Shown one piece after another: positions 1 through 64,000 of a stretch of 64,000 nt of DNA. This stretch comes from Lentzea albida (lineage in GTDB: Bacteria; Actinomycetota; Actinomycetes; Mycobacteriales; Pseudonocardiaceae). Position 1 is the first letter of the stretch, and each line of letters begins with the position of its first letter. Made by a program: the position numbers and the translations under genes. Location: contig NZ_FOFV01000011.1 in NCBI RefSeq assembly GCF_900111005.1, forward strand, positions 186,001 through 250,000. Direction: 5' to 3'. Under the pieces are notes generated by a model. The model did no database searches and was not told the DNA's origin. It saw only the letters and a list, made by a program, of their open reading frames with translations.

Positions 1-606
1 CCGGAGTCGTCGGTGGACTTCTTCGCGGGGGTTCTGGGGTGGACGGTGATCGCGGAGCCGGGTGGGTCGTTCTCGGGTTTCGTGGGTGATCGGCTGGCGG
101 CGCGTGTGGTCGCGGGGGATCTGGGGTGGCAGGTCGTCTTCGGTGGTGACGGGGCGCGTGGGCTGAGGGCGAACTCCTCTGTGGACGGTGGGCGGGTGTT
201 GCACGGTCCGTGGGCGCCGCCGCCGAGGCATGGTGAGCCGTGCTGGGTGGAGTTGCTGACGGGCACGCCGGGTGAGGACGACGAGTACTGGACGCGGGAG
301 CTGGGGTGGGAGGCGGCGTCCGGTGCGCGGGCGCTGGGTCTGTTCACGTCGGCGCGGCACGGTGGTCCGCGTCCGGTGGCGGGGACGATGCAGTCGTGTC
401 TGGGCGCGGAGTCGTCGTGGGGTGTGTACTTCGCGGTGGACGACGTCGAGGCGGCGTGTGCCCAGGTGGTGGAGCTGGGCGGTGAGGTGACGTCGGGTCC
501 GGGTGCCTTGCCGATCGGCAGGGTCGCCTCGGTGCAGGGCCCGCACGGCGGCTCGTGCGCGTTGCTGGAGAAGCCGGCGGGCTGGGGCGGGAACTGGGCT
601 GGTTAG
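1..606 (+). CDS. VOC (glyoxalase/bleomycin-resistance fold) protein, 5' end missing
   Basis: The reading frame is open from the first base, so the true start lies upstream of the window; a GTG at 13 is only an internal possibility. About 200 residues are visible. The product has two beta-alpha-beta-beta-beta halves typical of the vicinal oxygen chelate family: the first begins near FFAGVLGWTV and the second contains the segment WGVYFAVDDVEAACAQVVEL and ends with GPHGGSCALLE. This two-half layout resembles actinobacterial VOC proteins annotated as hydroxylases or resistance proteins; metal binding and substrate cannot be read from the sequence. Its TAG stop overlaps the stop of the convergent membrane-protein gene. 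Confidence 0.8.
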   Translation, partial: PESSVDFFAGVLGWTVIAEPGGSFSGFVGDRLAARVVAGDLGWQVVFGGDGARGLRANSSVDGGRVLHGPWAPPPRHGEPCWVELLTGTPGEDDEYWTRELGWEAASGARALGLFTSARHGGPRPVAGTMQSCLGAESSWGVYFAVDDVEAACAQVVELGGEVTSGPGALPIGRVASVQGPHGGSCALLEKPAGWGGNWAG

Positions 607-1001
607 GCCGGGTCGCGGTCGAACCAGGCCACGGCGAGCAGGGTGAGGCCGGTGGCGGTGCTGACGCCGGCGTTGATGAGCAGGTCCGAGGTGGCCATGC
701 CGATCTCGCTGCCCCAGTAGGCCAGTTGTGAGCCGGCGTCCCAGAGCAGGTACATCAGTGCGTTGACGATGATGATCTTGCGTCGGTCGGCGGCCCGGTG
801 CAGGCCCATGGCGATGATCGTGACGGCGATGATGAGGACGTGGTAGCCGGCGACGGCGTACCACTGGAACGCGCGGGTGGGGGTCATCTCGCCGCCGAGG
901 TAGGCGCGGTCGGTGAGTTCGGGGTCGATCGTGAGGACGACGGCCTGGAGCAGGTTGAACGCGATGTAGACCCAGAGGACGGTCTTCATCCAGGGCTTCA
1001 C
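603..1001 (-). CDS. Small four-helix membrane protein of unknown function
   Basis: A 132-residue hydrophobic protein with about four predicted membrane helices (near residues 7-24, 45-66, 75-92 and 105-125) and a charged RAADRRK loop between helices two and three. I do not recognise the family beyond a general resemblance to small actinobacterial integral membrane proteins. The GTG at 1001 begins three bases after the stop of the PPOX gene, so the two are probably one transcript; an internal ATG at 989 is an alternative start. It ends tail to tail with the VOC gene, the two stop codons sharing bases. Confidence 0.65.
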   Translation of the reverse strand: MKPWMKTVLWVYIAFNLLQAVVLTIDPELTDRAYLGGEMTPTRAFQWYAVAGYHVLIIAVTIIAMGLHRAADRRKIIIVNALMYLLWDAGSQLAYWGSEIGMATSDLLINAGVSTATGLTLLAVAWFDRDPA

Positions 1002-1004
1002 GGG

Positions 1005-1469
1005 CTACTGGTCCAGTTCGGGCGGGAAGCCGCCGGTGGCGACGGGGCCCCAGGTGTCGATGGTGATGCGGATGAGGGACTTGCCCTGGCGGAGCATGGC
1101 GGCGCGGTACTCGTCCCAGTCGGGGTGTTCGCCCGCGATGCAGCGGTAGTACTCGACGAAGTCCTCGAGGGCGTCGGGGAGGTCGAGGACCTCGGCGGTG
1201 CCGTCGATCTGGACGTAGGCGCCGTCCCAGTCGTCGGAGAGCACGCACATCGTGACGTGGGGGTTGCGGCGGGCGTTGCGGACCTTGGCGCGCTGGGGGT
1301 AGGTGGCGACGACGATGCGGCCCCGGGTGTCGACGCCGCAGGAGACGGGGGAGACCTGCAGGCCGTCGGTGGTGCTGCGGCGGGTGATGAGGACGCCGTG
1401 GTGGCGGATTGCGAGGAACTCGAGCAGCTGCGGCCGGTCGACGAGGTCGGCCGTGGCGATCTTCGGCAT
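1005..1469 (-). CDS. PPOX-class F420-dependent (FMN-binding fold) enzyme
   Basis: The 154-residue product has the split beta-barrel of the pyridoxamine phosphate oxidase superfamily: an N-terminal LLEFLAIRHHGVLITRR strand pair, a central RNARRNPHVTMCVLSDDW segment and a tail with WGPVATGGFPPELD. In actinobacteria such short proteins commonly bind F420 or a flavin and reduce small substrates; the substrate is unknown. The start chosen is ATG at 1469 (MPKIATADL). A second in-frame ATG at 1481 would overlap the start codon of the divergent hydrolase, so the two genes have almost no space between them. The small membrane protein follows directly. Confidence 0.85.
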   Translation of the reverse strand: MPKIATADLVDRPQLLEFLAIRHHGVLITRRSTTDGLQVSPVSCGVDTRGRIVVATYPQRAKVRNARRNPHVTMCVLSDDWDGAYVQIDGTAEVLDLPDALEDFVEYYRCIAGEHPDWDEYRAAMLRQGKSLIRITIDTWGPVATGGFPPELDQ

Positions 1470-1479
1470 GATAGGCAGC

Positions 1480-2322
1480 ATGGCACGCTTCACCTCGTTC
1501 GACGGCACGGAACTCGCGTATCGAGATGTGGGCGAGGGTCCCCCTCTGCTCGTGTTGGCGGGTGGTCCGGGGCGGGCGTCGGAGTACCTGGAGACGTTGG
1601 GCGGGCTGGACGCGTCGCGGCGGCTGGTCGTGCTGGACAACCGGGGCACGGGTGAGTCGGACGAGCCGGCGGATCCGTTCACCTACCGGCGGGACATGCT
1701 GGTGCGGGACGTGGAGATGCTGCGCCGCCACCTCGGCCTGGAGGTGGTGGACGTGCTGGGGCACTCCGCGGGTGCGGGGATCGCGATGGGCTACGCGGCG
1801 GACTTCCCGGACCGGATCGGGAAGCTGGTGCTGCTGACGCCGGCGTTGCGCAGCGTGGGGTTGTCGCCGGAGCAGAGCGACTGGGACGTGTTCCTGGCGG
1901 CCCGTGCGGGTGAGCCGTGGTTCGAGGCGGCGACGACGGCCCTGGACAGGACCGCCGCCGGTGACGACTCGGTGAGCAACCGGGTGGCGGCGTCGCCGTT
2001 GCTGTACGCGCGGTGGGACGCGCGCGCTCAGGCGCACGCCGAGGCGGAGCTCGGGCAGTGGAAGTACGAGGTGGCGCTGGGCTACAACGCCGAGGGGGCG
2101 TTCGTGCCGGGGGTGTTGCGGCGGGCGCTGGTGGACTTCGGGCACCCGGTGCTGGTGTACGCGTGCTCGGAGGACCCGATCTCGCCGGTGCGGCGGTGTG
2201 CGGAGCTGGTGGGCTTGTTCCCGGACGCGACGTTGTACGTGCACGAGGGTGTGGGGCACTTCCCCTGGGTGGAGGAGCCGGAGCGGGTGGCGCGGGAGGT
2301 CGAGGCGTTCCTCGGGCGCTAG
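1480..2322 (+). CDS. Alpha/beta hydrolase (proline-iminopeptidase-like)
   Basis: A 280-residue serine hydrolase of the alpha/beta fold. The oxyanion-hole segment LAGGPG lies at about residues 27-31, the nucleophile elbow GHSAG puts the catalytic serine at 96, and the acid and base are probably Asp232 (SEDPISP) and His260 (GVGHFPW). The GGPG motif and DNRGTGES segment resemble proline iminopeptidases, but family members include many esterases and lactonases, so the substrate is open. The ATG at 1480 lies only ten bases from the start of the divergent PPOX gene, so its promoter must lie inside that gene or the message is leaderless. Confidence 0.88.
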   Translation: MARFTSFDGTELAYRDVGEGPPLLVLAGGPGRASEYLETLGGLDASRRLVVLDNRGTGESDEPADPFTYRRDMLVRDVEMLRRHLGLEVVDVLGHSAGAGIAMGYAADFPDRIGKLVLLTPALRSVGLSPEQSDWDVFLAARAGEPWFEAATTALDRTAAGDDSVSNRVAASPLLYARWDARAQAHAEAELGQWKYEVALGYNAEGAFVPGVLRRALVDFGHPVLVYACSEDPISPVRRCAELVGLFPDATLYVHEGVGHFPWVEEPERVAREVEAFLGR

Positions 2323-2356
2323 GGGCGGGTCCGGGCGGGCGGTGAGGCCGGGCGGC

Positions 2357-2515
2357 GTCTTTCGCGGGTGGCCCGGCGGGCGGGGCGCGCTTTCGCGGTG
2401 TGGTGTGAGGGGCCCGCGCCGCCGGTGTGTCGTGAAGGGCCTGAGCGGCGTGGATGCCGAGAACTGCTGCTTCGCCCTCCACGGCTTTCCGCTTTCGCGG
2501 CCTCCCGCTTTCGCC
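2357..2515. repeat. Intergenic stretch with recurring CTTTCGC motif
   Basis: The 256-base gap between the hydrolase and the diguanylate cyclase contains no convincing gene. It holds the heptamer CTTTCGC four times (near 2358, 2389, 2493 and 2509), often as GCTTTCGCGG. It may be an actinomycete intergenic repeat or a degenerate terminator zone for the two convergent genes; I cannot tell which. Confidence 0.35.
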
Positions 2516-2578
2516 CGCGAGGCGCCCTGCCGTTCCCCAGGCCCGCGCTCTTCCCGGCGGCCCGCGAGGGGCGTGCTC

Positions 2579-3859
2579 CTAGCGGGCCGCGGCGGTGGCG
2601 ACGCGGTCGCGGCCGTTGTTCTTGGCCTGGTAGAGGGCCTCGTCGGCGGCGAGGAGCAGGGGGCTGAGTTCGGTGGCGGTGTCGGGGAACACCGCGGCGC
2701 CGACGGAGCCGGTGAGGCCGGTGATGACGCGGGTCTCGCCGAGGCGGTCGACGACCTCGACCTCGAGGCGGGCGATGTCGAAGCGGATGCGTTCGGCGGT
2801 GGCGCGGACCTCGCCTGATCCGACGCCGGGGAGCAGGACGGCGAACTCCTCGCCTCCGAAGCGGCCGACGAGGTCGTAGGAGCGGACGGCGTGTTTGAGG
2901 GTGTCGGCGACGGCGCGCAGGACTCGGTCGCCGGCGAGGTGGCCGTAGGTGTCGTTGATCTGTTTGAAGTGGTCGAGGTCGAGGATGAGGACGCCGACGG
3001 TGGAGGCGAGGCGGCGGGCCCGGGCGAGTTCTCGTTCGGCGACGTCGTGCCAGAAGGTGGCGTCGACGAGGCCGGTCTTGCTGTCGGTGCGGGCGGCGAC
3101 GCGGAACTGCGGCAGCAGCAGGCCCATGTGCAGGGCGAGCACCGTGAGCAGCAGGATGGGGGAGAGCCAGGGGCGTGCGGTGGCGATGACGGCGATGCCG
3201 GAGCCGAGGCCGACGGACGCGGTGACGATGAGGACGTCGCTGGCGTGGCCGAGCGCGGTCTTCAGGGGGTTGGCGGGGTTGGTCATGATGATGGCGCCCA
3301 CGACCAGGGCGTAGTTGACGAACCAGTAGAGCAGTCCCGCGATCACGAGGGCGGCGAGTCCTCGTGGGCCGTCCAGGTCGGACGGTGTTGAGGCGGAGAA
3401 CATGTGCAGCACCCATTGCGCTGCGGCACAGCCAAGTACGACAGTGGCGGCGGAGAACAGTTTCCGGTAGAGAACGGCCCGGCGTTTGTAGACCCGCAGC
3501 CACGCGTGCAGGTAGATGGTCACGACCATCAGGACGACCAGTGGCATCGGGAGTACGAGCACGCCCGCGAATTGCCAGACCGACTGCATCTGCGCGTGAG
3601 GGACGCCCTCAGAGGAGATTTCGCGGATGCGTTCGATTCCGCGCGCTGCTTCGAGGTGGACCAGCGCTGCCGCGGTGAGTGCCGCGAACCAGACCCAGTG
3701 GCGCACCTCGACAGGGGTAAGCCGTGCGGTCGCGACCGTGACGAGTGCCGCGAGCAGGGCAATCGTCAGGACGTAGGTCAGCACGACAGGAGGAAGGGAC
3801 CATAACTTCCACCGGCGCGGGTCGAGCCAAGGCACGCTGCCACCCCCACCGAACACCAT
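2579..3859 (-). CDS. Membrane-bound diguanylate cyclase (GGDEF domain)
   Basis: About 426 residues. The N-terminal 250 residues hold roughly seven hydrophobic helices without an obvious soluble sensor domain. The C-terminal GGDEF domain follows a short linker: DSKTGLVDATFWHDV opens it, LDLDHFKQINDTYGH carries metal and guanine contacts, and the active-site loop is RFGGEEF (GGEEF near 335-339). An RSYD tetrad sits five residues before it, matching the RxxD inhibitory site for cyclic di-GMP. The domain therefore looks catalytically intact and product-inhibited; it should make cyclic di-GMP from two GTP. No EAL domain follows. ATG at 3859 is preferred over a TTG at 3868. Confidence 0.92.
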   Translation of the reverse strand: MVFGGGGSVPWLDPRRWKLWSLPPVVLTYVLTIALLAALVTVATARLTPVEVRHWVWFAALTAAALVHLEAARGIERIREISSEGVPHAQMQSVWQFAGVLVLPMPLVVLMVVTIYLHAWLRVYKRRAVLYRKLFSAATVVLGCAAAQWVLHMFSASTPSDLDGPRGLAALVIAGLLYWFVNYALVVGAIIMTNPANPLKTALGHASDVLIVTASVGLGSGIAVIATARPWLSPILLLTVLALHMGLLLPQFRVAARTDSKTGLVDATFWHDVAERELARARRLASTVGVLILDLDHFKQINDTYGHLAGDRVLRAVADTLKHAVRSYDLVGRFGGEEFAVLLPGVGSGEVRATAERIRFDIARLEVEVVDRLGETRVITGLTGSVGAAVFPDTATELSPLLLAADEALYQAKNNGRDRVATAAAR

Positions 3860-3973
3860 CAGGAACAAACCACTGTAGCTACCGGGTCACGCGAAGTCGT
3901 GGCTCCATGTGGGGGACCTCACCCTGAGTAGTCCTCGTGTTCTCACCCCTCGTTGCACACCCCGCATTCCCAC

Positions 3974-3980
3974 AAGGAGA
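3974..3980 (+). promoter_or_regulatory. Ribosome binding site of the repeat-peptide gene
   Basis: AAGGAGA, close to the anti-Shine-Dalgarno complement, lies six bases before the ATG at 3986. It decides the strand and start of the repeat peptide, since the other strand is also open across the repeats but has no comparable site. Confidence 0.8.
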
Positions 3981-3985
3981 CGGTC

Positions 3986-4141
3986 ATGATCAACCGCGCG
4001 CTGTCCACCGACTGGACCTTCACCTCCACTGACTGGACTTTCGCGAAGTCGACGGACTGGACGTTCGCGTCCGGGTCGACCGACTGGACGTTCGCCTCGT
4101 CGACGGACTGGACGTTCGCGTCGACCGACTGGACCGTCTGA
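3986..4141 (+). CDS. 51-residue peptide made of six STDWTF/V repeats; candidate peptide natural-product precursor
   Basis: The product starts MINRAL and then consists of six hexapeptides, STDWTF five times and STDWTV last, at residues 7-12, 14-19, 22-27, 31-36, 39-44 and 46-51, separated by T, AK, ASG, AS and A. The repeats use different synonymous codons (for example TCC ACC, TCC ACT, TCG ACG, TCG ACC), so the protein sequence, rather than a recent DNA duplication, appears conserved. The peptide carries six Asp, six Trp and five Phe, and only one Lys and one Arg. It has no signal peptide or membrane segment. A strong AAGGAG site precedes it and a hairpin follows. No recognised modification enzyme is adjacent; an MFS exporter and secreted esterase converge on it. 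A multi-core ribosomal peptide precursor is the leading guess; I do not recognise the family. Confidence 0.72.
   Translation: MINRALSTDWTFTSTDWTFAKSTDWTFASGSTDWTFASSTDWTFASTDWTV
4004..4138 (+). repeat. Six-copy coding repeat (STDWTF units)
   Basis: Six 18-base units, each encoding Ser-Thr-Asp-Trp-Thr-Phe/Val, with spacers of 3 to 9 bases. The core GACTGGAC is invariant at DNA level apart from codon thirds around it (GACTGGACC, GACTGGACT, GACTGGACG). Spacing in bases is irregular but always a multiple of three. Confidence 0.9.
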
Positions 4142-4165
4142 GCCCTGGGGGTTCGTGGTGACGAA

Positions 4166-4189
4166 GGAGGGTGTCCGCCAGCACCCTCC
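4166..4189. terminator. Bidirectional hairpin between the repeat peptide and MFS genes
   Basis: A perfect 8-bp stem, GGAGGGTG at 4166-4173 and CACCCTCC at 4182-4189, with an 8-base loop. It lies 25 bases after the peptide stop and just before the stop of the convergent transporter gene. There is no U-tract, as is usual for actinomycete terminators. Confidence 0.7.
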
Positions 4190-4193
4190 ACCG

Positions 4194-5396
4194 TCACCGT
4201 GACGCTTGTTCGGCCTGTTCGCAGGCTTGCTTCCAGTCCCGTGCGGCACCGGCCGCCGCCAGCACGCCCACCGCGGCGACGGCGGCGACGACGTGGTGCA
4301 CGGGCCAGGCTTGCGCGGCGGCGCCCGCCGCGGCGATCCCGAGGCCCTGCGAGACGCGCAGGGCGGTGACGGCGAGCCCGAACGCCTGCCCGCGGGTGGC
4401 GTCGGGCACGGAACGGACGAACGTCGCGTTCGCGAGCAGCTGGTAGCCGCTCGCGGCGCCGGAGAGGCCGAGCAGGACGAGGGTCCACAGCAGACCCGGC
4501 TGCAACGCCATCGGCAGCAGCACCGCGCACGAGGCGACCGCGAGCACGGGCATCCACCGCAGCCCGCGTTCGGCGGGGACGCGGGCGAGGACGACCATGC
4601 CCGCCGCGGTGCCCGCCGACACCACACCGAAGATGGCGCCGACGGCGGCCGGTCCCGCGCCGAGCCCGGACGCGAGCGGTGCGGCGAGTGCTTCGGCGGT
4701 GATGTAGAAGCCGGACACGCAGGCGAGTGCGACCAGTGCGCGCAGGCGGCGGTCGCCCCACACCAGTCTCGCGCCTCCCACGAGGTCGGCGGGCCAGGCG
4801 CGCACGTGCGGGTGGGCCGGTGGTGGCCGGTGCAGCAGGAACACGCCGACGAGCAGCGCGGACACCGCGAACGTCGCCGCGTCCGCCACGAGCACCGGGC
4901 TCGGTCCCAGGGCGGCGACGAGCACGCCGCCGCCGAGGAACCCGGCGACCTGCGCGAGCTGGGTGACGGTGTTGAGCGCGGCCTGGGCGAGGGGGTAGCG
5001 CTCGTCGGGCAGGATGGTCGGCAGCACCGCGGCCCGGGCCGCTCCGTGCGGGGCGCCCGCGAGCTGCACCGCGACCAGCAGCGCCGCCAGCACCCACAAC
5101 GGCAGCCCCGGCACCGCCATCACCAGCAGCAACGCCGCTCGCACGAGGTCGGCGGCCACCATCACGCCGCGGCGCGCGAACCGGTCGGCGAGCCCCGAGA
5201 GCAGGGGCCCGCCGAGCAGGTCCGGCAGGAACGTCAACGCGTAGGTCAGCGCCGTGAGGCCCGCGCTGGCGGTGCGGTCGTAGACGTGCACCGTCAGCGC
5301 GACCCTGGCGAACTGGTCCCCGGCCACCGACACCACGTGCGCCACGAACAGGGCGCGGAACTCGCGATCGCGGGCGAGTCCGCGGTAACCGGGCAT
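4194..5396 (-). CDS. MFS transporter (drug-efflux type)
   Basis: A 400-residue major facilitator protein with about twelve hydrophobic helices. The loop between helices two and three reads GLADRFARRGVMVAADL, the family's GxxxDRxxRR signature, and a second half begins near WGDRRLRALVALACV. The N-terminal YRGLARDREFRALFVAHVVS is typical of the EntS/macrolide-efflux subgroup in actinobacteria. It probably exports a small molecule or peptide using the proton gradient. The start codon lies three bases after the stop of the carboxylesterase gene, so the two are co-transcribed. It converges on the repeat-peptide gene, and export of that product is possible but only by proximity. Confidence 0.88.
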   Translation of the reverse strand: MPGYRGLARDREFRALFVAHVVSVAGDQFARVALTVHVYDRTASAGLTALTYALTFLPDLLGGPLLSGLADRFARRGVMVAADLVRAALLLVMAVPGLPLWVLAALLVAVQLAGAPHGAARAAVLPTILPDERYPLAQAALNTVTQLAQVAGFLGGGVLVAALGPSPVLVADAATFAVSALLVGVFLLHRPPPAHPHVRAWPADLVGGARLVWGDRRLRALVALACVSGFYITAEALAAPLASGLGAGPAAVGAIFGVVSAGTAAGMVVLARVPAERGLRWMPVLAVASCAVLLPMALQPGLLWTLVLLGLSGAASGYQLLANATFVRSVPDATRGQAFGLAVTALRVSQGLGIAAAGAAAQAWPVHHVVAAVAAVGVLAAAGAARDWKQACEQAEQASR

Positions 5397-5399
5397 GCG

Positions 5400-6893
5400 C
5401 TACAGGATGGACGACCAGAACCCGCACTGGTGATCCAGGGCGAAATCGGTGCCGCCGATCGCCCCCGGCGCGAGTGACTGCACCGGCGCGCGCCACCCCG
5501 GGTCACCGGTGCGGGCGAAGCGGCCCCACTCCGCGATCACGTAGTCCGACACCTGCCGCTGTGCGGGCGTGAGCGTCTGGCCCAGGTCGAACAGCATCAG
5601 CAGCTCGGAGCCGTGGTAGGCGCCGTAGTCGGGGAACGGCGGGAAGCCGGGGAAGATCATCGGCACGTCGGGGTCGGCGAACTCGTAGCCCGACACCCGC
5701 GTGTACCGGCCCAGCTCCGCGCGCGTGGTCTGGCTGGTGCAGGCCCACGACCGGTCGGTCAGCACGCGGGCGATCTCGTCGCGGGCGTCGTCGTTGCCGT
5801 TGACGGGGTAGCGGGCCGCGACCTCGCCGGCGTCTGCGCCGAAGATCCAGGCCAGCTGGTCGCCGTAGGCGGACTCCGGGATCGGCTGCGGCCAGAACAG
5901 CGGCGCGAACAGCGTCATCTCGTCGTGCGTCGACCCCACCAGCGTCGGCACGCGGTGGATCCGGCCGGTGCGTTGTGCGATGACCGGGTCGATCGGCAGC
6001 ACGGCGGTGTCGTAGGACGGTGACGCGAACTGCTCGTGCACCGTCAGCAGTTCCGCCACCGGCTTGGCCCGCAGGCAGGCCAGATCGGCGCACCCGAGGG
6101 TGCCGGTACCGGCCTTCTCCGTGTCCGCGCGTGACCGCCACACACCGGTGAACTCACCCGGCGTGGTGAACGACGGCAGCGTCAGCCCGCACGGCCCCGA
6201 CTGGATGATCGCCTTGGCGAACAACCCGGCCGCCCGCGGGGACGCCAGCTGCGCGCACACGCTCAGCCCGCCCGCGGACTCGCCGAACACCGTCACGTTG
6301 CGGGCGTCGCCGCCGAACGCGCGGGCGTTGCGCTGCACCCACCGCAGCGCCGCCTGCTGGTCGGCCAGCCCGAACGCCCCTGATCCCGGCAGTCCGGGGT
6401 GGCCGAAGAACCCGAACACGCCCAGCCGGTAGTTCACCGTGACCACGACGGCGTCGTTGTTCGCCGCGAGCCACGACGGGTCGTACATCGACGCCGCCCC
6501 GGCGGTGAAGCCGCCGCCGTGGATCCACACCATGACCGGCCGCGTCCGGTGGGAGCGCTGCGCCGGTGTCGTCACGTTCAGGTAGAGGCAGTCCTCCGTC
6601 TCCGAGGCCGGCTGCCCCAGCTGCGAGGTCTGCGCGCACGCCGGAGCGGGCGTCGTCGCGTCCCGCACACCCCGCCACGCCGTCACCGGCTGCGGGTCGC
6701 GCCACCGGTTCGCCCCGACCGGCGCGGCGGCGAACGGGATGCTCCCGAACGTCCGCACCCGCTCGGTCACCTTCCCCCGCACCGCGCCCTTGTCCGTGCT
6801 CACCACCGGCCCGTCCGCCGAGGCAGAGGCCGCGGGCGGCACGACGGCCAGTGTCATCACGGCGGCCAGCACCGCCACTGCTGTCCTTCTCAT
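5400..6893 (-). CDS. Secreted type-B carboxylesterase
   Basis: The 497-residue protein opens with a Sec signal peptide (RR, then LAAVMTLAVVPPAASASA, cleavage near residue 25). The mature part is a carboxylesterase/para-nitrobenzyl esterase: oxyanion HGGGF at 125-129, nucleophile elbow GESAGG with Ser206, and the ETEDCLYLNV signature near 98-107. It should hydrolyse esters outside the cell; substrate unknown. ATG at 6893 is preceded by AAAGGGGG. It is the first gene of an operon with the MFS transporter. The divergent fatty-acid-type operon starts 140 bases away and a palindrome lies between them. Confidence 0.92.
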   Translation of the reverse strand: MRRTAVAVLAAVMTLAVVPPAASASADGPVVSTDKGAVRGKVTERVRTFGSIPFAAAPVGANRWRDPQPVTAWRGVRDATTPAPACAQTSQLGQPASETEDCLYLNVTTPAQRSHRTRPVMVWIHGGGFTAGAASMYDPSWLAANNDAVVVTVNYRLGVFGFFGHPGLPGSGAFGLADQQAALRWVQRNARAFGGDARNVTVFGESAGGLSVCAQLASPRAAGLFAKAIIQSGPCGLTLPSFTTPGEFTGVWRSRADTEKAGTGTLGCADLACLRAKPVAELLTVHEQFASPSYDTAVLPIDPVIAQRTGRIHRVPTLVGSTHDEMTLFAPLFWPQPIPESAYGDQLAWIFGADAGEVAARYPVNGNDDARDEIARVLTDRSWACTSQTTRAELGRYTRVSGYEFADPDVPMIFPGFPPFPDYGAYHGSELLMLFDLGQTLTPAQRQVSDYVIAEWGRFARTGDPGWRAPVQSLAPGAIGGTDFALDHQCGFWSSIL

Positions 6894-7005
6894 GAATCCC
6901 CCTTTCGGGGTCGAACGTAGCGAGGACCACACGGCGGGGAAACCGCATAAAGGCGACAGGGCGCGTCCATCGAAAGTCGGACGCGACGACCACCGGTTGC
7001 TCACA

Positions 7006-7021
7006 TACCGACCGGTCGGTA
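7006..7021. promoter_or_regulatory. Perfect 16-bp palindromic operator (TetR-family type)
   Basis: TACCGACCGGTCGGTA is a perfect palindrome ending eleven bases before the GTG start of the HAD gene. ACCGACCGGTCGGT-type sites are typical of TetR-family repressors of acyl-CoA and related catabolic operons. It probably controls the HAD-kinase-dehydrogenase operon, and perhaps the divergent esterase; no regulator gene is adjacent. Confidence 0.75.
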
Positions 7022-7032
7022 CCCTCCGGTGC

Positions 7033-7689
7033 GTGGGTGACTCAACGCTTCCTCCGCAGCCCGAGGTCGACGCGCTGGTGTTCGACTGGGGCGGCGTCAT
7101 GACGGTCTCCGTGCCCGAGTTCGTCGGCGCCTGGATGCACGCCGAGGCCATCGACCGCGACGTCTACGGCCGCATCATGCGCGAATGGCTCAGCCGCGAC
7201 GCGCTCCCGGACAACCCCGTGTTCCGCCTGGAGACCGGCGAGCTCACGGTGCCCGAGTTCGAACGGCTGCTCGCCGCCGAGCTCATCACCACCACCGGCA
7301 CGGCCGTGGACGGCAACGGGCTGCTCAAGCGCATGTTCGGCGGCGCCACCCCCGACCCGGCGATGGTCGAACTCGTCCGCAAGGCGCGCGCCGCCGGTCT
7401 GCACACCGCGCTGCTGTCCAACAGCTGGGGCGAGGGCTACCCGAAGGACCTGCTGCTCGAGCTGTTCGACACCGTCGTGATCAGCGGCCGCATCGGCCTG
7501 CGCAAACCCGACGAGCGCATCTACCACCACACCCTGGAGCGCATCGGCGTCCCCGCCGGGCGCGCCGTGTTCTTCGACGACGCGCCGATCAACGTCGAAG
7601 CCGCCCAGGCCGTCGGCATGCACGCCCTGCGGCACACGAGCGCCGACGCCACCCGCGCCCACCTCGCCACCCTCGGAGTGAACCTGTGA
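7033..7689 (+). CDS. HAD-family hydrolase, first gene of an ACAD10-like operon
   Basis: About 218 residues from GTG 7033. Motif I is LVFDWGGVMT, where the second aspartate of the usual DxD is glycine, as in the epoxide-hydrolase-N-terminal (HAD-IA) subgroup. Motif II is LLSNSW, motif III lysine is in GLRKPDERIYH, and motif IV is FFDDAPINVEAA. It is a predicted phosphatase or phosphatase-like protein. Its TGA overlaps the GTG of the kinase gene (GTGA), and the dehydrogenase follows. Human ACAD10 carries the same three modules, HAD, aminoglycoside-kinase-like and acyl-CoA dehydrogenase, in the same order on one polypeptide, so this looks like the unfused form. The upstream reading frame is open but has no supported earlier start. 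Confidence 0.85.
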   Translation: MGDSTLPPQPEVDALVFDWGGVMTVSVPEFVGAWMHAEAIDRDVYGRIMREWLSRDALPDNPVFRLETGELTVPEFERLLAAELITTTGTAVDGNGLLKRMFGGATPDPAMVELVRKARAAGLHTALLSNSWGEGYPKDLLLELFDTVVISGRIGLRKPDERIYHHTLERIGVPAGRAVFFDDAPINVEAAQAVGMHALRHTSADATRAHLATLGVNL

Positions 7690-8690
7690 CCGACCTTCCC
7701 GGCCTCGACCTGCAGGCACTGGCCACGCACCTGGGCACGGGCCCGCTCACCGGCGAGCTGTTCCGCGGCGGCCGCTCCAACCTCACCTACCGCGTCAGCG
7801 ACGGCACCGACACGTGGGTGCTGCGCCGCCCGCCGCTGGGCCACGTCCTCGCCACCGCGCACGACATGGCGCGGGAGTTCCGCGTCATCTCCGCCCTCGC
7901 CGGCACCGCCGTCCCCGTACCGGGCGCGAAGCTGCTGGTCGAGGACCCGTCCGTGATCGGCGCGCCGTTCTACCTCATGCAGGAGATGCCCGGCGCCGCC
8001 CTGCGCGAACGCGGCCAGTGCCCCTGGATCACCCCTGAGCAGGCCCGCACCCTGTCGCAGCGCCTCGTCGACGTGCTCGCCGACCTGCACGCCGTCGACC
8101 CCGAGTCCGTCGGGCTCGGCGACTTCGGCCGCCCGGAGGGGTTCCTCGCCCGCCAGGTCAAGCGCTGGGGCAAGCAGCTCGACGCCTCGCGCAGCCGCGA
8201 CCTGCCCGGCATCGACGAACTGCGCGACAAGCTCGCCGCCACCGTCCCCGACTCGCCGCGCGCCGCGATCATCCACGGCGACTACCGCCTCGACAACGCC
8301 CTCGTCACCCAGGACCCCCTCGCCATCAGCGCCGTCCTGGACTGGGAGATGGCCACCCTCGGCGACCCGCTCGCCGACCTCGGACTGCTCTACGTCTACT
8401 GGGCGGGTCTCGGTTCCGACAACGACCCCATCACCGGCGGCGTCACCTCCCTGCCCGGGTTCCTCTCCGCCGACGAGCTCGTCGCCCGCTACACCGCCCG
8501 CACCGGCACCGACACCTCCGGCCTCGGCTGGTACATCGCCTTCGGCTACTTCAAGCTCGCCGTCATCGTCGAAGGCATCCACTTCCGCTTCGCAGGCGGC
8601 CAGACCGTCGGCGCCGGCTTCGACAAGCTCGGCGCGTTCACCGTTCCCCTCGTGCGGCAGGGACTCGCCGCCGCCCACAAGGAGCTCTGA
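7686..8690 (+). CDS. Phosphotransferase of the APH/ACAD10-11 kinase type
   Basis: 334 residues with an aminoglycoside-phosphotransferase/choline-kinase fold. The nucleotide loop region is RGGRSNLTYRV at about 28-36. The catalytic loop HGDYRLDN gives His197, Asp199 and Asn204, and the metal aspartate is Asp219 in VLDWEMATLGDP. This DWE-A-GDP variant is characteristic of the kinases joined to acyl-CoA dehydrogenase in ACAD10/11 and of bacterial relatives acting on 4-hydroxyacyl-CoA, such as LvaA. The start overlaps the HAD stop by four bases, suggesting translational coupling, and the dehydrogenase starts three bases after its stop. The likely role is phosphorylation of a hydroxyacyl substrate; this is inference from family and context. 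Confidence 0.88.
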   Translation: MTDLPGLDLQALATHLGTGPLTGELFRGGRSNLTYRVSDGTDTWVLRRPPLGHVLATAHDMAREFRVISALAGTAVPVPGAKLLVEDPSVIGAPFYLMQEMPGAALRERGQCPWITPEQARTLSQRLVDVLADLHAVDPESVGLGDFGRPEGFLARQVKRWGKQLDASRSRDLPGIDELRDKLAATVPDSPRAAIIHGDYRLDNALVTQDPLAISAVLDWEMATLGDPLADLGLLYVYWAGLGSDNDPITGGVTSLPGFLSADELVARYTARTGTDTSGLGWYIAFGYFKLAVIVEGIHFRFAGGQTVGAGFDKLGAFTVPLVRQGLAAAHKEL

Positions 8691-8693
8691 GTC

Positions 8694-9905
8694 ATGGACT
8701 TCGCCTACGACGCCAAGACCGAGGAACTGCGCACCAGGCTCCTCACCTTCATGGACGAGTTCGTCTACCCGGCCGAGGCCGTGCTGGAGCAGCAGCTGCA
8801 CGACGCCGACGACCCGTGGCAGCGCCAGCCGGTCCTCGAAGAGCTCAAGGCCGAGGCCCGCCGCCAAGGCCTGTGGAACCTCTTCCTTCCCGACGCCGAG
8901 CACGGCGCGGGCCTGACGAACCTGCAGTACGCGCCCCTGGCCGAGATCACCGGCCGCAGCCCCCACCTCGCCCCCGAAGCCCTCAACTGCGCCGCCCCGG
9001 ACACCGGCAACATGGAAGTGCTCGCCATGTTCGGCACCGACGAGCAGAAGAAGCAGTGGCTGCAGCCCCTGCTCGACGGCGAGATCCGCTCCGCGTTCTG
9101 CATGACCGAACCCGACGTCGCCAGCTCCGACGCCACCAACATCGCCACCCGCATCGAACGCGACGGCGACGACTACGTCATCAACGGCCGCAAGTGGTGG
9201 TCCTCGGGCGCCATGAACCCCAACTGCGCCATCTTCATCGTCATGGGCAAGACCGACCCCGGCGCCGACCGCCACCGCCAGCAGTCCCAGATCCTCGTCC
9301 CGCGCGACACCCCCGGCATCACCGTGCAACGCGAGATGCGCGTCTTCGGCTACGGCGACCACGCCCACGGCGGCCACGCCGAGATCGTCTTCGACAACGT
9401 CCGCGTCCCCGCGTCGAACCTCATAGCCGGGGAGGGCGAGGGCTTCGCCATCGCCCAGGCCCGCCTCGGCCCCGGCCGCATCCACCACTGCATGCGCCTG
9501 ATCGGCATGGCCGAACGCGCCCTCGAACTCATGTGCCGCCGCGCCGTGTCCCGCGTCGCCTTCGGCAAGCCCATCGCCACCCAGGGCGTCGTGCAGGAGT
9601 GGATCGCCGAGGCCCGCGTCCGCATCGAACAGGCCCGCCTGCTCGTGCTCAAGACCGCGTGGCTCATGGACACCGTCGGCAACAAGGGCGCCCACACCGA
9701 GATCCAGGCCATCAAGATCGGCACCCCGCTCATGACCGAATGGGTCCTCGACAAGGCCATCCAGGCCCACGGCGCCGGCGGCGTCAGCCAGGACACCCCG
9801 CTCGCCGAACTCTGGGTCGCCGCCCGCACCCTGCGGCTCGCCGACGGACCCGACGAGGTCCACCGCATGTCGCTGGCCAAGCGGGAGCTCAAGAAGTACC
9901 TGTAG
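8694..9905 (+). CDS. Acyl-CoA dehydrogenase (ACAD10/11-like)
   Basis: A 403-residue FAD-dependent dehydrogenase with the usual helical N-terminal, beta-barrel middle and helical C-terminal domains. The FAD-binding strand [16 protein letters not shown] lies near 140, the segment [22 protein letters not shown] near 167-188 is typical of the ACAD10/11 branch, and [18 protein letters not shown] and [18 protein letters not shown] are the C-terminal flavin and helix signatures. In the ACAD11/LvaC route, a dehydrogenase-family enzyme removes phosphate from a 4-phosphoacyl-CoA to give an enoyl-CoA for beta-oxidation. With the kinase directly upstream, that chemistry is the best hypothesis here, ahead of ordinary dehydrogenation. 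Confidence 0.9.
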
Positions 9906-9909
9906 AGGC

Positions 9910-10455
9910 ATGGAGATCACGCGAGGCGGGCCGGCCGACGTCCCGGCGATCCTGCAGATGCTGGATGACGCGCAGGACTGGCTCGCCTCGCGAGGTCGCA
10001 CCGGACAGTGGGGGACCGACCACTTCTCCGGCGTCCCGGCCTCCGTCGAACGGTTCACCGCGCTCGCCACGACAGGCACCGTGTGGCTCGCCGTCGACCG
10101 TGGCGACGAGAGCACCGCCGACAACACGGGCAACACCGGCAACGCCGTCGCCGGTGTGGTCATCACCTCCACCACCGCCGCCGCGTACGTGCCGCCCGCC
10201 GACGAGCCCGAGCACTACATCTCCCTGCTCGTCACCGCCCGCGCGTTCACCGGCCGGGGCGTCGGCGCCGCGCTGCTGCGCCACGCCCTCGCCGAAGCCC
10301 GCGCCGCCGGGGTCGGCCTCGTCCGCGTCGACTGCTACGACGGCGACGACCACCGCCTCGTCGCCTACTACGAGAAGCAGGGCTTCACGTCGCTGGGCAC
10401 CTTCACCGCGCGCGGCGGCACCTGGCCCGGCCGGCTGCTCGGGCAGCGCGTCTAG
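9910..10455 (+). CDS. GNAT-family N-acetyltransferase
   Basis: The 181-residue product begins MEITRGGPADVPAILQML and has the GNAT core: LLVTARAFTGRGVGAALLRHAL near 113-134 is motif A with the acetyl-CoA pyrophosphate loop (here FTGRGVG), followed by GLVRVDCYDGDD and YYEKQGFTSLGTF (motif B). Substrate unknown. It begins four bases after the dehydrogenase and may be the last gene of that operon. Its TAG stop is inside the left end of the long palindrome at 10452. Confidence 0.87.
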   Translation: MEITRGGPADVPAILQMLDDAQDWLASRGRTGQWGTDHFSGVPASVERFTALATTGTVWLAVDRGDESTADNTGNTGNAVAGVVITSTTAAAYVPPADEPEHYISLLVTARAFTGRGVGAALLRHALAEARAAGVGLVRVDCYDGDDHRLVAYYEKQGFTSLGTFTARGGTWPGRLLGQRV

Positions 10456-10616
10456 TGGTGTGGCTCGGAACGTTGCCGGTGTATTCGTGGTCAGACGGAT
10501 GTGTCGGGGTGCCGCCCCCCACGGCCTCGTACTGGTTGAACGGGGGCGTGGGGCGGTGCCGCGACGGATCCTGCTGAGCGCGGATACGTCGCCAACGTTC
10601 TGTGCCACGCCACTAG
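10452..10616. repeat. 165-bp imperfect palindrome closing two convergent genes
   Basis: The first roughly 67 bases match the reverse complement of the last roughly 67 at about three positions in four, beginning and ending with CTAG. Shared blocks include CTAGTGG, GTGGC, GAACGTTG and CCGCCCC. The left CTAG supplies the TAG stop of the acetyltransferase and the right CTAG that of the convergent VOC gene. No gene fits inside. It could be a large terminator or a small non-autonomous mobile element that inserted at the 3' ends of both genes. Confidence 0.8.
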
Positions 10617-10969
10617 CCGGTGAACAGGCAGAACGGGTGCCCGTCCGGATCGAACAGCACCCGCACGTCCTCCTGCGGCTGCACCTGCGCGAGCACCGCC
10701 CCGCACGCCACCGCGTGCGCGACCGACACCTCCAGGTCGTCCACCTCGATGTCGAGGTGCTGCGTCGCCACCTGCTCACCCGCGACCGCGGGCCACACCG
10801 GTCGCCGGAACGCCTGCTCCCGCTCCAGGTTCACCGTCAGCCCGCCGGGTGTCCGCACCTGCGCCCAGCCGTCGTCCACGGCCTGCACGGTGCCGCCGAG
10901 CAGACGGGCGTAGAACGCGGCGAGCGCGACGGGCTGGGACGTGCCGATGGTGACCGACGTGAGGCGCAT
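10613..10969 (-). CDS. VOC (glyoxalase-fold) protein
   Basis: 118 residues in the single-domain VOC form: LTSVTIGTSQPVALAAFYARLLGG opens the first half and THLDIEVDDLEVSVAHAVACG the second, ending VLFDPDGHPFCLFTG. The His in HLDIEV and the Glu/Asp in the second half are the usual metal-side positions. This type is common in actinobacteria with unknown substrates. The stop codon lies in the end of the 165-bp palindrome, and the poly-gamma-glutamate hydrolase-like gene ends 11 bases upstream of its start in the same direction, so the two may be co-transcribed. Confidence 0.85.
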   Translation of the reverse strand: MRLTSVTIGTSQPVALAAFYARLLGGTVQAVDDGWAQVRTPGGLTVNLEREQAFRRPVWPAVAGEQVATQHLDIEVDDLEVSVAHAVACGAVLAQVQPQEDVRVLFDPDGHPFCLFTG

Positions 10970-10980
10970 GCGGCCTGACG

Positions 10981-11694
10981 CTAGTTGTTGAGCGCCTCAC
11001 GCGCGGCCAGCGCGGCCCGGCAGGCGTGCACGAAGTCCCAGAACACCTCGGTCGTGGTGTGCCGCCGGTCCGAGCGCGAGTTCTCCGCGAACATCGCGGT
11101 GCGCAGCGGTGTCGTCAGCTCCAGCTGCGCGCCCTGGCGCGACTTCGTGCGGTTCGCGATGTTCGCCCGGTCGAAGCCGCCCAGCACCGGGTGGTCGACC
11201 GCGTCGATCGTGTGGAAACCGGCCCGCCGCAGCCGCGTCAGCAGCTCCAGGCGCAGCAACGCGTCCCGGCCGCCGACCAGGACGGCCCGGTCGTGGTCCT
11301 CCAGGCCCGCGGCCGCGGCGGTGCAGCCGTGCAGACCGAGGGCGTGCGAGGCCCCCGAGACGAGCTGGCGGGCCACGCGGTCGTCGCAGTTGGACGAGGT
11401 GACGTGCAGCTCGTCGTTCGCCGCGGTGCGCAGGCCCTCGAACATCCAGTAGTCGTGGGTCTGGCCGATCGGCACGCGCGTGCCGGGGTGCAAGCCCGCG
11501 ATCGCGAGGCACAGTTCCGAGGTGCCGACCTCGATGCCACCGCCGTGCGGGGCGAGGACGACCGAGGGCGTGCGGGGGCGGTGGCGCTTGAAGCGGCGCC
11601 GGTAGTCCACCCGTTCCACCAGTCGGGGATCGGCGTAGAGGTCGGAGTTGGACGCGTAGACGTCTAACGCCGTCCACTGGGGCTGGGGTCTCAT
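10981..11694 (-). CDS. Poly-gamma-glutamate hydrolase family protein (YjqB-like)
   Basis: About 237 residues from ATG 11694 (MRPQPQWT). The pattern VVLAPHGGGIEVGTSELC, then ELHVTSSNCDD and VLVGG, fits the zinc-dependent gamma-PGA hydrolase family (PF05908), in which the His and Glu of HGGxxE and a later His bind zinc. Phage members cut poly-gamma-glutamate capsules; the role of chromosomal actinomycete copies is not known. No signal peptide is visible, so it seems cytoplasmic or phage-derived. It precedes the VOC gene by 11 bases. No phage genes are nearby. Confidence 0.82.
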   Translation of the reverse strand: MRPQPQWTALDVYASNSDLYADPRLVERVDYRRRFKRHRPRTPSVVLAPHGGGIEVGTSELCLAIAGLHPGTRVPIGQTHDYWMFEGLRTAANDELHVTSSNCDDRVARQLVSGASHALGLHGCTAAAAGLEDHDRAVLVGGRDALLRLELLTRLRRAGFHTIDAVDHPVLGGFDRANIANRTKSRQGAQLELTTPLRTAMFAENSRSDRRHTTTEVFWDFVHACRAALAAREALNN

Positions 11695-11748
11695 GGCGGG
11701 CGGAAGCCTACCCGGCGTCACCCGGACGGCCGCCGCCCGCCGGGTGGA

Positions 11749-12180
11749 TCAGGCGTCGATCTGGCGGGGCGACTCGTCCCCGGCGGAGATCGCGATCTTG
11801 CGGGGCTTCGCGCGTTCCGCGATCGGGATCCGCAGCGTCAGCACACCCGCGTCGTACTTCGCGTCGATGCGGTCGGCGTCGAGGGTGTCACCGAGGAACA
11901 GCTGCCGCGAGAACACGCCCAGCGGCCGTTCCGACACCTGCATCTCCACGTCCTTGCCCACCGGCCTGCGCTCCGCCTTCACGGTCAGCACGTTGCGCTC
12001 GACGTCGAGATCGATCGCGTCCGGCGCCACCCCGGGCAGGTCGAAGGCCACCACGAACTCGTCCCCGTCGCGGTAGGCGTCCATCGGCATCGCCGCGGGC
12101 CGCGACCACGTGCCCGCCGACCCCAGCACCTGCTGCGTCAGCCGGTCGAACTCACGGAACGGGTCAGTGCGCATCAACAT
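11749..12180 (-). CDS. Hsp20/alpha-crystallin small heat-shock protein (HSP18)
   Basis: A 143-residue small heat-shock protein with a central alpha-crystallin domain (about 35-130): the segment [20 protein letters not shown] and the closing [12 protein letters not shown] are diagnostic, and the ends are short. It forms oligomeric holdases that bind unfolding proteins. ATG at 12180 follows GGAGG. The gene is divergent from a predicted HSP18 regulator across about 105 bases containing two TGTCGTC-N5-GATGACA palindromes, which match the operator described for RheA control of hsp18 in Streptomyces albus. Heat induction by derepression is therefore likely. Confidence 0.93.
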
Positions 12181-12239
12181 CTGACACCTCCAGTCATCGC
12201 TCATCGGGACTGTCAATGCGCTGCCCCACCGTTGTAACA

Positions 12240-12258
12240 TGTCGTCGAAACGATGACA
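12240..12258. promoter_or_regulatory. RheA-type heat-shock operator, copy 1
   Basis: TGTCGTCGAAACGATGACA reads TGTCGTC-N5-GATGACA, one mismatch from a perfect inverted repeat. The published RheA operator, as I recall it, is TGTCATC-N5-GATGACA. It lies midway between hsp20 and the divergent regulator gene. Confidence 0.75.
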
Positions 12259-12267
12259 AGTCCCAAA

Positions 12268-12286
12268 TGTCGTCGGGAGGATGACA
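12268..12286. promoter_or_regulatory. RheA-type heat-shock operator, copy 2, over the regulator's start
   Basis: TGTCGTCGGGAGGATGACA has the same TGTCGTC-N5-GATGACA form, 28 bases after copy 1. It contains the GGGAGG ribosome binding site and reaches the first base of the regulator's ATG, which suggests autoregulation. Confidence 0.72.
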
Positions 12287-12825
12287 TGACGAACGACTAC
12301 GACGCCGTCCGCGCCGCGGCCGCCACCCCCGGCACCGCCACCGAGGTCCTCGCCGCGCTGATGCTGCTGCGCCAGCTGCGCGACGAGCTGTCCGAATGGG
12401 AACCCCAGCTGATCGAAGCCGCACGGGCACTGGGCACCAGCTGGGCCGACCTCGCCCCGGCACTCGGCGTCGCGAGCCGCCAGGCCGCCGAGAAGCGCTA
12501 CCTGCGGGTGCGCCGCACCGGGGAGAGCGGCACCGGCGACGAACGCGTCCAGGCCGAACGCGACCGCCGCGCCGGCGACAAGGCCGTCGCCGCCTGGGCC
12601 CAGCGCAACGCAGGCGTGCTGCGCGGCCTCGCCGCCCAGGTCGGCCCGCACGACGCCGCCGTGCAACACGCGCTCGGCGGGTCGGACGCCGCGGACCTGC
12701 TCACCCCGCTCGCCCAGGCCGAGGAGGGACTGCGCGAACACCAACCCGGCCTCGCCGAGCAGATCGCCGGCATCGGCCGCCAGACCGACCGGCTGCGCCT
12801 GGACCAGCGCCACCGCCGCGGCTGA
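12286..12825 (+). CDS. HSP18 transcriptional regulator-like protein
   Basis: A 179-residue acidic helical protein, divergent from hsp20. A helix-turn-helix candidate lies near 45-70 ([20 protein letters not shown] followed by EKRYLRVRR). The rest is alpha-helical with a basic C-terminal tail. Proteins of this type are annotated as HSP18 transcriptional regulators in many actinomycetes because of this conserved position. It is preceded by GGGAGG and its start sits inside a second copy of the presumed operator, consistent with negative autoregulation. Sequence similarity to classical RheA itself cannot be judged here. Confidence 0.75.
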
Positions 12826-12826
12826 C

Positions 12827-12868
12827 CAGTCCGGTCCCAGCAGTCCGGTCCCAGCGGTCCGGTCCGGC
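12827..12868. repeat. Short tandem repeat between convergent genes
   Basis: The 14-base unit CAGTCCGGTCCCAG occurs twice in tandem (12827-12840 and 12841-12854), followed by a diverged third copy. It fills the gap between the HSP18 regulator and the LD-carboxypeptidase stop. Confidence 0.8.
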
Positions 12869-13717
12869 TCAGGCGAGCGTGAGCGACCGCGCCGCGACGT
12901 CGAGCTCCGCCGCCACGCCCAGCGGCAACGACCACGACCCCGCGCAGTGCCCGAACCCGAAGTCCCCCAGCACCGGCACGCCGAGCCCCGCCAGGCGGTC
13001 GGTCAGCACCGCGGACACGTCACCGCAGTCCGTCCACGACCCCAGCACGATCCCCGACACCGGCGCGAACCAGCCCGCCCGCAGCAGCTGCGTCAGCAGC
13101 CGGTCCAGCCGGTAGGCCTCCTCGCCGATGTCCTCCAGCACCGCGATCGCCCCCGGCGGCGGAGGCGACCACCGCGGGCCGCCCACCGACGCCGCCAGCA
13201 ACGCCACGTTCCCGCCCGTGAGCACCCCACGCGCACGACCCGCCACCACGGGCGTTCCGGCCGTCCACGACTTCACGCCGTCGAACAGCACCGCCCGCAA
13301 CCGCCGCTGCGCCAGCGGGTCGTCGACGAAGTCCGCCGTGCCCGGCATCGGCCCGAACACCGTCGGCTGCCCCACGGCGTTGAGCTCGGTGTGCAGCACC
13401 GTCACGTCCGACGAGCCCACGAACACCCGCGCCGGCAGGTCCTTCCACGGCACCAGATCGGTCATCCGCAGACAGCCGTAGCCGCCGCGCACGCAGAACA
13501 CCGCCGCCACGTCCGAACACCAGCCCGCCACGAACTCGTCGGCCCGTGCCTGGTCAGAGCCCGCGAGATACGGCAACGACCACGGCGCCACCACAGGTGT
13601 GGTGACCTCCAGTCCCCACGAGCGCAGCACCTGCACCCCCGCGGCCAGCCGCGACGGCAGGGCCGGGCCGGCCGGTGACACCAGCGCGACCCGGTCCCCG
13701 CGCGAGAGCAGGGTCAC
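12869..13717 (-). CDS. LD-carboxypeptidase (peptidase S66, MccF/LdcA-like)
   Basis: 282 residues from GTG 13717. S66 hallmarks are present: the N-terminal [12 protein letters not shown], the oxyanion region [12 protein letters not shown], the nucleophile loop [12 protein letters not shown] (GxSDxT with the catalytic serine), and Glu and His of the triad in [14 protein letters not shown] and [14 protein letters not shown]. Family members cleave LD bonds in cytoplasmic murein tetrapeptides during recycling (LdcA) or detoxify peptide-nucleotide antibiotics (MccF); which applies is not clear. The start overlaps the stop of the upstream prolyl-oligopeptidase gene as GTGA, indicating coupled translation. 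Confidence 0.9.
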
Positions 13718-15600
13718 TGCGACAGTTCCAGCACCGGAACACCCGGCGGGACGAACCCGAACGCCTGCCCGTAGAACGACAGCTCCGCCTCCAGCGCCGT
13801 CCTGATGTTCTCGGCCATCCGGAACCCGTGCTGCTCGCCCTCGAACGTGATGTACGCGTGCGGGATCCCCGACCCCGCCAGGTCCGCGGCGAACCGGTCG
13901 GCCTGCTCCGGCGGGCAGATCTCGTCCTCCAGGCCCTGCAACAGCAGCACCGGACCCGACACCGACCTGGCCTTCGTCGACGGCGACCTGTCGGAGTACC
14001 GGTCGGCGGCCTCGGGCAGCGTGCCGACCAGGCCCTCCACGTACCGCGACTCGAAGTCGTGCGTCTCGCCGCCCTCCGACGTCCAGCCCGCCAGGTCGAG
14101 GATCGGGAACGCCACCATGCCGCACCGGTACACGTTCGTCGAGGTCAGCGACGCCGCCGACGTCCAGCCGCCCGCCGAGCCGCCCCGGATCCCCAGCCGC
14201 GCCGGGTCCGCCGTGCCCTCCTTCGCGAGCTGCTGGGCCACGAACGCGCAGTCCTCCACGTCCACGACACCCCACTGCTCGCGCAGCCGCTCCCGGAACG
14301 CCCGCCCGTAGCCGGTCGAGCCGCCGTAGTTCACCGCCACCACGCCGATGCCGCGGCTGGTGAAGTAGGCGATGTCCGTGTCGAGCTTGGGCAGCGCACG
14401 GCCCGTGGGACCGCCGTGCACGTGCACCACGTACGGCGGCAGCTCGTCCTCAGGACCGGCGAAGTCCGGGTTCGACGGCGCGTACACGTACGCCGGGATC
14501 TCCCCGAACATCCGTTCCACCGGCACCGGCAGGTACGCCGCCTCCGGGGACTCCTGGCCGCCGGTCAGGTAGGTCAGCTCGCCGTTGGACAGGTCCAGGC
14601 GCACCACGGCGTAGTCCGACGTCGGCCCCGCCGCGCCGCAGACCACCACGCCGTCGCGCACCGACAGGTCCGCCGCCCACGTCGGCAGGTCGGTCTGCAC
14701 GTCGGTGACGGTCGCGCTGCGTTCGTCGAGCACCGCCAGGTGCCCGGAGCGCACCACCAGGTACCGGCCCGGCGACAGCGTCGCGAACCACCGGTTGCCC
14801 AGCCGCCACATCGGGCCGCCCAGCTCCTCCTCGCACGGCGCCAGGTTCTTGCGCGTGCCGTCCGGGGAGACGCGGAAGAGGTTCCACCAGCCGTCCGGAT
14901 CGGTCAGCGCGAGCAGCGAGTCGCCCTCCCACTCGAACTGGCACACCGCCTCGGTGTCCGAGCCCGCCACCACGCGGTGCTCCGAGGACCCGACATCGGC
15001 GACGCACAGCTCGGTGCCGTCCCACGGCATCCGCGGGTGGTCCCAGCCGATCCAGGCGACCTTCGTGCCGTCCGGGCTGATCTTCGGGCCCGTCATGAAG
15101 TGGTGCGACGCGCCCAGCACCCGGATCCCGCCGTCGCGGGTGATCGCCACCAGGTCGCGGCGCACGTCCGTGCGCGCCTCACCGGTCACGGTCTCCCGCA
15201 CGCACCACACCTCACCGTCCGGGCCCGCCGACAGGTCCGAGTACCGGATCCCGTGGTGCCGCCGCGGCTCCTCGGTCAGGGGCGTGGGCTCCGGGGAGGC
15301 GGGATCGAACACGTAGACGCGCTGGTCGGCCCAGTGCGTGAACGCCACCCTGTCCTCGGCGAGCACCACGAACGGCCGCCCGCCGTACTCATGCACCCGG
15401 TTGCGGGCGTTCCACGGCGCGGGCAGCACCTCCACGCCGTCGCGCACCAACGCCACCCTGCCGCCCTCGGCGGGCCGGCTCTCCGCCCACCACACGCTCT
15501 CACCGTGCAGGTCGGCCCACTGGAACCCACCCCCCGGCTTCGAGGTGTCGCCGGCCGTGATCGGCGAGGTCCAGGTCCCGTACGAAGCGATCTTCACCAC
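13714..15600 (-). CDS. Prolyl oligopeptidase family serine peptidase (S9)
   Basis: A 628-residue protein. The first 350 residues look like a beta-propeller, with repeated blade ends such as GTKVAWIGWDHPRMPW and CQFEWEGDSLLALTDPDGWW. The C-terminal alpha/beta domain has the nucleophile GIRGGSAGGWTS, the acid in LEDEICPPEQADRF and the base in EGEQHGF. This is the acylaminoacyl-peptidase/dipeptidyl-peptidase layout, probably acting on oligopeptides in the cytoplasm since no signal peptide is visible. Two GTG codons begin the frame; the first is taken. The following LD-carboxypeptidase overlaps by four bases, pairing two peptidases. Confidence 0.92.
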   Translation of the reverse strand: MVKIASYGTWTSPITAGDTSKPGGGFQWADLHGESVWWAESRPAEGGRVALVRDGVEVLPAPWNARNRVHEYGGRPFVVLAEDRVAFTHWADQRVYVFDPASPEPTPLTEEPRRHHGIRYSDLSAGPDGEVWCVRETVTGEARTDVRRDLVAITRDGGIRVLGASHHFMTGPKISPDGTKVAWIGWDHPRMPWDGTELCVADVGSSEHRVVAGSDTEAVCQFEWEGDSLLALTDPDGWWNLFRVSPDGTRKNLAPCEEELGGPMWRLGNRWFATLSPGRYLVVRSGHLAVLDERSATVTDVQTDLPTWAADLSVRDGVVVCGAAGPTSDYAVVRLDLSNGELTYLTGGQESPEAAYLPVPVERMFGEIPAYVYAPSNPDFAGPEDELPPYVVHVHGGPTGRALPKLDTDIAYFTSRGIGVVAVNYGGSTGYGRAFRERLREQWGVVDVEDCAFVAQQLAKEGTADPARLGIRGGSAGGWTSAASLTSTNVYRCGMVAFPILDLAGWTSEGGETHDFESRYVEGLVGTLPEAADRYSDRSPSTKARSVSGPVLLLQGLEDEICPPEQADRFAADLAGSGIPHAYITFEGEQHGFRMAENIRTALEAELSFYGQAFGFVPPGVPVLELSQ

Positions 15601-15678
15601 AACCCGACCCTATACGCGGAGTGTTTGGTGGGGGAGGACCTGCCGACGATCTCCGCGTGGCCTAGGGTCGTATCTGCC

Positions 15679-16245
15679 ATGGCTCGCGTCATTCACGTAT
15701 TCCGCGCACCCGACCGGTTCATCGCAGGGACCGTCGGGCAGCCCGGCGACCGCACCTTCTACCTGCAGGCCTCCGAGCAGAGCAGGTTGATCAGCGTCGC
15801 CCTGGAAAAGCAGCAGGTCCAGGTCCTCGCCGAACGCATCGGCTCGCTGCTCGAGGAGGTGCACCGCCGCTTCGGCACCGACGTGCCCGACGACGCCCCT
15901 CCCGACGACCTCGACACCCAGCCCCTCGACGTCCCCGTCGAGGAGGAGTTCCGGGTCGGCACCATGGGCCTCGGCTGGGACGCCGAGTCCAAGGCGGTCG
16001 TCATCGAGCTGCTCGCGATCTCCGAGGAGGAGGTCGACGAGGCCGTCGTGCTCGACGACACCGAGGAGGGCCCCGACGCCGTGCGGGTCTTCCTGTCGCC
16101 GTCCGCCGCCCGGGCCTTCGCCGAACGCGCCGACCGCGTCGTCAACGCCGGCCGCAAACCGTGCCCGCTGTGCGCCGAACCGCTCGACGCGGACGGCCAC
16201 ATCTGCCCGCGGCAGAACGGCTACCGCCGCACCGAAGAAGACTGA
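15679..16245 (+). CDS. DUF3090 family protein
   Basis: 188 residues. The N-terminal MARVIHVFRAPDRFIAGTVG and the C-terminal zinc-knuckle-like CPLCAEPLDADGHICPRQNG are characteristic of DUF3090, a protein conserved across actinobacteria with no assigned reaction. The middle is very acidic (PVEEEFRVGTMGLGWD). In many genomes it forms a block with a phosphomutase-like gene, an SCO1664-family gene and mshC; here only the SCO1664-type partner follows, starting one base after the stop. ATG 15679 is chosen for alignment with the family start. Confidence 0.92.
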   Translation: MARVIHVFRAPDRFIAGTVGQPGDRTFYLQASEQSRLISVALEKQQVQVLAERIGSLLEEVHRRFGTDVPDDAPPDDLDTQPLDVPVEEEFRVGTMGLGWDAESKAVVIELLAISEEEVDEAVVLDDTEEGPDAVRVFLSPSAARAFAERADRVVNAGRKPCPLCAEPLDADGHICPRQNGYRRTEED

Positions 16246-16246
16246 C

Positions 16247-17032
16247 GTGGACACCTCCGCGGCCCTGCACCTGCTCGAACACGGCCGCATCGAGGTCGAG
16301 GGACGCCTGGTCGACGCCTCCAACGCCACCTTGTTCTGCAAGATCTCGTTGGACGGCGTCGACGCCCAGTGCGTCTACAAGCCCGTGCGAGGCGAACGGC
16401 CGCTGTGGGACTTCCCCGACGGCACGCTCGCCGGCCGCGAGGTGGCCACCTACCTGATCTCCGCCGCGTCCTTCGGCCTCGTCCCGCCCACCGTGCTGCG
16501 CCCCGGCCCGTTCGGCAGCGGCATGGTCCAGCTGTGGGTCGAGACCCGCGAGGAGGACGAACTCGTCGACATCGTCGCCGCCGACGACGTCGAACCAGGC
16601 TGGATCCCCGTCTTCCACGCCCACGACCGCTTCGGCGAACCCGCCGTGCTCGTGCACGCCGACCACCCCCGCATCGCCGAGATGTCCGCCTTCGACGTCG
16701 TCGTCAACAACGCCGACCGCAAGGGCGGCCACGTCCTGCACGCCCTCGACGGCTCCGTGCACGGCGTCGACCACGGCATCTGCCTGCACACCGAACCCAA
16801 ACTCCGCACCGTGCTGTGGGGCTGGGCCCGCGAACCGCTGCCCGGCACCGTCGTCGAGACGCTGCGCCGCCTGCGGTCCTCGCTCGACTCGCAGCTGGGG
16901 GAGACGTTGCACGACCACCTCACCCGCGCCGAGGTCCGGGCCGTGGGGGAGCGCGTCGACAAACTGCTCGCCGACGGCGTCTACCCCGAGCCCTCCGGTG
17001 ACTGGCCCGCCATCCCCTGGCCCGCGTTCTGA
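16247..17032 (+). CDS. SCO1664 family protein
   Basis: 261 residues from GTG 16247, one base after the DUF3090 stop. The pattern LFCKISLDGVDAQCVYKPVR near the N terminus and FDVVVNNADRKGGHVL then VHGVDHGICLH resembles the nucleotide-binding lysine and catalytic loops of HipA/phosphatidylinositol-kinase-like proteins, which is how this family is usually placed. The presence of both motifs suggests a real kinase; the substrate is not known. Its constant pairing with DUF3090 suggests a shared function. Confidence 0.9.
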   Translation: MDTSAALHLLEHGRIEVEGRLVDASNATLFCKISLDGVDAQCVYKPVRGERPLWDFPDGTLAGREVATYLISAASFGLVPPTVLRPGPFGSGMVQLWVETREEDELVDIVAADDVEPGWIPVFHAHDRFGEPAVLVHADHPRIAEMSAFDVVVNNADRKGGHVLHALDGSVHGVDHGICLHTEPKLRTVLWGWAREPLPGTVVETLRRLRSSLDSQLGETLHDHLTRAEVRAVGERVDKLLADGVYPEPSGDWPAIPWPAF

Positions 17033-17395
17033 CGCCGCCGCGTCACTGCCGCACGAACCGGGCCTGCGGCGCCTGAGGACCGAGTTCGGCCTCACGCTCG
17101 TCGAGCACCCGCGACCCGCACGACGGGCGCGACCCAAGCCGTTCGTCGGCAACAGCAGCCCGCTGACGCAGGTCGTCATCCCCGTCGGCGGCACCATCGA
17201 GGCCGACGGGCCCGCCCGCACGATCACCGTCACCTACTGAGCGTGGCCGCCATCGGAGATCCATTCGGTGCCCATCGATCCACGCCCCAGTTGAGACGCT
17301 GCCGGGGTTTGACGTGTCGATCATCGTGCCCCTATCTTCTGTAAAGCGTTCTGACCTGCGTGAACAGTCGAATCGCGACTGCGGGACACGGTGAC
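17033..17395 (+). other. Region without a clear gene; possible gene remnant
   Basis: A frame without a plausible start runs to a TGA at 17240 and ends in SSPLTQVVIPVGGTIEADGP followed by ARTITVTY, which looks more protein-like than chance. It may be the 3' remnant of a lost gene downstream of the SCO1664 gene, where mshC or another gene is often found. From 17241 to 17395 I see only a likely promoter region for the following gene, with no clear hairpin. Confidence 0.3.
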
Positions 17396-17824
17396 ATGAG
17401 CTATTTCGAACGGATCGTCGTGGTGGGCGCCGCCGGTCTCGGCGCGCGGGCCGCGACGTGCCTGGCGCGGCGCTTCGGGCCCGTGCACCTCATCGGTCCC
17501 GGCACCGACGCGCTCGGCGACATCGGCGTCCGCCGCTACCCGCTCGCCACCGTCCGCGACCTCGACCTCGACACCCCCGCCGTCGTCGTCGACAACGACG
17601 GCGGACGCCTGCAGCGCCTGGTGTGCGACCGGCTCGTCATCGCGGGCTGGCCCGTGCCGCTGCTGCCGTGGGGCCGATGGGTCGTCGACGGCAAGGTCGC
17701 CATCGCCGGCGACGGCGCCGACCTGAAACTGCTCTCCACCTGCTTCGACGCCAACGCGCTGTGGCGCCCGGCCCTGGCCGACTACCAGTTCCGCCGCCAG
17801 TCGGGAGCGGACTCGCTACTCTGA
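17396..17824 (+). CDS. Hypothetical protein with a dinucleotide-binding-like N terminus
   Basis: 142 residues from ATG 17396 (MSYFERIVVVGAAGLGARAA). The glycine pattern GAAGLG and the beta-alpha start resemble a Rossmann nucleotide-binding fold, but the protein stops after about one domain and shows no other family motif. The later part (VDGKVAIAGDGADLKLLSTC) is not recognised. It lies five bases before a small kinase gene and is probably co-transcribed with it. Confidence 0.6.
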   Translation: MSYFERIVVVGAAGLGARAATCLARRFGPVHLIGPGTDALGDIGVRRYPLATVRDLDLDTPAVVVDNDGGRLQRLVCDRLVIAGWPVPLLPWGRWVVDGKVAIAGDGADLKLLSTCFDANALWRPALADYQFRRQSGADSLL

Positions 17825-17829
17825 GTTGA

Positions 17830-18531
17830 GTGATCGATGAGGACGCCAGAGCCCGCCTGGTCCGCCGTTTCGGCACCGACGTGAACGCCTGGGTCGACGC
17901 GCTGCCCGACCTCCTCGCCACCCTCACCGCCCGCTGGGACCTCACGGTCGTGCGGCACATGCCCGGCGGCACCGGCGCCACGTTCCGGTGCACCACCGCG
18001 GTCCTCAAACTCACCCCCGACCACGACATAGCCCGGCACGAGGCCCGCGCCCTCACCGCCTGGGCCGCCACCCCCGCCGTGGTCGGCCTCCTCGACACCG
18101 ACCTCACCCGCGGCGCGCTGCTGCTCGACACCATCGACCCCGGCACCCCCGCCGCCGAGCCCGCCAAGGTCGTCCCGCACCTGCACCAGGCCAGCCCGAA
18201 GGGCTTCCCGCCCCTCAAAGCCCGCGTCGACTTCCTGTTCGAAACGGTGCTGACCCGCCGCACCGGCACCTACTACGCCACCGAACACCACCGCGCCCGC
18301 AAACTCGCCGAGGACGACATCCCGCCCGTGCTGCTGCACGGCGACATGCACCCCGGCAACGTCCTGCAAGGCCCGCACGGCCCCGTCGCCATCGACCCCC
18401 GTGCCTGCGTCGGCGACCCGGCCGTCGACTGGCTCGACTTCGTGCACGGCGGCTACGACCTGCACGGCGCCGACGTCGACCTCGACCGCGTCCACGAGTG
18501 GCTCGCCGCCTTCAAGCCCTTCTACGGCTAG
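17830..18531 (+). CDS. Aminoglycoside phosphotransferase-family kinase (APH(6)-like)
   Basis: 233 residues. Catalytic loop LLHGDMHPGNVLQG and metal loop AIDPRACVGDPAVDWLDF match the APH(6)/hydroxyurea phosphotransferase branch, in which an IDP-G-GDP-D pattern is usual. The N-terminal GGTGATFRCTTAVLKLT is the nucleotide loop and lysine region. At 233 residues it is shorter than streptomycin kinases (about 300), so it may not act on an antibiotic. It begins with GTG six bases after the preceding gene. Confidence 0.85.
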   Translation: MIDEDARARLVRRFGTDVNAWVDALPDLLATLTARWDLTVVRHMPGGTGATFRCTTAVLKLTPDHDIARHEARALTAWAATPAVVGLLDTDLTRGALLLDTIDPGTPAAEPAKVVPHLHQASPKGFPPLKARVDFLFETVLTRRTGTYYATEHHRARKLAEDDIPPVLLHGDMHPGNVLQGPHGPVAIDPRACVGDPAVDWLDFVHGGYDLHGADVDLDRVHEWLAAFKPFYG

Positions 18532-18613
18532 CGCGGTGATCACCCGGCCTCGCCGGGACGTCCGTGCCCCCTTACAGTGGGGTTCCAGCGCGACCGATCT
18601 GGCCAGGTAGGGG

Positions 18614-19189
18614 ATGCCGCGTAACCGACGCCCGCAGGACCGGGAAGAGAAGCGCGGCGAGATCGTCGCCGCGGCCACGCGGTTGTTCGTGGACGAGGGC
18701 TACGACTCCACGACGGTGGCGCGGATCGGGCGCGAGGCGGGGGTGACCTCCAACACCGTCTACTGGTACTTCAAGGACAAGGACGAGGTACTGGTCGCCG
18801 TCCTGGACGCGCTGTTCGCGCAGTTCCTGGCCGGCGTGGCGCAACGCTCGGCCGAACCGCCGGTCGAGCAGTTGCTGTGGGCCGTCGGCGAGCTGCGGCG
18901 GGTAGACCGGCTGATCACGACGGTGCACGCCAGGGTCGCTGCGTCGGAGTCGCTGCGGGTGTGGCACGACGGCTTCCACGCGCAGGTCGAGGCGGTCCTG
19001 CGGTGGCACCTGGCCGCGTTGGGGGTGCCGGAGGCCGAACAGGACGCGATGACCCGGATCGGCGTGTTCGTCGTCGAAGGGATGCTGACGCACACAGGCG
19101 ACGCCGAGGGCGATCGCGCCGTCGTCGAGACGCTGGTCCGCAGCGCCCGTGGCATCGCCGCCGTGCCGGGTTCCGCCGACTCCCGGTGA
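18614..19189 (+). CDS. TetR/AcrR family transcriptional regulator
   Basis: 191 residues. The DNA-binding domain occupies residues 15-62: EIVAAATRLFVDEGYDSTTV, then ARIGREAGVTSNTVYWYFKD with a canonical recognition helix. The ligand-binding part is unassigned. It converges on an alpha/beta hydrolase gene whose promoter has two TCTTGA-N7-TCAAGA palindromes, so the hydrolase is a plausible target. The start ATG follows CAGGTAGGGG. Confidence 0.92.
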   Translation: MPRNRRPQDREEKRGEIVAAATRLFVDEGYDSTTVARIGREAGVTSNTVYWYFKDKDEVLVAVLDALFAQFLAGVAQRSAEPPVEQLLWAVGELRRVDRLITTVHARVAASESLRVWHDGFHAQVEAVLRWHLAALGVPEAEQDAMTRIGVFVVEGMLTHTGDAEGDRAVVETLVRSARGIAAVPGSADSR

Positions 19190-19200
19190 CGCGGCGGGCG

Positions 19201-20304
19201 CTACCGGCTCGCCGCGGCCGTGAACCGGGCCGTGAGGAACTGGACCTGGTCCGCGACGGCGCGCTCGAACAGGTCACCGACGTAGATGTCGAAGTGGTCA
19301 CCGTCGTAGTGGTTGACCTGGACGTGGTCGCGCCCGGCCGCGAGGCGGGCCGTGGTGCGCGCGGGGGCGGCGCGGTCGTCGTCGCACACGCACAACAGGG
19401 CCGCCGCGGCGATCTTGCGCAGGTCCTTGCCCGGCCGGTACAGCGGTAGCCGCAACGCGAGCCGGGCCGCGATCGCGTTGGCGCTGTCACCGCCGCCCGA
19501 GCCCGTCAAGACGCCCCAGATGGTGTCGCGGCCGACAGCGGTGTCGCCGGGGCGGAACGGCTCCCCGGCCGTCTCGACGGTCGGGGACAGCCCCCTGCCC
19601 ACGGCCGGGATGCGGGACAGGACCCCGGCGGTGCGAGGCGAGAGCCGCGACCCCGCCGGGATCAGCCTGGACGCCGCGGCGATCGCGGTCGGCGACACCA
19701 GGAAGGCGGGCATCCACCACACCCCGACCACCGGGGCCAGCACCGGCTTCGCCCCGAACACCGACCCCACGACATCGAGGACGGCGGCGACGACGAGCCC
19801 GATCATGCTCACCGGGCCGGACCGCAAGCGGGAGAGCAACGACGCCGGACCGTCGGTGAACGGACACTGGGCCACCACCGCGGCCACGCCGTGGTCCTCG
19901 CTCGCCACCCGCAGCACGTGCCCGCCGCCGAACGAGGTCCCCCACACCGCGACCTGGTCCGGGTCGACCTCCGGCAGCGACCGGCCGTAGGCCAGCGCCG
20001 CCCGCCAGTCGTCGAGCTGGTCGCCGATGTCGAGCAACTGACGAGGAGTTCCTTCGCTGGCCCCCAGGTACCGGTAGTCGAACACCAGCACCACCCACCC
20101 CTGCGCGGCGAACCGCTGCGCGAATGCGTCCAGCCGCCACTCCCGCACCGCACCCAGCCCGTGCGCCATGACCACCAGCGGCCGAGGCCCGCCGTCCGCC
20201 GCCGGCACGTACAGCCACGCCGCGCACCGCACGCCGCCGGACTCGAACCACACGTCCCGCCGCACCGCCGCGGCAGGGCTGTCCTTCTCCGCCGAAGTGT
20301 CCAT
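19201..20304 (-). CDS. Alpha/beta hydrolase (dienelactone-hydrolase/S9-like)
   Basis: About 367 residues. The sequence HGLGAVREWRLDAFAQRFAA is the oxyanion segment, VWGTSFGGGHVL is the nucleophile elbow with its serine, and LCVCDDDRAAPA and VNHYDGDHFDIY provide the acid and base. A hydrophobic insertion between (SMIGLVVAAVLDVVGSVFG) may be a lid or membrane-contact segment. Such enzymes act on small esters or lactones. ATG 20304 is chosen; ATG 20316 is equally possible. Two identical-form palindromes upstream suggest repressor control, perhaps by the convergent TetR protein. Confidence 0.85.
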   Translation of the reverse strand: MDTSAEKDSPAAAVRRDVWFESGGVRCAAWLYVPAADGGPRPLVVMAHGLGAVREWRLDAFAQRFAAQGWVVLVFDYRYLGASEGTPRQLLDIGDQLDDWRAALAYGRSLPEVDPDQVAVWGTSFGGGHVLRVASEDHGVAAVVAQCPFTDGPASLLSRLRSGPVSMIGLVVAAVLDVVGSVFGAKPVLAPVVGVWWMPAFLVSPTAIAAASRLIPAGSRLSPRTAGVLSRIPAVGRGLSPTVETAGEPFRPGDTAVGRDTIWGVLTGSGGGDSANAIAARLALRLPLYRPGKDLRKIAAAALLCVCDDDRAAPARTTARLAAGRDHVQVNHYDGDHFDIYVGDLFERAVADQVQFLTARFTAAASR

Positions 20305-20323
20305 TGCCCACCCCATCCGACTT

Positions 20324-20342
20324 TCTTGACTCGCGATCAAGA
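20324..20342. promoter_or_regulatory. Operator TCTTGA-N7-TCAAGA, copy 1
   Basis: TCTTGA and TCAAGA are separated by CTCGCGA, just upstream of the hydrolase start. The 19-bp size and symmetry suit a TetR-type dimer. Confidence 0.7.
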
Positions 20343-20368
20343 GCTGATGGAGACGAACGCTAGGACCG

Positions 20369-20387
20369 TCTTGATTTCCAGTCAAGA
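20369..20387. promoter_or_regulatory. Operator TCTTGA-N7-TCAAGA, copy 2
   Basis: The same half-sites with spacer TTTCCAG, 45 bases from copy 1. Two copies with exactly the same 7-base spacing are unlikely by chance in this GC-rich DNA. Confidence 0.7.
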
Positions 20388-20449
20388 ACGAGGGCTGGTG
20401 CCGTGCACGGGTGCACCGGCGCGGTGATCGCCGCGCTAGGGTTCCGTGC

Positions 20450-21256
20450 GTGCGTTCCCACGACTACGGCCGCGACGTCCTGTCGAACCCGAAGCGCAAG
20501 AAGGTCCCCGAGATCACGGCCGAACCCGGCCTCGTCGTCGAGGACCCCGCCAGCGGCTTCTGCGGGGCCGTCGTGAAGTTCGAGTACGGCCAGGTCGTGC
20601 TGGAGGACCGCCACGGCCGCCACCGGCTGTTCCCGCTCAACCCCGCCGGGTTCCTCGTCGACGGCAAGCCCGTCACCCTCGTCAAGCCGATGCCGCAGGC
20701 GCAGAAGCCCCGGACCAGCGCGTCGGGTTCGGTGCGCGTCGAAGGGCTGCGCGCGCAGACCGCCAAGGCCAGCCGCATCTGGGTCGAGGGCAAGCACGAC
20801 GCCGAGCTCGTCGAACGCGTCTGGGGCCACGACCTGCGCGTCGAGGGCGTCGTCGTCGAACCCCTGCACGGCGTCGACGACCTCCCGCGCCTGGTCACCG
20901 AGTTCGGCCCCGCCCCGCACCGCCGCCTCGGCGTCCTGGTCGACCACCTCGTCGCCCGCTCCAAGGAACAGCGCATCGTCGACGGCATCACCGACGAGAA
21001 CGTGCTGGTCACCGGCCACCCCTACGTCGACATCTGGCAGGCCGTCAAACCAGCGGCCGTCAAGATCGAGGCCTGGCCGAGCGTGCCGCGGGGCACCGAC
21101 TGGAAGACCGGCGTGTGCGCCCGGCTCGGCTGGGGCGAGACGTGGGAGGGCTGGCAGCGCGTCCTGGGCGCCGTGAGCAGCTACAAGGACATCGAGTCCG
21201 ACCTGCTCGGCGCCGTCGAACGGCTCATCGACTTCGTCACCGTGCCCCAGGACTGA
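20450..21256 (+). CDS. DUF3097 domain-containing protein
   Basis: 268 residues from GTG 20450. The signature runs PGLVVEDPASGFCGAVVKFE, RIWVEGKHDAELVERVWGHD, VEPLHGVDDLP and RLGVLVDHLVARSKEQRI, which together define DUF3097 in actinobacteria. The RIWVEGKHDAELVE part resembles a TOPRIM-like segment, but no function is established. It is generally a conserved single-copy gene. No operon partner is evident; the next gene starts about 150 bases later. Confidence 0.92.
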   Translation: MRSHDYGRDVLSNPKRKKVPEITAEPGLVVEDPASGFCGAVVKFEYGQVVLEDRHGRHRLFPLNPAGFLVDGKPVTLVKPMPQAQKPRTSASGSVRVEGLRAQTAKASRIWVEGKHDAELVERVWGHDLRVEGVVVEPLHGVDDLPRLVTEFGPAPHRRLGVLVDHLVARSKEQRIVDGITDENVLVTGHPYVDIWQAVKPAAVKIEAWPSVPRGTDWKTGVCARLGWGETWEGWQRVLGAVSSYKDIESDLLGAVERLIDFVTVPQD

Positions 21257-21401
21257 CCCGCGCGCAGCGCACTCGCGAAAGGCCCACGTCACCGGCTGCG
21301 CGAACGGCGCCGCGTGGTCGCGGCACCGCCGGATGATCGATTTCGCAACGGTCCGGGGCCCAGCACGGTGAATCTTCACGCTGCGTGGTCCCCGTTGGTG
21401 T

Positions 21402-21839
21402 ATGTATGGGCTCATGGCCGCGCTGATCTGGCTGATCGTCGGGATACTGCTCGTCGTCGCCGAGGTTCTCTCCGGTGACTTCGTGCTGGTCATGCTCGGC
21501 GCCGCCGCGCTGGCCGCCGCGGGCGTGTCCGCACTGGGTGCCGCCGACCTGGTGAGCGTGCTCGTGTTCGCGGCCTCGTCGCTGGGCCTGATCGTCACGG
21601 CCCGGCCGCTGCTCAAGAAGCGGCTGCAGCTCGGGTCGAACGTGCGGATGCACCACGAGGCGCTGCTGGGCAGCAGAGCCGTCGCGGTGACGAAGGTGGA
21701 CGAGCACGGCGGGCAGGTGAAGATCGGCGGCGACACCTGGAGCGCGCGCACCCTCGACGGGTCCGTGGTCGAAGAAGGCGAAGCCGTCACCGTTGTCGAG
21801 ATCTCGGGAGCCACCGCCGTCGTCATCGCCGCGGTGTGA
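21402..21839 (+). CDS. NfeD family membrane protein
   Basis: 145 residues: two to three membrane helices in the first 65 residues (LIWLIVGILLVVAEVLSGDF, then VLVMLGAAALAAAGVSALGA), followed by a soluble OB-fold (RAVAVTKVDEHGGQVKIGGD, then TWSARTLDGS). This is the short NfeD form. It works with stomatin-like SPFH proteins in membrane microdomains, and the next gene, 37 bases on, encodes exactly such a protein. Confidence 0.9.
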   Translation: MYGLMAALIWLIVGILLVVAEVLSGDFVLVMLGAAALAAAGVSALGAADLVSVLVFAASSLGLIVTARPLLKKRLQLGSNVRMHHEALLGSRAVAVTKVDEHGGQVKIGGDTWSARTLDGSVVEEGEAVTVVEISGATAVVIAAV

Positions 21840-21876
21840 CCCCCTGGGTGCGAACCCAAGAAGGATGTGAACCGAG

Positions 21877-23082
21877 TTGGACCCGATCACCCTCGTGATC
21901 GTCGCCGTCATCGCGATCTTCGTGCTGACCATCGCCGTCAAGTCCGTGCTGGTCATCCCGCAGGCGCAGGCCGCCGTCATCGAACGCCTCGGCCGTTTCC
22001 GCACCACCGCGGCACCCGGCCTCAACATCATGGTCCCGTTCATCGACAAGGTGCGCGCCCGCATCGACCTGCGCGAGCAGGTCGTGTCGTTCCCGCCGCA
22101 GCCGGTGATCACTCAGGACAACCTCACCGTCTCCATCGACACGGTCGTGTACTTCCAGGTCACCGACCCGCGCTCGGCGGTGTACGAGATCTCCAACTAC
22201 ATCGTCGGTGTCGAGCAGCTCACCATCACCACGCTGCGCAACCTCGTCGGCGGCATGAGCCTCGAGGAGACCCTGACCTCCCGCGACCACATCAACGGCC
22301 AGCTGCGCGGTGTGCTGGACGAGGCCACCGGCCGCTGGGGCCTGCGCGTGGCCCGCGTCGAGCTCAAGTCGATCGACCCGCCGCCCTCCATCCAGGACTC
22401 GATGGAGAAGCAGATGCGCGCCGACCGCGAGAAGCGCGCCATGATCCTCACCGCCGAGGGCCAGCGCGAGTCCTCGATCAAGACCGCCGAGGGCCAGAAG
22501 CAGTCGCAGATCCTCGCCGCGGAGGGTGCCAAGCAGGCCGCGATCCTGTCGGCCGAGGGTGAGCGGCAGTCGCAGATCCTGCGCGCGCAGGGTGAGCGCG
22601 CCGCCCGCTACCTGCAGGCCCAGGGTCAGGCCAAGGCCATCGAGAAGGTCTTCGGTGCGATCAAGGACGGCAAGCCCACCCCGGAGGTGCTGGCCTACCA
22701 GTACCTGCAGACGCTGCCGCAGATGGCGCAGGGCGACGCGAACAAGGTCTGGATGATCCCGTCCGACTACGGCAAGGCCCTCGAAGGGTTCGCCCGCATG
22801 CTCGGCGCACCCGGTGACGACGGCGTGTTCCGCTACGAGGCACCGGCCGACGACACCGAGCGGCCCAAGCCCGAGGACGACGACGAGTCGGTCGCCGCGT
22901 GGTTCGACCTCAAGTCGGACCCGAAGGTCGCGGAGGCCGTCGCCGCCGCGGAGGCGGTGGCGCGTCAGGAGGTGCCCGGCCCGCTGGGCACCCCGCCGCG
23001 TCCGGTGGCCGCGCCGTCCCCGGTCCCGGAGCTGGAGGCGGAGCAGCCCCGGTCGCTGCACCAGCCCGACGAACGGCTCTGA
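21877..23082 (+). CDS. SPFH/Band 7 (stomatin/QmcA-like) membrane protein
   Basis: 401 residues from a TTG start. One N-terminal membrane helix (about 5-25) is followed by the SPFH domain, with AVIERLGRFRTTAAPGLNIM and ARIDLREQVVSFPPQPVITQ. A long charged coiled coil contains repeated AEG units (MILTAEGQRESS, IKTAEGQKQSQI, LAAEGAKQAAI, LSAEGERQSQI, LRAQGERAARY). The C-terminal tail is acidic then Pro-rich. It scaffolds membrane microdomains and may guide proteases. It is paired with the NfeD gene as in most genomes. The TTG is supported by the lack of a better in-frame start and by an upstream GAAGGA. Confidence 0.92.
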   Translation: MDPITLVIVAVIAIFVLTIAVKSVLVIPQAQAAVIERLGRFRTTAAPGLNIMVPFIDKVRARIDLREQVVSFPPQPVITQDNLTVSIDTVVYFQVTDPRSAVYEISNYIVGVEQLTITTLRNLVGGMSLEETLTSRDHINGQLRGVLDEATGRWGLRVARVELKSIDPPPSIQDSMEKQMRADREKRAMILTAEGQRESSIKTAEGQKQSQILAAEGAKQAAILSAEGERQSQILRAQGERAARYLQAQGQAKAIEKVFGAIKDGKPTPEVLAYQYLQTLPQMAQGDANKVWMIPSDYGKALEGFARMLGAPGDDGVFRYEAPADDTERPKPEDDDESVAAWFDLKSDPKVAEAVAAAEAVARQEVPGPLGTPPRPVAAPSPVPELEAEQPRSLHQPDERL

Positions 23083-23093
23083 GCACCACCCGC

Positions 23094-23128
23094 GAGCGGC
23101 CCACCCCGATCACCGGGGTGGGCCGCTC
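23094..23128 (+). terminator. Perfect 15-bp hairpin after the SPFH gene
   Basis: GAGCGGCCCACCCCG at 23094-23108 pairs exactly with CGGGGTGGGCCGCTC at 23114-23128 across a 5-base loop, starting 12 bases after the stop. Confidence 0.85.
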
Positions 23129-23177
23129 CTCTGTGTGACCAGCGGAAACAGAAAGTTCCAGATTTTTTCCGGGCGCG

Positions 23178-23206
23178 TGTCGATCGAAGCACCCGCCCGT
23201 TCGACC
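23178..23206 (+). promoter_or_regulatory. Probable ECF42-type promoter of the DGPF/sigma operon
   Basis: TGTCGA at 23178-23183 and CGACC at 23202-23206 are separated by 18 bases, about 55 bases before the DGPF start. TGTCGA at -35 and CGA(T/C)C-like -10 elements are, as I recall, the reported consensus for ECF42 sigma factors in Streptomyces, and the gene downstream encodes such a sigma factor. Confidence 0.6.
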
Positions 23207-23261
23207 TGGGCGTGAAAGGGTCCACAAGGGACCCGCACGAACCACCCGGGAGAGACTGACC

Positions 23262-23684
23262 ATGAAGTTCATGCTGATCTGGCGCGTGACCTCCGACGAG
23301 GCCTGGGGCAACCTCGGCGAGATCGACTTCGACCAGATGCTCGAGACCGTCGGCCGGTTCAACGAGGAGCTCATCAACGCGGGCGTCCTCGTCGCCGCCG
23401 AAGGCCTCGCGCCGGCCGAGGAGGGCGTGGTCGTCGACTTCTCCTCCGAGCCTCCCGTGGTCACCGACGGCCCGTACGGGGAGACCAAGGAGCTGTTCAA
23501 CGGCTTCTACCTGATCAACGTCCCCACCATCCAGGACGCGATCGAGTGGGCCAAGCGCACCCCGATGACCGCCGCCGGGTTCAAGACCGAGATCCGCCGC
23601 GTGCCGACGATCGACGAGTTCCCGCAGGACAACGAGTGGATCAAGAAGGAACGGGCGTGGCGAGAGTCCACCGGCCAGCTCTGA
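23262..23684 (+). CDS. YCII-related DGPF-domain protein
   Basis: 140 residues, with MKFMLIWRVTSDEAWGNLGE at the start, VTDGPYGETKELFNGFYLI (the DGP[FY] motif that names the group) and a C-terminal EIRRVPTIDEF. The fold is a ferredoxin-like dimer. The family is found beside ECF42 sigma factors in many actinobacteria, as here, where the sigma gene starts 29 bases later. It may act in the same signalling pathway; its chemistry is unknown. Confidence 0.9.
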   Translation: MKFMLIWRVTSDEAWGNLGEIDFDQMLETVGRFNEELINAGVLVAAEGLAPAEEGVVVDFSSEPPVVTDGPYGETKELFNGFYLINVPTIQDAIEWAKRTPMTAAGFKTEIRRVPTIDEFPQDNEWIKKERAWRESTGQL

Positions 23685-23713
23685 GTTTCCGCGCCTGAAC
23701 TACTTTGGGCGCC

Positions 23714-24988
23714 ATGAGCGACCCCACGGGACGCAAGGCCGTAGCCGCGGTGTGGCGCATCGACTCCGCGAGGATCATCGGTGCGCTCACCCGCTACACC
23801 GGCGACTTCGCCCTCGCCGAGGACCTCGCGCAGGAAGCCCTCGCCGAAGCGCTGGTGACGTGGCCGCGCGAGGGTGTGCCGAACAACCCGGCGGGCTGGC
23901 TGCTCACCGTCGGCCGGCGCCGCGCGATCGACGCGTTCCGCCGCCGCAGCGCCCGCGACGAGAAGTACGCGGCCATGGCTCACCACCTGCCCGAAGGCGG
24001 CGCGCTCACCGGCGCTGAACCCGGTCCCGCGCCCGACGACGTGCTGTGGGACCCGGACCAGATCGACGACGACACCCTCGCCCTGATGTTCACCTCCTGC
24101 CACCCGGTGCTGTCGCGGGAGGCCGGGGTGGCGCTGACGTTGCGCGTGATCGGCGGTCTGACCAGCGACGAGATCGCGCGGGCGTTCCTGGTGCCGACGG
24201 CGACGGTGCAGGCGCGCATCACGCGGGCCAAGAAGACCCTCGGGGCGGCGGGGGTGCCGTTCGAGGTGCCGCCGGTGAGCGAACGGCCCGCGCGCCTGGC
24301 GCAGGTGCTCAGCGTGGTCTACCTGATCTTCACCGAGGGTTCCTCCGCCAGCTCCGGTGACGAGGTCATCCGCTTCGACCTCGCCGGCGAGGCGCAACGG
24401 CTCGCCCGGATCCTGTCGCGGCTGATGCCCGAGGAACCCGAGGTGCACAGCCTGCTCGCGTTGCTCGAACTGACCGCCGCGCGGTTCCCGGCCCGCCGCG
24501 GCCCCGACGGCGAGACCGTGCTGCTGCAGGAACAGGACCGGCGTCGCTGGGACCGCTCCGCCATCGCCCGCGGCCGCGCCGCGCTCGCCAAGGCCACCGA
24601 CGCCGGCCGCGGGTACGGCTACTACGGGCTGCAGGCCGCGATCGCGGAGTGCCACGCGCTGGCGTCCTCGGTGCAGGAGACGAACTGGGTCCGCATCGTC
24701 GCCCTCTACGACGGCTTGGGCCGTCTCGCCCCGTCCCCGGTCGTGGACCTCAACCGCGCGGTCGCCGTCTCGATGGCCCAGGGGCCCGCCGCCGCCCTGC
24801 CGCTCGTCGACTCCCTCGCGGGCAGCGACGCGTTCAAGGACTCGCACCAGCTGCCGGGTGTGCGCGGAGAGTTGCTGCGCCGCCTGGGCCGCGTCGACGA
24901 GGCCCGCACCGCGCTGGAGCAGGCCGTTCGTCTCTGCGGCAACGAACGCGAACGCGCCGTGCTGGCCCGCAAGCTGGCCGAACTGTAG
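23714..24988 (+). CDS. ECF42-like RNA polymerase sigma factor with C-terminal TPR-like extension
   Basis: 424 residues. Sigma region 2 lies near 10-75 (ITRYTGDFALAEDLAQEALA, then PAGWLLTVGRRRAIDAFRRR). Region 4 lies near 130-180 (LRVIGGLTSDEIARAFLVPT, then ATVQARITRAKKTL). The remaining 240 residues form the helical extension found in ECF42 proteins, with TEGSSASSGDE, LDLNRAVAVSMAQGP and helix pairs near the end. There is no anti-sigma gene; in this group the extension itself controls activity. It is paired with a DGPF gene and a matching promoter lies upstream, suggesting positive autoregulation. Confidence 0.93.
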   Translation: MSDPTGRKAVAAVWRIDSARIIGALTRYTGDFALAEDLAQEALAEALVTWPREGVPNNPAGWLLTVGRRRAIDAFRRRSARDEKYAAMAHHLPEGGALTGAEPGPAPDDVLWDPDQIDDDTLALMFTSCHPVLSREAGVALTLRVIGGLTSDEIARAFLVPTATVQARITRAKKTLGAAGVPFEVPPVSERPARLAQVLSVVYLIFTEGSSASSGDEVIRFDLAGEAQRLARILSRLMPEEPEVHSLLALLELTAARFPARRGPDGETVLLQEQDRRRWDRSAIARGRAALAKATDAGRGYGYYGLQAAIAECHALASSVQETNWVRIVALYDGLGRLAPSPVVDLNRAVAVSMAQGPAAALPLVDSLAGSDAFKDSHQLPGVRGELLRRLGRVDEARTALEQAVRLCGNERERAVLARKLAEL

Positions 24989-25072
24989 GCGATCCGCCAC
25001 GGAGGGTGAACCTTAAATCGTACGGGGGACATCGGTGGCACTCGACCGGGTGACACGGGAATGATGTTGTGA

Positions 25073-26155
25073 ATGGACTCGCTGCCCGCCACCGTCGCCT
25101 CCGCGCTCGTCGAGGCCGACGACGAGGCGGACGACGCTGCCTGGCCCGCCCGCTGGCAGGCCCTGACGGCGGTGTCGGTCGAACTGCAGTCCCTGCTCGT
25201 CACCGACCCCGGCCCGCGGCTCGTCGCCCTGATCGAGGAGATCGTCACCCAGCTGGCCGACGGGGTCGCCGCCAGCCGCCGGCACCGCGTCGAGCTCGCC
25301 GAACTGGCCCACCGCGTCCTGACCACCCACGCCCGAGCCTGCGCCGAGACCGCCCCCGACCCGCGGCGGCTCGCCGACTGGCTGCTCGACCTGCAGCTGC
25401 ACCACCCCGAGGCGCCCGACGTCAGCCTCGCCGCCTATGCCCGCGCGCTCGACGACGAGGGACTGGCCACCTACCGGGAGCGGGCGGTGGCGTTGTTCGA
25501 GCCGCTGCCGGTGATCGGGTTCGGTGAGACCGGCCGCTACGACCGCGCCCGCTGGGCGTTGCTGCGCGTCATGGAGGAGCTCGCCGAGTACACCGAGGAC
25601 GTCGACCTGCAGCTGCTCGTGCTGTCGAAGGACCTGTCCTCGGGCTGGCACTACCTCCAGGTCGCGACCGTGCTGCGCGACAACGACCGCTCCGACGAAG
25701 CCCTGGAGTGGGTGGAGCGAGGCCTGCGGGCCGTCGGCGGCCGGGGCGCGGCGCTGCGGCTGATCGACCTCGCCGTGGAGGAGCACCTGCGCCGCGGCTC
25801 GCCCGGGCGGGCGGTGCAGGTGTGCCGGGAGGCGTTCTTCCTGCGCCCGAACCTCGACGTCTACCTCAAGGCGCGGGCCCTGGTCGTGCACACCGACGAC
25901 TGGCCGCCGTTGCGCGCGGAGCTGGTGCAGCATCTCGTGCAGGACGGCAGCCGGCTCGCGGTCGAGGTCTACCGGCGCATCGTCGAGGTCGAGCTGGCGC
26001 GGCGGGGGATCGAGGAGCAGGACCTGGTCGTGGAATGGCTCGCGCAACTACGCGGTCTGCAGCCCGACGCGTTCGCCGACTACCTGGACCACATCAAGTC
26101 CCGCCACGTCGCCGACCGGGAACTGCTCGACGAGTTGTCCCGCCGCGGCTTCTGA
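25073..26155 (+). CDS. Alpha-helical repeat protein of unknown function
   Basis: 360 residues, mostly helix. The middle (DVDLQLLVLSKDLSSGWHYL, then QVATVLRDNDRSDEALEWVE and RGLRAVGG) and the following AVQVCREAFFLRPNLDVYLK resemble TPR-like pairs as found in the C-terminal halves of SWIM-domain zinc-finger proteins, but no zinc-finger cysteines are present. I do not recognise a function. The ATG at 25073 is 84 bases after the sigma gene; a short TTAAATC stretch upstream may be part of its promoter. Confidence 0.7.
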   Translation: MDSLPATVASALVEADDEADDAAWPARWQALTAVSVELQSLLVTDPGPRLVALIEEIVTQLADGVAASRRHRVELAELAHRVLTTHARACAETAPDPRRLADWLLDLQLHHPEAPDVSLAAYARALDDEGLATYRERAVALFEPLPVIGFGETGRYDRARWALLRVMEELAEYTEDVDLQLLVLSKDLSSGWHYLQVATVLRDNDRSDEALEWVERGLRAVGGRGAALRLIDLAVEEHLRRGSPGRAVQVCREAFFLRPNLDVYLKARALVVHTDDWPPLRAELVQHLVQDGSRLAVEVYRRIVEVELARRGIEEQDLVVEWLAQLRGLQPDAFADYLDHIKSRHVADRELLDELSRRGF

Positions 26156-26191
26156 CCGATCCCACCTCGGATAGTACGTAGTCGTAATATC

Positions 26192-27619
26192 CTAGTTCGC
26201 ATGATCGAGGCCGGAGGGGATCCGGTCCGCCCACGGCCGGGCGCGCTCGAGCTGGGCGGACACCGACAGCAGCGTGCACTCGTCGTGCTGGCGGCCCACG
26301 AGCTGCACCGCGAGCGGCAGTCCCTGCGACGTGCGGCCCGCCGGGACCGAGGCGGCGGGGTTGCCGGTGATGTTCCACAGCGGCAGGAACGTCGTGTAGT
26401 GCGAGGCCGCGAGCAACGCCGTGAACGCGCCGCGGCCGTCCCACTCGCCGACGCGGATCGGCGGGCGGGTCAGCGCCGGGGTGAGCAGCACGTCGACCGA
26501 GGTGAAGATCCGGTTCGCGTACGCGGTGAGGTCGGCGTCGCCACCGCACGCCCACCGCGCCACCCCGCGCGGCACCCGGCGGCCCAGCTCGCCGACCGCG
26601 CGGGTGCGGGGCTCGACCAGGTCCGGGAACTCCATGCCGGTGCGGGCCAGGTGGGCGTTGTGCAGGTAGCGCACGGCGAACCGGGTCGAGGCGGTGACAT
26701 CGCGCATCGGCGGGTCCAGGCGCACCACGTCGTGGCCGAGGTCGGTGAGCAGCGCGGCGGTGTCCTGCACGGCGTCGCGGACCTCGCCGTCGATGGTGAT
26801 GCCCGGACCCCACGGCCGCAGCGACACTCCGATCCGCAGCCTGCCCGGGTCCGTGCGCGCGGCCTGGGTGAAGCTCGTGCGCGGCGGGTGGGCGACGTGC
26901 GCGTCACCGGGGGCGGCGCCGCGGATCTGGTCGGCGACCAGCGCCCAGTCCTGCACGGTGCGGGTGATCGGCCCGGCCACGACGAGTCCGCCGAGCATCT
27001 GCGGTTCGGGGGACAGCGAGACGCGGCCGCGCTGGGGCTTGAGCCCGAACAGGCCCGTGACGGCCGACGGGATGCGGATCGATCCGGCCCCGTCGGTGCC
27101 GATCGCCGCGGCGGCGAGTCCTGCCGCCACCGCGGCGGCCGAGCCTCCGCTCGATCCGCCGGGCGAGTGGGTCGGCGACCACGGGTTGCGCGTCGGGCCC
27201 GCCCAGGAGCTCTCGGTGTGGGGCCACAGCCCCAGTTCGGGCATGCGGGTGCGGCCGATGACCACCGCTCCGGCCGCGCGCAGCCGGGCCACGATCGCGG
27301 AATCGGCCGGCTGCGGGGTGCGGGCGGCGTTGGTGCCCTTGGTCGTGGGCAGGCCCGCGATCGCGATGTCCTCCTTGACCGCGATCGGCACGCCCCGCAA
27401 CGGCAGGTCCCCGGAGCCGCGGGCGTCGAGCCGTGCCGCCTCCTCGAGGGCCTGGTCGGCGAAGACCAGGCGGAACGCGTTGAGCCCCGGGTCGATCCGC
27501 TCGATGCGGCGCAGGTGTTCCGCGACCAGTTCCCGCGCGCTCACCTGACCGGATCGCACGGCGCGCGCCTGTGCGGCGACGCCCGCGAAACACAGCTCCG
27601 ACAGCTCTGACGGCTCCAT
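26192..27619 (-). CDS. Amidase (amidase signature family)
   Basis: 475 residues. The Ser-cisSer-Lys triad is visible: lysine in GVPIAVKEDIAI near 82, cis-serine in PGGSSGGSAAAVAAG near 150-160 and the nucleophile in IGTDGAGSIRIPSAVTGLFG. The segment QRGRVSLSPEPQ follows. It hydrolyses an amide of unknown identity. No GatB/C neighbours are present, so it is not part of tRNA amidotransferase. It is divergent from a secreted protein gene 50 bases away. Confidence 0.93.
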   Translation of the reverse strand: MEPSELSELCFAGVAAQARAVRSGQVSARELVAEHLRRIERIDPGLNAFRLVFADQALEEAARLDARGSGDLPLRGVPIAVKEDIAIAGLPTTKGTNAARTPQPADSAIVARLRAAGAVVIGRTRMPELGLWPHTESSWAGPTRNPWSPTHSPGGSSGGSAAAVAAGLAAAAIGTDGAGSIRIPSAVTGLFGLKPQRGRVSLSPEPQMLGGLVVAGPITRTVQDWALVADQIRGAAPGDAHVAHPPRTSFTQAARTDPGRLRIGVSLRPWGPGITIDGEVRDAVQDTAALLTDLGHDVVRLDPPMRDVTASTRFAVRYLHNAHLARTGMEFPDLVEPRTRAVGELGRRVPRGVARWACGGDADLTAYANRIFTSVDVLLTPALTRPPIRVGEWDGRGAFTALLAASHYTTFLPLWNITGNPAASVPAGRTSQGLPLAVQLVGRQHDECTLLSVSAQLERARPWADRIPSGLDHAN

Positions 27620-27669
27620 GGGCCGACCCTAAGCGCCCGCTGGTGATCTACGGAATGGGAGAAGCACAC

Positions 27670-28182
27670 ATGAGAGTCCTCGCGATGGCCGCCGCGGTCC
27701 TGGTCGCGGTGAGCACGACCCTGGTGTCGACGGCACCCGCGCACGCCTACCCGCAGGTGTCGCGCGCCGAGGTGATCGCCCGCGCGAAGTCGTGGCTGAC
27801 GGCGGGGCCGGGCGGGGGACCGGTGCCCTACAGCCAGAGCGTGGGGTTGCAGGGGTACCGGCAGGACTGCTCCGGCTACGTGTCGATGGCGGCGAGGATC
27901 GACGCGCCGGGCAAGATCACCATCGACCTCGCGGACCGGCTGCACTCCGCGCCGATCGCGATGGCCGACCTGCGGTGGGGCGACATCGTCGTCAACACCA
28001 CCGGTGACACCGCCGACGGACGGCACGTGGTGATCTTCGAGAAGTGGGCCGACCCGTACAGGACGGCGTATCACGCCTACGAGCAGCGCAGCACCTACGG
28101 CACCACGTACCGCGTGCTGCGCTACGGGATCTCCGCGACGGACAACTACCGGCCGCGGCGGCTGCTCAACGTGACCGGCTGA
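27670..28182 (+). CDS. Secreted NlpC/P60-CHAP-like protein
   Basis: 170 residues. A signal peptide of about 26 residues ends in APAHA. The mature protein has YRQDCSGYVSMAARID, which places a cysteine like the NlpC/P60 nucleophile (DCSGxV), and GDTADGRHVVIFEKWAD, which places the histidine. LRWGDIVVN is the usual pre-His strand. It probably hydrolyses cell-wall peptides or amides outside the cell. ATG 27670 is chosen because GGGAGAA lies eight bases before it. Its 3' end overlaps the convergent CGNR gene by 17 bases. Confidence 0.82.
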   Translation: MRVLAMAAAVLVAVSTTLVSTAPAHAYPQVSRAEVIARAKSWLTAGPGGGPVPYSQSVGLQGYRQDCSGYVSMAARIDAPGKITIDLADRLHSAPIAMADLRWGDIVVNTTGDTADGRHVVIFEKWADPYRTAYHAYEQRSTYGTTYRVLRYGISATDNYRPRRLLNVTG

Positions 28183-28684
28183 GCGCCGCGGTCGTCCTCG
28201 TGCGGTGGTTGGCGACGGCGACGCGGTTGGCGCATTTGGTGGAGCAGAAGCGCCTCTTGCCGTTGCGGCTGGTGTCGACGAACACCGTGTCGCAGCCGTC
28301 GCGCCCGCAGACGCCGATGCGCCCGGCGTCCTCGCAGAACAACGCCGCCATGCCCGCGGCGGTGTAGGCCTTCACGCGCACGTCGGTCGGCGCGTCCTCG
28401 CGGGCGTAGTGCAGGTGCGGGGCGCGTCCGTCGTGCGTGGAGATGTAGTGCGTGGTCGAGGAGCGGGCGAGCAGGTCGTTGAGCAGCTCGACGGTGGGCT
28501 CGCGGAACACCTGCCGCAGCCGCTCGACCCAGTCTCGTACGTCACGTTCCTGACGTGCGTCGAGCGAGCCCAGGGGCTTGTAGTCCGACGATTTCAGCAC
28601 GTCGAGCAGGGGCAGTGCCGGGTCGGCGTTGACCAGCTTCGCGGCGAGTTCCGCCGCCGCCCCGCCGTAAGGGTTGAAATGCAC
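28166..28684 (-). CDS. CGNR zinc-finger protein (ABATE domain)
   Basis: 172 residues. The C-terminal zinc finger has CGRDGCDTVFVDTSRNGKRR then FCSTKCANRVAVANHR, the CGNR signature (here CANR). The N-terminal helical region, with KPLGSLDARQERDVRDWVER, is the ABATE-type domain. Proteins of this group are thought to be transcription regulators. It ends in RTRTTAALSRSR. The gene is convergent with the secreted protein and divergent from a small zinc-ribbon gene. Confidence 0.9.
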   Translation of the reverse strand: MHFNPYGGAAAELAAKLVNADPALPLLDVLKSSDYKPLGSLDARQERDVRDWVERLRQVFREPTVELLNDLLARSSTTHYISTHDGRAPHLHYAREDAPTDVRVKAYTAAGMAALFCEDAGRIGVCGRDGCDTVFVDTSRNGKRRFCSTKCANRVAVANHRTRTTAALSRSR

Positions 28685-28710
28685 TAGACCATGACAGCAC
28701 GCTGGGATCC

Positions 28711-28917
28711 ATGATCGCCACCTGCCCCGCCTGCCACTGGCCCGCCACCTCCGCCGTCTCCCGGCACGGCACCGTCGCCTACGTCCGCTGCGTGTGCGGC
28801 CTGTTCCTCGTGCTCGAACGCGGGACCGTCACCGCCACCGCCGGGACCAGCGCGTTCGCCCCGGCACGCCGGACCGGCGGTGATCTTGCTAGTGTCCCGG
28901 ACCGTGAGCCGTCGTGA
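28711..28917 (+). CDS. Small zinc-ribbon-like protein
   Basis: 68 residues, with CPACHWPATS (C-x2-C) and VRCVCGLFLVLE (C-x-C) suggesting a single zinc site. Small genes of this form are widespread in actinobacteria without known function. The stop overlaps the GTG of the TetR gene by 14 bases, so the two may be co-transcribed. The start ATG is 27 bases from the divergent CGNR gene. Confidence 0.6.
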   Translation: MIATCPACHWPATSAVSRHGTVAYVRCVCGLFLVLERGTVTATAGTSAFAPARRTGGDLASVPDREPS

Positions 28918-29515
28918 TCTTCTGTGCGACACCGCGATCCAGATCCTCGCGGTGGACGGCGGCCGGGGCCTGACCCACCGCGCGATCGACCGCGAGGCCG
29001 GCGTCCCCCTCGGCACCACCAAGAACTACTTCCCGACCCGCGAGGCGATCCTCACCGCCTGCGCGGCCCGCATGACTTCCCTGCACCAGGCCGCCGTGCA
29101 GCGCCTGCGCGAGACCACCCCGCCCGACGTCACCGCGAGCGACGTCGCCGAGCTCTACCCGGCCCTGCTGCGCCGCGCGGTCGCCGACGACCCGACCCAG
29201 ATGCTCGCGATGGTCGAGCTCTACCTGGAGGCCGTGCGCCGTCCGGGGGTGCGGGCGGCGCTGTCGGGCATGGTGCTCGCCAACGCCGAGGCCGCCGCAG
29301 CCCTGCAGCAGGCCGCGGGCCTGCCCTCGACCGTGCGCGACACCGGCCTGCTCGACGCCTACTTCCTCGGGGTGGCCATCTCGCTGCTCGCCCTGCCGGC
29401 CGAGACGCTCGAGACGGTGGGCCTTGACGACCCGTACGCGCTGGGGATCGGCGTGTTCTCCGCGACCGCGCCGAACACCGCCGCCGTGCCGCGGCGTCCG
29501 GCGGAGTCAGGCTGA
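28904..29515 (+). CDS. TetR/AcrR family transcriptional regulator
   Basis: 203 residues from GTG 28904. The DNA-binding domain (about 5-55) is LLCDTAIQILAVDGGRGLTH then RAIDREAGVPLGTTKNYFPT, with an NYFPTRE recognition-helix end. The C-terminal domain is unassigned. It overlaps the small zinc-ribbon gene by 14 bases at the start and the convergent kinase gene by 9 bases at the end. No operator could be singled out nearby. Confidence 0.88.
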   Translation: MSRRDLLCDTAIQILAVDGGRGLTHRAIDREAGVPLGTTKNYFPTREAILTACAARMTSLHQAAVQRLRETTPPDVTASDVAELYPALLRRAVADDPTQMLAMVELYLEAVRRPGVRAALSGMVLANAEAAAALQQAAGLPSTVRDTGLLDAYFLGVAISLLALPAETLETVGLDDPYALGIGVFSATAPNTAAVPRRPAESG

Positions 29516-30028
29516 CAGGGCCGCCAGCAGCGCCTCGTAGGTGCGCTCCACGTCGGCGGTGTCGGTGTCGACGACGACCGAGTCGGGCGTGAGGTAGGCG
29601 GCGAGGTGGGTGTGGATGCGGCGGATGACCGCCACCCCGCCCATGGCCTCGACGGCCCGGTCGATGTGGTGCTCGCGCGCCTGGAACCGGTCGATCGTGG
29701 TCTCGGGCGAGGCGAGCAGCACGAACTCGACGTACTCGGCGCCCGCCGACGCCGCCGCCCGGGCGAACGCGTCGCTCTGGGAGCGGTCGGTGATCAGCTG
29801 CGGCATGACGACGTCGTGACCGGAGCGCAGGTGCGTGGTCGCCATCGTGATCGCCAGCGGGCGCACCAGGTTCACCGCGCCGGAGAAGTCGTCCTCCCAC
29901 GCGCCGACCAGCCGGACGATCTCGTCGGCGTCGAGGTTGAGCGTGCGGGGGTGGTCGGCGGCGTAGCGGGCGGCGATCGTGGACTTGCCGACGCCGGTGG
30001 GACCGTTGAGGTGGATCAGCCTGGGCAC
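29507..30028 (-). CDS. P-loop kinase/ATPase (AAA_33-like)
   Basis: 173 residues. The Walker A motif is LNGPTGVGKSTIA at residues 7-19. The rest has LDADEIVRLVGAW and a late REHHIDRAVEAMGG, typical of small nucleoside- or RNA-type kinases of the AAA_33/shikimate-kinase-like group. Substrate unknown. It converges on the TetR gene. Confidence 0.82.
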   Translation of the reverse strand: MPRLIHLNGPTGVGKSTIAARYAADHPRTLNLDADEIVRLVGAWEDDFSGAVNLVRPLAITMATTHLRSGHDVVMPQLITDRSQSDAFARAAASAGAEYVEFVLLASPETTIDRFQAREHHIDRAVEAMGGVAVIRRIHTHLAAYLTPDSVVVDTDTADVERTYEALLAALSA

Positions 30029-30107
30029 CCGGCCGAGCCTAGGCCGTGGCCCGGAGGTCTCGTCGGGCGGCAGGGGCGGCCGGGCGGCGGCCCGTCACCC
30101 CCGGCGT

Positions 30108-30977
30108 TCAGCGGCAGACGCGCACCAGCTCGTCGATCGCCGTCGCCACCAGCGCGATGGCGACGTCGGGGGACTTGCCGCAGCTCGCCGGCCGCGGCGG
30201 CACGGACTTCTCGGTCAGCGCCACCCGCCACTCGCGGCCGTCGGCGTGCCGCACCGTCGCGGAGTCCCCGGTCTCGGCCACGACGGTGAGCACGTCGCGG
30301 GTCTCCCCGATCTGCTGCCGCACGGCGACCTCGGCGACCTGACCCCGGGGGGTGAAGCAGGAGCGGCCCCGGCACCGGTCGGCGACGATGCCCTCCGTGA
30401 CGACGCGCTGCGCCAAACGGTGGTCGAGTCGCCCGTACAGGTGACCGGTGGGCAGCAGCACGCCGGTGGGCGCGAAGCGGTGACCGCCGGTGTGGGTGCA
30501 CTCCCACAGGTTCAGCGCGGTGGCGATCGGACGGCCGTACAGGGCGCAGCAGACGTCGCGTTTGCTGTTCGTGCAGACCAGCAGCAGCGGATCGTCGACC
30601 GGCGTGCCGAACGCGGTGGAACGGCCCGCGCCCAGTGCCGCGAAGTCGAGCTCGAGGGCCTCCTCCGGCGAGGCGAGATCGGCCTGTTCCAGCCATGATC
30701 CACCGGGCTTCGTCGAGGCCAGGTACAGGCGGCGGCGTGCGGGCACGTGGTCGTCGGCGTGCTTGCCGGGGCGGCGGATCAGCAGGATGCGCACCCCGGT
30801 GCCGTCGGCGCGGCGCTGCAGCTCGGCACCCAGTTCCGGGTCGAGGTGGCTCTCGGTCAGCGCGTCGCGGCCCCACGGGCCGGGCTGCTCCAGGCACAGC
30901 CACGCCGTCGCGGTCGCGGCCGTGCCGGCCAGCGGTTCGCCCGCGAAGTCGGAGAGTATCGAGCACCTCATCTGCAC
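30108..30977 (-). CDS. Sucrase/ferredoxin-like protein (thioredoxin-like 2Fe-2S fold)
   Basis: 289 residues. The pattern LLLVCTNSKRDVCCALYGRP then ECTHTGGHRFAPTGVLLPTG is the Suc_Fer-like family (PF06999), with conserved cysteines and histidine that may bind a 2Fe-2S cluster. GGRDALTES-like text near residue 35 also matches the family's PGPWGRDAL motif. It is a redox protein of unknown role. Two in-frame ATGs lie six bases apart (30977 and 30971). Confidence 0.88.
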   Translation of the reverse strand: MQMRCSILSDFAGEPLAGTAATATAWLCLEQPGPWGRDALTESHLDPELGAELQRRADGTGVRILLIRRPGKHADDHVPARRRLYLASTKPGGSWLEQADLASPEEALELDFAALGAGRSTAFGTPVDDPLLLVCTNSKRDVCCALYGRPIATALNLWECTHTGGHRFAPTGVLLPTGHLYGRLDHRLAQRVVTEGIVADRCRGRSCFTPRGQVAEVAVRQQIGETRDVLTVVAETGDSATVRHADGREWRVALTEKSVPPRPASCGKSPDVAIALVATAIDELVRVCR

Positions 30978-31071
30978 ACTCTATAGGGCCGTTCGGGTGA
31001 TGAGTAAGGACACCCTTACTCGGTCGGGTGTGATGTAGGACATCGCCGTCCGAATCACTAGGTTTCCGGTC

Positions 31072-31443
31072 ATGAACGTCGTGGTGTGGATCGTGTCGGG
31101 TGTTCTGGCCGCCCTGTACCTCATGGCGGGCTTCACCAAGCTGGCGAAGACGAAACAGGACCTGCTCGCTGAGCCGCGCATGGCGTGGGCGGGGGACTTC
31201 ACGTCCGGTCAGGTCAAGGGCATCGGCGCGGTCGAGGTCGCGGGCGCGCTCGGCCTGGTGCTGCCGTGGCTCACCGGCGTCGCGCCGGTCCTGACCCCGA
31301 TCGCCGCGGCGGGCCTCGCGGTGGTGCAGGCCGGGGCGGCGGTCACGCACCTGCGGCGCGGCGAGAAGGCCACGCTGCCGATCAACGCCGTGTTGTTCGC
31401 GCTGGCGGTGTTCGTCGCGGTCGTGCGGTTCGGTCAGCTCTAA
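31072..31443 (+). CDS. DoxX family membrane protein
   Basis: 123 residues with four predicted helices: VVVWIVSGVLAALYLMAG, GIGAVEVAGALGLVLPWL, VLTPIAAAGLAVVQAGAA and LPINAVLFALAVFVAVVR, and a conserved GFTKLA at the end of the first. This matches the DoxX-like group found widely in actinobacteria, sometimes linked to oxidative stress. It is divergent from the sucrase/ferredoxin gene, about 95 bases away. Confidence 0.87.
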   Translation: MNVVVWIVSGVLAALYLMAGFTKLAKTKQDLLAEPRMAWAGDFTSGQVKGIGAVEVAGALGLVLPWLTGVAPVLTPIAAAGLAVVQAGAAVTHLRRGEKATLPINAVLFALAVFVAVVRFGQL

Positions 31444-31546
31444 CCCCTTCCGGCCCCAGGGTGGAAGTGCGGTGGGTCCTCGCCGGGATACCACCGCGTT
31501 CGCGCGCCCCACCAGCCGGTGCCGGTCCCGAAGTTAGGGTGGCGGC

Positions 31547-32245
31547 ATGACAACGGTGATCACCGGGGGAAGCCGGGGCATCGGTGCCGCGACCGCCCGC
31601 AGGCTCGTGCGCGACGGCCACCGCGTCGTGATCGGCTACCGCCAGGCCGAGGACGAGGCGCGGCTGCTCGAGAAGGAACTCGGGGTGCTCGCCGTGCGCG
31701 CCGACACCACCGACGAGGACGACGTGGCGCGCTTGTTCGACGCGGCGGGCGAGGACGTCACCGGCGTGGTCAACAACGCCGGCGTCACCTCCCCGGTCGG
31801 GCCGCTCGCCCAGCTGCGCACCGAGCACCTGCGCCGCGTGGTCGACGTCAACGTCGTCGGCGCGTTCTTCGTCGCGCGGGAGGCGGCGCGGCGGATGACC
31901 CGCGGGTCGATCGTGAACGTGTCGTCGGGGGCGGCGACGCTGGGCAGCCCGGGGGAGTACGTGCACTACGCCGCCACCAAGGCCGCCGTGGACGCGTTGA
32001 CGATCGGCCTGGCCAAGGAGCTCGCGCCGAGCGGGATCCGGGTCAACTGCGTGCAGCCCGGCACCGTGCGCACCGACATCCACCGGCTCTCCGGTGTGCC
32101 CGACCGCCCCGACCGCGTCGCCTCCCGCATCCCGCTCGGACGTCCCGGCGAGGCCGGCGAGATCGCGAACGCCATCGCGTGGCTGCTCTCCGACGAGGCC
32201 TCGTACACGACGGGCGCGATCCTGCGGGTCGCGGGCGGCATGTGA
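31547..32245 (+). CDS. FabG-like short-chain dehydrogenase/reductase
   Basis: 232 residues, NAD(P)-binding: GGSRGIGAATARRL at 7-20, VNNAGVTSPVG, and the catalytic YAATKAAVD (Tyr and Lys) near 142-150, with the Ser in SGAATL upstream. The C terminus ASYTTGAILRVAGGM is the classical FabG ending. ADTTDEDD provides the acidic strand end. It reduces a ketone or oxidises an alcohol; substrate unknown. It is about 60 bases before the methyltransferase gene in the same direction. Confidence 0.93.
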   Translation: MTTVITGGSRGIGAATARRLVRDGHRVVIGYRQAEDEARLLEKELGVLAVRADTTDEDDVARLFDAAGEDVTGVVNNAGVTSPVGPLAQLRTEHLRRVVDVNVVGAFFVAREAARRMTRGSIVNVSSGAATLGSPGEYVHYAATKAAVDALTIGLAKELAPSGIRVNCVQPGTVRTDIHRLSGVPDRPDRVASRIPLGRPGEAGEIANAIAWLLSDEASYTTGAILRVAGGM

Positions 32246-32306
32246 CCGCGCGCGAGGCCTTTCGCCTCTGCGGCGGGCCTCCGGCCTGCCCGTAGGCTTC
32301 TCCGTC

Positions 32307-32936
32307 ATGTCCGCGCCCACGCTCACCGACTTCGTGCTCGCCCACACGACGCTGACGCCCGTGCCGCTGGTGCCGGAGGTGTCGCTGCACAGCGCGGCCG
32401 AGGCGATGGACCTGTGGGAGCTCACCCGCCACGACCAGCCGCCGTTCTGGGCGTTCCCGTGGGCGGGCGGCCAGGCCCTGGCACGGCACCTGCTCGACCA
32501 CGCGGGCCTGGTGCGCGACAAGAAGGTGTTCGACCTGGCGTCCGGCTCCGGTCTCGTCGCGATCGCCGCCGCGCTGGCCGGCGCCGACTCGGTGACGGCC
32601 AACGACATCGACCCGCTCGCCCTGACCGCCGTGGGGCTCAACGCCGCGGCCAACGGCGTCACCGTCGCCACGCTCGGCGGCGACCAGCTCGACAGCGACG
32701 CCCACGGCGCCGACGTCGTGCTGGCGGGAGACGTGTTCTACGACGGCGAGATCACCGCGCTCGTGCTGCCGTTCCTGGCCAGGGCCGCCGCACGGGGCGC
32801 GCTGGTGCTGCTCGGCGACCCCGACCGCGCGCACCTGCCGCCCGGCCGGTTCACGGCGCTGGCCCGCTACGAGGTGCCGGTGCCGTTGACGCTGGAGAGC
32901 ACCGAGACCCGCGGCGCCACGGTCTGGCGCGCCTAG
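32307..32936 (+). CDS. SAM-dependent methyltransferase (ETFB-lysine-methyltransferase-like)
   Basis: 209 residues. The SAM-binding motif is VFDLASGSGLVAIAAALAGA then SVTANDIDPLAL, and LAGDVFYDGE is the post-motif that marks the METTL20/Nnt1-like branch. The N terminus PEVSLHSAAEAMDLWELTR and QPPFWAFPWAGGQALARHLL agree. Members methylate electron-transfer flavoprotein lysines or small substrates. It follows the FabG-like gene by 61 bases and converges on the ZIP gene. Confidence 0.87.
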   Translation: MSAPTLTDFVLAHTTLTPVPLVPEVSLHSAAEAMDLWELTRHDQPPFWAFPWAGGQALARHLLDHAGLVRDKKVFDLASGSGLVAIAAALAGADSVTANDIDPLALTAVGLNAAANGVTVATLGGDQLDSDAHGADVVLAGDVFYDGEITALVLPFLARAAARGALVLLGDPDRAHLPPGRFTALARYEVPVPLTLESTETRGATVWRA

Positions 32937-32951
32937 CTCCGCGGCACACTT

Positions 32952-33701
32952 CTAGCCGAGGCGTTCCACCACGAACGCCGTCAGGAACCCCGCCGTCGTG
33001 CACAGTCCCGTGTAGAGGTGGGCGCGGTCGAACGCCTCGGGGATCATCGTGTCCGCGACCATCGCCAGGATCGCCCCCGCCGCCACCGCCGTGATCACGG
33101 CGACGAGCTGCGGCGAGGCGCCGTCGAGCAGCAGGTTGCCCAGTGCGGCCGACACCCCGCTCGCCACCGCGATCACACCCCACACCCCGAACACGTACCT
33201 CGGCCCGCGCCCCGCCTGTTTCATGCCCGCCACGCTGGAGAGCCCCTCCGGCACGTTCGAGATGACCACCGCCGCGAGCATCGCCACGCCGACGCCGCCA
33301 CCACCGAGCAACGACACGCCCAGCACCACCGACTCCGGCACGCCGTCGAGCAGCGCGCCGACCGCGATCGCCGTGCCGCTGCCGGCCTGCTCGGACTCCG
33401 TCGGCTGATCGGTGCTGCGCTTGCGGTGCCGCGCGCCGTACCGGGCGAGCAGGACGTTGGCCAGCACGTACGCCACCGCCCCGCCCAGGAACCCGGCCGC
33501 GGTCGGGAGCAGGCCACCGGTCCTCTCCGCCTCGTCCACCAGCTCGAACGACGCCGCCGCGATCAGCACCCCGGCACCGAACGCCATCACCACGGCGACC
33601 ACGTCCCGCGGCACCCGCACGAACCAGGCGACGAGCGCCCCCACCACGAGCGCGCCGCCGCCCGCCAGTCCCCAGACACCCGCTTCGACCCACTGTGGCA
33701 T
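32952..33701 (-). CDS. ZIP family divalent metal transporter
   Basis: 249 residues with about eight membrane helices. The metal-site helices are clear: GALLDGVPESVVLGVSLLG and VISNVPEGLSSVAGMK, which replace the usual HNxPEG histidine with SN. A basic cytoplasmic loop (ARHRKRSTDQPTESEQ) lies between helices three and four. Zinc or iron import is the family role. The missing first histidine could change metal preference. Start is ATG 33701 (MPQWVEAG). Confidence 0.87.
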   Translation of the reverse strand: MPQWVEAGVWGLAGGGALVVGALVAWFVRVPRDVVAVVMAFGAGVLIAAASFELVDEAERTGGLLPTAAGFLGGAVAYVLANVLLARYGARHRKRSTDQPTESEQAGSGTAIAVGALLDGVPESVVLGVSLLGGGGVGVAMLAAVVISNVPEGLSSVAGMKQAGRGPRYVFGVWGVIAVASGVSAALGNLLLDGASPQLVAVITAVAAGAILAMVADTMIPEAFDRAHLYTGLCTTAGFLTAFVVERLG

Positions 33702-33792
33702 GCCCCCGGATGACCTGGATCTTGCCCACGTACACCTCACCGCGGCTCACCACCGCGCGTTGGGGACAGGAACTGTCCTAAAGTGTGGGTCC

Positions 33793-34737
33793 ATGTTGGA
33801 GACCTCGGCCCGGCTGCTGCGCCTGCTCGCCCTGCTGCAGTCCCGCCGCGACTGGCAGGGCAGCGAACTCGCCGACGAACTGCAGATCAGCCCCCGCACC
33901 GTCCGCCGCGACGTCGACCGGCTGCGCGAGCTCGGCTACCCGGTCAACGCCACCACCGGCACGTTCGGCGGCTACCGCCTCGGCGCCGGAGCCGAACTCC
34001 CACCCCTGCTCCTCGACGACAACGAGGCCGTCGCCGTCGCCGCGGCCCTGCGCACCAACGCCGTCACCGGCCTCGAAGAGGTCTCCCTGAGGGCGCTGCT
34101 CAAGCTCGAACAGGTCCTGCCCTCCCGGCTGCGCCACCGCGTCTCCGCCCTCGAACAGGTCGAGTCCGTGCCCCGCGACACCCCGGCACCGGCCCTGGAC
34201 CCCGAACTCCTCTCGACCCTCGCCGCCGCCTGCCGCGACAGCGACACCCTCCGCTTCGACTACAGCTCCCACGACGGCGTCCCCACCCGCCGCCGCGTCG
34301 AACCCCACCGCCTCGTCAACTGGGGCCGCCGCTGGTACCTCGTCGCCTGGGACGCCGACAAGCAGGACTGGCGCAGCTTCCGCGTCGACCGCATCACCCC
34401 GCCCCAGCCCCCGCACGGCCCCCGCTTCACCCCACGGGACTTCGACGCCACCACCTACGTCGCCGCACGCGCCAGCCAGGCCGCCTGGCGCGTGCAGGCC
34501 CGCGTCCTAGTCCACGCGCCGGCCGACGTCGTCGCCGCCCGCATCAACGCCTCCATCGGCACCGTCGAAGCCGTCGACGACAGCACCTGCGTCTTCGTGA
34601 CCGGCTCCGACTCCGTCGAGACCCTCGCCGTCTGGGTGGGCATGCTCGGCCTCGACTTCGAGGTCACCTCACCACCCGAGCTCGTGGCACACGTTCGCTC
34701 TCTTGCGGCCCGCTACGCCCGAGCCGTACAAGACTGA
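33793..34737 (+). CDS. WYL-domain transcriptional regulator (YafY/PafC-like)
   Basis: 314 residues. A winged helix at 5-55 reads LLRLLALLQSRRDWQGSELA then DELQISPRTVRRDVDRLREL. The WYL domain near 135-210 has the segment RRVEPHRLVNWGRRWYLVAW and FRVDRITPPQ. A C-terminal WCX extension follows. WYL domains bind ligands or nucleic acid and regulate stress and defence genes. The next gene starts three bases after its stop. Confidence 0.92.
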   Translation: MLETSARLLRLLALLQSRRDWQGSELADELQISPRTVRRDVDRLRELGYPVNATTGTFGGYRLGAGAELPPLLLDDNEAVAVAAALRTNAVTGLEEVSLRALLKLEQVLPSRLRHRVSALEQVESVPRDTPAPALDPELLSTLAAACRDSDTLRFDYSSHDGVPTRRRVEPHRLVNWGRRWYLVAWDADKQDWRSFRVDRITPPQPPHGPRFTPRDFDATTYVAARASQAAWRVQARVLVHAPADVVAARINASIGTVEAVDDSTCVFVTGSDSVETLAVWVGMLGLDFEVTSPPELVAHVRSLAARYARAVQD

Positions 34738-34739
34738 GC

Positions 34740-35006
34740 ATGGCCATCACCGGACGGGACATCGAGCGCCTGCTCTACACCGACACGCCCGACCCGATCC
34801 TGGTCGTGCACAACGGCTCGCCGGAGATCGTGGCGGCCGCGGAGCTGGGACGGCGGCCCGGTGCCGTCGTGGTGTGCTCGCGCAGCGAGTTGTTGCGGCG
34901 GGTGGGGGAGAGGGACCTGACCGAGGGGGAGCTGGCGGCACTGGCCGTGGAGCTCACCACTTCAACTGGACGCCCAGAGTCTCCGCCGCCCGCCTGGCCC
35001 GCGTGA
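34740..35006 (+). CDS. Small hypothetical protein
   Basis: 88 residues from ATG 34740, two bases after the WYL gene's stop. It begins MAITGRDIERLLYTDTPDPI and has no recognised domain. Its 3' end overlaps the convergent NACHT gene by about 53 bases. The tight spacing and coding-like composition support it; the last 20 residues could be a read-through tail. Confidence 0.5.
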   Translation: MAITGRDIERLLYTDTPDPILVVHNGSPEIVAAAELGRRPGAVVVCSRSELLRRVGERDLTEGELAALAVELTTSTGRPESPPPAWPA

Positions 35007-37833
35007 GCAGATCAGGCCGCAGCCCCGCAACGGAAAGCCCGCTCAGGTAGAACGTGAGCAAGGCCCTGTCACCCCCGCGTTCGTGGAACCGCAGCAGCCC
35101 TTCCACCACGACCCCGATGTCGTCGATGACATCCGGCAACCCGAAAAGCCGCACAAGCTCGGTGTCGTTCCCTCCGGTGCCCAGCCGCAGGTAGAACTCA
35201 CGCCTGAACACCTCGCCGCCCCCGTCGGCCTCGTGCAGCCGCTGGAGCGCGGGCAGGCACTTGTCCACCGGTGTGGCCATCAGGGCGACCAGCGCCGCCG
35301 TCACCTGGATACCGTGCTCGGACGCCAGTGGCGTCACCGCGTCCCGCAACGTCATGGCGACCTCGTCCAAGGTCACGTACGGCTCCGCCATCAGCAACCA
35401 CTCCGCCTGAAGCTCGCGTTCGCGGCGGTTCAGGCACACGGAGAAGTGCCGCTCGGCGTCCCGCTCCACCCACAGCCACAGCACCACGCCCGCCCACTCG
35501 TTCGACGGCAGCCGCGACTTCCAGAACAGCGTCAGCCGCCGCCAGTCGTCCACCTCCAGCGCGAGCTCGTCGGAGTAGCACTTCCCGCGCAGCACCAACG
35601 CCAGCACGACCAGGTTCAGCGAGTACTTCGCGTCCCGCACCGAGTCGGTCAGCAGGTGCGGCAGGTAGGTGCCGCGCGAGGTTCGCGACCGGTCCCTCCA
35701 GTAGAGCTGCTGCGCCACGAGTGCGAACAACCCGTCCCGGTCGGAGCCGGCCGCCAACTCCTTCAGGAAGTCCAGCACCGGCTTGCTCGACGTCAGCGCG
35801 GCGAACGACAGCACCGAGTACAGCTCGGTGTCGTCGGTCATGACCTTGCGCTTGGGACGTGCCTCGTCCATCCGCCGCAGCTCGGTCAGCCGGTTCCACA
35901 CGAACCGCGCCACCAGGTACTCGCCGAACGTCGCGTGCAGGAACTCGTAGGTGCGCAGCGTGGTCCGGTCCTCGCGGATGGACTCCGTGCGCTGCACGAA
36001 GAAGAAGCGCCCGAGCACCGTCTCACCGGCCGACAGGGGAGTGCGCGTCCCCTTCATCCGCTGCGGGGAGTCGACGCCGAGCAACTGCGCCAGGTCCGCG
36101 GTCACGTCGTGCTCGGCGACCCACTGCACGCCCCGGTTGAACATCGCCAGTGCCACCACCGACAGCCGGTCCAGCTCGAACTCGACGTCCTCCGCCAGGT
36201 CGGCCCCGGACCGGTCCGCCGCGGTCTTGGTGACCTCGCGTTCGGCGAACCTCGCCAGCAGCCGTCCGTACAGCTGGGCGCGGCTCAGCCGCAGGTGGTC
36301 GCGCTGGAACGTGCTGTCCACCGCGTCGTACAACGCCAGCATCAACAGCAGCAGCGGCTGTGAGGCGAGGTCGGGGTAGCGCAGCACGGTCTCGGCGGGC
36401 AGGGGGCGGTTGGCGGCGTTCCACACATCGAGCCAGGCGCGCACCTGGCCGTCGTCGAACGGCATCAGCCGCACCACGTGCGTGTCCCCGGGCAGCTCCA
36501 GCCCCGCGCACACGCTCATCCGGCTCGTCACCACGAACACAGCCGGCCTGCCCATGTCCTCCAGCCGCTGCTGGAAGGCCGCGATCGTCGTCAGGTAGCG
36601 GGTCTGGTTCACCCCGGTCGCCTGCAGCAGCTCGTCGAACCCGTCCAGCGCCACCACCGGCAGCGCACCGCCCGTGGTGCGGCAGAACTCCGCCCAGCTC
36701 ACCTGCTCGTGCAGCAACGTGCGCAGGCCGTGCTCGATCTGCTCCTCCAGGGTGCAGCCGGCCGGGGCGCACCGCAGTTCCACCCGCACCACGGCGAAGT
36801 CCGACGCGGGCAACCGCGCCGCCAGCATCTCCGTGAACACCGACTTGCCCGACCCCGGATCACCCAGCACCAGCAGGGGAGCGGACACCGCCCGCGGTGA
36901 CGTCAGGTGACCCGCGAGGTAGGCGTACAGGTCGTCACGGACCGGCACGTCGTCCCACGCCGCCAGCAACGACGGCGCCCACGCCCGGTCGACATCGGCC
37001 ACGACCTGGAACCGCGGATCCACGTACGCCTCGGCCAGCGCCGGAATCCGAACGTCGCCCGGCACCTCGGCCGGCTTCACCAGCGGACGCCGCAACGCAC
37101 CCCGGTACACCCCCGCCAGCTCCGTGAGCCGCACGTCCGGCGTCAGGTCCGTGGTGGTGTCGCGCAGGACGTCCTCCAGTCGCGCCAGCGCCTTGCGCGT
37201 CGCACGGCCGTCCTCGACCGCGACCCAGAACCGGATCTCGGGGTACTCGGCGGCGAACTGCCCCAGCAGCTCCCGGTACCGCTCCGCCGCCCGCTTCGCC
37301 GTGCGGCCGAGGGCCGCGCGCAGGCGCTCCTGCCCGGTGTCGTCCAGCGCGTCCCACGAAGCCAGACCTGTCACACCGCGAAGCAGGTGGTCGGCGAGAT
37401 CCCCGTACAGACGGCTCAGAAGGGCCAGGTTCTCCTCGTGCGAACGGTCCACCGACGGCAGCGGCAGCTCCAACTCCCACGGGTTGTACGAGGCGACCAG
37501 CTCGCGGTCCTGCGGGGTCAGTTTCACCGCGAACCGCTGCTCCTCGTAGGCCTCGAAGAACGCCGTCATCACCAGGACCGCGTGCGCGGCGTGCAGCTGC
37601 TGCGTACGCGTGTGACGGCTGACGCCCCGGCGCCTCGCCGAGAGCTTGGTGAGCAGGTCGTTGCTCAGGCGGACGAAGTCCGGCTTGGCGTCGAACAGGT
37701 CCAGCACGGTCCACAGGCCCAGCGACCCCGCGAGCAACGCGCCGCCCAGGAGTTTGTCCATCGCGGCGATCACCGGGTGCTCACGACCGCCGAGGATCGT
37801 GACCGCCTCGTTGTAGCTGTAGGTCCTCCGCAC
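34954..37833 (-). CDS. NACHT-domain STAND NTPase, candidate anti-phage protein
   Basis: 959 residues. An all-helical N-terminal region (1-300), possibly with a short hydrophobic segment near 28-45, is followed by the NACHT module: Walker A LVLGDPGSGKSVFTEM with Lys330, and Walker B VVALDGFDELLQATG with Asp397 and a second acidic pair at 400-401. The sensor-1-like VVTSRMSVCAGLELPG follows. The last 450 residues are helical, without recognisable leucine-rich or TPR repeats. Bacterial NACHT proteins act in anti-phage defence by sensing infection and causing dormancy or death. It is a single gene in an unremarkable neighbourhood with no obvious partner or toxin, so defence is inferred from family only. 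The start is divergent from an SDR gene with its own operators. Confidence 0.88.
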   Translation of the reverse strand: MRRTYSYNEAVTILGGREHPVIAAMDKLLGGALLAGSLGLWTVLDLFDAKPDFVRLSNDLLTKLSARRRGVSRHTRTQQLHAAHAVLVMTAFFEAYEEQRFAVKLTPQDRELVASYNPWELELPLPSVDRSHEENLALLSRLYGDLADHLLRGVTGLASWDALDDTGQERLRAALGRTAKRAAERYRELLGQFAAEYPEIRFWVAVEDGRATRKALARLEDVLRDTTTDLTPDVRLTELAGVYRGALRRPLVKPAEVPGDVRIPALAEAYVDPRFQVVADVDRAWAPSLLAAWDDVPVRDDLYAYLAGHLTSPRAVSAPLLVLGDPGSGKSVFTEMLAARLPASDFAVVRVELRCAPAGCTLEEQIEHGLRTLLHEQVSWAEFCRTTGGALPVVALDGFDELLQATGVNQTRYLTTIAAFQQRLEDMGRPAVFVVTSRMSVCAGLELPGDTHVVRLMPFDDGQVRAWLDVWNAANRPLPAETVLRYPDLASQPLLLLMLALYDAVDSTFQRDHLRLSRAQLYGRLLARFAEREVTKTAADRSGADLAEDVEFELDRLSVVALAMFNRGVQWVAEHDVTADLAQLLGVDSPQRMKGTRTPLSAGETVLGRFFFVQRTESIREDRTTLRTYEFLHATFGEYLVARFVWNRLTELRRMDEARPKRKVMTDDTELYSVLSFAALTSSKPVLDFLKELAAGSDRDGLFALVAQQLYWRDRSRTSRGTYLPHLLTDSVRDAKYSLNLVVLALVLRGKCYSDELALEVDDWRRLTLFWKSRLPSNEWAGVVLWLWVERDAERHFSVCLNRRERELQAEWLLMAEPYVTLDEVAMTLRDAVTPLASEHGIQVTAALVALMATPVDKCLPALQRLHEADGGGEVFRREFYLRLGTGGNDTELVRLFGLPDVIDDIGVVVEGLLRFHERGGDRALLTFYLSGLSVAGLRPDLLTRARRAAETLGVQLKW

Positions 37834-37906
37834 CCGGAATGTCTACCGGACCTCCGGCTCGGCCAGCCCGGGAACAACACCATCAGACCAGCCACCCCCG
37901 CGAAAC

Positions 37907-37919
37907 GGATAGTCCATCC
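37907..37919. promoter_or_regulatory. GGAT-N5-ATCC operator, copy 1 (SDR promoter)
   Basis: GGATAGTCCATCC, an inverted repeat GGAT-N5-ATCC; on the other strand it reads GGATGGACTATCC, matching the other two copies. It lies 70 bases before the SDR gene. Confidence 0.65.
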
Positions 37920-37949
37920 GCATGTGTGCTAGCGTCAGCCACAACAAGT

Positions 37950-37962
37950 GGATGAGCTATCC
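37950..37962. promoter_or_regulatory. GGAT-N5-ATCC operator, copy 2 (SDR promoter)
   Basis: GGATGAGCTATCC lies 16 bases before the SDR start codon. With copy 1 it brackets the likely promoter. Confidence 0.7.
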
Positions 37963-37977
37963 GAATTGAGGAGTGGC

Positions 37978-38844
37978 ATGACCCCCACAGCAGTCATCAC
38001 CGCCGGCACCGGCGGCATCGGACTCCACACCGCCCTCGCACTCGCCGAAACCGGCTACGCCGTCACCGTCGTCGGCCGCAACCCCGAACGCGGCGCCAAC
38101 GCCGTCCACGCCATCAACACCAGGGGAGGGGAGACCGCCCGCTTCCTGCAGGCCGACCTCTCCTCACTCGACGAAGTACGCACCCTCGGCGCCCGCATCG
38201 CAGCCGAAGGAGAACTCACCGTCCTCGTCAACAACGTCGGCGCCATGTTCGCCGACCACACCCACATCAACGGCGTCGAAGGCTCCTTCCTCGTCAACCA
38301 CCTCTCGCCCTACCTGCTCACCGAAACACTGCTCCCCGTCATCACCGGCCGCGTCGTCAACGTGACCTCCAAAGCCGTCGTCGTGGCCAAGACGAACTTC
38401 CACGAAGTCGAACCACCCGGCGACTACTACTCCTTCCACTGGTACGGACGCGCCAAGCTCGCGAACCTCGCCTACACCCTCGACCTCGCCCACCGGCAGA
38501 CCACCGTCCCCGTCCTCGCCGCCGACCCCGGCGCCGCCGCCACCGACATGACCAACGGCACCCTCACCGACCCCAAGGTCGTCTCACCCGCCCTGCGACT
38601 CGCCTGGCCGTTCGTCCGCCGCACCTTCGAACGATCCACCTCCGGCCCCGCCTCCCTCGCCGCCCGCTCCTCGATCCGCGCCGCCACCGACGCCACCCTC
38701 ACCACCGGCACCGTCCTCGGACCCGACACCACCCCCGTCACACCCCACCACGCCGCCCGAGACCCCCGCGTCCAACAAGCCGTACGCCGCCACAGCGAGA
38801 GGCACGCACCACTCCACCGCATTCCGGATGGCGTATCCAATTAA
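37978..38844 (+). CDS. Short-chain dehydrogenase/reductase (retinol-dehydrogenase-like)
   Basis: 288 residues from ATG 37978. NAD(P) motif TAGTGGIGLHTALALAETG, then LVNNVGAMF, and catalytic YGRAKLAN. The classical SDR fold is extended at the C terminus as in the retinol-dehydrogenase/oxidoreductase group. The first glycine motif has TGGIG, normal for this group. The gene is followed, ten bases later, by a TetR gene, and both promoters carry the same GGAT-N5-ATCC palindrome, so the TetR protein probably represses this enzyme until a substrate-like ligand is present. Confidence 0.9.
   Translation: MTPTAVITAGTGGIGLHTALALAETGYAVTVVGRNPERGANAVHAINTRGGETARFLQADLSSLDEVRTLGARIAAEGELTVLVNNVGAMFADHTHINGVEGSFLVNHLSPYLLTETLLPVITGRVVNVTSKAVVVAKTNFHEVEPPGDYYSFHWYGRAKLANLAYTLDLAHRQTTVPVLAADPGAAATDMTNGTLTDPKVVSPALRLAWPFVRRTFERSTSGPASLAARSSIRAATDATLTTGTVLGPDTTPVTPHHAARDPRVQQAVRRHSERHAPLHRIPDGVSN
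38826..38838. promoter_or_regulatory. GGAT-N5-ATCC operator, copy 3 (TetR gene)
   Basis: GGATGGCGTATCC sits in the last codons of the SDR gene, 17 bases before the TetR start. It suggests that TetR binds its own promoter as well as that of the SDR gene. Confidence 0.68.
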
Positions 38845-38854
38845 GCTGGACACC

Positions 38855-39415
38855 ATGACGCCGCAGCGAAAGGACGCCGCCCGCAACTGGGAGCACATCC
38901 TCACCGTCGCCCGCGAACTCGTCGACGAAGGCACCCCGCTGCAGCTCAACGACGTCGCCCGCCGCGCAGGCCTCGGCGTCGGCACCGTCTACCGCCACTT
39001 CCCGACCCCCGAAGCACTCCTCGAGACCGTCGCCACCCCCTGCCTCGAGACCCTCGCCGCCCAAGGCGAACAAGCACTCACCCACGACGACCCCTGGACC
39101 GCCTTCGCCGACTGCCTCACCCGCCTCGTCGAAGGCCAGGTCACCGACCCCGCACTCGCCAAGGTCGCCGCCTCCGCACAGGACGTCCTGCCCCGCACCG
39201 CCGAACTCAAGCAGCAGATCCTCGCCACCGGCGCCAAACTCCTCGACCGCGCCCGCGCGGCCGGAGCCATCCACCCCGACATCGACAACGCCGACCTCGT
39301 CCCCCTCATGTGCGGCATCTCCTACGCCACCTACGTCCACAGCACCGACACCGACGACCGGCTCGCCGCCGCCCGCCGCTACGTCGACACCCTGCTCCGA
39401 GGCCTACGCGCCTGA
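38855..39415 (+). CDS. TetR/AcrR family regulator of the adjacent SDR gene
   Basis: 186 residues. The DNA-binding domain (about 6-55) reads ARNWEHILTVARELVDEGTP then LQLNDVARRAGLGVGTVYRH with the YRHFPT helix end. The C-terminal part resembles the SbtR-like group. It follows the SDR gene closely and its presumed operator is found three times in the pair. The last codons (GLRA) lie in a 13-base sequence duplicated 20 bases downstream. Confidence 0.9.
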   Translation: MTPQRKDAARNWEHILTVARELVDEGTPLQLNDVARRAGLGVGTVYRHFPTPEALLETVATPCLETLAAQGEQALTHDDPWTAFADCLTRLVEGQVTDPALAKVAASAQDVLPRTAELKQQILATGAKLLDRARAAGAIHPDIDNADLVPLMCGISYATYVHSTDTDDRLAAARRYVDTLLRGLRA

Positions 39416-39432
39416 ACGCAGGCCTACGCGCC
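39400..39432. repeat. 13-bp direct repeat at the TetR/LLM junction
   Basis: AGGCCTACGCGCC occurs at 39400-39412 and again at 39420-39432. The first copy is the 3' end of the TetR gene and the second contains the stop of the convergent oxidoreductase. Confidence 0.8.
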
Positions 39433-40222
39433 ACAACGCGGGGGACCGGCCGCCACGAACGCCCGCAACTCCTCCCACCCCCGCGCGCCCCCGTCGGTCA
39501 ACATCCACGTCACACCCGCGGCCTCGTACTCCGCCACCTCCACCGGCAACACCGGCCCACCCCACAGCACGACATCACCGTCCTCGGGCCCGCCCGACGC
39601 CACGAAGTCCGCCTTCAACCGCGCCGCGTCAGCAGGGGAGAGCACGACCAACCCCTCCGGCCCGAACGTCGCCGGCACCACCCCCGCCGCGTGCTCCGCC
39701 GCACGGAACGGCACCGACCGCGGCCACGCACCCCCCCCACCCAGACCGGCACCTCCACCGGCGCGAACCGCACCCCCGACACCTCGAACACCGAACCCCG
39801 GTGCTCCACCTCCACACCCGACAACAACGCCCGCACCAGACCCACCCCCTCCGACATCGCCTCCGCACGCGACACCCGCTCGCCGAAGGGGAGAAGTCCT
39901 GCGGCACCCCCGCACCCACCCCCAGCACCAGCCGCCCACCCGACAACCGCTGCAGCGTCGACGCCTCCAACGCCACCTTCCACGGACGCCGACGCCCCAA
40001 CGACGTCACCAACGGCCCCAGCCGCACCCTCGACGTCCGCGCCGCCACCGCCCCCAACGTCACCCACACATCCGCCACCACCGGCTCACCCGGCACCACC
40101 ACGTGGTCCCACAGGAAGAACCCGTCCCACCCCGCCGCCTCCGCCTCCACGGCGAGCGACACCAGCACGGACGGATCACCGAACGACGGACCGAAACCGG
40201 GCACGTAGATCGCGTATCGCAT
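39424..40222 (-). pseudogene. LLM-class F420/flavin oxidoreductase split by two frameshifts
   Basis: Three overlapping frames together give one protein: MRYAIYVPGFGPSFGDPSVL to LVLGVGAGVPQDF, then PFGERVSRAEAMSEGVGLVR to VPVWVGG, then WPRSVPFRAAEHAAGVVPAT to the end. This order is the luciferase-like monooxygenase family (PF00296). Each shift is repaired by adding one base: a C in the CCCC run (coding strand) near 39890-39896, and a G in the run of eight near 39731-39738. Both lie in homopolymers, so sequencing or assembly error is as likely as true decay. If real, the gene is inactive. Start is ATG 40222. Confidence 0.75.
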
Positions 40223-40297
40223 GCACCGAGTGTCGCAACCACCCCCGACAAGATCATTCACAAGCGTCTGACCAGCTGAAACAGGGGAGCGGGGGAG

Positions 40298-40792
40298 TCA
40301 GCGACCTACGCCCGTCGCGCCGTCCAGCTGCTCCCGCAAGATGTCCGCGTGCCCCGCGTGCCGCGCCGTCTCCGTCACCACGTGCACCAGGACGTTGAAC
40401 AACATCACGTCCGGACGCGGCCACCACGGCACATGACCAGGCGAATCCACCGCAAGCGAAGAGATCGTCACGTCCGAATGCGCCCACGCGCGCCGATAAC
40501 GAGCAACGATGTCCCCACGCGACTCCGACTCGTCCGCCCGCATGTCCGAGCCCCGCGCCGCCAAGTCGTCCCACCGCGGCATCGGCTCGGGAAACGGCCG
40601 CCCGAACACCTCCCCGAAATACCGGGACTCCGTCAGCGTCAGGTGCTTCACCAATCCCAGCAGGTTCGTCCCGGACGCCACCAGCGGGCGTCGCACCTCG
40701 GCCTCGGACAACCCCTCGAGCTTCCACACCAGCACCTCGCGCAACTCACGCAGATCGCCGTGCAGGTACGTCTTCGCGAAATCATCGATCAT
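40298..40792 (-). CDS. DinB family protein
   Basis: 164 residues from ATG 40792. Four-helix-bundle DinB/YfiT type: KTYLHGDLRELREVLVWKLE, TNLLGLVKHLTLTESRYFGE with the first metal histidine, and NVLVHVVTETARHAGHADIL with the last two. The three histidines are the usual metal site of mycothiol- or bacillithiol-dependent transferases. Another DinB gene with a similar NRHAGHADILRE ending lies at the right edge of the window. Confidence 0.9.
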   Translation of the reverse strand: MIDDFAKTYLHGDLRELREVLVWKLEGLSEAEVRRPLVASGTNLLGLVKHLTLTESRYFGEVFGRPFPEPMPRWDDLAARGSDMRADESESRGDIVARYRRAWAHSDVTISSLAVDSPGHVPWWPRPDVMLFNVLVHVVTETARHAGHADILREQLDGATGVGR

Positions 40793-41045
40793 GACCGCAG
40801 AGCATGACAGCGCGGCCACACCGACCTCTAACGCCACGGTGACGAAAGACGGAGAGGGACAGCGGCGAACAGGGGCGCCGTACCGCGGCCGGCCACGAAC
40901 GCGCCGCTGGCAAACGCCAGGAGAATCCGTCTGGACGAACCGCCGCGCGACGCGGCACGGCCGACGGCTGTCACGCAAGGGCCGCGGGGGGCGTCGAGCG
41001 GCGCTGGGAGAGTCCCGTCAGCGGGCCGGATCAACGTTACTTGAC

Positions 41046-41059
41046 ATAATGTAGATTAT
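41046..41059. promoter_or_regulatory. ATAAT-N4-ATTAT palindrome, copy 1
   Basis: ATAATGTAGATTAT, directly overlapping a TTGACA box (41041-41046). It is an unusually AT-rich symmetric site for this genome and is matched by a second copy about 290 bases downstream. Confidence 0.6.
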
Positions 41060-41117
41060 CGGCGAAACGGCGACCTGCGAAGATCGCTTCGGAAGGGGCC
41101 GAAAACGCCGTGTTGGC

Positions 41118-41164
41118 GCGTCTGCAAGCCGCACCGGCGGGCAGGCCGGCCCGCTTGCAGACGC
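41118..41164. repeat. 12-bp-arm inverted repeat (hairpin)
   Basis: GCGTCTGCAAGC at 41118-41129 and GCTTGCAGACGC at 41153-41164 pair perfectly, and the 23-base interior is itself GC-rich and partly self-complementary. It is a terminator or a recombination-site-like structure. Confidence 0.75.
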
Positions 41165-41334
41165 CCACAACATCAGATCCACGGCGATGCCGGAGCGCGG
41201 TCGACATCGACGTGTCGTCAGTGAGGACGTACGTGGCGGGGCGCCATTACGCTCACGATCCCCGACAAGTGACGCCACCTGGTCCAGCAGCTTCGTCCGG
41301 CCGTCAGCAACCCGGCGAAACGGACATTTCATGC

Positions 41335-41348
41335 ATAATCGCCATTAT
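41335..41348. promoter_or_regulatory. ATAAT-N4-ATTAT palindrome, copy 2
   Basis: ATAATCGCCATTAT, 30 bases before the recombinase start. On the minus strand both copies read GATAAT-N4-ATTATG, so outer bases are shared too. Confidence 0.6.
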
Positions 41349-41377
41349 CCAGCACGGAACACGGGATTGTCGGTGCT

Positions 41378-42355
41378 GTGCGGTACAAGATCCATATGCA
41401 CGTGCTCGCCGCCCAGGACGCCTTCTTCCTCGCCCGCCGGACTCGCAAGGACTCGCCGCACACCACGGCCGCCTACCAGCGAGATCTCGCCGGCGTGAAC
41501 ACACTCCTGGCCGAGACGCTCTCCTCCCCCGTCGAGGACCTGACGATCGGGCACCTCACCGGGGCGAACCTGCGTCAGGCTTTCGGGTTGTTCGCGGACA
41601 CCCACGCCAAGAGTTCGGTGCTGCGGGCCTGGTCCACCTGGAACCAGTTCCTGACGTTCTGCGTGGCCGAGGACCTGATCGCGGGCAACCCGATGGGCGC
41701 GGTCGCCCGCCCGAAGACTCCTCCCCTGGTCCCCAAGCCGCTGCGCGGTGAGGACACGCCCGAGCAGCTGCTCACGGCCGCGGCGGAGGGTGCGCGCAAG
41801 GGGCGTGACCCGTGGCCGGAGCGGGACGTGCTGGTGATCGCGCTGGGGCTGGTCGCGGGGCTGCGGAGTGCGGAGATGCGGACGCTGACGTTGTCGAGCA
41901 TCGTCGGACGGGAGGGTGACAGCCGGTTGCACGTGAAGGGCAAGGGCAACCGGGATCGGAGCGTGCCGATCGAGCCGCCGATGGAGCGGATCGTGCAGGC
42001 GTACCTGAAGAGTTGCCGGCAGCGGTTCCCGCAGGGCCGGTTCGACCGGGACTCGGCGTTGCTGAGGGACCGGCACGGTGAGCCGATCGGGCGGGGTGGG
42101 CTGGAGTACCTGGTGAAGTCGTGTTTCCGGTGGGCGGGGTTGCACGACCGGGTGCCGACGGGGGCGAACCTGCACGCGTTGCGGCACACGTTCGCGACGC
42201 GGCTGGCGGAGGACGGGGCGTCGGCGAGCGAGATCATGGCGTTGCTGGGGCACGCGAGTCTGGCGACGAGTCAGAACTACATCGAGGCGACGGCGCGGGA
42301 GCGGCGGGCGGCGGTGGCGAGCAACAGGACGTATCGGGCGCTCAAGGACATCTAG
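41378..42355 (+). CDS. Tyrosine recombinase/integrase (XerC/D-like)
   Basis: 325 residues from GTG 41378; ATG 41396 is an alternative. A SAM-like core-binding domain (about 8-110) is followed by the catalytic domain with all expected residues: Arg163 (GLRSAEMRTL), Lys189 in the beta-hairpin HVKGKGNRDR, His266 and Arg269 (HALRHTFATRL), His292 (LLGHASLATSQNY) and nucleophile Tyr301. It cuts and rejoins DNA at a specific site. It has no excisionase, phage or plasmid genes beside it; the next genes are the Ku/LigD repair operon. Chromosomal XerC/D usually sit elsewhere, so this is probably an orphan integrase or a third Xer-like protein. Confidence 0.93.
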   Translation: MRYKIHMHVLAAQDAFFLARRTRKDSPHTTAAYQRDLAGVNTLLAETLSSPVEDLTIGHLTGANLRQAFGLFADTHAKSSVLRAWSTWNQFLTFCVAEDLIAGNPMGAVARPKTPPLVPKPLRGEDTPEQLLTAAAEGARKGRDPWPERDVLVIALGLVAGLRSAEMRTLTLSSIVGREGDSRLHVKGKGNRDRSVPIEPPMERIVQAYLKSCRQRFPQGRFDRDSALLRDRHGEPIGRGGLEYLVKSCFRWAGLHDRVPTGANLHALRHTFATRLAEDGASASEIMALLGHASLATSQNYIEATARERRAAVASNRTYRALKDI

Positions 42356-42478
42356 TGGTGCTCCACTGTGGTGCGGGACGCTCGGTGGCAGGACGAATGC
42401 CGGGGGTCGCTCAGTTGCCGGATCGTTAGGCCACTCGGGTGACCTGAGAGTGCGAAAACCGCATTTCAGGGGTACCCA

Positions 42479-43309
42479 ATGAGAATGAGATCCGTGTGGC
42501 GTGGGGCCATCTCCTTCGGGTTGGTGACGATCGCCGTGCGCCTCTACACGGCTGTCGAGGAGCACGACTTCCGTTTCAACCAGGTGCACCGGGCGGATGG
42601 CGGGCGCATCAAGTACAAGCGCGTGTGTTCGGTGTGCGGTGAAGAGGTGGAGTACGGCGACATCACCAAGGGCTACGAGTTGGACGACGGCCGGATGGTG
42701 ATCATGGAGAACGAGGACTTCGAGAAGTTGCCGGTGAAGACCGACAAGTCGATCGACGTCCTGGAGTTCGTGCCGGCGGAGGAGATCGATCCGATCTACT
42801 TCCAGAAGACGTATTACCTGGAGCCGGACAAGGCGGCGGCGCGTCCGTACGTGTTGTTGCGGGATGCGCTGGTGAAGACGGGTCAGCTGGCGGTCGTGAA
42901 GATCACGATCCGGCAGAAGGAGACGCTGGCGACGATCCGGGCGCGGGATGACGTGCTGGTGATGCACACGATGTTGTGGCCGGACGAGATCCGGAAGGCG
43001 GAGTTCGACTTCCTGGACCAGGACGTCGAGGTGCGGCCGCAGGAGTTGAAGATGGCGACGTCGTTGGTGGAGTCGATGGCGGGCGACTTCGATCCGGACA
43101 CGTTCACCGATGACTACCGGGACGCCCTGGAGAAGGTGATCGCGGCGAAGGCGGAGGGTGCGGAGTTGCCCGAGCAGCCGGAGGCCGAGGACAAGGGTGA
43201 CGTCATCGATCTGATGACGGCGCTGGAGCGCAGTGTGGAGAAGGCGAAGGCCGGTCGGAAGGGCGCGGAGAAGAAGGCGGCGCCGAAGAAGAAGGCATCG
43301 TCGGCGTAG
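42479..43309 (+). CDS. ku: Ku protein, non-homologous end joining
   Basis: 276 residues. Bacterial Ku core: MRSVWRGAISFGLVTIAVRL opens it, and CSVCGEEVEYGDITKGYEL and VLEFVPAEEIDPIYFQKTYY follow. The C-terminal tail is lysine-rich (KAKAGRKGAEKKAAPKKKAS), as in actinobacterial Ku proteins that use it for DNA binding. It binds broken DNA ends as a ring and recruits LigD. The ligase gene starts directly after its stop with no gap. Two ATGs are possible at 42479 and 42485. Confidence 0.96.
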   Translation: MRMRSVWRGAISFGLVTIAVRLYTAVEEHDFRFNQVHRADGGRIKYKRVCSVCGEEVEYGDITKGYELDDGRMVIMENEDFEKLPVKTDKSIDVLEFVPAEEIDPIYFQKTYYLEPDKAAARPYVLLRDALVKTGQLAVVKITIRQKETLATIRARDDVLVMHTMLWPDEIRKAEFDFLDQDVEVRPQELKMATSLVESMAGDFDPDTFTDDYRDALEKVIAAKAEGAELPEQPEAEDKGDVIDLMTALERSVEKAKAGRKGAEKKAAPKKKASSA

Positions 43310-44752
43310 ATGGCCGGGCTCGACGAGTACCGGCGCAAGCGGGATCCGGCGAGGACGCCGGAGCCCGTGCCGAGTCCTGGGGATCTCCCGCGGGGTGACG
43401 ACGACACGTTCGTGATCCAGGAGCACCACGCGAGCAGCCTGCACTGGGACGTGCGGTTGGAGCGTGGTGGTGTGCTGGTGTCGTGGGCGGTGCCGAAGGG
43501 TTTGCCGCCGACGACTGATGTCGTGCGTCTCGCGGTGCACACGGAGGACCATCCGCTGGAGTACGCGGAGTTCTCCGGTGAGATCCCGAAGGGTGAGTAC
43601 GGCGGCGGGGAGATGTTCATCTGGGACCGCGGCCGGTACGAGACGGTGAAGTGGTCGGACCGCGAGGTCGACGTGGTGTTGCACGGGCGGCGTGCGCGGG
43701 GTCAGTTCGTGTTCTTCCGGTCGGGGCGGGACGGGAAGAACTGGATGGTGAAGCGGCGGCACGCGCCGGCGCGTCCGGACTGGGAGGCGTTGCCGGAGCT
43801 GGTGAAGCCGATGCTGGCGGTGCCGGGTCCTCTCCCCCAGGACGATGATGATCTGTGGGCTTATGAGTTCAAGTGGGACGGTGTGCGGGCGGTCCTGCGG
43901 GTGGAGGGTGGCCGGGTGCAGGCGTGGTCGCGTCTGGGCAACGACATCACGGTCGCGTACCCGGAGTTGCAGGGTGTCGGTGAGCAGCTGGGGTCGACGG
44001 AGGCTCTGCTGGACGGGGAGATCGTGGCGCTGCAGAACGGGCGGCCGAGTTTCAGCGCGTTGCAGAACCGGATGCACGTGACGAAGTCGGAGGCGGCGCG
44101 CAGGGCTGCGCGTCAGTATCCGGTGACGTTGTTGTTGTTCGACCTGTTGCACCTGGATGGCACGTCGACGATGGCGCTGCCTTTCCGGCAGCGTCGTGAG
44201 CTGTTGCGGGAGCTCGAGCTGAGGGGGCCGAACTGGCTGACTCCCCCGTCCTACGACGAGGACGGGGCGGCGGTGTTGTCGGCGAGCCGGGAGCAGGGGT
44301 TGGAGGGTGTGGTCGCGAAGCGGCTGGATTCGCCTTATCAGCCGGGGGCGCGGTCGCCGGTGTGGCGCAAGATCACCGATCTGATGGCGCAGGAGGTGGT
44401 GATCGGGGGCTGGCGGATGGGTGAAGGCAAGCGTGCGGGGGTGATCGGCGCGTTGTTGCTGGGTATTCCGCAGGACGGCGGGCTGGCGTTCGCGGGGTCG
44501 GTGGGCACGGGGTTCAACGACGCGGAGCTGGCGGTGCTGACGCCGCGGTTGGAGGCGTTGGCGCGGGCGAGGTCGCCGTTCGTGACGGAGATGCCGCGGG
44601 AGCGGTCGAAGGGCGCGAAGTGGGTCGAGCCGGAGTTGGTGGCCGAGGTGGTGTTCCGGCAGTGGACGCCGGACGGGCGGATGCGGTTTCCGGCGTGGCG
44701 TGGTTTGCGGCCGGACAAGTCGCCTGAGGAGGTGCGCCGGGTTGAGCAGTGA
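43310..44752 (+). CDS. ligD: LigD-type DNA ligase with N-terminal 3'-phosphoesterase
   Basis: 480 residues. The phosphoesterase domain is at about 30-155, with FVIQEHHASSLHWDVRLERG giving the His and Asp metal residues. The ATP-dependent ligase domain follows from about 165, with the nucleotidyl lysine Lys188 in YEFKWDGVRAV and the EGVVAKRLDSPY and WRKITD motifs. It lacks the polymerase domain, which is on the next gene, so LigD is split. It seals double-strand breaks held by Ku. Its start abuts the Ku stop and its end overlaps the polymerase start. Confidence 0.95.
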   Translation: MAGLDEYRRKRDPARTPEPVPSPGDLPRGDDDTFVIQEHHASSLHWDVRLERGGVLVSWAVPKGLPPTTDVVRLAVHTEDHPLEYAEFSGEIPKGEYGGGEMFIWDRGRYETVKWSDREVDVVLHGRRARGQFVFFRSGRDGKNWMVKRRHAPARPDWEALPELVKPMLAVPGPLPQDDDDLWAYEFKWDGVRAVLRVEGGRVQAWSRLGNDITVAYPELQGVGEQLGSTEALLDGEIVALQNGRPSFSALQNRMHVTKSEAARRAARQYPVTLLLFDLLHLDGTSTMALPFRQRRELLRELELRGPNWLTPPSYDEDGAAVLSASREQGLEGVVAKRLDSPYQPGARSPVWRKITDLMAQEVVIGGWRMGEGKRAGVIGALLLGIPQDGGLAFAGSVGTGFNDAELAVLTPRLEALARARSPFVTEMPRERSKGAKWVEPELVAEVVFRQWTPDGRMRFPAWRGLRPDKSPEEVRRVEQ

Positions 44753-45626
44753 CACCCCGAAAGAAGTGGCGGTGCGGGTCGAGGGCCGGACGGTGAAGCT
44801 GACGAACCTGGAGAAGGTGTTGTATCCGGGGTTCGGGTTCACCAAGGGTGAGGTGATCGACTACTACACGCGGATCGCTCCGGTGCTGCTCCCCCACCTC
44901 AAGGACCGTCCGGTGACGTTGAAGCGCTTTCCGAACGGTGTGGACGGGAAGTGGTTCTTCGAGAAGAACGCGCCGGAGCACCGTCCGGAGTGGGTGCGGA
45001 CGATGCGGCTGGAGTCGCCGGGCAGCACCAAGGGCAACGAGACGGTCAACTACGTGATGGTGGACGAGTTGGCGACGTTGGTGTGGCTTGCGAACCTGGC
45101 GGCGTTGGAGTTGCACGTGCCGCAGTGGACGGTGGGGCCGCGTGGGGGCAAGCGGGATCCGGATCTGCTGGTGTTCGACCTGGATCCGGGGGCGCCGGCG
45201 ACGGTGGTGGAGTGTGCGCGGGTGGCGGAGTTGATCCGGGTGGTGCTGGACGACGACGGGGTGGACTGCTGGGCGAAGACGTCGGGGAACAAGGGGATGC
45301 AGGTGTACGCGTACGCGCCGGCGAAGGACACGTCGGAGTACGCGAAGGCGGTGGCGCAGCGGTTGGCGCGGGAGCAGCCGGGGTTGATCGTGTCGACGAT
45401 GGCGAAGGCGCAGCGCACGGGGAAGGTGTTCATCGACTGGTCGCAGAACAACACGGCGAAGACGACGGTGGCGCCGTACTCGTTGCGGGCTCGGGAGCGG
45501 CCGGCGGTGTCGACGCCGGTGACGTGGGACGAGGTCGAGGAGTGCGAGGTCGTGGAGGACCTGGTGTTCACGGCGGACGAGGTGCTGGAGCGGGTCGAGA
45601 GCGCGGGTGACCTGTTCGGGAGTTGA
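44742..45626 (+). CDS. LigD-type polymerase (primase-like) domain protein
   Basis: 294 residues from TTG 44742, supported by GAGGAGG nine bases before it. It overlaps the ligase gene by 11 bases. Archaeo-eukaryotic-primase-type polymerase with LEKVLYPGFGFTKGEVIDYY at the start, the metal aspartates Asp146 and Asp148 in LLVFDLDPG, and FIDWSQNNTAKTTVAPYSLR near the end. It adds ribonucleotides or fills gaps at breaks before ligation. As a separate gene it completes the split LigD. Confidence 0.94.
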   Translation: MSSDTPKEVAVRVEGRTVKLTNLEKVLYPGFGFTKGEVIDYYTRIAPVLLPHLKDRPVTLKRFPNGVDGKWFFEKNAPEHRPEWVRTMRLESPGSTKGNETVNYVMVDELATLVWLANLAALELHVPQWTVGPRGGKRDPDLLVFDLDPGAPATVVECARVAELIRVVLDDDGVDCWAKTSGNKGMQVYAYAPAKDTSEYAKAVAQRLAREQPGLIVSTMAKAQRTGKVFIDWSQNNTAKTTVAPYSLRARERPAVSTPVTWDEVEECEVVEDLVFTADEVLERVESAGDLFGS

Positions 45627-45659
45627 TATTCTGGCCGACTGCCTACCAGGGGGTCTGCT

Positions 45660-46697
45660 GTGAACATCGAGCTCGCCGAGTACGACGACGCGTGGCCGGG
45701 TCTGTACGAGAGGGAACGGGCGCGCGTTCTGGAAGCGTTGCCGGGTGCGGTGCTGGAGCACGTGGGGTCGACGTCGGTGCCGGTGTTGTGTGCGAAGCCG
45801 GTGGTGGATCTGCTGCTGGTGGTGGACGAGCCGCTGGTCGAGGGGTCGTACGTGCCGGCGTTGGAGGCCGCGGGGTACCGGGTGGTGGTGCGGGAGGACG
45901 ACTGGCACGAGCACCGGGTTCTCAAGGGTCCGGACACGAACGTGAACCTGCACGTGTTCCCGCGTGGGTGTGCGCAGGTGCGCAGGCATGTGATCTTCCG
46001 GGACTGGTTGCGTTCCAGCGATGAGGACCGGGAGTTGTACGCGTCGGCGAAGCGGGAGTTGGCGGCGCGGGAGTGGGATCGGGTGCAGGACTACGCGGTG
46101 GCGAAGAACGGTGTGGTGCTGGAGATCCTGGAGCGGGCGTATTCGGCGTGGCGGTTGCCGTCGGACGACGTGGAGTTCGTGACGGACGACCCGCCGCACA
46201 ACGCGCCGGTGGTGCTGGCGGAGTACGACGCGGCGTGGCCCGATTTGTACGCGGTGGAGGCGGCGAAGATCCGGGGTGCGCTGGGTTCGGGGATCGTGCG
46301 GCTGGAGCACGTGGGGTCGACGTCGGTGCCGGGGCTGGCCGCCAAGCCGCTGATCGACATCTTGCTGGTGGTGCCGGACTCCAACGACGAGGACGCCTAT
46401 GTGCCGGCATTGGTGGAGGCGGGTTATTACCTGCGGTTGCGGGAGCACGGCTGGTACGAGCACCGGTTGCTCAAGGGCGTGTCGCCGAAGGTGAACCTGC
46501 ACGTCTTCTCCCCCAGGTGTGAGGAGGTGGACCGGATGCTGGCGTTCCGCGACCGGCTGCGGGCCCACGACGCCGATCGGCGGGAGTACGAGCGGACGAA
46601 GCGGGAGCTGGCGGGGCGGACGTGGGCGCGGGTGCAGGACTACGCCGATGCCAAGACGCGGGTGGTGGAGCGGATCATCCTGCGGGCGCTGGGCTGA
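45660..46697 (+). CDS. Tandem GrpB fusion protein
   Basis: 345 residues with two full GrpB domains (about 1-165 and 180-345). Both carry the nucleotidyltransferase-like GSTSVP motif: EHVGSTSVPVLCAKPVVDLL and EHVGSTSVPGLAAKPLIDIL. HVFPRGCAQVRRHVIFRDWL and HVFSPRCEEVDRMLAFRDRL pair later in each. Standard GrpB proteins have one domain (about 170 residues), so this is an in-frame fusion. In the first copy a glycine of the SVPGL motif is valine, so that copy may be weaker. It follows the LigD polymerase gene by 33 bases and overlaps the convergent regulator by 23 bases. The substrate is unknown. Confidence 0.9.
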   Translation: MNIELAEYDDAWPGLYERERARVLEALPGAVLEHVGSTSVPVLCAKPVVDLLLVVDEPLVEGSYVPALEAAGYRVVVREDDWHEHRVLKGPDTNVNLHVFPRGCAQVRRHVIFRDWLRSSDEDRELYASAKRELAAREWDRVQDYAVAKNGVVLEILERAYSAWRLPSDDVEFVTDDPPHNAPVVLAEYDAAWPDLYAVEAAKIRGALGSGIVRLEHVGSTSVPGLAAKPLIDILLVVPDSNDEDAYVPALVEAGYYLRLREHGWYEHRLLKGVSPKVNLHVFSPRCEEVDRMLAFRDRLRAHDADRREYERTKRELAGRTWARVQDYADAKTRVVERIILRALG

Positions 46698-47646
46698 ACC
46701 GGCGGCGGTAGTCGGACGGGGTGAGGCCGGTCTGGCGGCGCATCAGCGCGCGGAGGTTGGCGGCGGTGCCGAGGCCGGTGCGGCGGGCGACGACGTCGAA
46801 GCGCCTCTCCCCCAGTTCGATGAGCCGGCAGGCCAGGGTGACGCGTTCGCCGGTGAGCCACGCGAGGGGTGTGGTGCCGAGTTGGTGCTGGAAGCGGCGG
46901 TGCAGGGTCGCGGGGCTCACGGCGGCGCGGGTGGCGAGGTCTGCGACGGTGAGGGGTGTGTCGAGGTGTTGTTGTGCCCAGGCGAGGACGGGGGCGAGTG
47001 ACTCGTCGCGCAGGTCGGGTACGGGGCGTTCGACGAACTGGCGCTGGCCGCCGTCGCGGTGGGCGGCGAAGACGAGGCGGCGGCTGACGGAGGCGGCGAT
47101 CTCGGCGCCGTGGTCGCGGCGGACGAGGTGCAGGCCGAGGTCGAGGGCGGCGGCGCTGCCGGCGGAGGTGAGGATGTCGCGGTCGTCGACGAACAGGACG
47201 TCGGGTTCGAGGAGCACCTGGGGGAAGCGGGTGCGGAACTCGTCGGCCCACTGCCAGTGGGCGGTGGCGCGGCGGCCGTCGAGGACGCCTGCCTCGGCGA
47301 GGGTGAAGGCGCCGCTGCAGAACCCGACGAGTCTCGCTCCACGTCGGTGGGCTGCGCGGATGGCGTCGAGAACCTCGGGGCGGCGGGGTGTCTCGACGTT
47401 GGGGCGGTTGGGGACGATGAGGGTGTCGGCGTGTTCGGTGGCGTGCAGGCCGGTGACCGCGGTGAGGGTGAAGAAGCCGTCGCGCATGGGCGTTGCGGGT
47501 TCGGGGGCGCAGAGGCGGAAGTCGTAGAGGTGGCCGCCGAGTTCGGGGCGGTGCAGGCCGAAGACCTCGGTGGCGCAGCCGAGTTCGAACGGGTTGGAGT
47601 TCTCGTCGACGATCACGACCACGCGGTGCGAGGATTCTTGCGGCAT
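46675..47646 (-). CDS. GlxA-type AraC family transcriptional regulator
   Basis: 323 residues. A DJ-1/PfpI-like domain (about 8-175) contains LVGFCSGAFTLAEAGVLDGR with a cysteine at the nucleophile position, and an AraC helix-turn-helix domain (about 220-315) reads LTVADLATRAAVSPATLHRR then FQHQLGTTPLAWL. Members activate metabolic operons. The cupin gene 53 bases away in the opposite direction is a natural candidate target. Its 3' end overlaps the GrpB gene. Confidence 0.93.
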   Translation of the reverse strand: MPQESSHRVVVIVDENSNPFELGCATEVFGLHRPELGGHLYDFRLCAPEPATPMRDGFFTLTAVTGLHATEHADTLIVPNRPNVETPRRPEVLDAIRAAHRRGARLVGFCSGAFTLAEAGVLDGRRATAHWQWADEFRTRFPQVLLEPDVLFVDDRDILTSAGSAAALDLGLHLVRRDHGAEIAASVSRRLVFAAHRDGGQRQFVERPVPDLRDESLAPVLAWAQQHLDTPLTVADLATRAAVSPATLHRRFQHQLGTTPLAWLTGERVTLACRLIELGERRFDVVARRTGLGTAANLRALMRRQTGLTPSDYRRRFSPAPAG

Positions 47647-47699
47647 GTGCGATTCCTAGCACTCACGCCGGGGCGGTGCGACCCGCGAGGCTTCCGGGC

Positions 47700-48077
47700 A
47701 TGAACCCGATCGCCCTGGACGACGCCCTGGCCTCGTTCGACGCCCTGTGGAGCCCTCGGATCGTCACCCACGTCAACGACTACGACGTGCGGGTGTCGAA
47801 GGTGGAGGGCGAGTACGTGTGGCACGTGCACGACGACACCGACGAGTTCTTCCTCGTGCTGGACGGTGAGCTGCACATCGCGCTGCGGGACCCGGACCGC
47901 ACGGTGGTGCTCGGCAGGGGCGATGTGTTCACCGTGCCGCGCGGGATGTTCCACAAGCCGTCGGCGCCGCACGGCGCGAAGCTGCTGCTGTTCGAGCCCA
48001 CGGGGACGCTGACCGTGGGTGATCGGCACGACGAGATCCCGGCGCACGTGGACGCGACGACCGGGCACGCGTTGTGA
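47700..48077 (+). CDS. Cupin domain protein
   Basis: 125 residues. The cupin motif 1 is EYVWHVHDDTDEFFLVLDGE and motif 2 is GDVFTVPRGMFHKPSAPHGA; together they give two His, one Glu and one His for a metal. It may be a small dioxygenase, isomerase or sensor. It is divergent from the GlxA-like regulator. The stop codon is inside the left arm of a perfect terminator. Confidence 0.9.
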   Translation: MNPIALDDALASFDALWSPRIVTHVNDYDVRVSKVEGEYVWHVHDDTDEFFLVLDGELHIALRDPDRTVVLGRGDVFTVPRGMFHKPSAPHGAKLLLFEPTGTLTVGDRHDEIPAHVDATTGHAL

Positions 48078-48112
48078 CGCTGGGGAGGTAGCGCGGGCCT
48101 CCCCAGCGTCAC
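48074..48112. terminator. Perfect 15-bp terminator between convergent cupin and VWA genes
   Basis: GTGACGCTGGGGAGG at 48074-48088 pairs with CCTCCCCAGCGTCAC at 48098-48112 across 9 bases. It includes the cupin stop and can serve both genes. Confidence 0.88.
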
Positions 48113-48131
48113 TGTGCGCTGATCAGCGGTG

Positions 48132-50249
48132 TCAGCCCAGGCGGCAGGCCGACAGGATGATCTCCTGGCCGAGCAGCGTGCGGACGCGGACGGCGTTCTG
48201 GATCAGCTGGCCGTTCGGTCCGGTCGCGGTCTCGTTGAGGTGCACGGTCGCCACGCCGGGGATGCCGACGGTGGCGGGTCCGGTGCCGATCGGCTGGCCG
48301 TTGAGCGTGCCGACCTTCGACGAGCCGGTGATGCCGTTGGCGTCACTGACGCACGTGGCCTCGATGGCGTTGAGCTTGATCGCCCCGCCGAGCAGGGTGG
48401 CTCCCTCCACCCGTGCGCTGGCCACGGTCGCTCCGGTGTCGGCGTTGAGCGTGCAGTCGGCGTGCAGGGCGTTCACCGAGGCGAGACCGAGCACGGTGAC
48501 GGTGGCGACGGTCTTGTCCTCGTTGGGCGGGCATTGGGCGTGCGGGGTCTTCGCGACCGTGACCAGACCGGTGGCGTTGAGCGCCCACGCCTCACCGCGC
48601 AGGTAGACGACGACCTTGACGACCGCGGTGGCGGAGGCGCCGTCGTCGTCGGTCACGCGCACCAGGACGTTGTGCGGGCCCAGGGCGGTGAACGTGCGGG
48701 AGGCGGTGCAGGTGCCCGAGCCCGCGCCCTGGGCGACGGTGCCGTTCACGACCGGGCTGCCGTCGTCGAAGTTGAGGGTGCAGGTGTGCTTGTCGTTGGT
48801 GGCGATGTCGGTGAACGGGGCGGTGAAGTTCACCGTCGTGCCGCGGGTGACGAGCGTCTTGTCGGCGGTGATGGTGACGGCCGGGGCGACGTTGGTCAGC
48901 GTCAGCGTGGTGGCCTGGGTGACGGGCGGGTTGAGGCCGTCGTTGGCGGTGAGCTTGAGGTCCCACACTCCGTCGTCGGTGCACCGCACTGTGGTGGTCT
49001 GGGCGGCGGCGTCACCGAACGCACAGGTCGCGCCCGCGTCGACGCCGGACTGCGGGGTGGCGGTCCACGTGGTGGTCAGCGCGGGGCCGTCGGGGTCGGT
49101 GACGGTGCCGGCCAGGCCGACGTCGGTGCCTTCCTGGCCCGCGTACGGGCCGCCGGGGGCGACCACGGGCGGGGCGTTGACCTTGACGGTGACGCACTCG
49201 GTCACGTCACCGGCTCCGCCGCCGTCGGTGCCGCGCGCGGTGACGCAGAGCTGGTGGCTGCCGGGCGTGAGCGCCGGGGTGCCGACGGTGTAGTCGACGG
49301 TCGCGGGCCCGTCCTGCGGCAGGCCGGGCGTGATGGAGGTGATCGGGATGTCGGCGCCGCCGTCGACCTTCAGCGTGAGCTGGGTGAGCTTGGAGGCGAT
49401 GACGCCGGGGACGACGTCGGGCAGCTGGGAGACGTCCGGGACCTCGGTGCAGGTGCCGCCGGTGGTCTGGGCGATCTTGCGCAGCGAGTCCGGGCCGATG
49501 TCGCAGCCGGAGCCGCTGGACACGGCGAAGGTGAAGATCTTGATGCCCGCGTTGACGGCCTGCTGCAGGGCGGCGTCGACGTTGCCGCTGCCGGCGCCGT
49601 CGGACAGGAACACCATCAGCTTGCGCTGCTGCGGCGCAGTGACCGCGGTGGCGAGGCCCGCGTCCAGGCCCGCGGCGAAGTTCGTGCCGGTGGGGACGCT
49701 GTAGTCGGTGAACAGGCCGACACCGCCGACGCGGGCGCTGACCATCGCCTCGATGACGTCGTTGGTGCCGTTGGCGTTGGCGTCCGATCCGGGGGCGACG
49801 GTCTTCTGCTCCCCCGCCGCCGGGCTGATGTCGACGGTCGCGCCGGACGAGCCGAACACGGCACCGCCGACGCTGCCGACGACGGTGTTGGGCACGGCGG
49901 CCTTCGCGTGCAGCGCCTTGACCGCGGCGACCTCGCAGTCGAGGACCCTGTCTGCCTGGCCGTCGCCGTTGACGTCACCGCCGCAGCCCGCGGTCACACC
50001 GGCCGCGGTGGAGCCGGACACGTCCACGACGTAGGTGAGGGCGGTGTCGACGACCGCGGCACCGGTGCCGATGGAGGCCTTGCCGGTGACCGTGACCGGG
50101 CCCGGCAGGACGACGGCGTTGTCCGCCGGGCTGGTGATGGTCACCTCGATGCTGGTGCCGCCGGGCAGGGCACCGGTGGCGGCGTGTGCAGGGATGGCGA
50201 GTGCCACGGTGGCCGCGAGCGCGGCGCCGACCGTGATGCTGGGTCTCAT
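48132..50249 (-). CDS. Secreted von Willebrand A-domain protein with Ig/PKD-like domains
   Basis: 705 residues. A signal peptide of about 23 residues ends in PAHA. A VWA domain (about 65-310) has the MIDAS start DVSGSTAAG and interior DVNGDGQADRVLD that looks like a calcium loop. Then follow Ig/PKD-like beta-sandwich units: GDVTECVTVKVNAPPVVAPG, EGTDVGLAGTVTDPDGPALT, and RVTDDDGASATAVVKVVVYL. The last 180 residues have the repeated NAxxxxC pattern of the choice-of-anchor-P type. It should be an exported surface or extracellular protein for adhesion or binding. The start is ATG 50249. It is divergent from the BTAD regulator. Confidence 0.88.
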   Translation of the reverse strand: MRPSITVGAALAATVALAIPAHAATGALPGGTSIEVTITSPADNAVVLPGPVTVTGKASIGTGAAVVDTALTYVVDVSGSTAAGVTAGCGGDVNGDGQADRVLDCEVAAVKALHAKAAVPNTVVGSVGGAVFGSSGATVDISPAAGEQKTVAPGSDANANGTNDVIEAMVSARVGGVGLFTDYSVPTGTNFAAGLDAGLATAVTAPQQRKLMVFLSDGAGSGNVDAALQQAVNAGIKIFTFAVSSGSGCDIGPDSLRKIAQTTGGTCTEVPDVSQLPDVVPGVIASKLTQLTLKVDGGADIPITSITPGLPQDGPATVDYTVGTPALTPGSHQLCVTARGTDGGGAGDVTECVTVKVNAPPVVAPGGPYAGQEGTDVGLAGTVTDPDGPALTTTWTATPQSGVDAGATCAFGDAAAQTTTVRCTDDGVWDLKLTANDGLNPPVTQATTLTLTNVAPAVTITADKTLVTRGTTVNFTAPFTDIATNDKHTCTLNFDDGSPVVNGTVAQGAGSGTCTASRTFTALGPHNVLVRVTDDDGASATAVVKVVVYLRGEAWALNATGLVTVAKTPHAQCPPNEDKTVATVTVLGLASVNALHADCTLNADTGATVASARVEGATLLGGAIKLNAIEATCVSDANGITGSSKVGTLNGQPIGTGPATVGIPGVATVHLNETATGPNGQLIQNAVRVRTLLGQEIILSACRLG

Positions 50250-50411
50250 GGTTCTCCGCTCGAATTGCGTTTCGTCCCCGACCGAACGGAAGGAGACCGC
50301 ACGTGGCCGGGCAGATACGGCGGGTCACCGGATTGCATCGATAGTCGACCTATTCGGCGCAGTCGCGATTGCGGCCTCGTGGGTGTGCGGACTCGGGGAG
50401 AATCAGGCCCT

Positions 50412-53135
50412 GTGAGGTTCGGGGTGCTCGGTCCGGTGCTGGTCGACGGCGTGGAGGTCGCGGCGCCGCGGCAACGGGCGTTGCTGGCGATGCTCGTGCT
50501 CGACGCTGGTCGGATCGTGGGGCACGACCAGCTGATCGGCGGCTTGTACCCGCGGCCGCCGGCGGGGGCGGCGAATGCCCTGCAGTCGCAGGTCTCGCGG
50601 CTGCGGCGCACGGTCCCGGGCGTGGTGATCGAGCACCACCCGGCCGGCTACCGGCTCGTCGCCGAGCCCGCGGACGTCGATCACCTGTGGTGCGCGGAGC
50701 TGCTGGGCGCCGGACGGGCCTCCGAGGCGCTGGCGTTGTGGCGCGGGCCCGCGCTGGCCGATGTCGACGCGCCGTTCGTGCAGGTGGCGCGGCACACGCT
50801 GACAGAAGTGCTCATCAACTGCGCACTTTCCGGCGGGACCACGAAAGACCTCCGCGACCTTCTTTCCGAGCATCCGCTGCGCGAGGACCTGCGGGCCGCG
50901 CTGGTGCGGTCGCTGCACCGCGACGGCCGGCAGGGCGAGGCGCTGGAGGTGTTCGCGCGCGGCCGGGAACTGCTGGCCGAGGAGCTCGGCGTCGACCCCT
51001 CCCCCGTGCTGGCGGCGGCGCACCTGGAGGTGCTGCGCGCACAGGCGCCCCACCGGGGTGTGCCCGCACAGCTGACCAGCTTCGTCGGCCGCGACGAGGA
51101 CCTGCGGCGCGTGGCGGGGTGGCTGCGCGAGAGCCGCCTGGTCACGCTCGTCGGCCCCGGTGGCACGGGCAAGACCCGGCTCGCCGTCGAGGTCGCGCAC
51201 CGCGAACCGGGCGAGGTCGCGTTCGTCGACCTCAGCGCCACCGCCGACGTCGTGCGGGCGTTGCTCGACGGGATCGGGGTGCGGGAGTCGGGGATGCTGG
51301 CGTCCGGTCCGGTCGGTGCCGGGCAACGGCTGCGGGCAGCACTCGCGTCCCGGCACGTGCTGCTGGTCGTGGACAACTGCGAGCACGTCATCGACGACGC
51401 CGCCCGCGTGCTCGGCGGCGTCCTCGCCGCCTGCCCGGACGTGCGGGTGCTCGCGACCAGCCGGGAGCCGCTCGGCATCACCGGCGAGACGCTGAGCCCC
51501 GTCACCGCCCTGGACGACGAGGCCGCCACCCGGCTGTTCCTGGACCGGGCGCAGGCCGTGAAGCCCGGATTCCACGCCGACCACGAGGTGGTGGCCGAGG
51601 TGTGCCGGCGGCTGGACGGGATCGCGCTCGCCATCGAGCTCGCCGCCGCCCGTGTCCGCACCCTGCCCCTGGCGGAGATCACCGCGCGCCTGGACGACCG
51701 GTTCCGGTTGCTGTCGAAGGGAAGCCGCACCGCCGCGCCCCGTCACCGCACGCTGCACGCCGTCGTGGAGTGGAGCTGGGAGCTGCTCACCGACGCCGAA
51801 CGCGACCTCGCCGCGCGCTTCACCGTGTTCTCCGGCGGCGCCCGCCTCGACGCCGTCACCGCCGTGTGCGGGTCCGATGTGGACACACTGACGTCGTTGG
51901 TGGACAAGTCACTCGTCGAGGTCGTCGACGACCGCTACCGGATGCTCGACACCATCCGCGCGTTCTGCGCCACCCACGCGCCCGACCTGCGGCACGAGCA
52001 CGCGCGCTGGTTCCTCGCACGGGCGCAGGAGGCCGAACCGCACCTGCGCGCGGCCGAGCAGATCGCCTGGCTCGACCGGCTCGCCGCCGACCACGACGAC
52101 CTCGTCGCCGCCGTCACCTGGGCCACGACCCACGACCTCGGCCTCGCCCTGGAACTCGTCGCCGCCCTGGCCACCTACTACTGGTGCCGCGGCCTGCGCA
52201 CCGAAGCCGCCCGGCTCGCCGACGCCGTCCTGCACGCGTGCGGCGAGACCCCGCCCGGAGGCCGTGAGCAGGAGTACGCGCTGTGCCTGCTGATCGCCTG
52301 GCCCGTCGCGACCGGCGACCAGAGCGCCCGCATCCACCAGGCCGACGCGCTGCTCGCCACGTTCGAGACCCCGCCGCGCTACCCGATCATGACCATGATG
52401 TGGGGCATGGCGCTCGGCGCCCCGGAGAACGACTCGCCGGTGTGGCACCACCGCACCCGGCTGCTGGGCGACGACCCGTGGAGCGCCGCGCTCGCCCTCG
52501 TCGGCGACGGACTGCTCGCGCGCATGGGCGGTGATCCGGTGACCGGCAAGACGATGCTGCGTGACGCCGCGGCCGCGTTCACGCGCATCGGCGACCGGTG
52601 GGGCGCCGCGCTCGCGTTCACCCAGCTCGGCGAGGTCCTGCTGACCGAAGGCGACGCCACCGCCGCCCTGGCGCACGTCGAGCGGGGCCGCGGCCTGCTC
52701 GCCGAGCTCGGCGCCACCGAGGACACCGCCGAGGCCGTCACCGCACGGGCCCAGGCGAAGGTCGCGGGAGGCGACCTGGACGGCGCGCGGGAGGACTTCG
52801 AGCTCGCGCTCACCCTGGCCCGGCGGTCCGGGGCGCTGGTCGTGCAGGCGGGCGCGCACCTCGGCCTCGCCGCGCTCGCCCGCGTCACCGGCGACCACCC
52901 CGCCGCCCGCGCCGAGTGCGACCGGGCCTGGGACCTCACCCCCGGCGGCTGGTACGGGCCCGACGAGATGCGCTGCCACATCGCCCGCGAACGCGGCCGG
53001 ATCGCGCAGGCCGAAGGAGACCTCGAGCAGGCCCGGCGGCACTTCGGCGAGGCGCTGCGCCGCGCCCGCGGGCAGCGCAACCGCGTAACCGAGACCGCCG
53101 TGCGCGCGGAACTCGCCGCCCTGCCCGTGACCTGA
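50412..53135 (+). CDS. BTAD/AfsR-like regulator with NTPase and TPR-like domains
   Basis: 907 residues from GTG 50412. A short winged-helix opening (MRFGVLGPVLVDGVEVAAPR) is followed by a bacterial transcriptional activation domain (about 75-210), then an NB-ARC/STAND NTPase with Walker A LVTLVGPGGTGKTRLAVEVA and Walker B VLLVVDNCEHVID. The C-terminal half is TPR-like (WATTHDLGLALELVAALATY and later helix pairs). These proteins activate secondary metabolism or other operons. Nothing beside it is a clear biosynthetic target; the divergent secreted VWA gene 162 bases away is one possibility. Confidence 0.93.
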   Translation: MRFGVLGPVLVDGVEVAAPRQRALLAMLVLDAGRIVGHDQLIGGLYPRPPAGAANALQSQVSRLRRTVPGVVIEHHPAGYRLVAEPADVDHLWCAELLGAGRASEALALWRGPALADVDAPFVQVARHTLTEVLINCALSGGTTKDLRDLLSEHPLREDLRAALVRSLHRDGRQGEALEVFARGRELLAEELGVDPSPVLAAAHLEVLRAQAPHRGVPAQLTSFVGRDEDLRRVAGWLRESRLVTLVGPGGTGKTRLAVEVAHREPGEVAFVDLSATADVVRALLDGIGVRESGMLASGPVGAGQRLRAALASRHVLLVVDNCEHVIDDAARVLGGVLAACPDVRVLATSREPLGITGETLSPVTALDDEAATRLFLDRAQAVKPGFHADHEVVAEVCRRLDGIALAIELAAARVRTLPLAEITARLDDRFRLLSKGSRTAAPRHRTLHAVVEWSWELLTDAERDLAARFTVFSGGARLDAVTAVCGSDVDTLTSLVDKSLVEVVDDRYRMLDTIRAFCATHAPDLRHEHARWFLARAQEAEPHLRAAEQIAWLDRLAADHDDLVAAVTWATTHDLGLALELVAALATYYWCRGLRTEAARLADAVLHACGETPPGGREQEYALCLLIAWPVATGDQSARIHQADALLATFETPPRYPIMTMMWGMALGAPENDSPVWHHRTRLLGDDPWSAALALVGDGLLARMGGDPVTGKTMLRDAAAAFTRIGDRWGAALAFTQLGEVLLTEGDATAALAHVERGRGLLAELGATEDTAEAVTARAQAKVAGGDLDGAREDFELALTLARRSGALVVQAGAHLGLAALARVTGDHPAARAECDRAWDLTPGGWYGPDEMRCHIARERGRIAQAEGDLEQARRHFGEALRRARGQRNRVTETAVRAELAALPVT

Positions 53136-53817
53136 CCCGCCGCCACCACAGCCACACCGGCAGCCGGTGGTGCGCGATGAACGTCCACAGGTCGTCCTCG
53201 GCCACCCCGTCCGGATGGCGGCGCAGCACGTCCAGGCACTCCCGCGACACCACACCGTGGATGCGGGCCACGTGCGCGAGCGCCGTCGCGCCCTGACGGC
53301 GAACTTCGAGGCGGTTGTGGTCCAGCGCCCGCGCCACCCGTCGTAACACGGGCACCGGGTCCGGGTGCGACAGCGCGAGGCCGATGACCGCCACCCCGAC
53401 CATGTCCTCGCCGCGGTCGAACGCCGCGTCGAGGTCCTCGGGGCGGGCGATGCCCATCAGCGCGGCGTAGTCGTGCCAGTCCACGCCGAGGCCGCGTTCG
53501 GCCCGGTCGAGCAGGAACCGCTGCCGCCCGTCGGAGCGTTCACCGGTGCGGTCCAGGTCCGCGGCCAGGTAGCGCCACACCGTCGCGGTGTCGGCGCGCG
53601 AGGTCGAGGCCAGGATCCGGCACAGCTCCAGTACGTGCTCCGGGTCGTCCGCCTGGGCCAGTTCGGCCAGCACCCCGGGCGGGCGGCCCAGGTCGTGCCA
53701 CGCCAGCCGGGCCAGCTCCGGCACGTCGCCGAGCGCGACCCAGCCGTCGGCTCCGCCCCGCCCTATCTCGGCAGGCGTCAGCGACGCCCGATAGCGGGCG
53801 TGTTCGATCGGGATCAC
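52936..53817 (-). CDS. HEAT/LRV-like repeat protein, long 3' overlap with the BTAD gene
   Basis: About 293 residues. Repeats of short helix pairs are visible, such as LRRVARALDHNRLEVRRQGA then TALAHVARIHG. The real protein probably ends near WLWWRRV, because the last 68 residues are the antisense of the BTAD gene and are Arg-rich. This gives a 200-base convergent overlap and suggests the original stop was lost. Function unknown. It begins three bases before the ABC ATPase stop in the same direction. Confidence 0.65.
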   Translation of the reverse strand: MIPIEHARYRASLTPAEIGRGGADGWVALGDVPELARLAWHDLGRPPGVLAELAQADDPEHVLELCRILASTSRADTATVWRYLAADLDRTGERSDGRQRFLLDRAERGLGVDWHDYAALMGIARPEDLDAAFDRGEDMVGVAVIGLALSHPDPVPVLRRVARALDHNRLEVRRQGATALAHVARIHGVVSRECLDVLRRHPDGVAEDDLWTFIAHHRLPVWLWWRRVRSRAGRRVPRARRSRLRGCAARGRGAAPRRSAAGPARGLLRPARSGRVRGRCGSASRRARTSRRG

Positions 53818-53820
53818 GCT

Positions 53821-55344
53821 CTAGACCTGAGGCACCGCGCGCAGCAGGGCGCGCGTGTAGTCGTGAGACGGGGTGAGGAGGACTTGTTCGACTGGGCCTT
53901 GTTCCACGATTTTCCCCTGGTGCATCACCGCGACCCGGTCGGCGATCTGCCACGCCAGCCCTAGGTCGTGCGTGATGAGCAATGAAGCAAGGCCCAGTTC
54001 GGCGCGCAACCGGAGCAGCAGCGCCACGACCTCCCCGCGCACCGACGCGTCCAGGGAGGCGACGGGCTCGTCGGCCACCAGCAGACGGGGCTGCAGCACC
54101 AGCGCGCCGGCGATCACCACGCGCTGCTGCTGACCCCCGGACAGCTCGTGCGGCAGGGCGTCGAGGTACAGGCTCGCCGGGCGCAGCTCCGCCCGTTCCA
54201 CAGCGGCCGTGACCAGGGCTTCGTGGTCACCGTCGACGCCGTGCACCCGCAGTCCCTCGGCGACCGCGTCGAACACCCGGTGGCGTGGGTTGAGCGCGCT
54301 GGAAGGATCTTGGAGCACGAGCTGCACCTGGCGGCGGAACGCCTTGAGCGCCCTGCCCTTCGCGGCCACCTCGGCCCCGTCGAAGATCACCCGACCGGAG
54401 GACGGCTTCCGCAGCCCCATTATGGTACGGGCCAGTGTCGTTTTGCCGGAGCCGGACTGCCCGACGAGCGCCACGATCTCGCCCCGCCCGATCGTCAGGT
54501 CCACCCCGTCCACGGCGCGGGTCCGGCCGTAGTCCACCACCAGGTCCCGGACCCGCAGCAGCGGCTGCGGTGCCGGCGCGGGCTCGGTCCAGCGGTGCTG
54601 CGGGGCGCCGATCACCGGGAACGCCGCCGTCAGCGCCGCGGTGTGCGGGTGCCGCGGGTTCGCGATCACCTCGTGGGTGCGGCCGCGTTCGACCAGCTCA
54701 CCGCCCTGCATCACCGCCAGGTCCTCACAGGTCTGCGCGAGCACCGACAGGTCGTGGCTGATCATCAGCAGCCCCAGGTCCTGCTCGGCGACCAGGCGCG
54801 TCAGCACCGCCAGCACCTGCGCCTGCACCACCACGTCCAGCGCCGTCGTCGGCTCGTCCGCGATCACCAGCCGCGGCCCGCACGCCAGCGCCATCGCGAT
54901 CATCACCCGCTGCTTCTGCCCGCCGGACAGCTCGTGCGGGTAGGCGCGGGCCTTCTCCCGCGGCAGCTCCACCTGCTCCAGCAGCTCGGCGACGCTGCCC
55001 GGGGTGCTGTGCAGCCGCATCGGCTCCGCGATCTGCTCACCGACGCGCCGCACCGGGTTGAGCGAGTGCATCGCGCCCTGGAACACGATCGACGCCGACG
55101 CCCACCGCACCGCCCGCAGCCGGCCCCACGACATCGTCCGCACGTCCTCGCCGTCGAGCAGGACCTCGCCCTCGACGCGCGCGGTCTTGGGCAGCAGCCG
55201 CAGCACCGACATCGCCACCGTCGACTTGCCCGACCCGGACTCACCCGCGAGCCCCAGCATCTGACCGGGGGCGAGGGTGAGGCTCACGTCGTGGACGACG
55301 CGCTTGTGCCCGTAGTGGACGGTGAGGTTCTTCAACTCCAGCAT
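53821..55344 (-). CDS. Peptide ABC transporter ATPase, two ATPase domains fused (DppD-DppF type)
   Basis: 507 residues. Two ABC modules: the first has Walker A GLAGESGSGKSTVAM and signature LSGGQKQRV; the second has ALVGQSGSGKTTLAR and LSGGQQQRV. Each has a D-loop/Walker B (LVIADEPTTALDVV and LLVADEPVASLDAS). It powers peptide uptake through the two permeases upstream. It is the last gene of the importer operon, five bases after the permease stop. Confidence 0.95.
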   Translation of the reverse strand: MLELKNLTVHYGHKRVVHDVSLTLAPGQMLGLAGESGSGKSTVAMSVLRLLPKTARVEGEVLLDGEDVRTMSWGRLRAVRWASASIVFQGAMHSLNPVRRVGEQIAEPMRLHSTPGSVAELLEQVELPREKARAYPHELSGGQKQRVMIAMALACGPRLVIADEPTTALDVVVQAQVLAVLTRLVAEQDLGLLMISHDLSVLAQTCEDLAVMQGGELVERGRTHEVIANPRHPHTAALTAAFPVIGAPQHRWTEPAPAPQPLLRVRDLVVDYGRTRAVDGVDLTIGRGEIVALVGQSGSGKTTLARTIMGLRKPSSGRVIFDGAEVAAKGRALKAFRRQVQLVLQDPSSALNPRHRVFDAVAEGLRVHGVDGDHEALVTAAVERAELRPASLYLDALPHELSGGQQQRVVIAGALVLQPRLLVADEPVASLDASVRGEVVALLLRLRAELGLASLLITHDLGLAWQIADRVAVMHQGKIVEQGPVEQVLLTPSHDYTRALLRAVPQV

Positions 55345-55348
55345 GCGG

Positions 55349-56203
55349 CTACCTCTTCGGCGTCACAACGGCTTCGAGCGCCCGCCCGACGAGCGTGAAC
55401 GCCAGCACCACGACCACGATCGCCAGCCCCGGCGGCAGCAGGAACCACCACGCCCGCTGCGGCACCGCCCCGTGCAGCTGCGCCTGGTGCAGCATCGCGC
55501 CCCACGAGATCCGCGTCGGATCGCCCAGCCCGAGGAACGCGAGCGTCGACTCCGCCACGATCGCCGACGCCACCGCCAGGGTCGCGTTCACCAGCACCAG
55601 CGGCACCACCGACGGCAGCACGTGCCGGCCGATCACATGCGCGTGACCACCACCCAGCGCCCGCGCGCGTTCCACGAACGGCCTCGCCTCGATCGTCAGC
55701 GTCTGCGCCCGCACCATCCGCGCCGTCGACGGCCAGCTCGTCAGCCCGATCGCGAGGATGATCGTGCCCAGGCCGCGCGGCAGCACCGTCGACAACGCGA
55801 TCGCCAGCACCAGCGCGGGCAGCACCAGGAAGAAGTCCGTCACCCGCAGCAAGGCCCCCGCGAGCAGGCCGCCGAAATGACCGCTGACGACACCGACGAG
55901 CGTGCCGATGCCCACCGACAGCACCGCCGCCGTCAGCCCCACGAACAACGACGTGCCCGTGCCCTGCACCATCAGCAACGCCACCGAACGCCCGGTGTGG
56001 TCGGTACCCAGCCAGTGCCCCGCGCCCGGCGGCTGCCACGCATCGGCCGTCACGCGGGTGACGTCCAGCGCGTCCGCGGGAACGAACAGCGGCGCGAGCA
56101 GTGACACGAGCGCGGCCACGGCCAGCACCACCGCACCCGCCACACCGGCCCGGTGCGCCAGGAACCCCGCCCGGCGTTCGCCGAGCCTCGAGAACACGCT
56201 CAT
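55349..56203 (-). CDS. Peptide ABC transporter permease (DppC type)
   Basis: 284 residues from ATG 56203. About six membrane helices, an N-terminal region with HWLGTDHTGRSVALLMVQGT, and the inner-membrane ABC contact segment ARALGGGHAHVIGRHVLPSV. The ATGA overlaps the stop of the other permease. It forms the channel with the DppB-like protein. Confidence 0.93.
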   Translation of the reverse strand: MSVFSRLGERRAGFLAHRAGVAGAVVLAVAALVSLLAPLFVPADALDVTRVTADAWQPPGAGHWLGTDHTGRSVALLMVQGTGTSLFVGLTAAVLSVGIGTLVGVVSGHFGGLLAGALLRVTDFFLVLPALVLAIALSTVLPRGLGTIILAIGLTSWPSTARMVRAQTLTIEARPFVERARALGGGHAHVIGRHVLPSVVPLVLVNATLAVASAIVAESTLAFLGLGDPTRISWGAMLHQAQLHGAVPQRAWWFLLPPGLAIVVVVLAFTLVGRALEAVVTPKR

Positions 56204-57150
56204 ACGACCTTCACCCGTGGATCCAGCACCCCGTGCAGCACGTCGGCCAGCAGGTTCATCACCACGACCGCGCCCGCCGTCACGACCAGCAACCCCTGCA
56301 GCAGGAAGTAGTCCGGCCCGGTCAGCGCGTCGTAGAACAACAACCCCAGACCCGGCCAGGAGAACACCGTCTCCGTCGTGATCGCCCCCGCCACCACCAG
56401 CCCGAACCGCAGGAACACCAGCGTGATCGCCGGCAGCACCGCGTTCGGCACGGCGTGGCGGCGGCGCACCAGGTCGTCGCGCAGACCCTTCGCCCTCGCC
56501 GTCGTCAGGTACGGGGCGTGCATCTCCTCCAGCAACGACGACCGCATCACCAGCGCGTACTCCGCGCACACCACCGCCACGAGCGTGACCGACGGCAGCA
56601 CCAGGTGGTGACCGACGTCGAGGGCCTGCGACAGGAAGTCCGGTGGCGTGTCGGTGTCGCGCATGCCCCGCGACGGGAACAGGTCGCCGGTCACCATCAT
56701 CAGCAGCATGCCGAGCCAGAACGTCGGCACCGCCCACAACGTCAGCGACACCCCCGTCGTGACCCGGTCGAACGCCGAGTCACGACGCCACGCCGCCCGC
56801 ACCCCGAGCCACAGCCCCAGCAGCACCGCGATCAGCGTCGCCGTGCCGACCAGCAGCACCGTCGGCCCCAGCCGTTCCAGGATGACCTCGGAGACCGGAC
56901 GCCGGAACGTGAACGACGTCCCCAGATCGCCCTGCAGCAACGAGGTGAAGTAGCTCCAGAACTGCTCGTGCAGCGGACGGTCCAGGCCGAACTGCGCGCG
57001 CAGCTCGGCCTGCAACGCCTCGGTGGTCGGGCGGCCCCGCGTCATCGACACCACGGGATCGCCCGGCACCACCCGGAACAGGAAGAAGCCCAGCACCGCG
57101 ACCATCAGCAGGCTGAGCGCGGCACCGCCGATCCGACCGGCCAGGCGCAC
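56200..57150 (-). CDS. Peptide ABC transporter permease (DppB type)
   Basis: 316 residues from GTG 57150, directly following the stop of the binding protein. Typical DppB N terminus (LLMVAVLGFFLFRVVPGDPV), then LRAQFGLDRPLHEQFWSYFT and six helices. The ABC contact loop is ARAKGLRDDLVRRRHAVPNA. Confidence 0.94.
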   Translation of the reverse strand: MRLAGRIGGAALSLLMVAVLGFFLFRVVPGDPVVSMTRGRPTTEALQAELRAQFGLDRPLHEQFWSYFTSLLQGDLGTSFTFRRPVSEVILERLGPTVLLVGTATLIAVLLGLWLGVRAAWRRDSAFDRVTTGVSLTLWAVPTFWLGMLLMMVTGDLFPSRGMRDTDTPPDFLSQALDVGHHLVLPSVTLVAVVCAEYALVMRSSLLEEMHAPYLTTARAKGLRDDLVRRRHAVPNAVLPAITLVFLRFGLVVAGAITTETVFSWPGLGLLFYDALTGPDYFLLQGLLVVTAGAVVVMNLLADVLHGVLDPRVKVV

Positions 57151-58905
57151 CTACTCGCGCTCCCCGGCCGTGGCGCCGCGCCGCCGCGCCATCCACACCA
57201 CCACCAGCACCAGGCCGCCGATCAGCACACCGCCGATCGCGAGCCCGGTCCACCGGCTGCCCTGCGCCTGCGCGGTGCGCTCGGCCGGCTCGGCGCCGTA
57301 GTAGCCCCACATGCCGTTCTGGGCCATGATCACGCCGCCCTGCGCGGGCTGGGTGGTGAAGCGGGCGAAGTGGTCGGACCGGTAGCCCTCCAGCGCGTTC
57401 TCGTACGCCAGCACCACCGCGGGCACCTGGTCGTAGAAGCGGGCCTGCATCTGCTTGACGATCTCGACGCGCTTGGCCTCGTCGAACTCCGAGAGCTGCT
57501 GGGCGTAGAGCCTGTCGTAGATCTCGTCGCAGAAGTACGTGTCGGTCGTACCGCCCTTGCCGTCCGCGCCCGGCCGCTGCGCGCAGGTGTGCAGGCCCAG
57601 CACGAAGTCCGGGTCGATGTTGGTCGACCAGCCCGAGAACGCCAGGTCGTAGGTCGCGGCGGTGGTGGCCTCGTTGAGCTGGTTGTCCGACACCAGCCGC
57701 ACGTCCAGGGCGATGCCGATGTCGCTCATCGACCGCTTCAGGTACTCGCTGGCCTGCTCGTCGTAGGCGCGTCCGGCGCGTCCGATCAGCCGCAGCCCGA
57801 ACCGCGTGCCGTCGGCTCCGCGCGGGTGGCCGGCGGCGTCGAGTGCCGCGTTCGCCGCGGCCGGGTCGAACCTGCGCTCCGCCTCGCCCGGCTGCCAGTG
57901 CCACTTGCCGAACACCGGCGGCACCAGCCCGGCGCCCTTGACCGCGTAGCCGAGGTTGACCCGCTGGACCAGCGCGTCGAGGTCGATGGCCTGCGCGATC
58001 GCCCGGCGCACCGCGACGTCCTTGAGCTGCGGGGCGCCGTCACCGATCGGCACGCCGGTGCGGGTCTGCGCGCCGGGGTTGATCATCAGCTCGGTGAAGC
58101 GGCGGCCCTGGGCCTTGTTGCGGGTGACGCCGGCCTTGCCTTCGAGCGAGTCGAACTGGGCGGGCGCCATCCGGTTGACCAGGTCGACCTCGCCCTTGCC
58201 CAGTGCCTGCACGGCGGCGTCGGAGTTCTGGAAGTACACGAAGTGCAGCTCGTCGTACTTCGGCGCGCCCCGCCAGTAGTTCTTGTTGGCCTTGAGCTTG
58301 ATGAACTGGCCCGGCACGTGCTCGGTGAGCACGAACGGCCCGGAACCCACGACGGGCATCCGGTCGTTGGCGTAGTCCTTGATGCTGCCGGCCTTCTCCC
58401 ACACGTGCCGGGGCACGATCGGGACGTCCAGCGCCAGCATCGTCACCTGCGGCGTCTTCGTCCTGATCACCACGGTCCGGTCGTCCGGCGCGGTGACGGA
58501 CTCGAAGTTGGTGACGAAGCTGCCGTTCGCCGTGCGCGCCACCTCGTCGGTGAGCATCAGGTCGTAGGTGAACGCGACGTCGTGGGCGGTGATCGGCTGC
58601 CCGTCGGACCACTTCTTGCCGTCCGGGACGGTGAAGGTCCAGGTGAGCTTGTCGGGCGAGGGCTCCCACCTGTTCGCGATGCCCTCGGTCACCGACTGGT
58701 CCGCCGCGGTGTAGGCGGTCAGGTAGTCGTACATCAACCGGCCGATCTCGGTGCTCGACTGGAACACCGCGAGGAACGGGTTCAGCGAGTCGATCTGCTG
58801 CACGATCGCGACCTTCAGCACGACCGGCGCCTGTGCCGTTGCCGGAGGTGCCGCCAGCCCCAGTGTCGTTGCAATTGCAAGCAACGCGCACAACTTCACC
58901 CGCAC
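57151..58905 (-). CDS. Peptide ABC transporter substrate-binding protein with C-terminal membrane anchor
   Basis: 584 residues from GTG 58905. Signal peptide LCALLAIATTLGLAAPPATA without a lipobox cysteine. Family 5 binding-protein fold: VVLKVAIVQQIDSLNPFLAV, WTFTVPDGKKWSDGQPITAH then DVAFTYDLML, and FAFSG-type closing strands. The C terminus has one membrane helix (LAIGGVLIGGLVLVVVWMAR) and a basic tail, so it is anchored by that helix and not by lipid. It delivers peptides to the permease pair. It is divergent from the D-aminopeptidase by 43 bases. Confidence 0.93.
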   Translation of the reverse strand: MRVKLCALLAIATTLGLAAPPATAQAPVVLKVAIVQQIDSLNPFLAVFQSSTEIGRLMYDYLTAYTAADQSVTEGIANRWEPSPDKLTWTFTVPDGKKWSDGQPITAHDVAFTYDLMLTDEVARTANGSFVTNFESVTAPDDRTVVIRTKTPQVTMLALDVPIVPRHVWEKAGSIKDYANDRMPVVGSGPFVLTEHVPGQFIKLKANKNYWRGAPKYDELHFVYFQNSDAAVQALGKGEVDLVNRMAPAQFDSLEGKAGVTRNKAQGRRFTELMINPGAQTRTGVPIGDGAPQLKDVAVRRAIAQAIDLDALVQRVNLGYAVKGAGLVPPVFGKWHWQPGEAERRFDPAAANAALDAAGHPRGADGTRFGLRLIGRAGRAYDEQASEYLKRSMSDIGIALDVRLVSDNQLNEATTAATYDLAFSGWSTNIDPDFVLGLHTCAQRPGADGKGGTTDTYFCDEIYDRLYAQQLSEFDEAKRVEIVKQMQARFYDQVPAVVLAYENALEGYRSDHFARFTTQPAQGGVIMAQNGMWGYYGAEPAERTAQAQGSRWTGLAIGGVLIGGLVLVVVWMARRRGATAGERE

Positions 58906-58948
58906 GAAAACCCCTCTTCCCCAGCAGCCCGCCGCTAACTTACCGAGT

Positions 58949-59776
58949 GTGCGGATCATGATCTCGGCGGACATGGAAGGCGCCACCGGAGTCACCTGGA
59001 CCGGGGACGTCGTCCCCGGCACCGAGCAGTGGCAGCGGTTCCGGCGCCTGTTCACGGCGGACGTCAACGCCTGCGTCACCGGCCTGCTCGCGGGCGGCGC
59101 CACGGAGGTGCTCGTCAACGAGGCCCACTCCTCGCAACGCAACCTCCTGCTCGAAGACCTCCACCACGGGGCGCGCCTGCTCACCGGCCGCCACAAACCG
59201 CTGTCGATGATGCAAGGTATCGATTCCGGAGTGGACGGTGTGGTCTTCCTCGGCTACCACACCGCCGCGGGCACCCGAGGCGTGCTCGCCCACACCTACA
59301 TGGAGAACTCCATCACCGGCGTGTGGCTCGACGGCGTCCTCGCCTCCGAGGGACGGCTCAACGCCGCCCTGGCCGCCGAACACGGCGTCCCCGTGCTGCT
59401 CGTGACCGGTGACGACCTCACCTGCGCCGACGCCGCCTCCTACGCCACCACCGCGTGGACGGTGGCCGTCAAGGAGTGCGTCTCGCGCTACGCCGCCGTG
59501 TGCCTGCCACCCGCCGTGACTTCTTCACAGATCACAGAGGCCTCGACCGCCTCCATGGCCTCGGCCGGGCGCACCGAAGGTGTGGTGGCACATCACCGGA
59601 TCGAGGTGGAGTTCGACGCCTCGCACCTCGCGGACGCGGCCGCCGTCGTGCCGACCGTGGAGTTGATCGGCGTGCGCCGGGTCGGGTTCGACGCCGTGTC
59701 CATGACCGAGGCCATGAAGGCGTTCAAGGTCGTCACCCACATCGCGGGTGCGGCGATGGAGGACGTGTACGGCTGA
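58949..59776 (+). CDS. D-aminopeptidase (M55, DppA-like)
   Basis: 275 residues from GTG 58949. Every key residue of Bacillus DppA is at or within one of its position: zinc ligands Asp8, Glu10 (SADMEGATG), His60 (NEAHSS), His104 (LGYHTA) and Glu134 (ASEGRL), and the nucleophile His115 (LAHTYM). DppA cleaves D-Ala from short D-peptides such as D-Ala-D-Ala, so with the divergent dipeptide importer this forms a cell-wall D-peptide scavenging unit. Length matches the family. Confidence 0.95.
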   Translation: MRIMISADMEGATGVTWTGDVVPGTEQWQRFRRLFTADVNACVTGLLAGGATEVLVNEAHSSQRNLLLEDLHHGARLLTGRHKPLSMMQGIDSGVDGVVFLGYHTAAGTRGVLAHTYMENSITGVWLDGVLASEGRLNAALAAEHGVPVLLVTGDDLTCADAASYATTAWTVAVKECVSRYAAVCLPPAVTSSQITEASTASMASAGRTEGVVAHHRIEVEFDASHLADAAAVVPTVELIGVRRVGFDAVSMTEAMKAFKVVTHIAGAAMEDVYG

Positions 59777-61183
59777 CTACAGGCCCGCGAGCCGCAACAA
59801 CCGTTCCCGCTGCTCCACCGGCAGCCGGGGTGAACGGGCCGCACGCTCGACGGTCTCGCGGTCGGAGTCGTCGAGCAACGCGACCAGCGCCTCCACGGGC
59901 AGACTGCGGTGGCCCGCGACCGCGCAGCGGACGGCGGCGTCGGGATCGGCGGCCAGGCGGGCGGCGACCTCCGCGGGCAGGTCCGGGTCGCGCGGCGCCA
60001 GGCACCGCATCCGCGGGTCCTCGTCGGTGGCGAAGCGGCGCAACACCTCTGCGGGGAACGCCAGCACGTCCGCCGGCCGCCACGGGGAGAACTTCGTGTC
60101 CGCGGGATCGAACTCGCGTTCCAGGCGCTCGGCGGTCGCCGCGTCCACCCGGTGCGGGGCGTGCTCGGCCATGATCCACCGGACGTCGCGCTCGTCGTCG
60201 GCGAGCAGCCGGGCCACCGCCTCCGCCGGTAACGCCTCGCCGCTGGAGGCCGCTGACGCGCGGAAACACGGGTACGGGGAGTCGACGTGCGGCACCGGGT
60301 CGGCCCGCACCCAGTCCAGGCGCAGCATCCGCAGTTCACCGGCCGCCACCACCCGCTCGACCTGCTCGGCGTCGCCCAGCGGGTCGAACCACAGGGGCGC
60401 GGCACCGACCTGTGCGTAGATGGCCGCCCGCAACGGCTCGGGGGTGTCCTGCCGCCCGAAGACCCCGACCCTGACCCGCGGGTTCGGATCCGCGCCGAGC
60501 ACGTCGCGCAGCTCCGGTGGCAACCGCGGGTGCTGCGCGAGTTCGACCCGGACGTCGGGGTCGGGGTCCTGGGAGAGCCGGTGCGCGGTCGCGTCGTCGA
60601 GGGTGAGGTGGCGGATCGTCCCGGCCCTGGTGACCGGATCGGCGAGCAGGGCGGGGACCAGGTCGGGCGGTGGCGCCTGGTGCGCCGAGCACGCCGCCGC
60701 CTCGCGGACGGTGGCGTCCGGGTCGGTCAGCAAGGCACGCCGCACGTGCTCCGGCGCGGCCGGCCACCGGCCGGCCAGCTCCGCCCTGACCTGCGCGCTC
60801 GGGTCGGTGGCGAGCCGTGCCCGCAGGTCCTCGGGCACGGCGCCGTTGCGGGCGAGGAATCTGCGGGGCTCTGGTTCGGGATCGGCCAGCAGCAGCTCGA
60901 CCACCTCACGCGAGGTGCCCTGGACACAGCCCGCGGCGACACCGGCCCGCACGGAGGTGTCGGGATGGCGTGCCAGCCGCAACCGGGACGAGCCGGGCAG
61001 GCCGTCGTTCATCGCCAGCTGCCGCAGCAGCCGGGGCCGGCCGGTGGCGATCATCTCGTCCACCAGCTCTGGTGTCAGGTCCGGTCGTGTCCCCACCGCG
61101 CCGTGACCGATCAGCCGCCGGACCATGGCCGCGGACAGCGCCGGGTTGAGCGCGAGCCCTTCCAGGGCGTTCTGCAGGTGCAC
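59777..61183 (-). CDS. LRV/HEAT-like repeat protein
   Basis: 468 residues made of many short helical repeats ending in patterns like LARHPDTSVRAGVA, LATDPSAQVRAELAG, LLTDPDATVREAAA, LSQDPDPDVRVELAQ, LGADPNPRVRVGV and LAADPDAAVRCAVA. Each is about 23-25 residues with a central DPD/NP turn. This is the leucine-rich-repeat-variant type common in actinomycetes and used for protein binding. It starts next to the M20 peptidase but on the other strand. Function unknown. Confidence 0.8.
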   Translation of the reverse strand: MHLQNALEGLALNPALSAAMVRRLIGHGAVGTRPDLTPELVDEMIATGRPRLLRQLAMNDGLPGSSRLRLARHPDTSVRAGVAAGCVQGTSREVVELLLADPEPEPRRFLARNGAVPEDLRARLATDPSAQVRAELAGRWPAAPEHVRRALLTDPDATVREAAACSAHQAPPPDLVPALLADPVTRAGTIRHLTLDDATAHRLSQDPDPDVRVELAQHPRLPPELRDVLGADPNPRVRVGVFGRQDTPEPLRAAIYAQVGAAPLWFDPLGDAEQVERVVAAGELRMLRLDWVRADPVPHVDSPYPCFRASAASSGEALPAEAVARLLADDERDVRWIMAEHAPHRVDAATAERLEREFDPADTKFSPWRPADVLAFPAEVLRRFATDEDPRMRCLAPRDPDLPAEVAARLAADPDAAVRCAVAGHRSLPVEALVALLDDSDRETVERAARSPRLPVEQRERLLRLAGL

Positions 61184-61254
61184 CGGTGTCCCCCCAGTCG
61201 ATCGGCACAGGCCCGTGACAATTCCACACGACGGCGGCGGATACGGTGGGATCC

Positions 61255-62541
61255 ATGGCGCTCGACGTCGCGCAGGTGTGCGCGCAGCTGATCCGCTTCG
61301 ACACCACCAACCGCGGCGGTGGCGACTCCGCGGGCGAACGGGAGGCCGCCGAGCACGTCGCGGCGCTGCTGCAGGACAGCGGGGTGCAGCCGACGCTGCT
61401 CGAACCGGCGCCGCGGCGCACCAACGTCCTGGCCCGCGTCCACGGCACCGATCCGTCGCTGCCCGCCGTGCTGGTCCAGTGCCACCTCGACGTCGTGCCC
61501 GCCGACCCGGCCGAGTGGAGCTTCGACCCGTTCGCAGGGGAGGTGCGCGACGGGTTCGTGCACGGCCGGGGCGCGGTGGACATGAAGGACATGGCCGCGA
61601 TGACGCTCGCCGTGCTCGACCGCTGGCACACCGAGGGCCGCCGCCCGCGCCGGGACGTGGTGCTGGCGTTCGTCGCCGACGAGGAGGACCAGGGCGCTTA
61701 CGGGGCGCATTGGCTCGTGGAGCACCACGCCGCGCACTTCGCCGGGGTGCAGGCGGCGATCAGCGAGTCCGGGGCGTTCTCCTACGACGTCGGCGGCGTG
61801 CGGCTCTACCCGGTCGGCACCGCCGAACGCGGCACCTCGCACATGAAGCTCACCGCCACCGGACGCGCCGGGCACGGGTCGCGGCGCAACGACGAGAACG
61901 CGGTCACCGCGCTGGTCACGTCCCTCGCGCGGATCGCGGCGTTCCGGCACCCGGTGCGGCTCACCCCGACCGTCGAGGCGTTCCTCGTGGGCGTCGGCAA
62001 GGCGCTCGGGGTGGAGGTCGACCTCGACGACGTCGACGGCACGCTCACCCGTCTCGGCCCGGCGGCGAAGCTGGTGGAGAACACCGTGCGCTGCTCGACC
62101 ACCCCGACGATGCTGTCCGCCGGCTACAAGGTCAACGTCATCCCCGGCACCGCCACCGCGCAGCTCGACGTCCGCACCCTGCCCGGCACCGTCGACGAGC
62201 TCGTCGCCGACATCGACGCGCTGCTCTCACCCGGCGTGACCCGCGAGTTCCTCGAACACCAGCCGCCCGTCGAAGCCCCGGTCGACACGCCCTGGTTCAC
62301 CGCCATGGCCGACGCCCTGCGCGACGAGGACCCGGCCGCGCACGTCGTGCCCTACTGCCTGGGCGGCGGCACCGACGCCAAGGCCTTCAGCCAGCTGGGC
62401 ATCCACTGCTACGGCTTCTCACCGCTGCGGCTGCCCGCCGGGTTCGACTACCGCGCGATGGCCCACGGCGTCGACGAACGCGTCCCCGTCTCAGGCCTCG
62501 AGTTCGGCGTGCGCGTGCTGGACCGCTTCCTGTCGCGCTGA
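61255..62541 (+). CDS. M20 family metallopeptidase
   Basis: 428 residues. Zinc motif VLVQCHLDVVPADPAEWSFD, GRGAVDMKDM with the bridging aspartate, and FVADEEDQGAYG with the acid-base and metal glutamates. A dimerisation lid (TSHMKLTATGRAGHGSRRND) and the final AKAFSQLGIHCYGFSP follow. It is an aminoacylase/dipeptidase-like enzyme that cleaves an amino-acid amide or N-acyl bond in the cytoplasm. Start is ATG 61255. It overlaps the convergent PPOX gene by 51 bases. Confidence 0.93.
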   Translation: MALDVAQVCAQLIRFDTTNRGGGDSAGEREAAEHVAALLQDSGVQPTLLEPAPRRTNVLARVHGTDPSLPAVLVQCHLDVVPADPAEWSFDPFAGEVRDGFVHGRGAVDMKDMAAMTLAVLDRWHTEGRRPRRDVVLAFVADEEDQGAYGAHWLVEHHAAHFAGVQAAISESGAFSYDVGGVRLYPVGTAERGTSHMKLTATGRAGHGSRRNDENAVTALVTSLARIAAFRHPVRLTPTVEAFLVGVGKALGVEVDLDDVDGTLTRLGPAAKLVENTVRCSTTPTMLSAGYKVNVIPGTATAQLDVRTLPGTVDELVADIDALLSPGVTREFLEHQPPVEAPVDTPWFTAMADALRDEDPAAHVVPYCLGGGTDAKAFSQLGIHCYGFSPLRLPAGFDYRAMAHGVDERVPVSGLEFGVRVLDRFLSR

Positions 62542-63018
62542 CCGGCGCGCCACCAGCTCCTGCACGGCGCTGGGCAGCGTCGTCTCGAAGTCGATCAGCT
62601 TCGCCCACGTCGGCGTCACCACGATCCGCACCATGCCGTCGTAGAGCGAGCGGACCTCCCGCTCCCACCCCACCCGCTGCTCGGCGGTCATCTCGTAGCT
62701 GCCGTTCATCCGCAGGTACTCGTCCGGGATGCCGTCGACCACGTCCAGCTCGACCGTGCCGCGGATCAGCAGGATCTTCGGCGGGTGCACCTCGGTGTCG
62801 ATCGTCAGCGCCACCGCCGGGTTCGCCCGCAGCGCGTGCAGCTTCGGCGCGTTCGTCGACGTGCACAGCACCAGCCGCTCACCGTTCCAGTCGAACGCGA
62901 TCGGCACCGCCCGCGGCGTGCCGTCCTTCGCCACGTACGCCAGCCGGCACAGGTCGCGGTGCAGCAACTCCCTGCTGTACGGCCGGTTCAGCACCTCGGT
63001 GATCTCGCTCTTCGTCAT
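62491..63018 (-). CDS. Pyridoxamine-phosphate-oxidase-like (PPOX) protein
   Basis: 175 residues. Split-barrel protein with RDLCRLAYVAKDGTPRAVPI and LVLCTSTNAPKLHALRANPA, then WAKLIDFETTLPSAVQEL. These are PPOX family features; cofactor (FMN, F420 or none) is not clear. It is convergent with M20, sharing 51 bases. Confidence 0.87.
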   Translation of the reverse strand: MTKSEITEVLNRPYSRELLHRDLCRLAYVAKDGTPRAVPIAFDWNGERLVLCTSTNAPKLHALRANPAVALTIDTEVHPPKILLIRGTVELDVVDGIPDEYLRMNGSYEMTAEQRVGWEREVRSLYDGMVRIVVTPTWAKLIDFETTLPSAVQELVARRSARQEAVQHAHAELEA

Positions 63019-63064
63019 GCCCCCGGGACGAAGCTACGACGACGTTCTCGACATCACCCGCGCA

Positions 63065-63640
63065 TCAGCGCGGCGGCAACGGCAACGGCACCGCGGGCAG
63101 GCCGTCGATGCTCGCGATGTTGTACGGCTTCTTGTTCGTGTACTCGCGGAACTCGTCGTCGGTCTTGCGCCCGAAGTAGTCCGCGTGCAGCTCCCGTTCC
63201 GACCGGTAGTCCATGAACGGCACCGCGAACCCGCACGTGTCGCTGATCAGCTCCGCCGTCACCACGACCACCGCCCGCAACGCCGGCGCGTCCGCCTCCC
63301 CGAACCCCGCCACCAGCTCGGCGAACCGCGGGTCGTCGCGGAACACCGGCTCACCGCGCCCGTGCACGCGCACGATGTTCGGCGGACCCTCGAACGCACA
63401 CCACATCAACGTGATCCGGCCGTTCTCCCGCAGGTGCGCGATCGTCTCCGCGTGGCTGCCGCCGAAGTCGAGGTAGGCCACCGTGCGGTCGTCGAGGATC
63501 CGCAGCGTGCCCTGACGGCCCTTGGGCGAGAGGTTGACGTGCCCGTCCCCGGCCAGCGGCGCGCTGGCCACGAAGAACACCTTCTGCTCCTCGATGAACT
63601 TCCACAGCCGCGGCTCGATGCGCTCGTATTCCTTACCCAT
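63065..63640 (-). CDS. PPOX-family protein, probable flavin or F420 binding
   Basis: 191 residues from ATG 63640. Pattern EEQKVFFVASAPLAGDGHVN then LSPKGRQGTLRILDDRTVAY, and GSHAETIAHLRENGRITLMW. The VNLSPKG motif is a signature of this subgroup. A C-terminal extension (KKPYNIASIDGLPAVPLPLP) is common in the group. Upstream neighbour in the same direction is the truncated DinB gene. Confidence 0.88.
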   Translation of the reverse strand: MGKEYERIEPRLWKFIEEQKVFFVASAPLAGDGHVNLSPKGRQGTLRILDDRTVAYLDFGGSHAETIAHLRENGRITLMWCAFEGPPNIVRVHGRGEPVFRDDPRFAELVAGFGEADAPALRAVVVVTAELISDTCGFAVPFMDYRSERELHADYFGRKTDDEFREYTNKKPYNIASIDGLPAVPLPLPPR

Positions 63641-63709
63641 GCCCCGCAGTATTGATCGCTCCCGCGGCCCTGTCAGCCGCGATTCCAGCACGTGAACGCC
63701 ACCGGAGCG

Positions 63710-64000
63710 CTACGCCTGTCCCGACGCCTTGCGCGCTTCCGACTCCACCCGGTTCCAGTGTGCCTGCCAGTCCTGCTCCGGCAGGTTCGAGCCGCCCGCC
63801 CGCAGCCCGGCCACTCCGTCGAGCCCCTCCCGCAGGATGTCCGCGTGCCCGGCGTGCCGGTTGACCTCCGCGATCTCGTGCACCAGCAGCAGGTGCAACG
63901 TCACGTACTTGCGCTCCTCCGGCCACCACGGCACCACACCCGGCGCGTCCAGCGGCAGCTCCCCGATCGTGGTGTCCGCGAACGCCGTCGCCCGCGCGAA
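63710..64000 (-). CDS. DinB family protein, 5' end beyond the window
   Basis: The visible 96 residues are the C-terminal part: VPWWPEERKYVTLHLLLVHE then IAEVNRHAGHADILREGLDG. The His-rich HAGHADILRE is the same as in the DinB protein at 40298, so both belong to one subgroup. The reading frame remains open through position 64000, so its start is outside. Confidence 0.85.
   Translation of the reverse strand, partial: FARATAFADTTIGELPLDAPGVVPWWPEERKYVTLHLLLVHEIAEVNRHAGHADILREGLDGVAGLRAGGSNLPEQDWQAHWNRVESEARKASGQA

What the first reader, a model, noticed from the sequence alone, without database searches (positions are those of the whole stretch)
3986..4141. A 51-codon gene built of six STDWTF repeats: possible new peptide natural-product precursor
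Almost the whole product is one hexapeptide repeated six times. Three signals support it as a real gene: an AAGGAG site six bases before the ATG, synonymous codon changes between repeats, which argue for selection on the peptide, and a perfect hairpin after the stop. The repeats are rich in Asp, Trp, Thr and Ser, and the last one ends in Val at the C terminus. Multi-copy cores are usual in RiPP precursors such as graspetides and cyanobactins, but no ATP-grasp, YcaO, radical SAM or lanthionine enzyme is adjacent, and the leader would be only six residues. A self-assembling or metal-binding peptide is an alternative. I do not know this family.
Basis: partly seen in the sequence, partly recalled or inferred. 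Interest (0 to 1): 0.88.

Follow-up and report, generated by a model that had tools for sequence, protein, structure and literature searches.

The report
Micropeptide genes paired with c-di-GMP synthases
A tiny bacterial gene that repeats one short peptide motif belongs to a large, apparently undescribed family of micropeptide genes that sit beside a membrane enzyme making the messenger c-di-GMP, which suggests a new peptide signalling system in soil actinobacteria.

Summary
The ORF at 3986-4141 (+) is real: five STDWTF units plus a final STDWTV, with close relatives in 8 of 24 Lentzea genomes, own included. Unit differences are all synonymous in the seven genes tested. It is divergent to a membrane diguanylate cyclase (2579-3868, -) and tail-to-tail with an MFS transporter (4194-5396, -). 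Upstream of homologues of that cyclase, 122 of 143 sampled loci carry a divergent, SD-preceded small ORF, or array of micro-ORFs, repeating a lineage-specific xx[NTSAHVG][DENTHSK]W motif; the opposite strand gives 0 of 143. Forms are repeat peptides in Pseudonocardiaceae (PTDWT, RPNDW, GNEW, DSNWH, SNNW) and, in Jiangellaceae, up to 13 tandem 7-codon genes such as MRDTTWS. Two genome-wide motif searches that did not use the cyclase landed beside it in 73 of 74 and 25 of 25 matches, though their motifs came from known loci. The MFS gene lies in the fetched flank of 99 of 122 peptide loci. Best explanation, inferred: a leaderless peptide signal made in many copies, exported by the MFS and sensed by the cyclase. 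Export, binding and c-di-GMP effect are untested. No database family or paper found describes it.

The parts
3986..4141 (+). Repeat micropeptide gene, 51 aa, six STDWT units (five STDWTF, one STDWTV)
   Evidence: homologues; purifying selection
3974..3979 (+). Shine-Dalgarno AAGGAG, 6 nt before the ATG; CACAAGGAGACGGTC is identical in the eight STDWTF loci L073-L080
3875..3898 (+). Promoter-like element GTAGC-N15-AGTC; it looks like a Lentzea form of GTAAY-N12-18-DGTC, which occurs in 37 of 71 dereplicated upstream regions (shuffles mean 1.2, max 6). This GTAGC form is not among the 37
4157..4198 (+). Hairpin after the stop, between the convergent peptide and MFS genes; probable bidirectional terminator (inferred)
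   Evidence: similar hairpins in relatives seen by eye
2579..3868 (-). Membrane diguanylate cyclase, divergent from the peptide gene: helical N-terminal membrane domain (DNA about 3092-3847; seven helices of 19 or more residues in the model, five strong hydropathy peaks) and a GGDEF domain (about 2603-3091) with GGEEF and RSYD inhibition site
4194..5396 (-). MFS transporter (Pfam MFS_1), nearest NCBIfam models, below cut-off, TIGR00900 H+ antiporter and EntS; tail-to-tail with the peptide gene; putative peptide exporter (inferred)

Best explanation
The gene encodes the peptide of a three-part module: micropeptide(s), an MFS transporter and a membrane diguanylate cyclase. Its active unit is a short peptide of about 5-7 residues around xx[NTS][DE/NT]W. 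Lineages raise its dose in two ways: repeats inside one ORF (most Pseudonocardiaceae loci seen) or tandem copies of a complete 7-codon gene (Jiangellaceae). Shown: gene, repeats, selection on the peptide, linkage to the cyclase, frequent linkage to the MFS, a conserved promoter-like element, different peptides beside different cyclase paralogues of one genome. Inferred: the peptide is exported by the MFS without a signal sequence (the repeat forms perhaps cleaved), binds the membrane domain of its neighbour cyclase and changes c-di-GMP synthesis, so that it acts as a private autocrine or population signal.
For: Cyclase-first: 122 of 143 sampled loci have >=2 identical W motifs in SD-preceded small ORFs on the divergent strand, 0 of 143 on the other strand. 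Background: of 762 strand-windows of 1.8 kb, 39 were positive, 38 of them the cyclase-linked peptides themselves. Motif-first, without using the cyclase: 7-codon pattern in 296 class genomes, 73 of 74 matches beside a membrane cyclase, reversed-pattern control 0; GNEW-GNEW pattern in 390 family genomes, 25 of 25 matches at 9 of 9 loci, control 0. The motifs were drawn from known loci; new loci were 1 (another family) and 2, so what these searches show is mainly the absence of matches elsewhere. Arrays: micro-ORFs 95-99% identical, flanking blocks 29-52%, so each 7-codon unit is selected. MFS in the flank of 99 of 122 peptide loci; tail-to-tail in 31 of 31 MFS-bearing loci of the 60-locus set. 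Paralogues carry different peptides: G513 MRDNTWT and MRGNSWD, G543 and G624 MRDTTWS and MRGNSWD, G016 STDWTF and GNEWTF. Peptide class follows the cyclase tree: 10 changes (least 8), shuffled mean 37.7. GG[DE]E and RxxD kept in 20 of 20 rows checked.
Against: No signal sequence recognisable by eye, no peptidase seen in the module, and no experiment on export, binding or c-di-GMP. 21 of 143 loci miss the >=2-motif rule: 8 have a single motif or a shifted frame, 13 have none found. 23 of 122 peptide loci show no MFS in the fetched flank (most flanks only 1.5 kb), and 3 of 13 peptide-less loci have one. Linked inheritance alone would also make peptide class follow the cyclase tree, which is a quick tree with long-branch warnings. 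Neighbour genes can share regulation without physical interaction.
Confidence: 0.5

Rival explanations
1. Cytosolic or membrane-bound allosteric micropeptide: it is never exported and binds the membrane cyclase (or its MFS neighbour) from inside the cell that made it, setting c-di-GMP by expression level.
For: No signal sequence recognisable by eye in the members printed; divergent promoter pairing; 7-residue forms need no processing; 23 of 122 peptide loci show no MFS in the fetched flank.
Against: MFS with similarity to efflux types beside 99 of 122 loci; distinct motif codes for paralogues suit cell-to-cell signalling; known leaderless signals are secreted without signal sequences (PMC10518010, passages).
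Confidence: 0.25
2. RiPP or other natural-product precursor: the repeats are cores modified by enzymes encoded elsewhere and exported by the MFS; the cyclase is only a co-regulated neighbour.
For: Multi-copy cores are usual in some RiPPs (recalled); NCBIfam has an MFS exporter model for a RiPP (NF041056, ryptide), which matches the L251 MFS far below its cut-off, 24.9 of 575 bits.
Against: No modifying enzyme among 16 Pfam-scanned products at two sites; no leader; 7-residue gene products; the partner that recurs is a cyclase.
Confidence: 0.1
3. The module is an antimicrobial or matrix peptide with its exporter, and c-di-GMP merely times its production.
For: Peptide, exporter and regulator fit a secretion module; high copy number fits mass production.
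Against: Different peptides for cyclase paralogues and near one class per cyclase clade point to specificity for the cyclase; single-copy forms exist.
Confidence: 0.08
4. The function lies in the RNA: repeated Shine-Dalgarno sites or repeats act as ribosome or RNA-protein traps.
For: Arrays hold up to 13 SD sites; strong hairpin after the window gene.
Against: Synonymous-only changes between units; in repeat ORFs a single SD serves all units; SD-region sequence varies more than the ORFs; no Rfam match in the 6 sources searched at gathering threshold.
Confidence: 0.04

Closest known systems
Leaderless communication peptides (LCP/SIP) with RopB, Firmicutes (PMC10518010; abstract and passages read)
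   Same: Ultrashort SD-preceded ORF next to, preferably divergent from, its receptor gene; no secretion signal; distinct peptide codes for different receptors
   Different: Here the putative receptor is a membrane diguanylate cyclase, not a cytosolic RRNPPA regulator; motif is polar with Trp; copies are multiplied as repeats or gene arrays; an MFS gene is part of most loci
Multi-copy peptide precursors (RiPPs such as graspetides and cyanobactins; yeast alpha-factor; recalled)
   Same: Several copies of one short unit in one precursor
   Different: No leader, no modifying enzyme found, and sister lineages encode the unit as separate complete 7-codon genes
Membrane sensor diguanylate cyclases (GGDEF, PF00990/TIGR00254)
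   Same: C-terminal GGDEF domain with GG[DE]E core and RxxD site behind a polytopic membrane domain
   Different: The membrane domain has no Pfam match above cut-off in the two scanned and is paired with a micropeptide gene
DHA3-type MFS exporters (TIGR00900, EntS, Mef)
   Same: Sequence similarity below NCBIfam cut-offs, Pfam MFS_1 and MFS_3 over cut-off
   Different: Tail-to-tail with the micropeptide gene at most loci; substrate unknown

Membership tests
RiPP precursor (graspetide/cyanobactin type) | Modifying enzyme (ATP-grasp, YcaO, radical SAM, LanM and others) in the cluster | tested here: not met
   16 products Pfam-scanned at two sites, none of these; left flank in the window is only 4 kb
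RiPP precursor (graspetide/cyanobactin type) | N-terminal leader recognised by the enzyme | tested here: not met
   6 residues before the first unit here; none in 7-residue relatives
RiPP precursor (graspetide/cyanobactin type) | Post-translational modification of the core | not testable with these tools
   Needs mass spectrometry
Leaderless communication peptide (LCP) | SD-preceded ultrashort ORF adjacent and divergent to a receptor gene | tested here: met
   as to size and position beside the putative receptor: 7-codon ORFs in Jiangellaceae, longer repeat ORFs in Lentzea
Leaderless communication peptide (LCP) | Receptor is an RRNPPA-family cytosolic regulator (RopB clan) | tested here: not met
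   Neighbour is a membrane GGDEF protein
Leaderless communication peptide (LCP) | Secreted and active as an intercellular signal | not testable with these tools
   Needs culture and peptide assays
Diguanylate cyclase (GGDEF) | GGDEF domain over curated cut-off | tested here: met
   PF00990 137.8 bits vs 23.8; TIGR00254 151.6 vs 37.4
Diguanylate cyclase (GGDEF) | Active-site GG[DE]E and RxxD inhibition site | tested here: met
   Window protein; and 20 of 20 relatives checked, nine of them with GGDEL
Known fold for the membrane domain | Match of the membrane domain to a solved structure | tested here: inconclusive
   Whole-model searches filled by the GGDEF part; domain-only model pLDDT 51, not searched
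DHA3-type MFS exporter | NCBIfam TIGR00900 over cut-off | tested here: not met
   121.9 bits vs 319.6; Pfam MFS_1 met
Any Pfam or NCBIfam peptide family | Profile match of the window peptide | tested here: not met
   0 families at E <= 10

The most novel reading that the evidence does not exclude
A micropeptide language of actinobacteria: complete 5-7 residue, leaderless peptides, encoded in bulk as intragenic repeats or as arrays of up to 13 seven-codon genes, are exported and directly gate membrane diguanylate cyclases, with several orthogonal peptide-cyclase channels in one genome. It would be a peptide-gated source of c-di-GMP, a coupling I know of nowhere else.
Probability: 0.42. Interest if true: 0.95.

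Novelty: categorically new. Interest (0 to 1): 0.87.

Why it matters
In Streptomyces, c-di-GMP controls the step from vegetative growth to sporulation through BldD (recalled). What tells the many membrane diguanylate cyclases of actinobacteria when to act is, to my knowledge, largely unknown. A linked peptide, exporter and cyclase would give a directly testable input signal, and a set of orthogonal parts. It also shows that 7-codon genes, far below usual gene-calling limits, can be selected and amplified in arrays.

Tried and rejected
The first homology search with the 51-residue peptide in 5.8 billion proteins gave nothing at E <= 1; progress came from DNA and whole-genome searches. Pfam and NCBIfam gave no family for the peptide, Rfam none for the window and five loci. 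I first took family f21 for Micromonosporaceae from memory; names and equal contig lengths show Jiangellaceae, so the notes written are wrong on that point.

A pattern search in 18 genomes chosen because they carry the cyclase: 102 matches, 88 beside the cyclase by my hand count, reversed control 10; not counted as independent evidence. Eight of the 14 others are one same sequence, one per genome; in the one looked at (L329) the frame runs on as a 46-residue stretch. The searches used motifs taken from loci already seen: 14 of their 15 and 7 of their 9 genomes were known carriers, and matches were placed by comparing coordinates by hand.

Own-genome control: 26 GGDEF matches; upstream could be read for only 6 of the other loci (L193, L195-L198, L201), none with repeated motifs.

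Nine cyclase rows were dropped from the tree by my own regex (GGDEL instead of GGDEF), seven from GNEW and two from SNNW loci, so the GNEW clade there rests on 3 rows; one search shows the nine intact at the checked sites. Fold search could not test the membrane domain. Literature: searches found no description; only 10 of 30 papers were listed, unrelated by title; PMC6429828 was looked at in passages only, and those do not mention this family. The library is open-access only.

The 60 upstream regions were hand-picked for diversity from the printed rows; other printed and all unprinted rows were left out. The Shine-Dalgarno rule in the scripts is loose (one of five 4-letter words).

Full report
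What is there. The ORF at 3986-4141 (+) encodes MINRALSTDWTFTSTDWTFAKSTDWTFASGSTDWTFASSTDWTFASTDWTV, with AAGGAG six bases before the ATG and a stable hairpin after the stop (z -5.0). Of 24 Lentzea genomes, own included, 8 have it at E <= 3e-22; six named records are five Lentzea and one filed as Nocardia sp. NRRL S-836, which may be some of the same genomes. Spacers between units vary in length (1-3 residues in the window gene) while STDWT never varies in the seven aligned genes. Between units of one gene there are 22-30 synonymous and no nonsynonymous pairwise differences, over about 50 and 175 sites, in all seven genes tested. The peptide is what selection sees.

The neighbours. The gene is divergent to a membrane GGDEF protein (2579-3868, -) and tail-to-tail with an MFS gene (4194-5396, -). 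The same order occurs in genus g11 of the family search (Amycolatopsis by one equal contig length, G170), where the peptide reads ...RPTDWTRQLPTDWTRAIPTDWTPRQLPTDWTARELPTDWTVRELPTDWTRP....

Lentzea without STDWTF. The cyclase has an orthologue in 23 of 24 Lentzea genomes. Reading upstream of it, all 23 carry a divergent small ORF after a Shine-Dalgarno-like site: STDWTF in 8, otherwise short peptides with RPTDW, RPNDW or RPNEW units. A paralogous cyclase in G016 has MNTTTSGNEWTFRGNEWTFRTGNEWTFRGRS; a second paralogue (L097, G019) has none. So the motif drifts, the architecture stays.

The family. Membrane-cyclase homologues occur in 226 of 390 genomes of the family at E <= 1e-90 and in 22 of 296 class genomes at E <= 1e-70. 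Upstream regions of hand-picked diverse examples (60 of the rows printed) show RPTDW, RPNDW, RPNEW, RPSEW, RPADW, RPAEW, RPTEW, GNEW, DSNWH, DDSNWV, DSHWN, SNNW and GSEWH or SSEWH units, single-motif forms such as MNTSTRIAARRPRTGRPTEWNR, and in G113 three tandem 13-codon genes (MRNNTWRRNNTWS twice, MRNNTWRNNTWSR once), each with its own Shine-Dalgarno site. In family f21 (Jiangellaceae: names; contig lengths equal for Jiangella alba and Phytoactinopolyspora halotolerans) the unit is often a complete 7-codon gene in arrays: 12 MRDTTWS and one MRDTTWR (L221); MRDNTWT, 8 copies (L215); MRDNNWN, 8 (L230); MRGNSWD, 6 (L240). In the four arrays measured, spacing is 66-81 bases; ORFs are 95-99% identical to each other within an array, the 24 bases before the start 48-69%, the next blocks outward 29-52%.

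Counts and controls. Rule: at least two identical [NTSAHVG][DENTHSK]W trimers in SD-preceded ORFs of 6-130 codons. Divergent strand: 24 of 25 Lentzea loci, 29 of 29 g11 orthologues, 47 of 60 others, 22 of 29 class loci, together 122 of 143; opposite strand of the same regions 0 of 143. Of the 21 misses, 8 have one motif or a shifted frame (L137, L139, L140, L141, L142, L150, L229, L231) and 13 have none found (L097, L146, L148, L158, L160, L161, L162, L187, L222, L227, L232, L233, L234). In 762 strand-windows of 1.8 kb from 47 long sequences, 39 were positive, 38 of them these same peptides and one elsewhere (L072). An earlier scan gave 23 positives among 626 SD-ORFs in 476,510 bases, 22 of them these peptides. 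In the window's own genome, 6 other GGDEF genes whose upstream was held have no repeated motif (26 GGDEF matches in all).

Searches that did not use the cyclase. A 24-base pattern for the 7-codon gene, run on 296 class genomes, gave 74 matches in 15 genomes and none for the reversed control. By comparison of coordinates, and by tblastn for the one genome of another family (L327), 73 lie divergent and upstream of a membrane cyclase; the last lies 60 bases from a contig end. A GNEW...GNEW pattern on 390 family genomes gave 25 matches at 9 loci, all 9 upstream of a cyclase listed; control 0. Both motifs came from loci already known: 14 of 15 and 7 of 9 genomes were known carriers. The searches therefore show mainly that the motifs are not found elsewhere; three loci were new and fitted.

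Transporter and promoter. The MFS homologue was found in the fetched flank of 99 of 122 multi-motif, 2 of 8 single-motif or shifted, and 3 of 13 peptide-less loci, and was tail-to-tail in all 31 MFS-bearing loci of the 60-locus set. At some loci without it in the flank the MFS is further off or on the far side of the cyclase. An element GTAAY-N12-18-DGTC occurs in 37 of 71 dereplicated Pseudonocardiaceae upstream regions (mean 1.2, max 6 in 200 shuffles), 43-100 bases before the start codon; Lentzea has a GTAGC form that is not counted. It resembles an ECF-sigma promoter (from memory).

The cyclase. The AlphaFold model (48 sequences, pLDDT 83.9, pTM 0.60) has seven helices of 19 or more residues before the GGDEF domain; plain hydropathy gives five strong peaks. 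GG[DE]E and the RxxD site are present in 20 of 20 relatives checked, nine with GGDEL. Solved-structure matches cover the GGDEF part. Peptide class follows the cyclase tree with 10 changes (least possible 8, shuffled mean 37.7) over 82 rows; the micro-ORF form, including two Pseudonocardiaceae paralogues, forms one clade (quick tree, long branches flagged). Linkage alone predicts much of this. More telling, paralogous cyclases of one genome have different peptides (G016, G513, G543, G624).

How it probably works. The 7-codon genes show that the unit is complete without processing, and single-motif forms suggest that one unit suffices; repeats and arrays then look like dose. Divergent pairing with the cyclase, the efflux-like MFS and paralogue-specific codes suggest a leaderless signal that leaves through the MFS and is read by the cyclase. 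Leaderless communication peptides of Firmicutes give the precedent for export without a signal sequence and for divergent pairing with the receptor (PMC10518010, abstract and passages), but their receptor is a cytosolic regulator. Export, binding, direction of the effect on c-di-GMP and any cleavage of the repeat chains are inference. An intracellular ligand is the strongest rival.

Novelty. The window peptide matches no Pfam or NCBIfam family, and the window and five loci no Rfam family; eight literature searches found no description (open-access library only; one search listed 10 of 30). If the signal model holds, the kind of function (peptide signalling) is known, but the peptide family, the gene-array format and the coupling to c-di-GMP are, to my knowledge, new.

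Noticed in passing
L328 about 2581-2672 (-) (G016:C154); also L029, L030: A short STDWTFASTDWTR stretch in a longer open frame, with no membrane GGDEF gene found within the 5 kb held; perhaps a decayed extra copy of the peptide gene.
   Followed up: partly
L072 about 7922-8137 (-): Repeat STGWRGGSTDWRGG in an ORF: the one background positive of the 762 control windows.
   Followed up: no
L068 (G007:C27) about 7634-8300 (+): Long degenerate heptad-like repeats (xxTDRLxxATDWL) in open frames with a stop between them; looks unrelated.
   Followed up: no
L141 (Kutzneria chonburiensis by equal contig length): Two SEW motif codon sets present but out of frame with the expected start: a shifted copy beside a membrane cyclase.
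   Followed up: no
L055 5078-6430 and relatives: In the Amycolatopsis-like loci a PLP-dependent enzyme (PF00291, perhaps TrpB-like, from memory) lies tail-to-tail with the cyclase next to the Trp-rich peptide gene.
   Followed up: no
L323 (G019 paralogue) 3984-6481: MFS and cyclase homologues in the same direction with no motif peptide found nearby: a two-part form of the module.
   Followed up: partly
L004 8170-11358, L007 8303-11386: A large gene of about 1030-1060 codons lies between the peptide gene and the MFS in some Lentzea.
   Followed up: no
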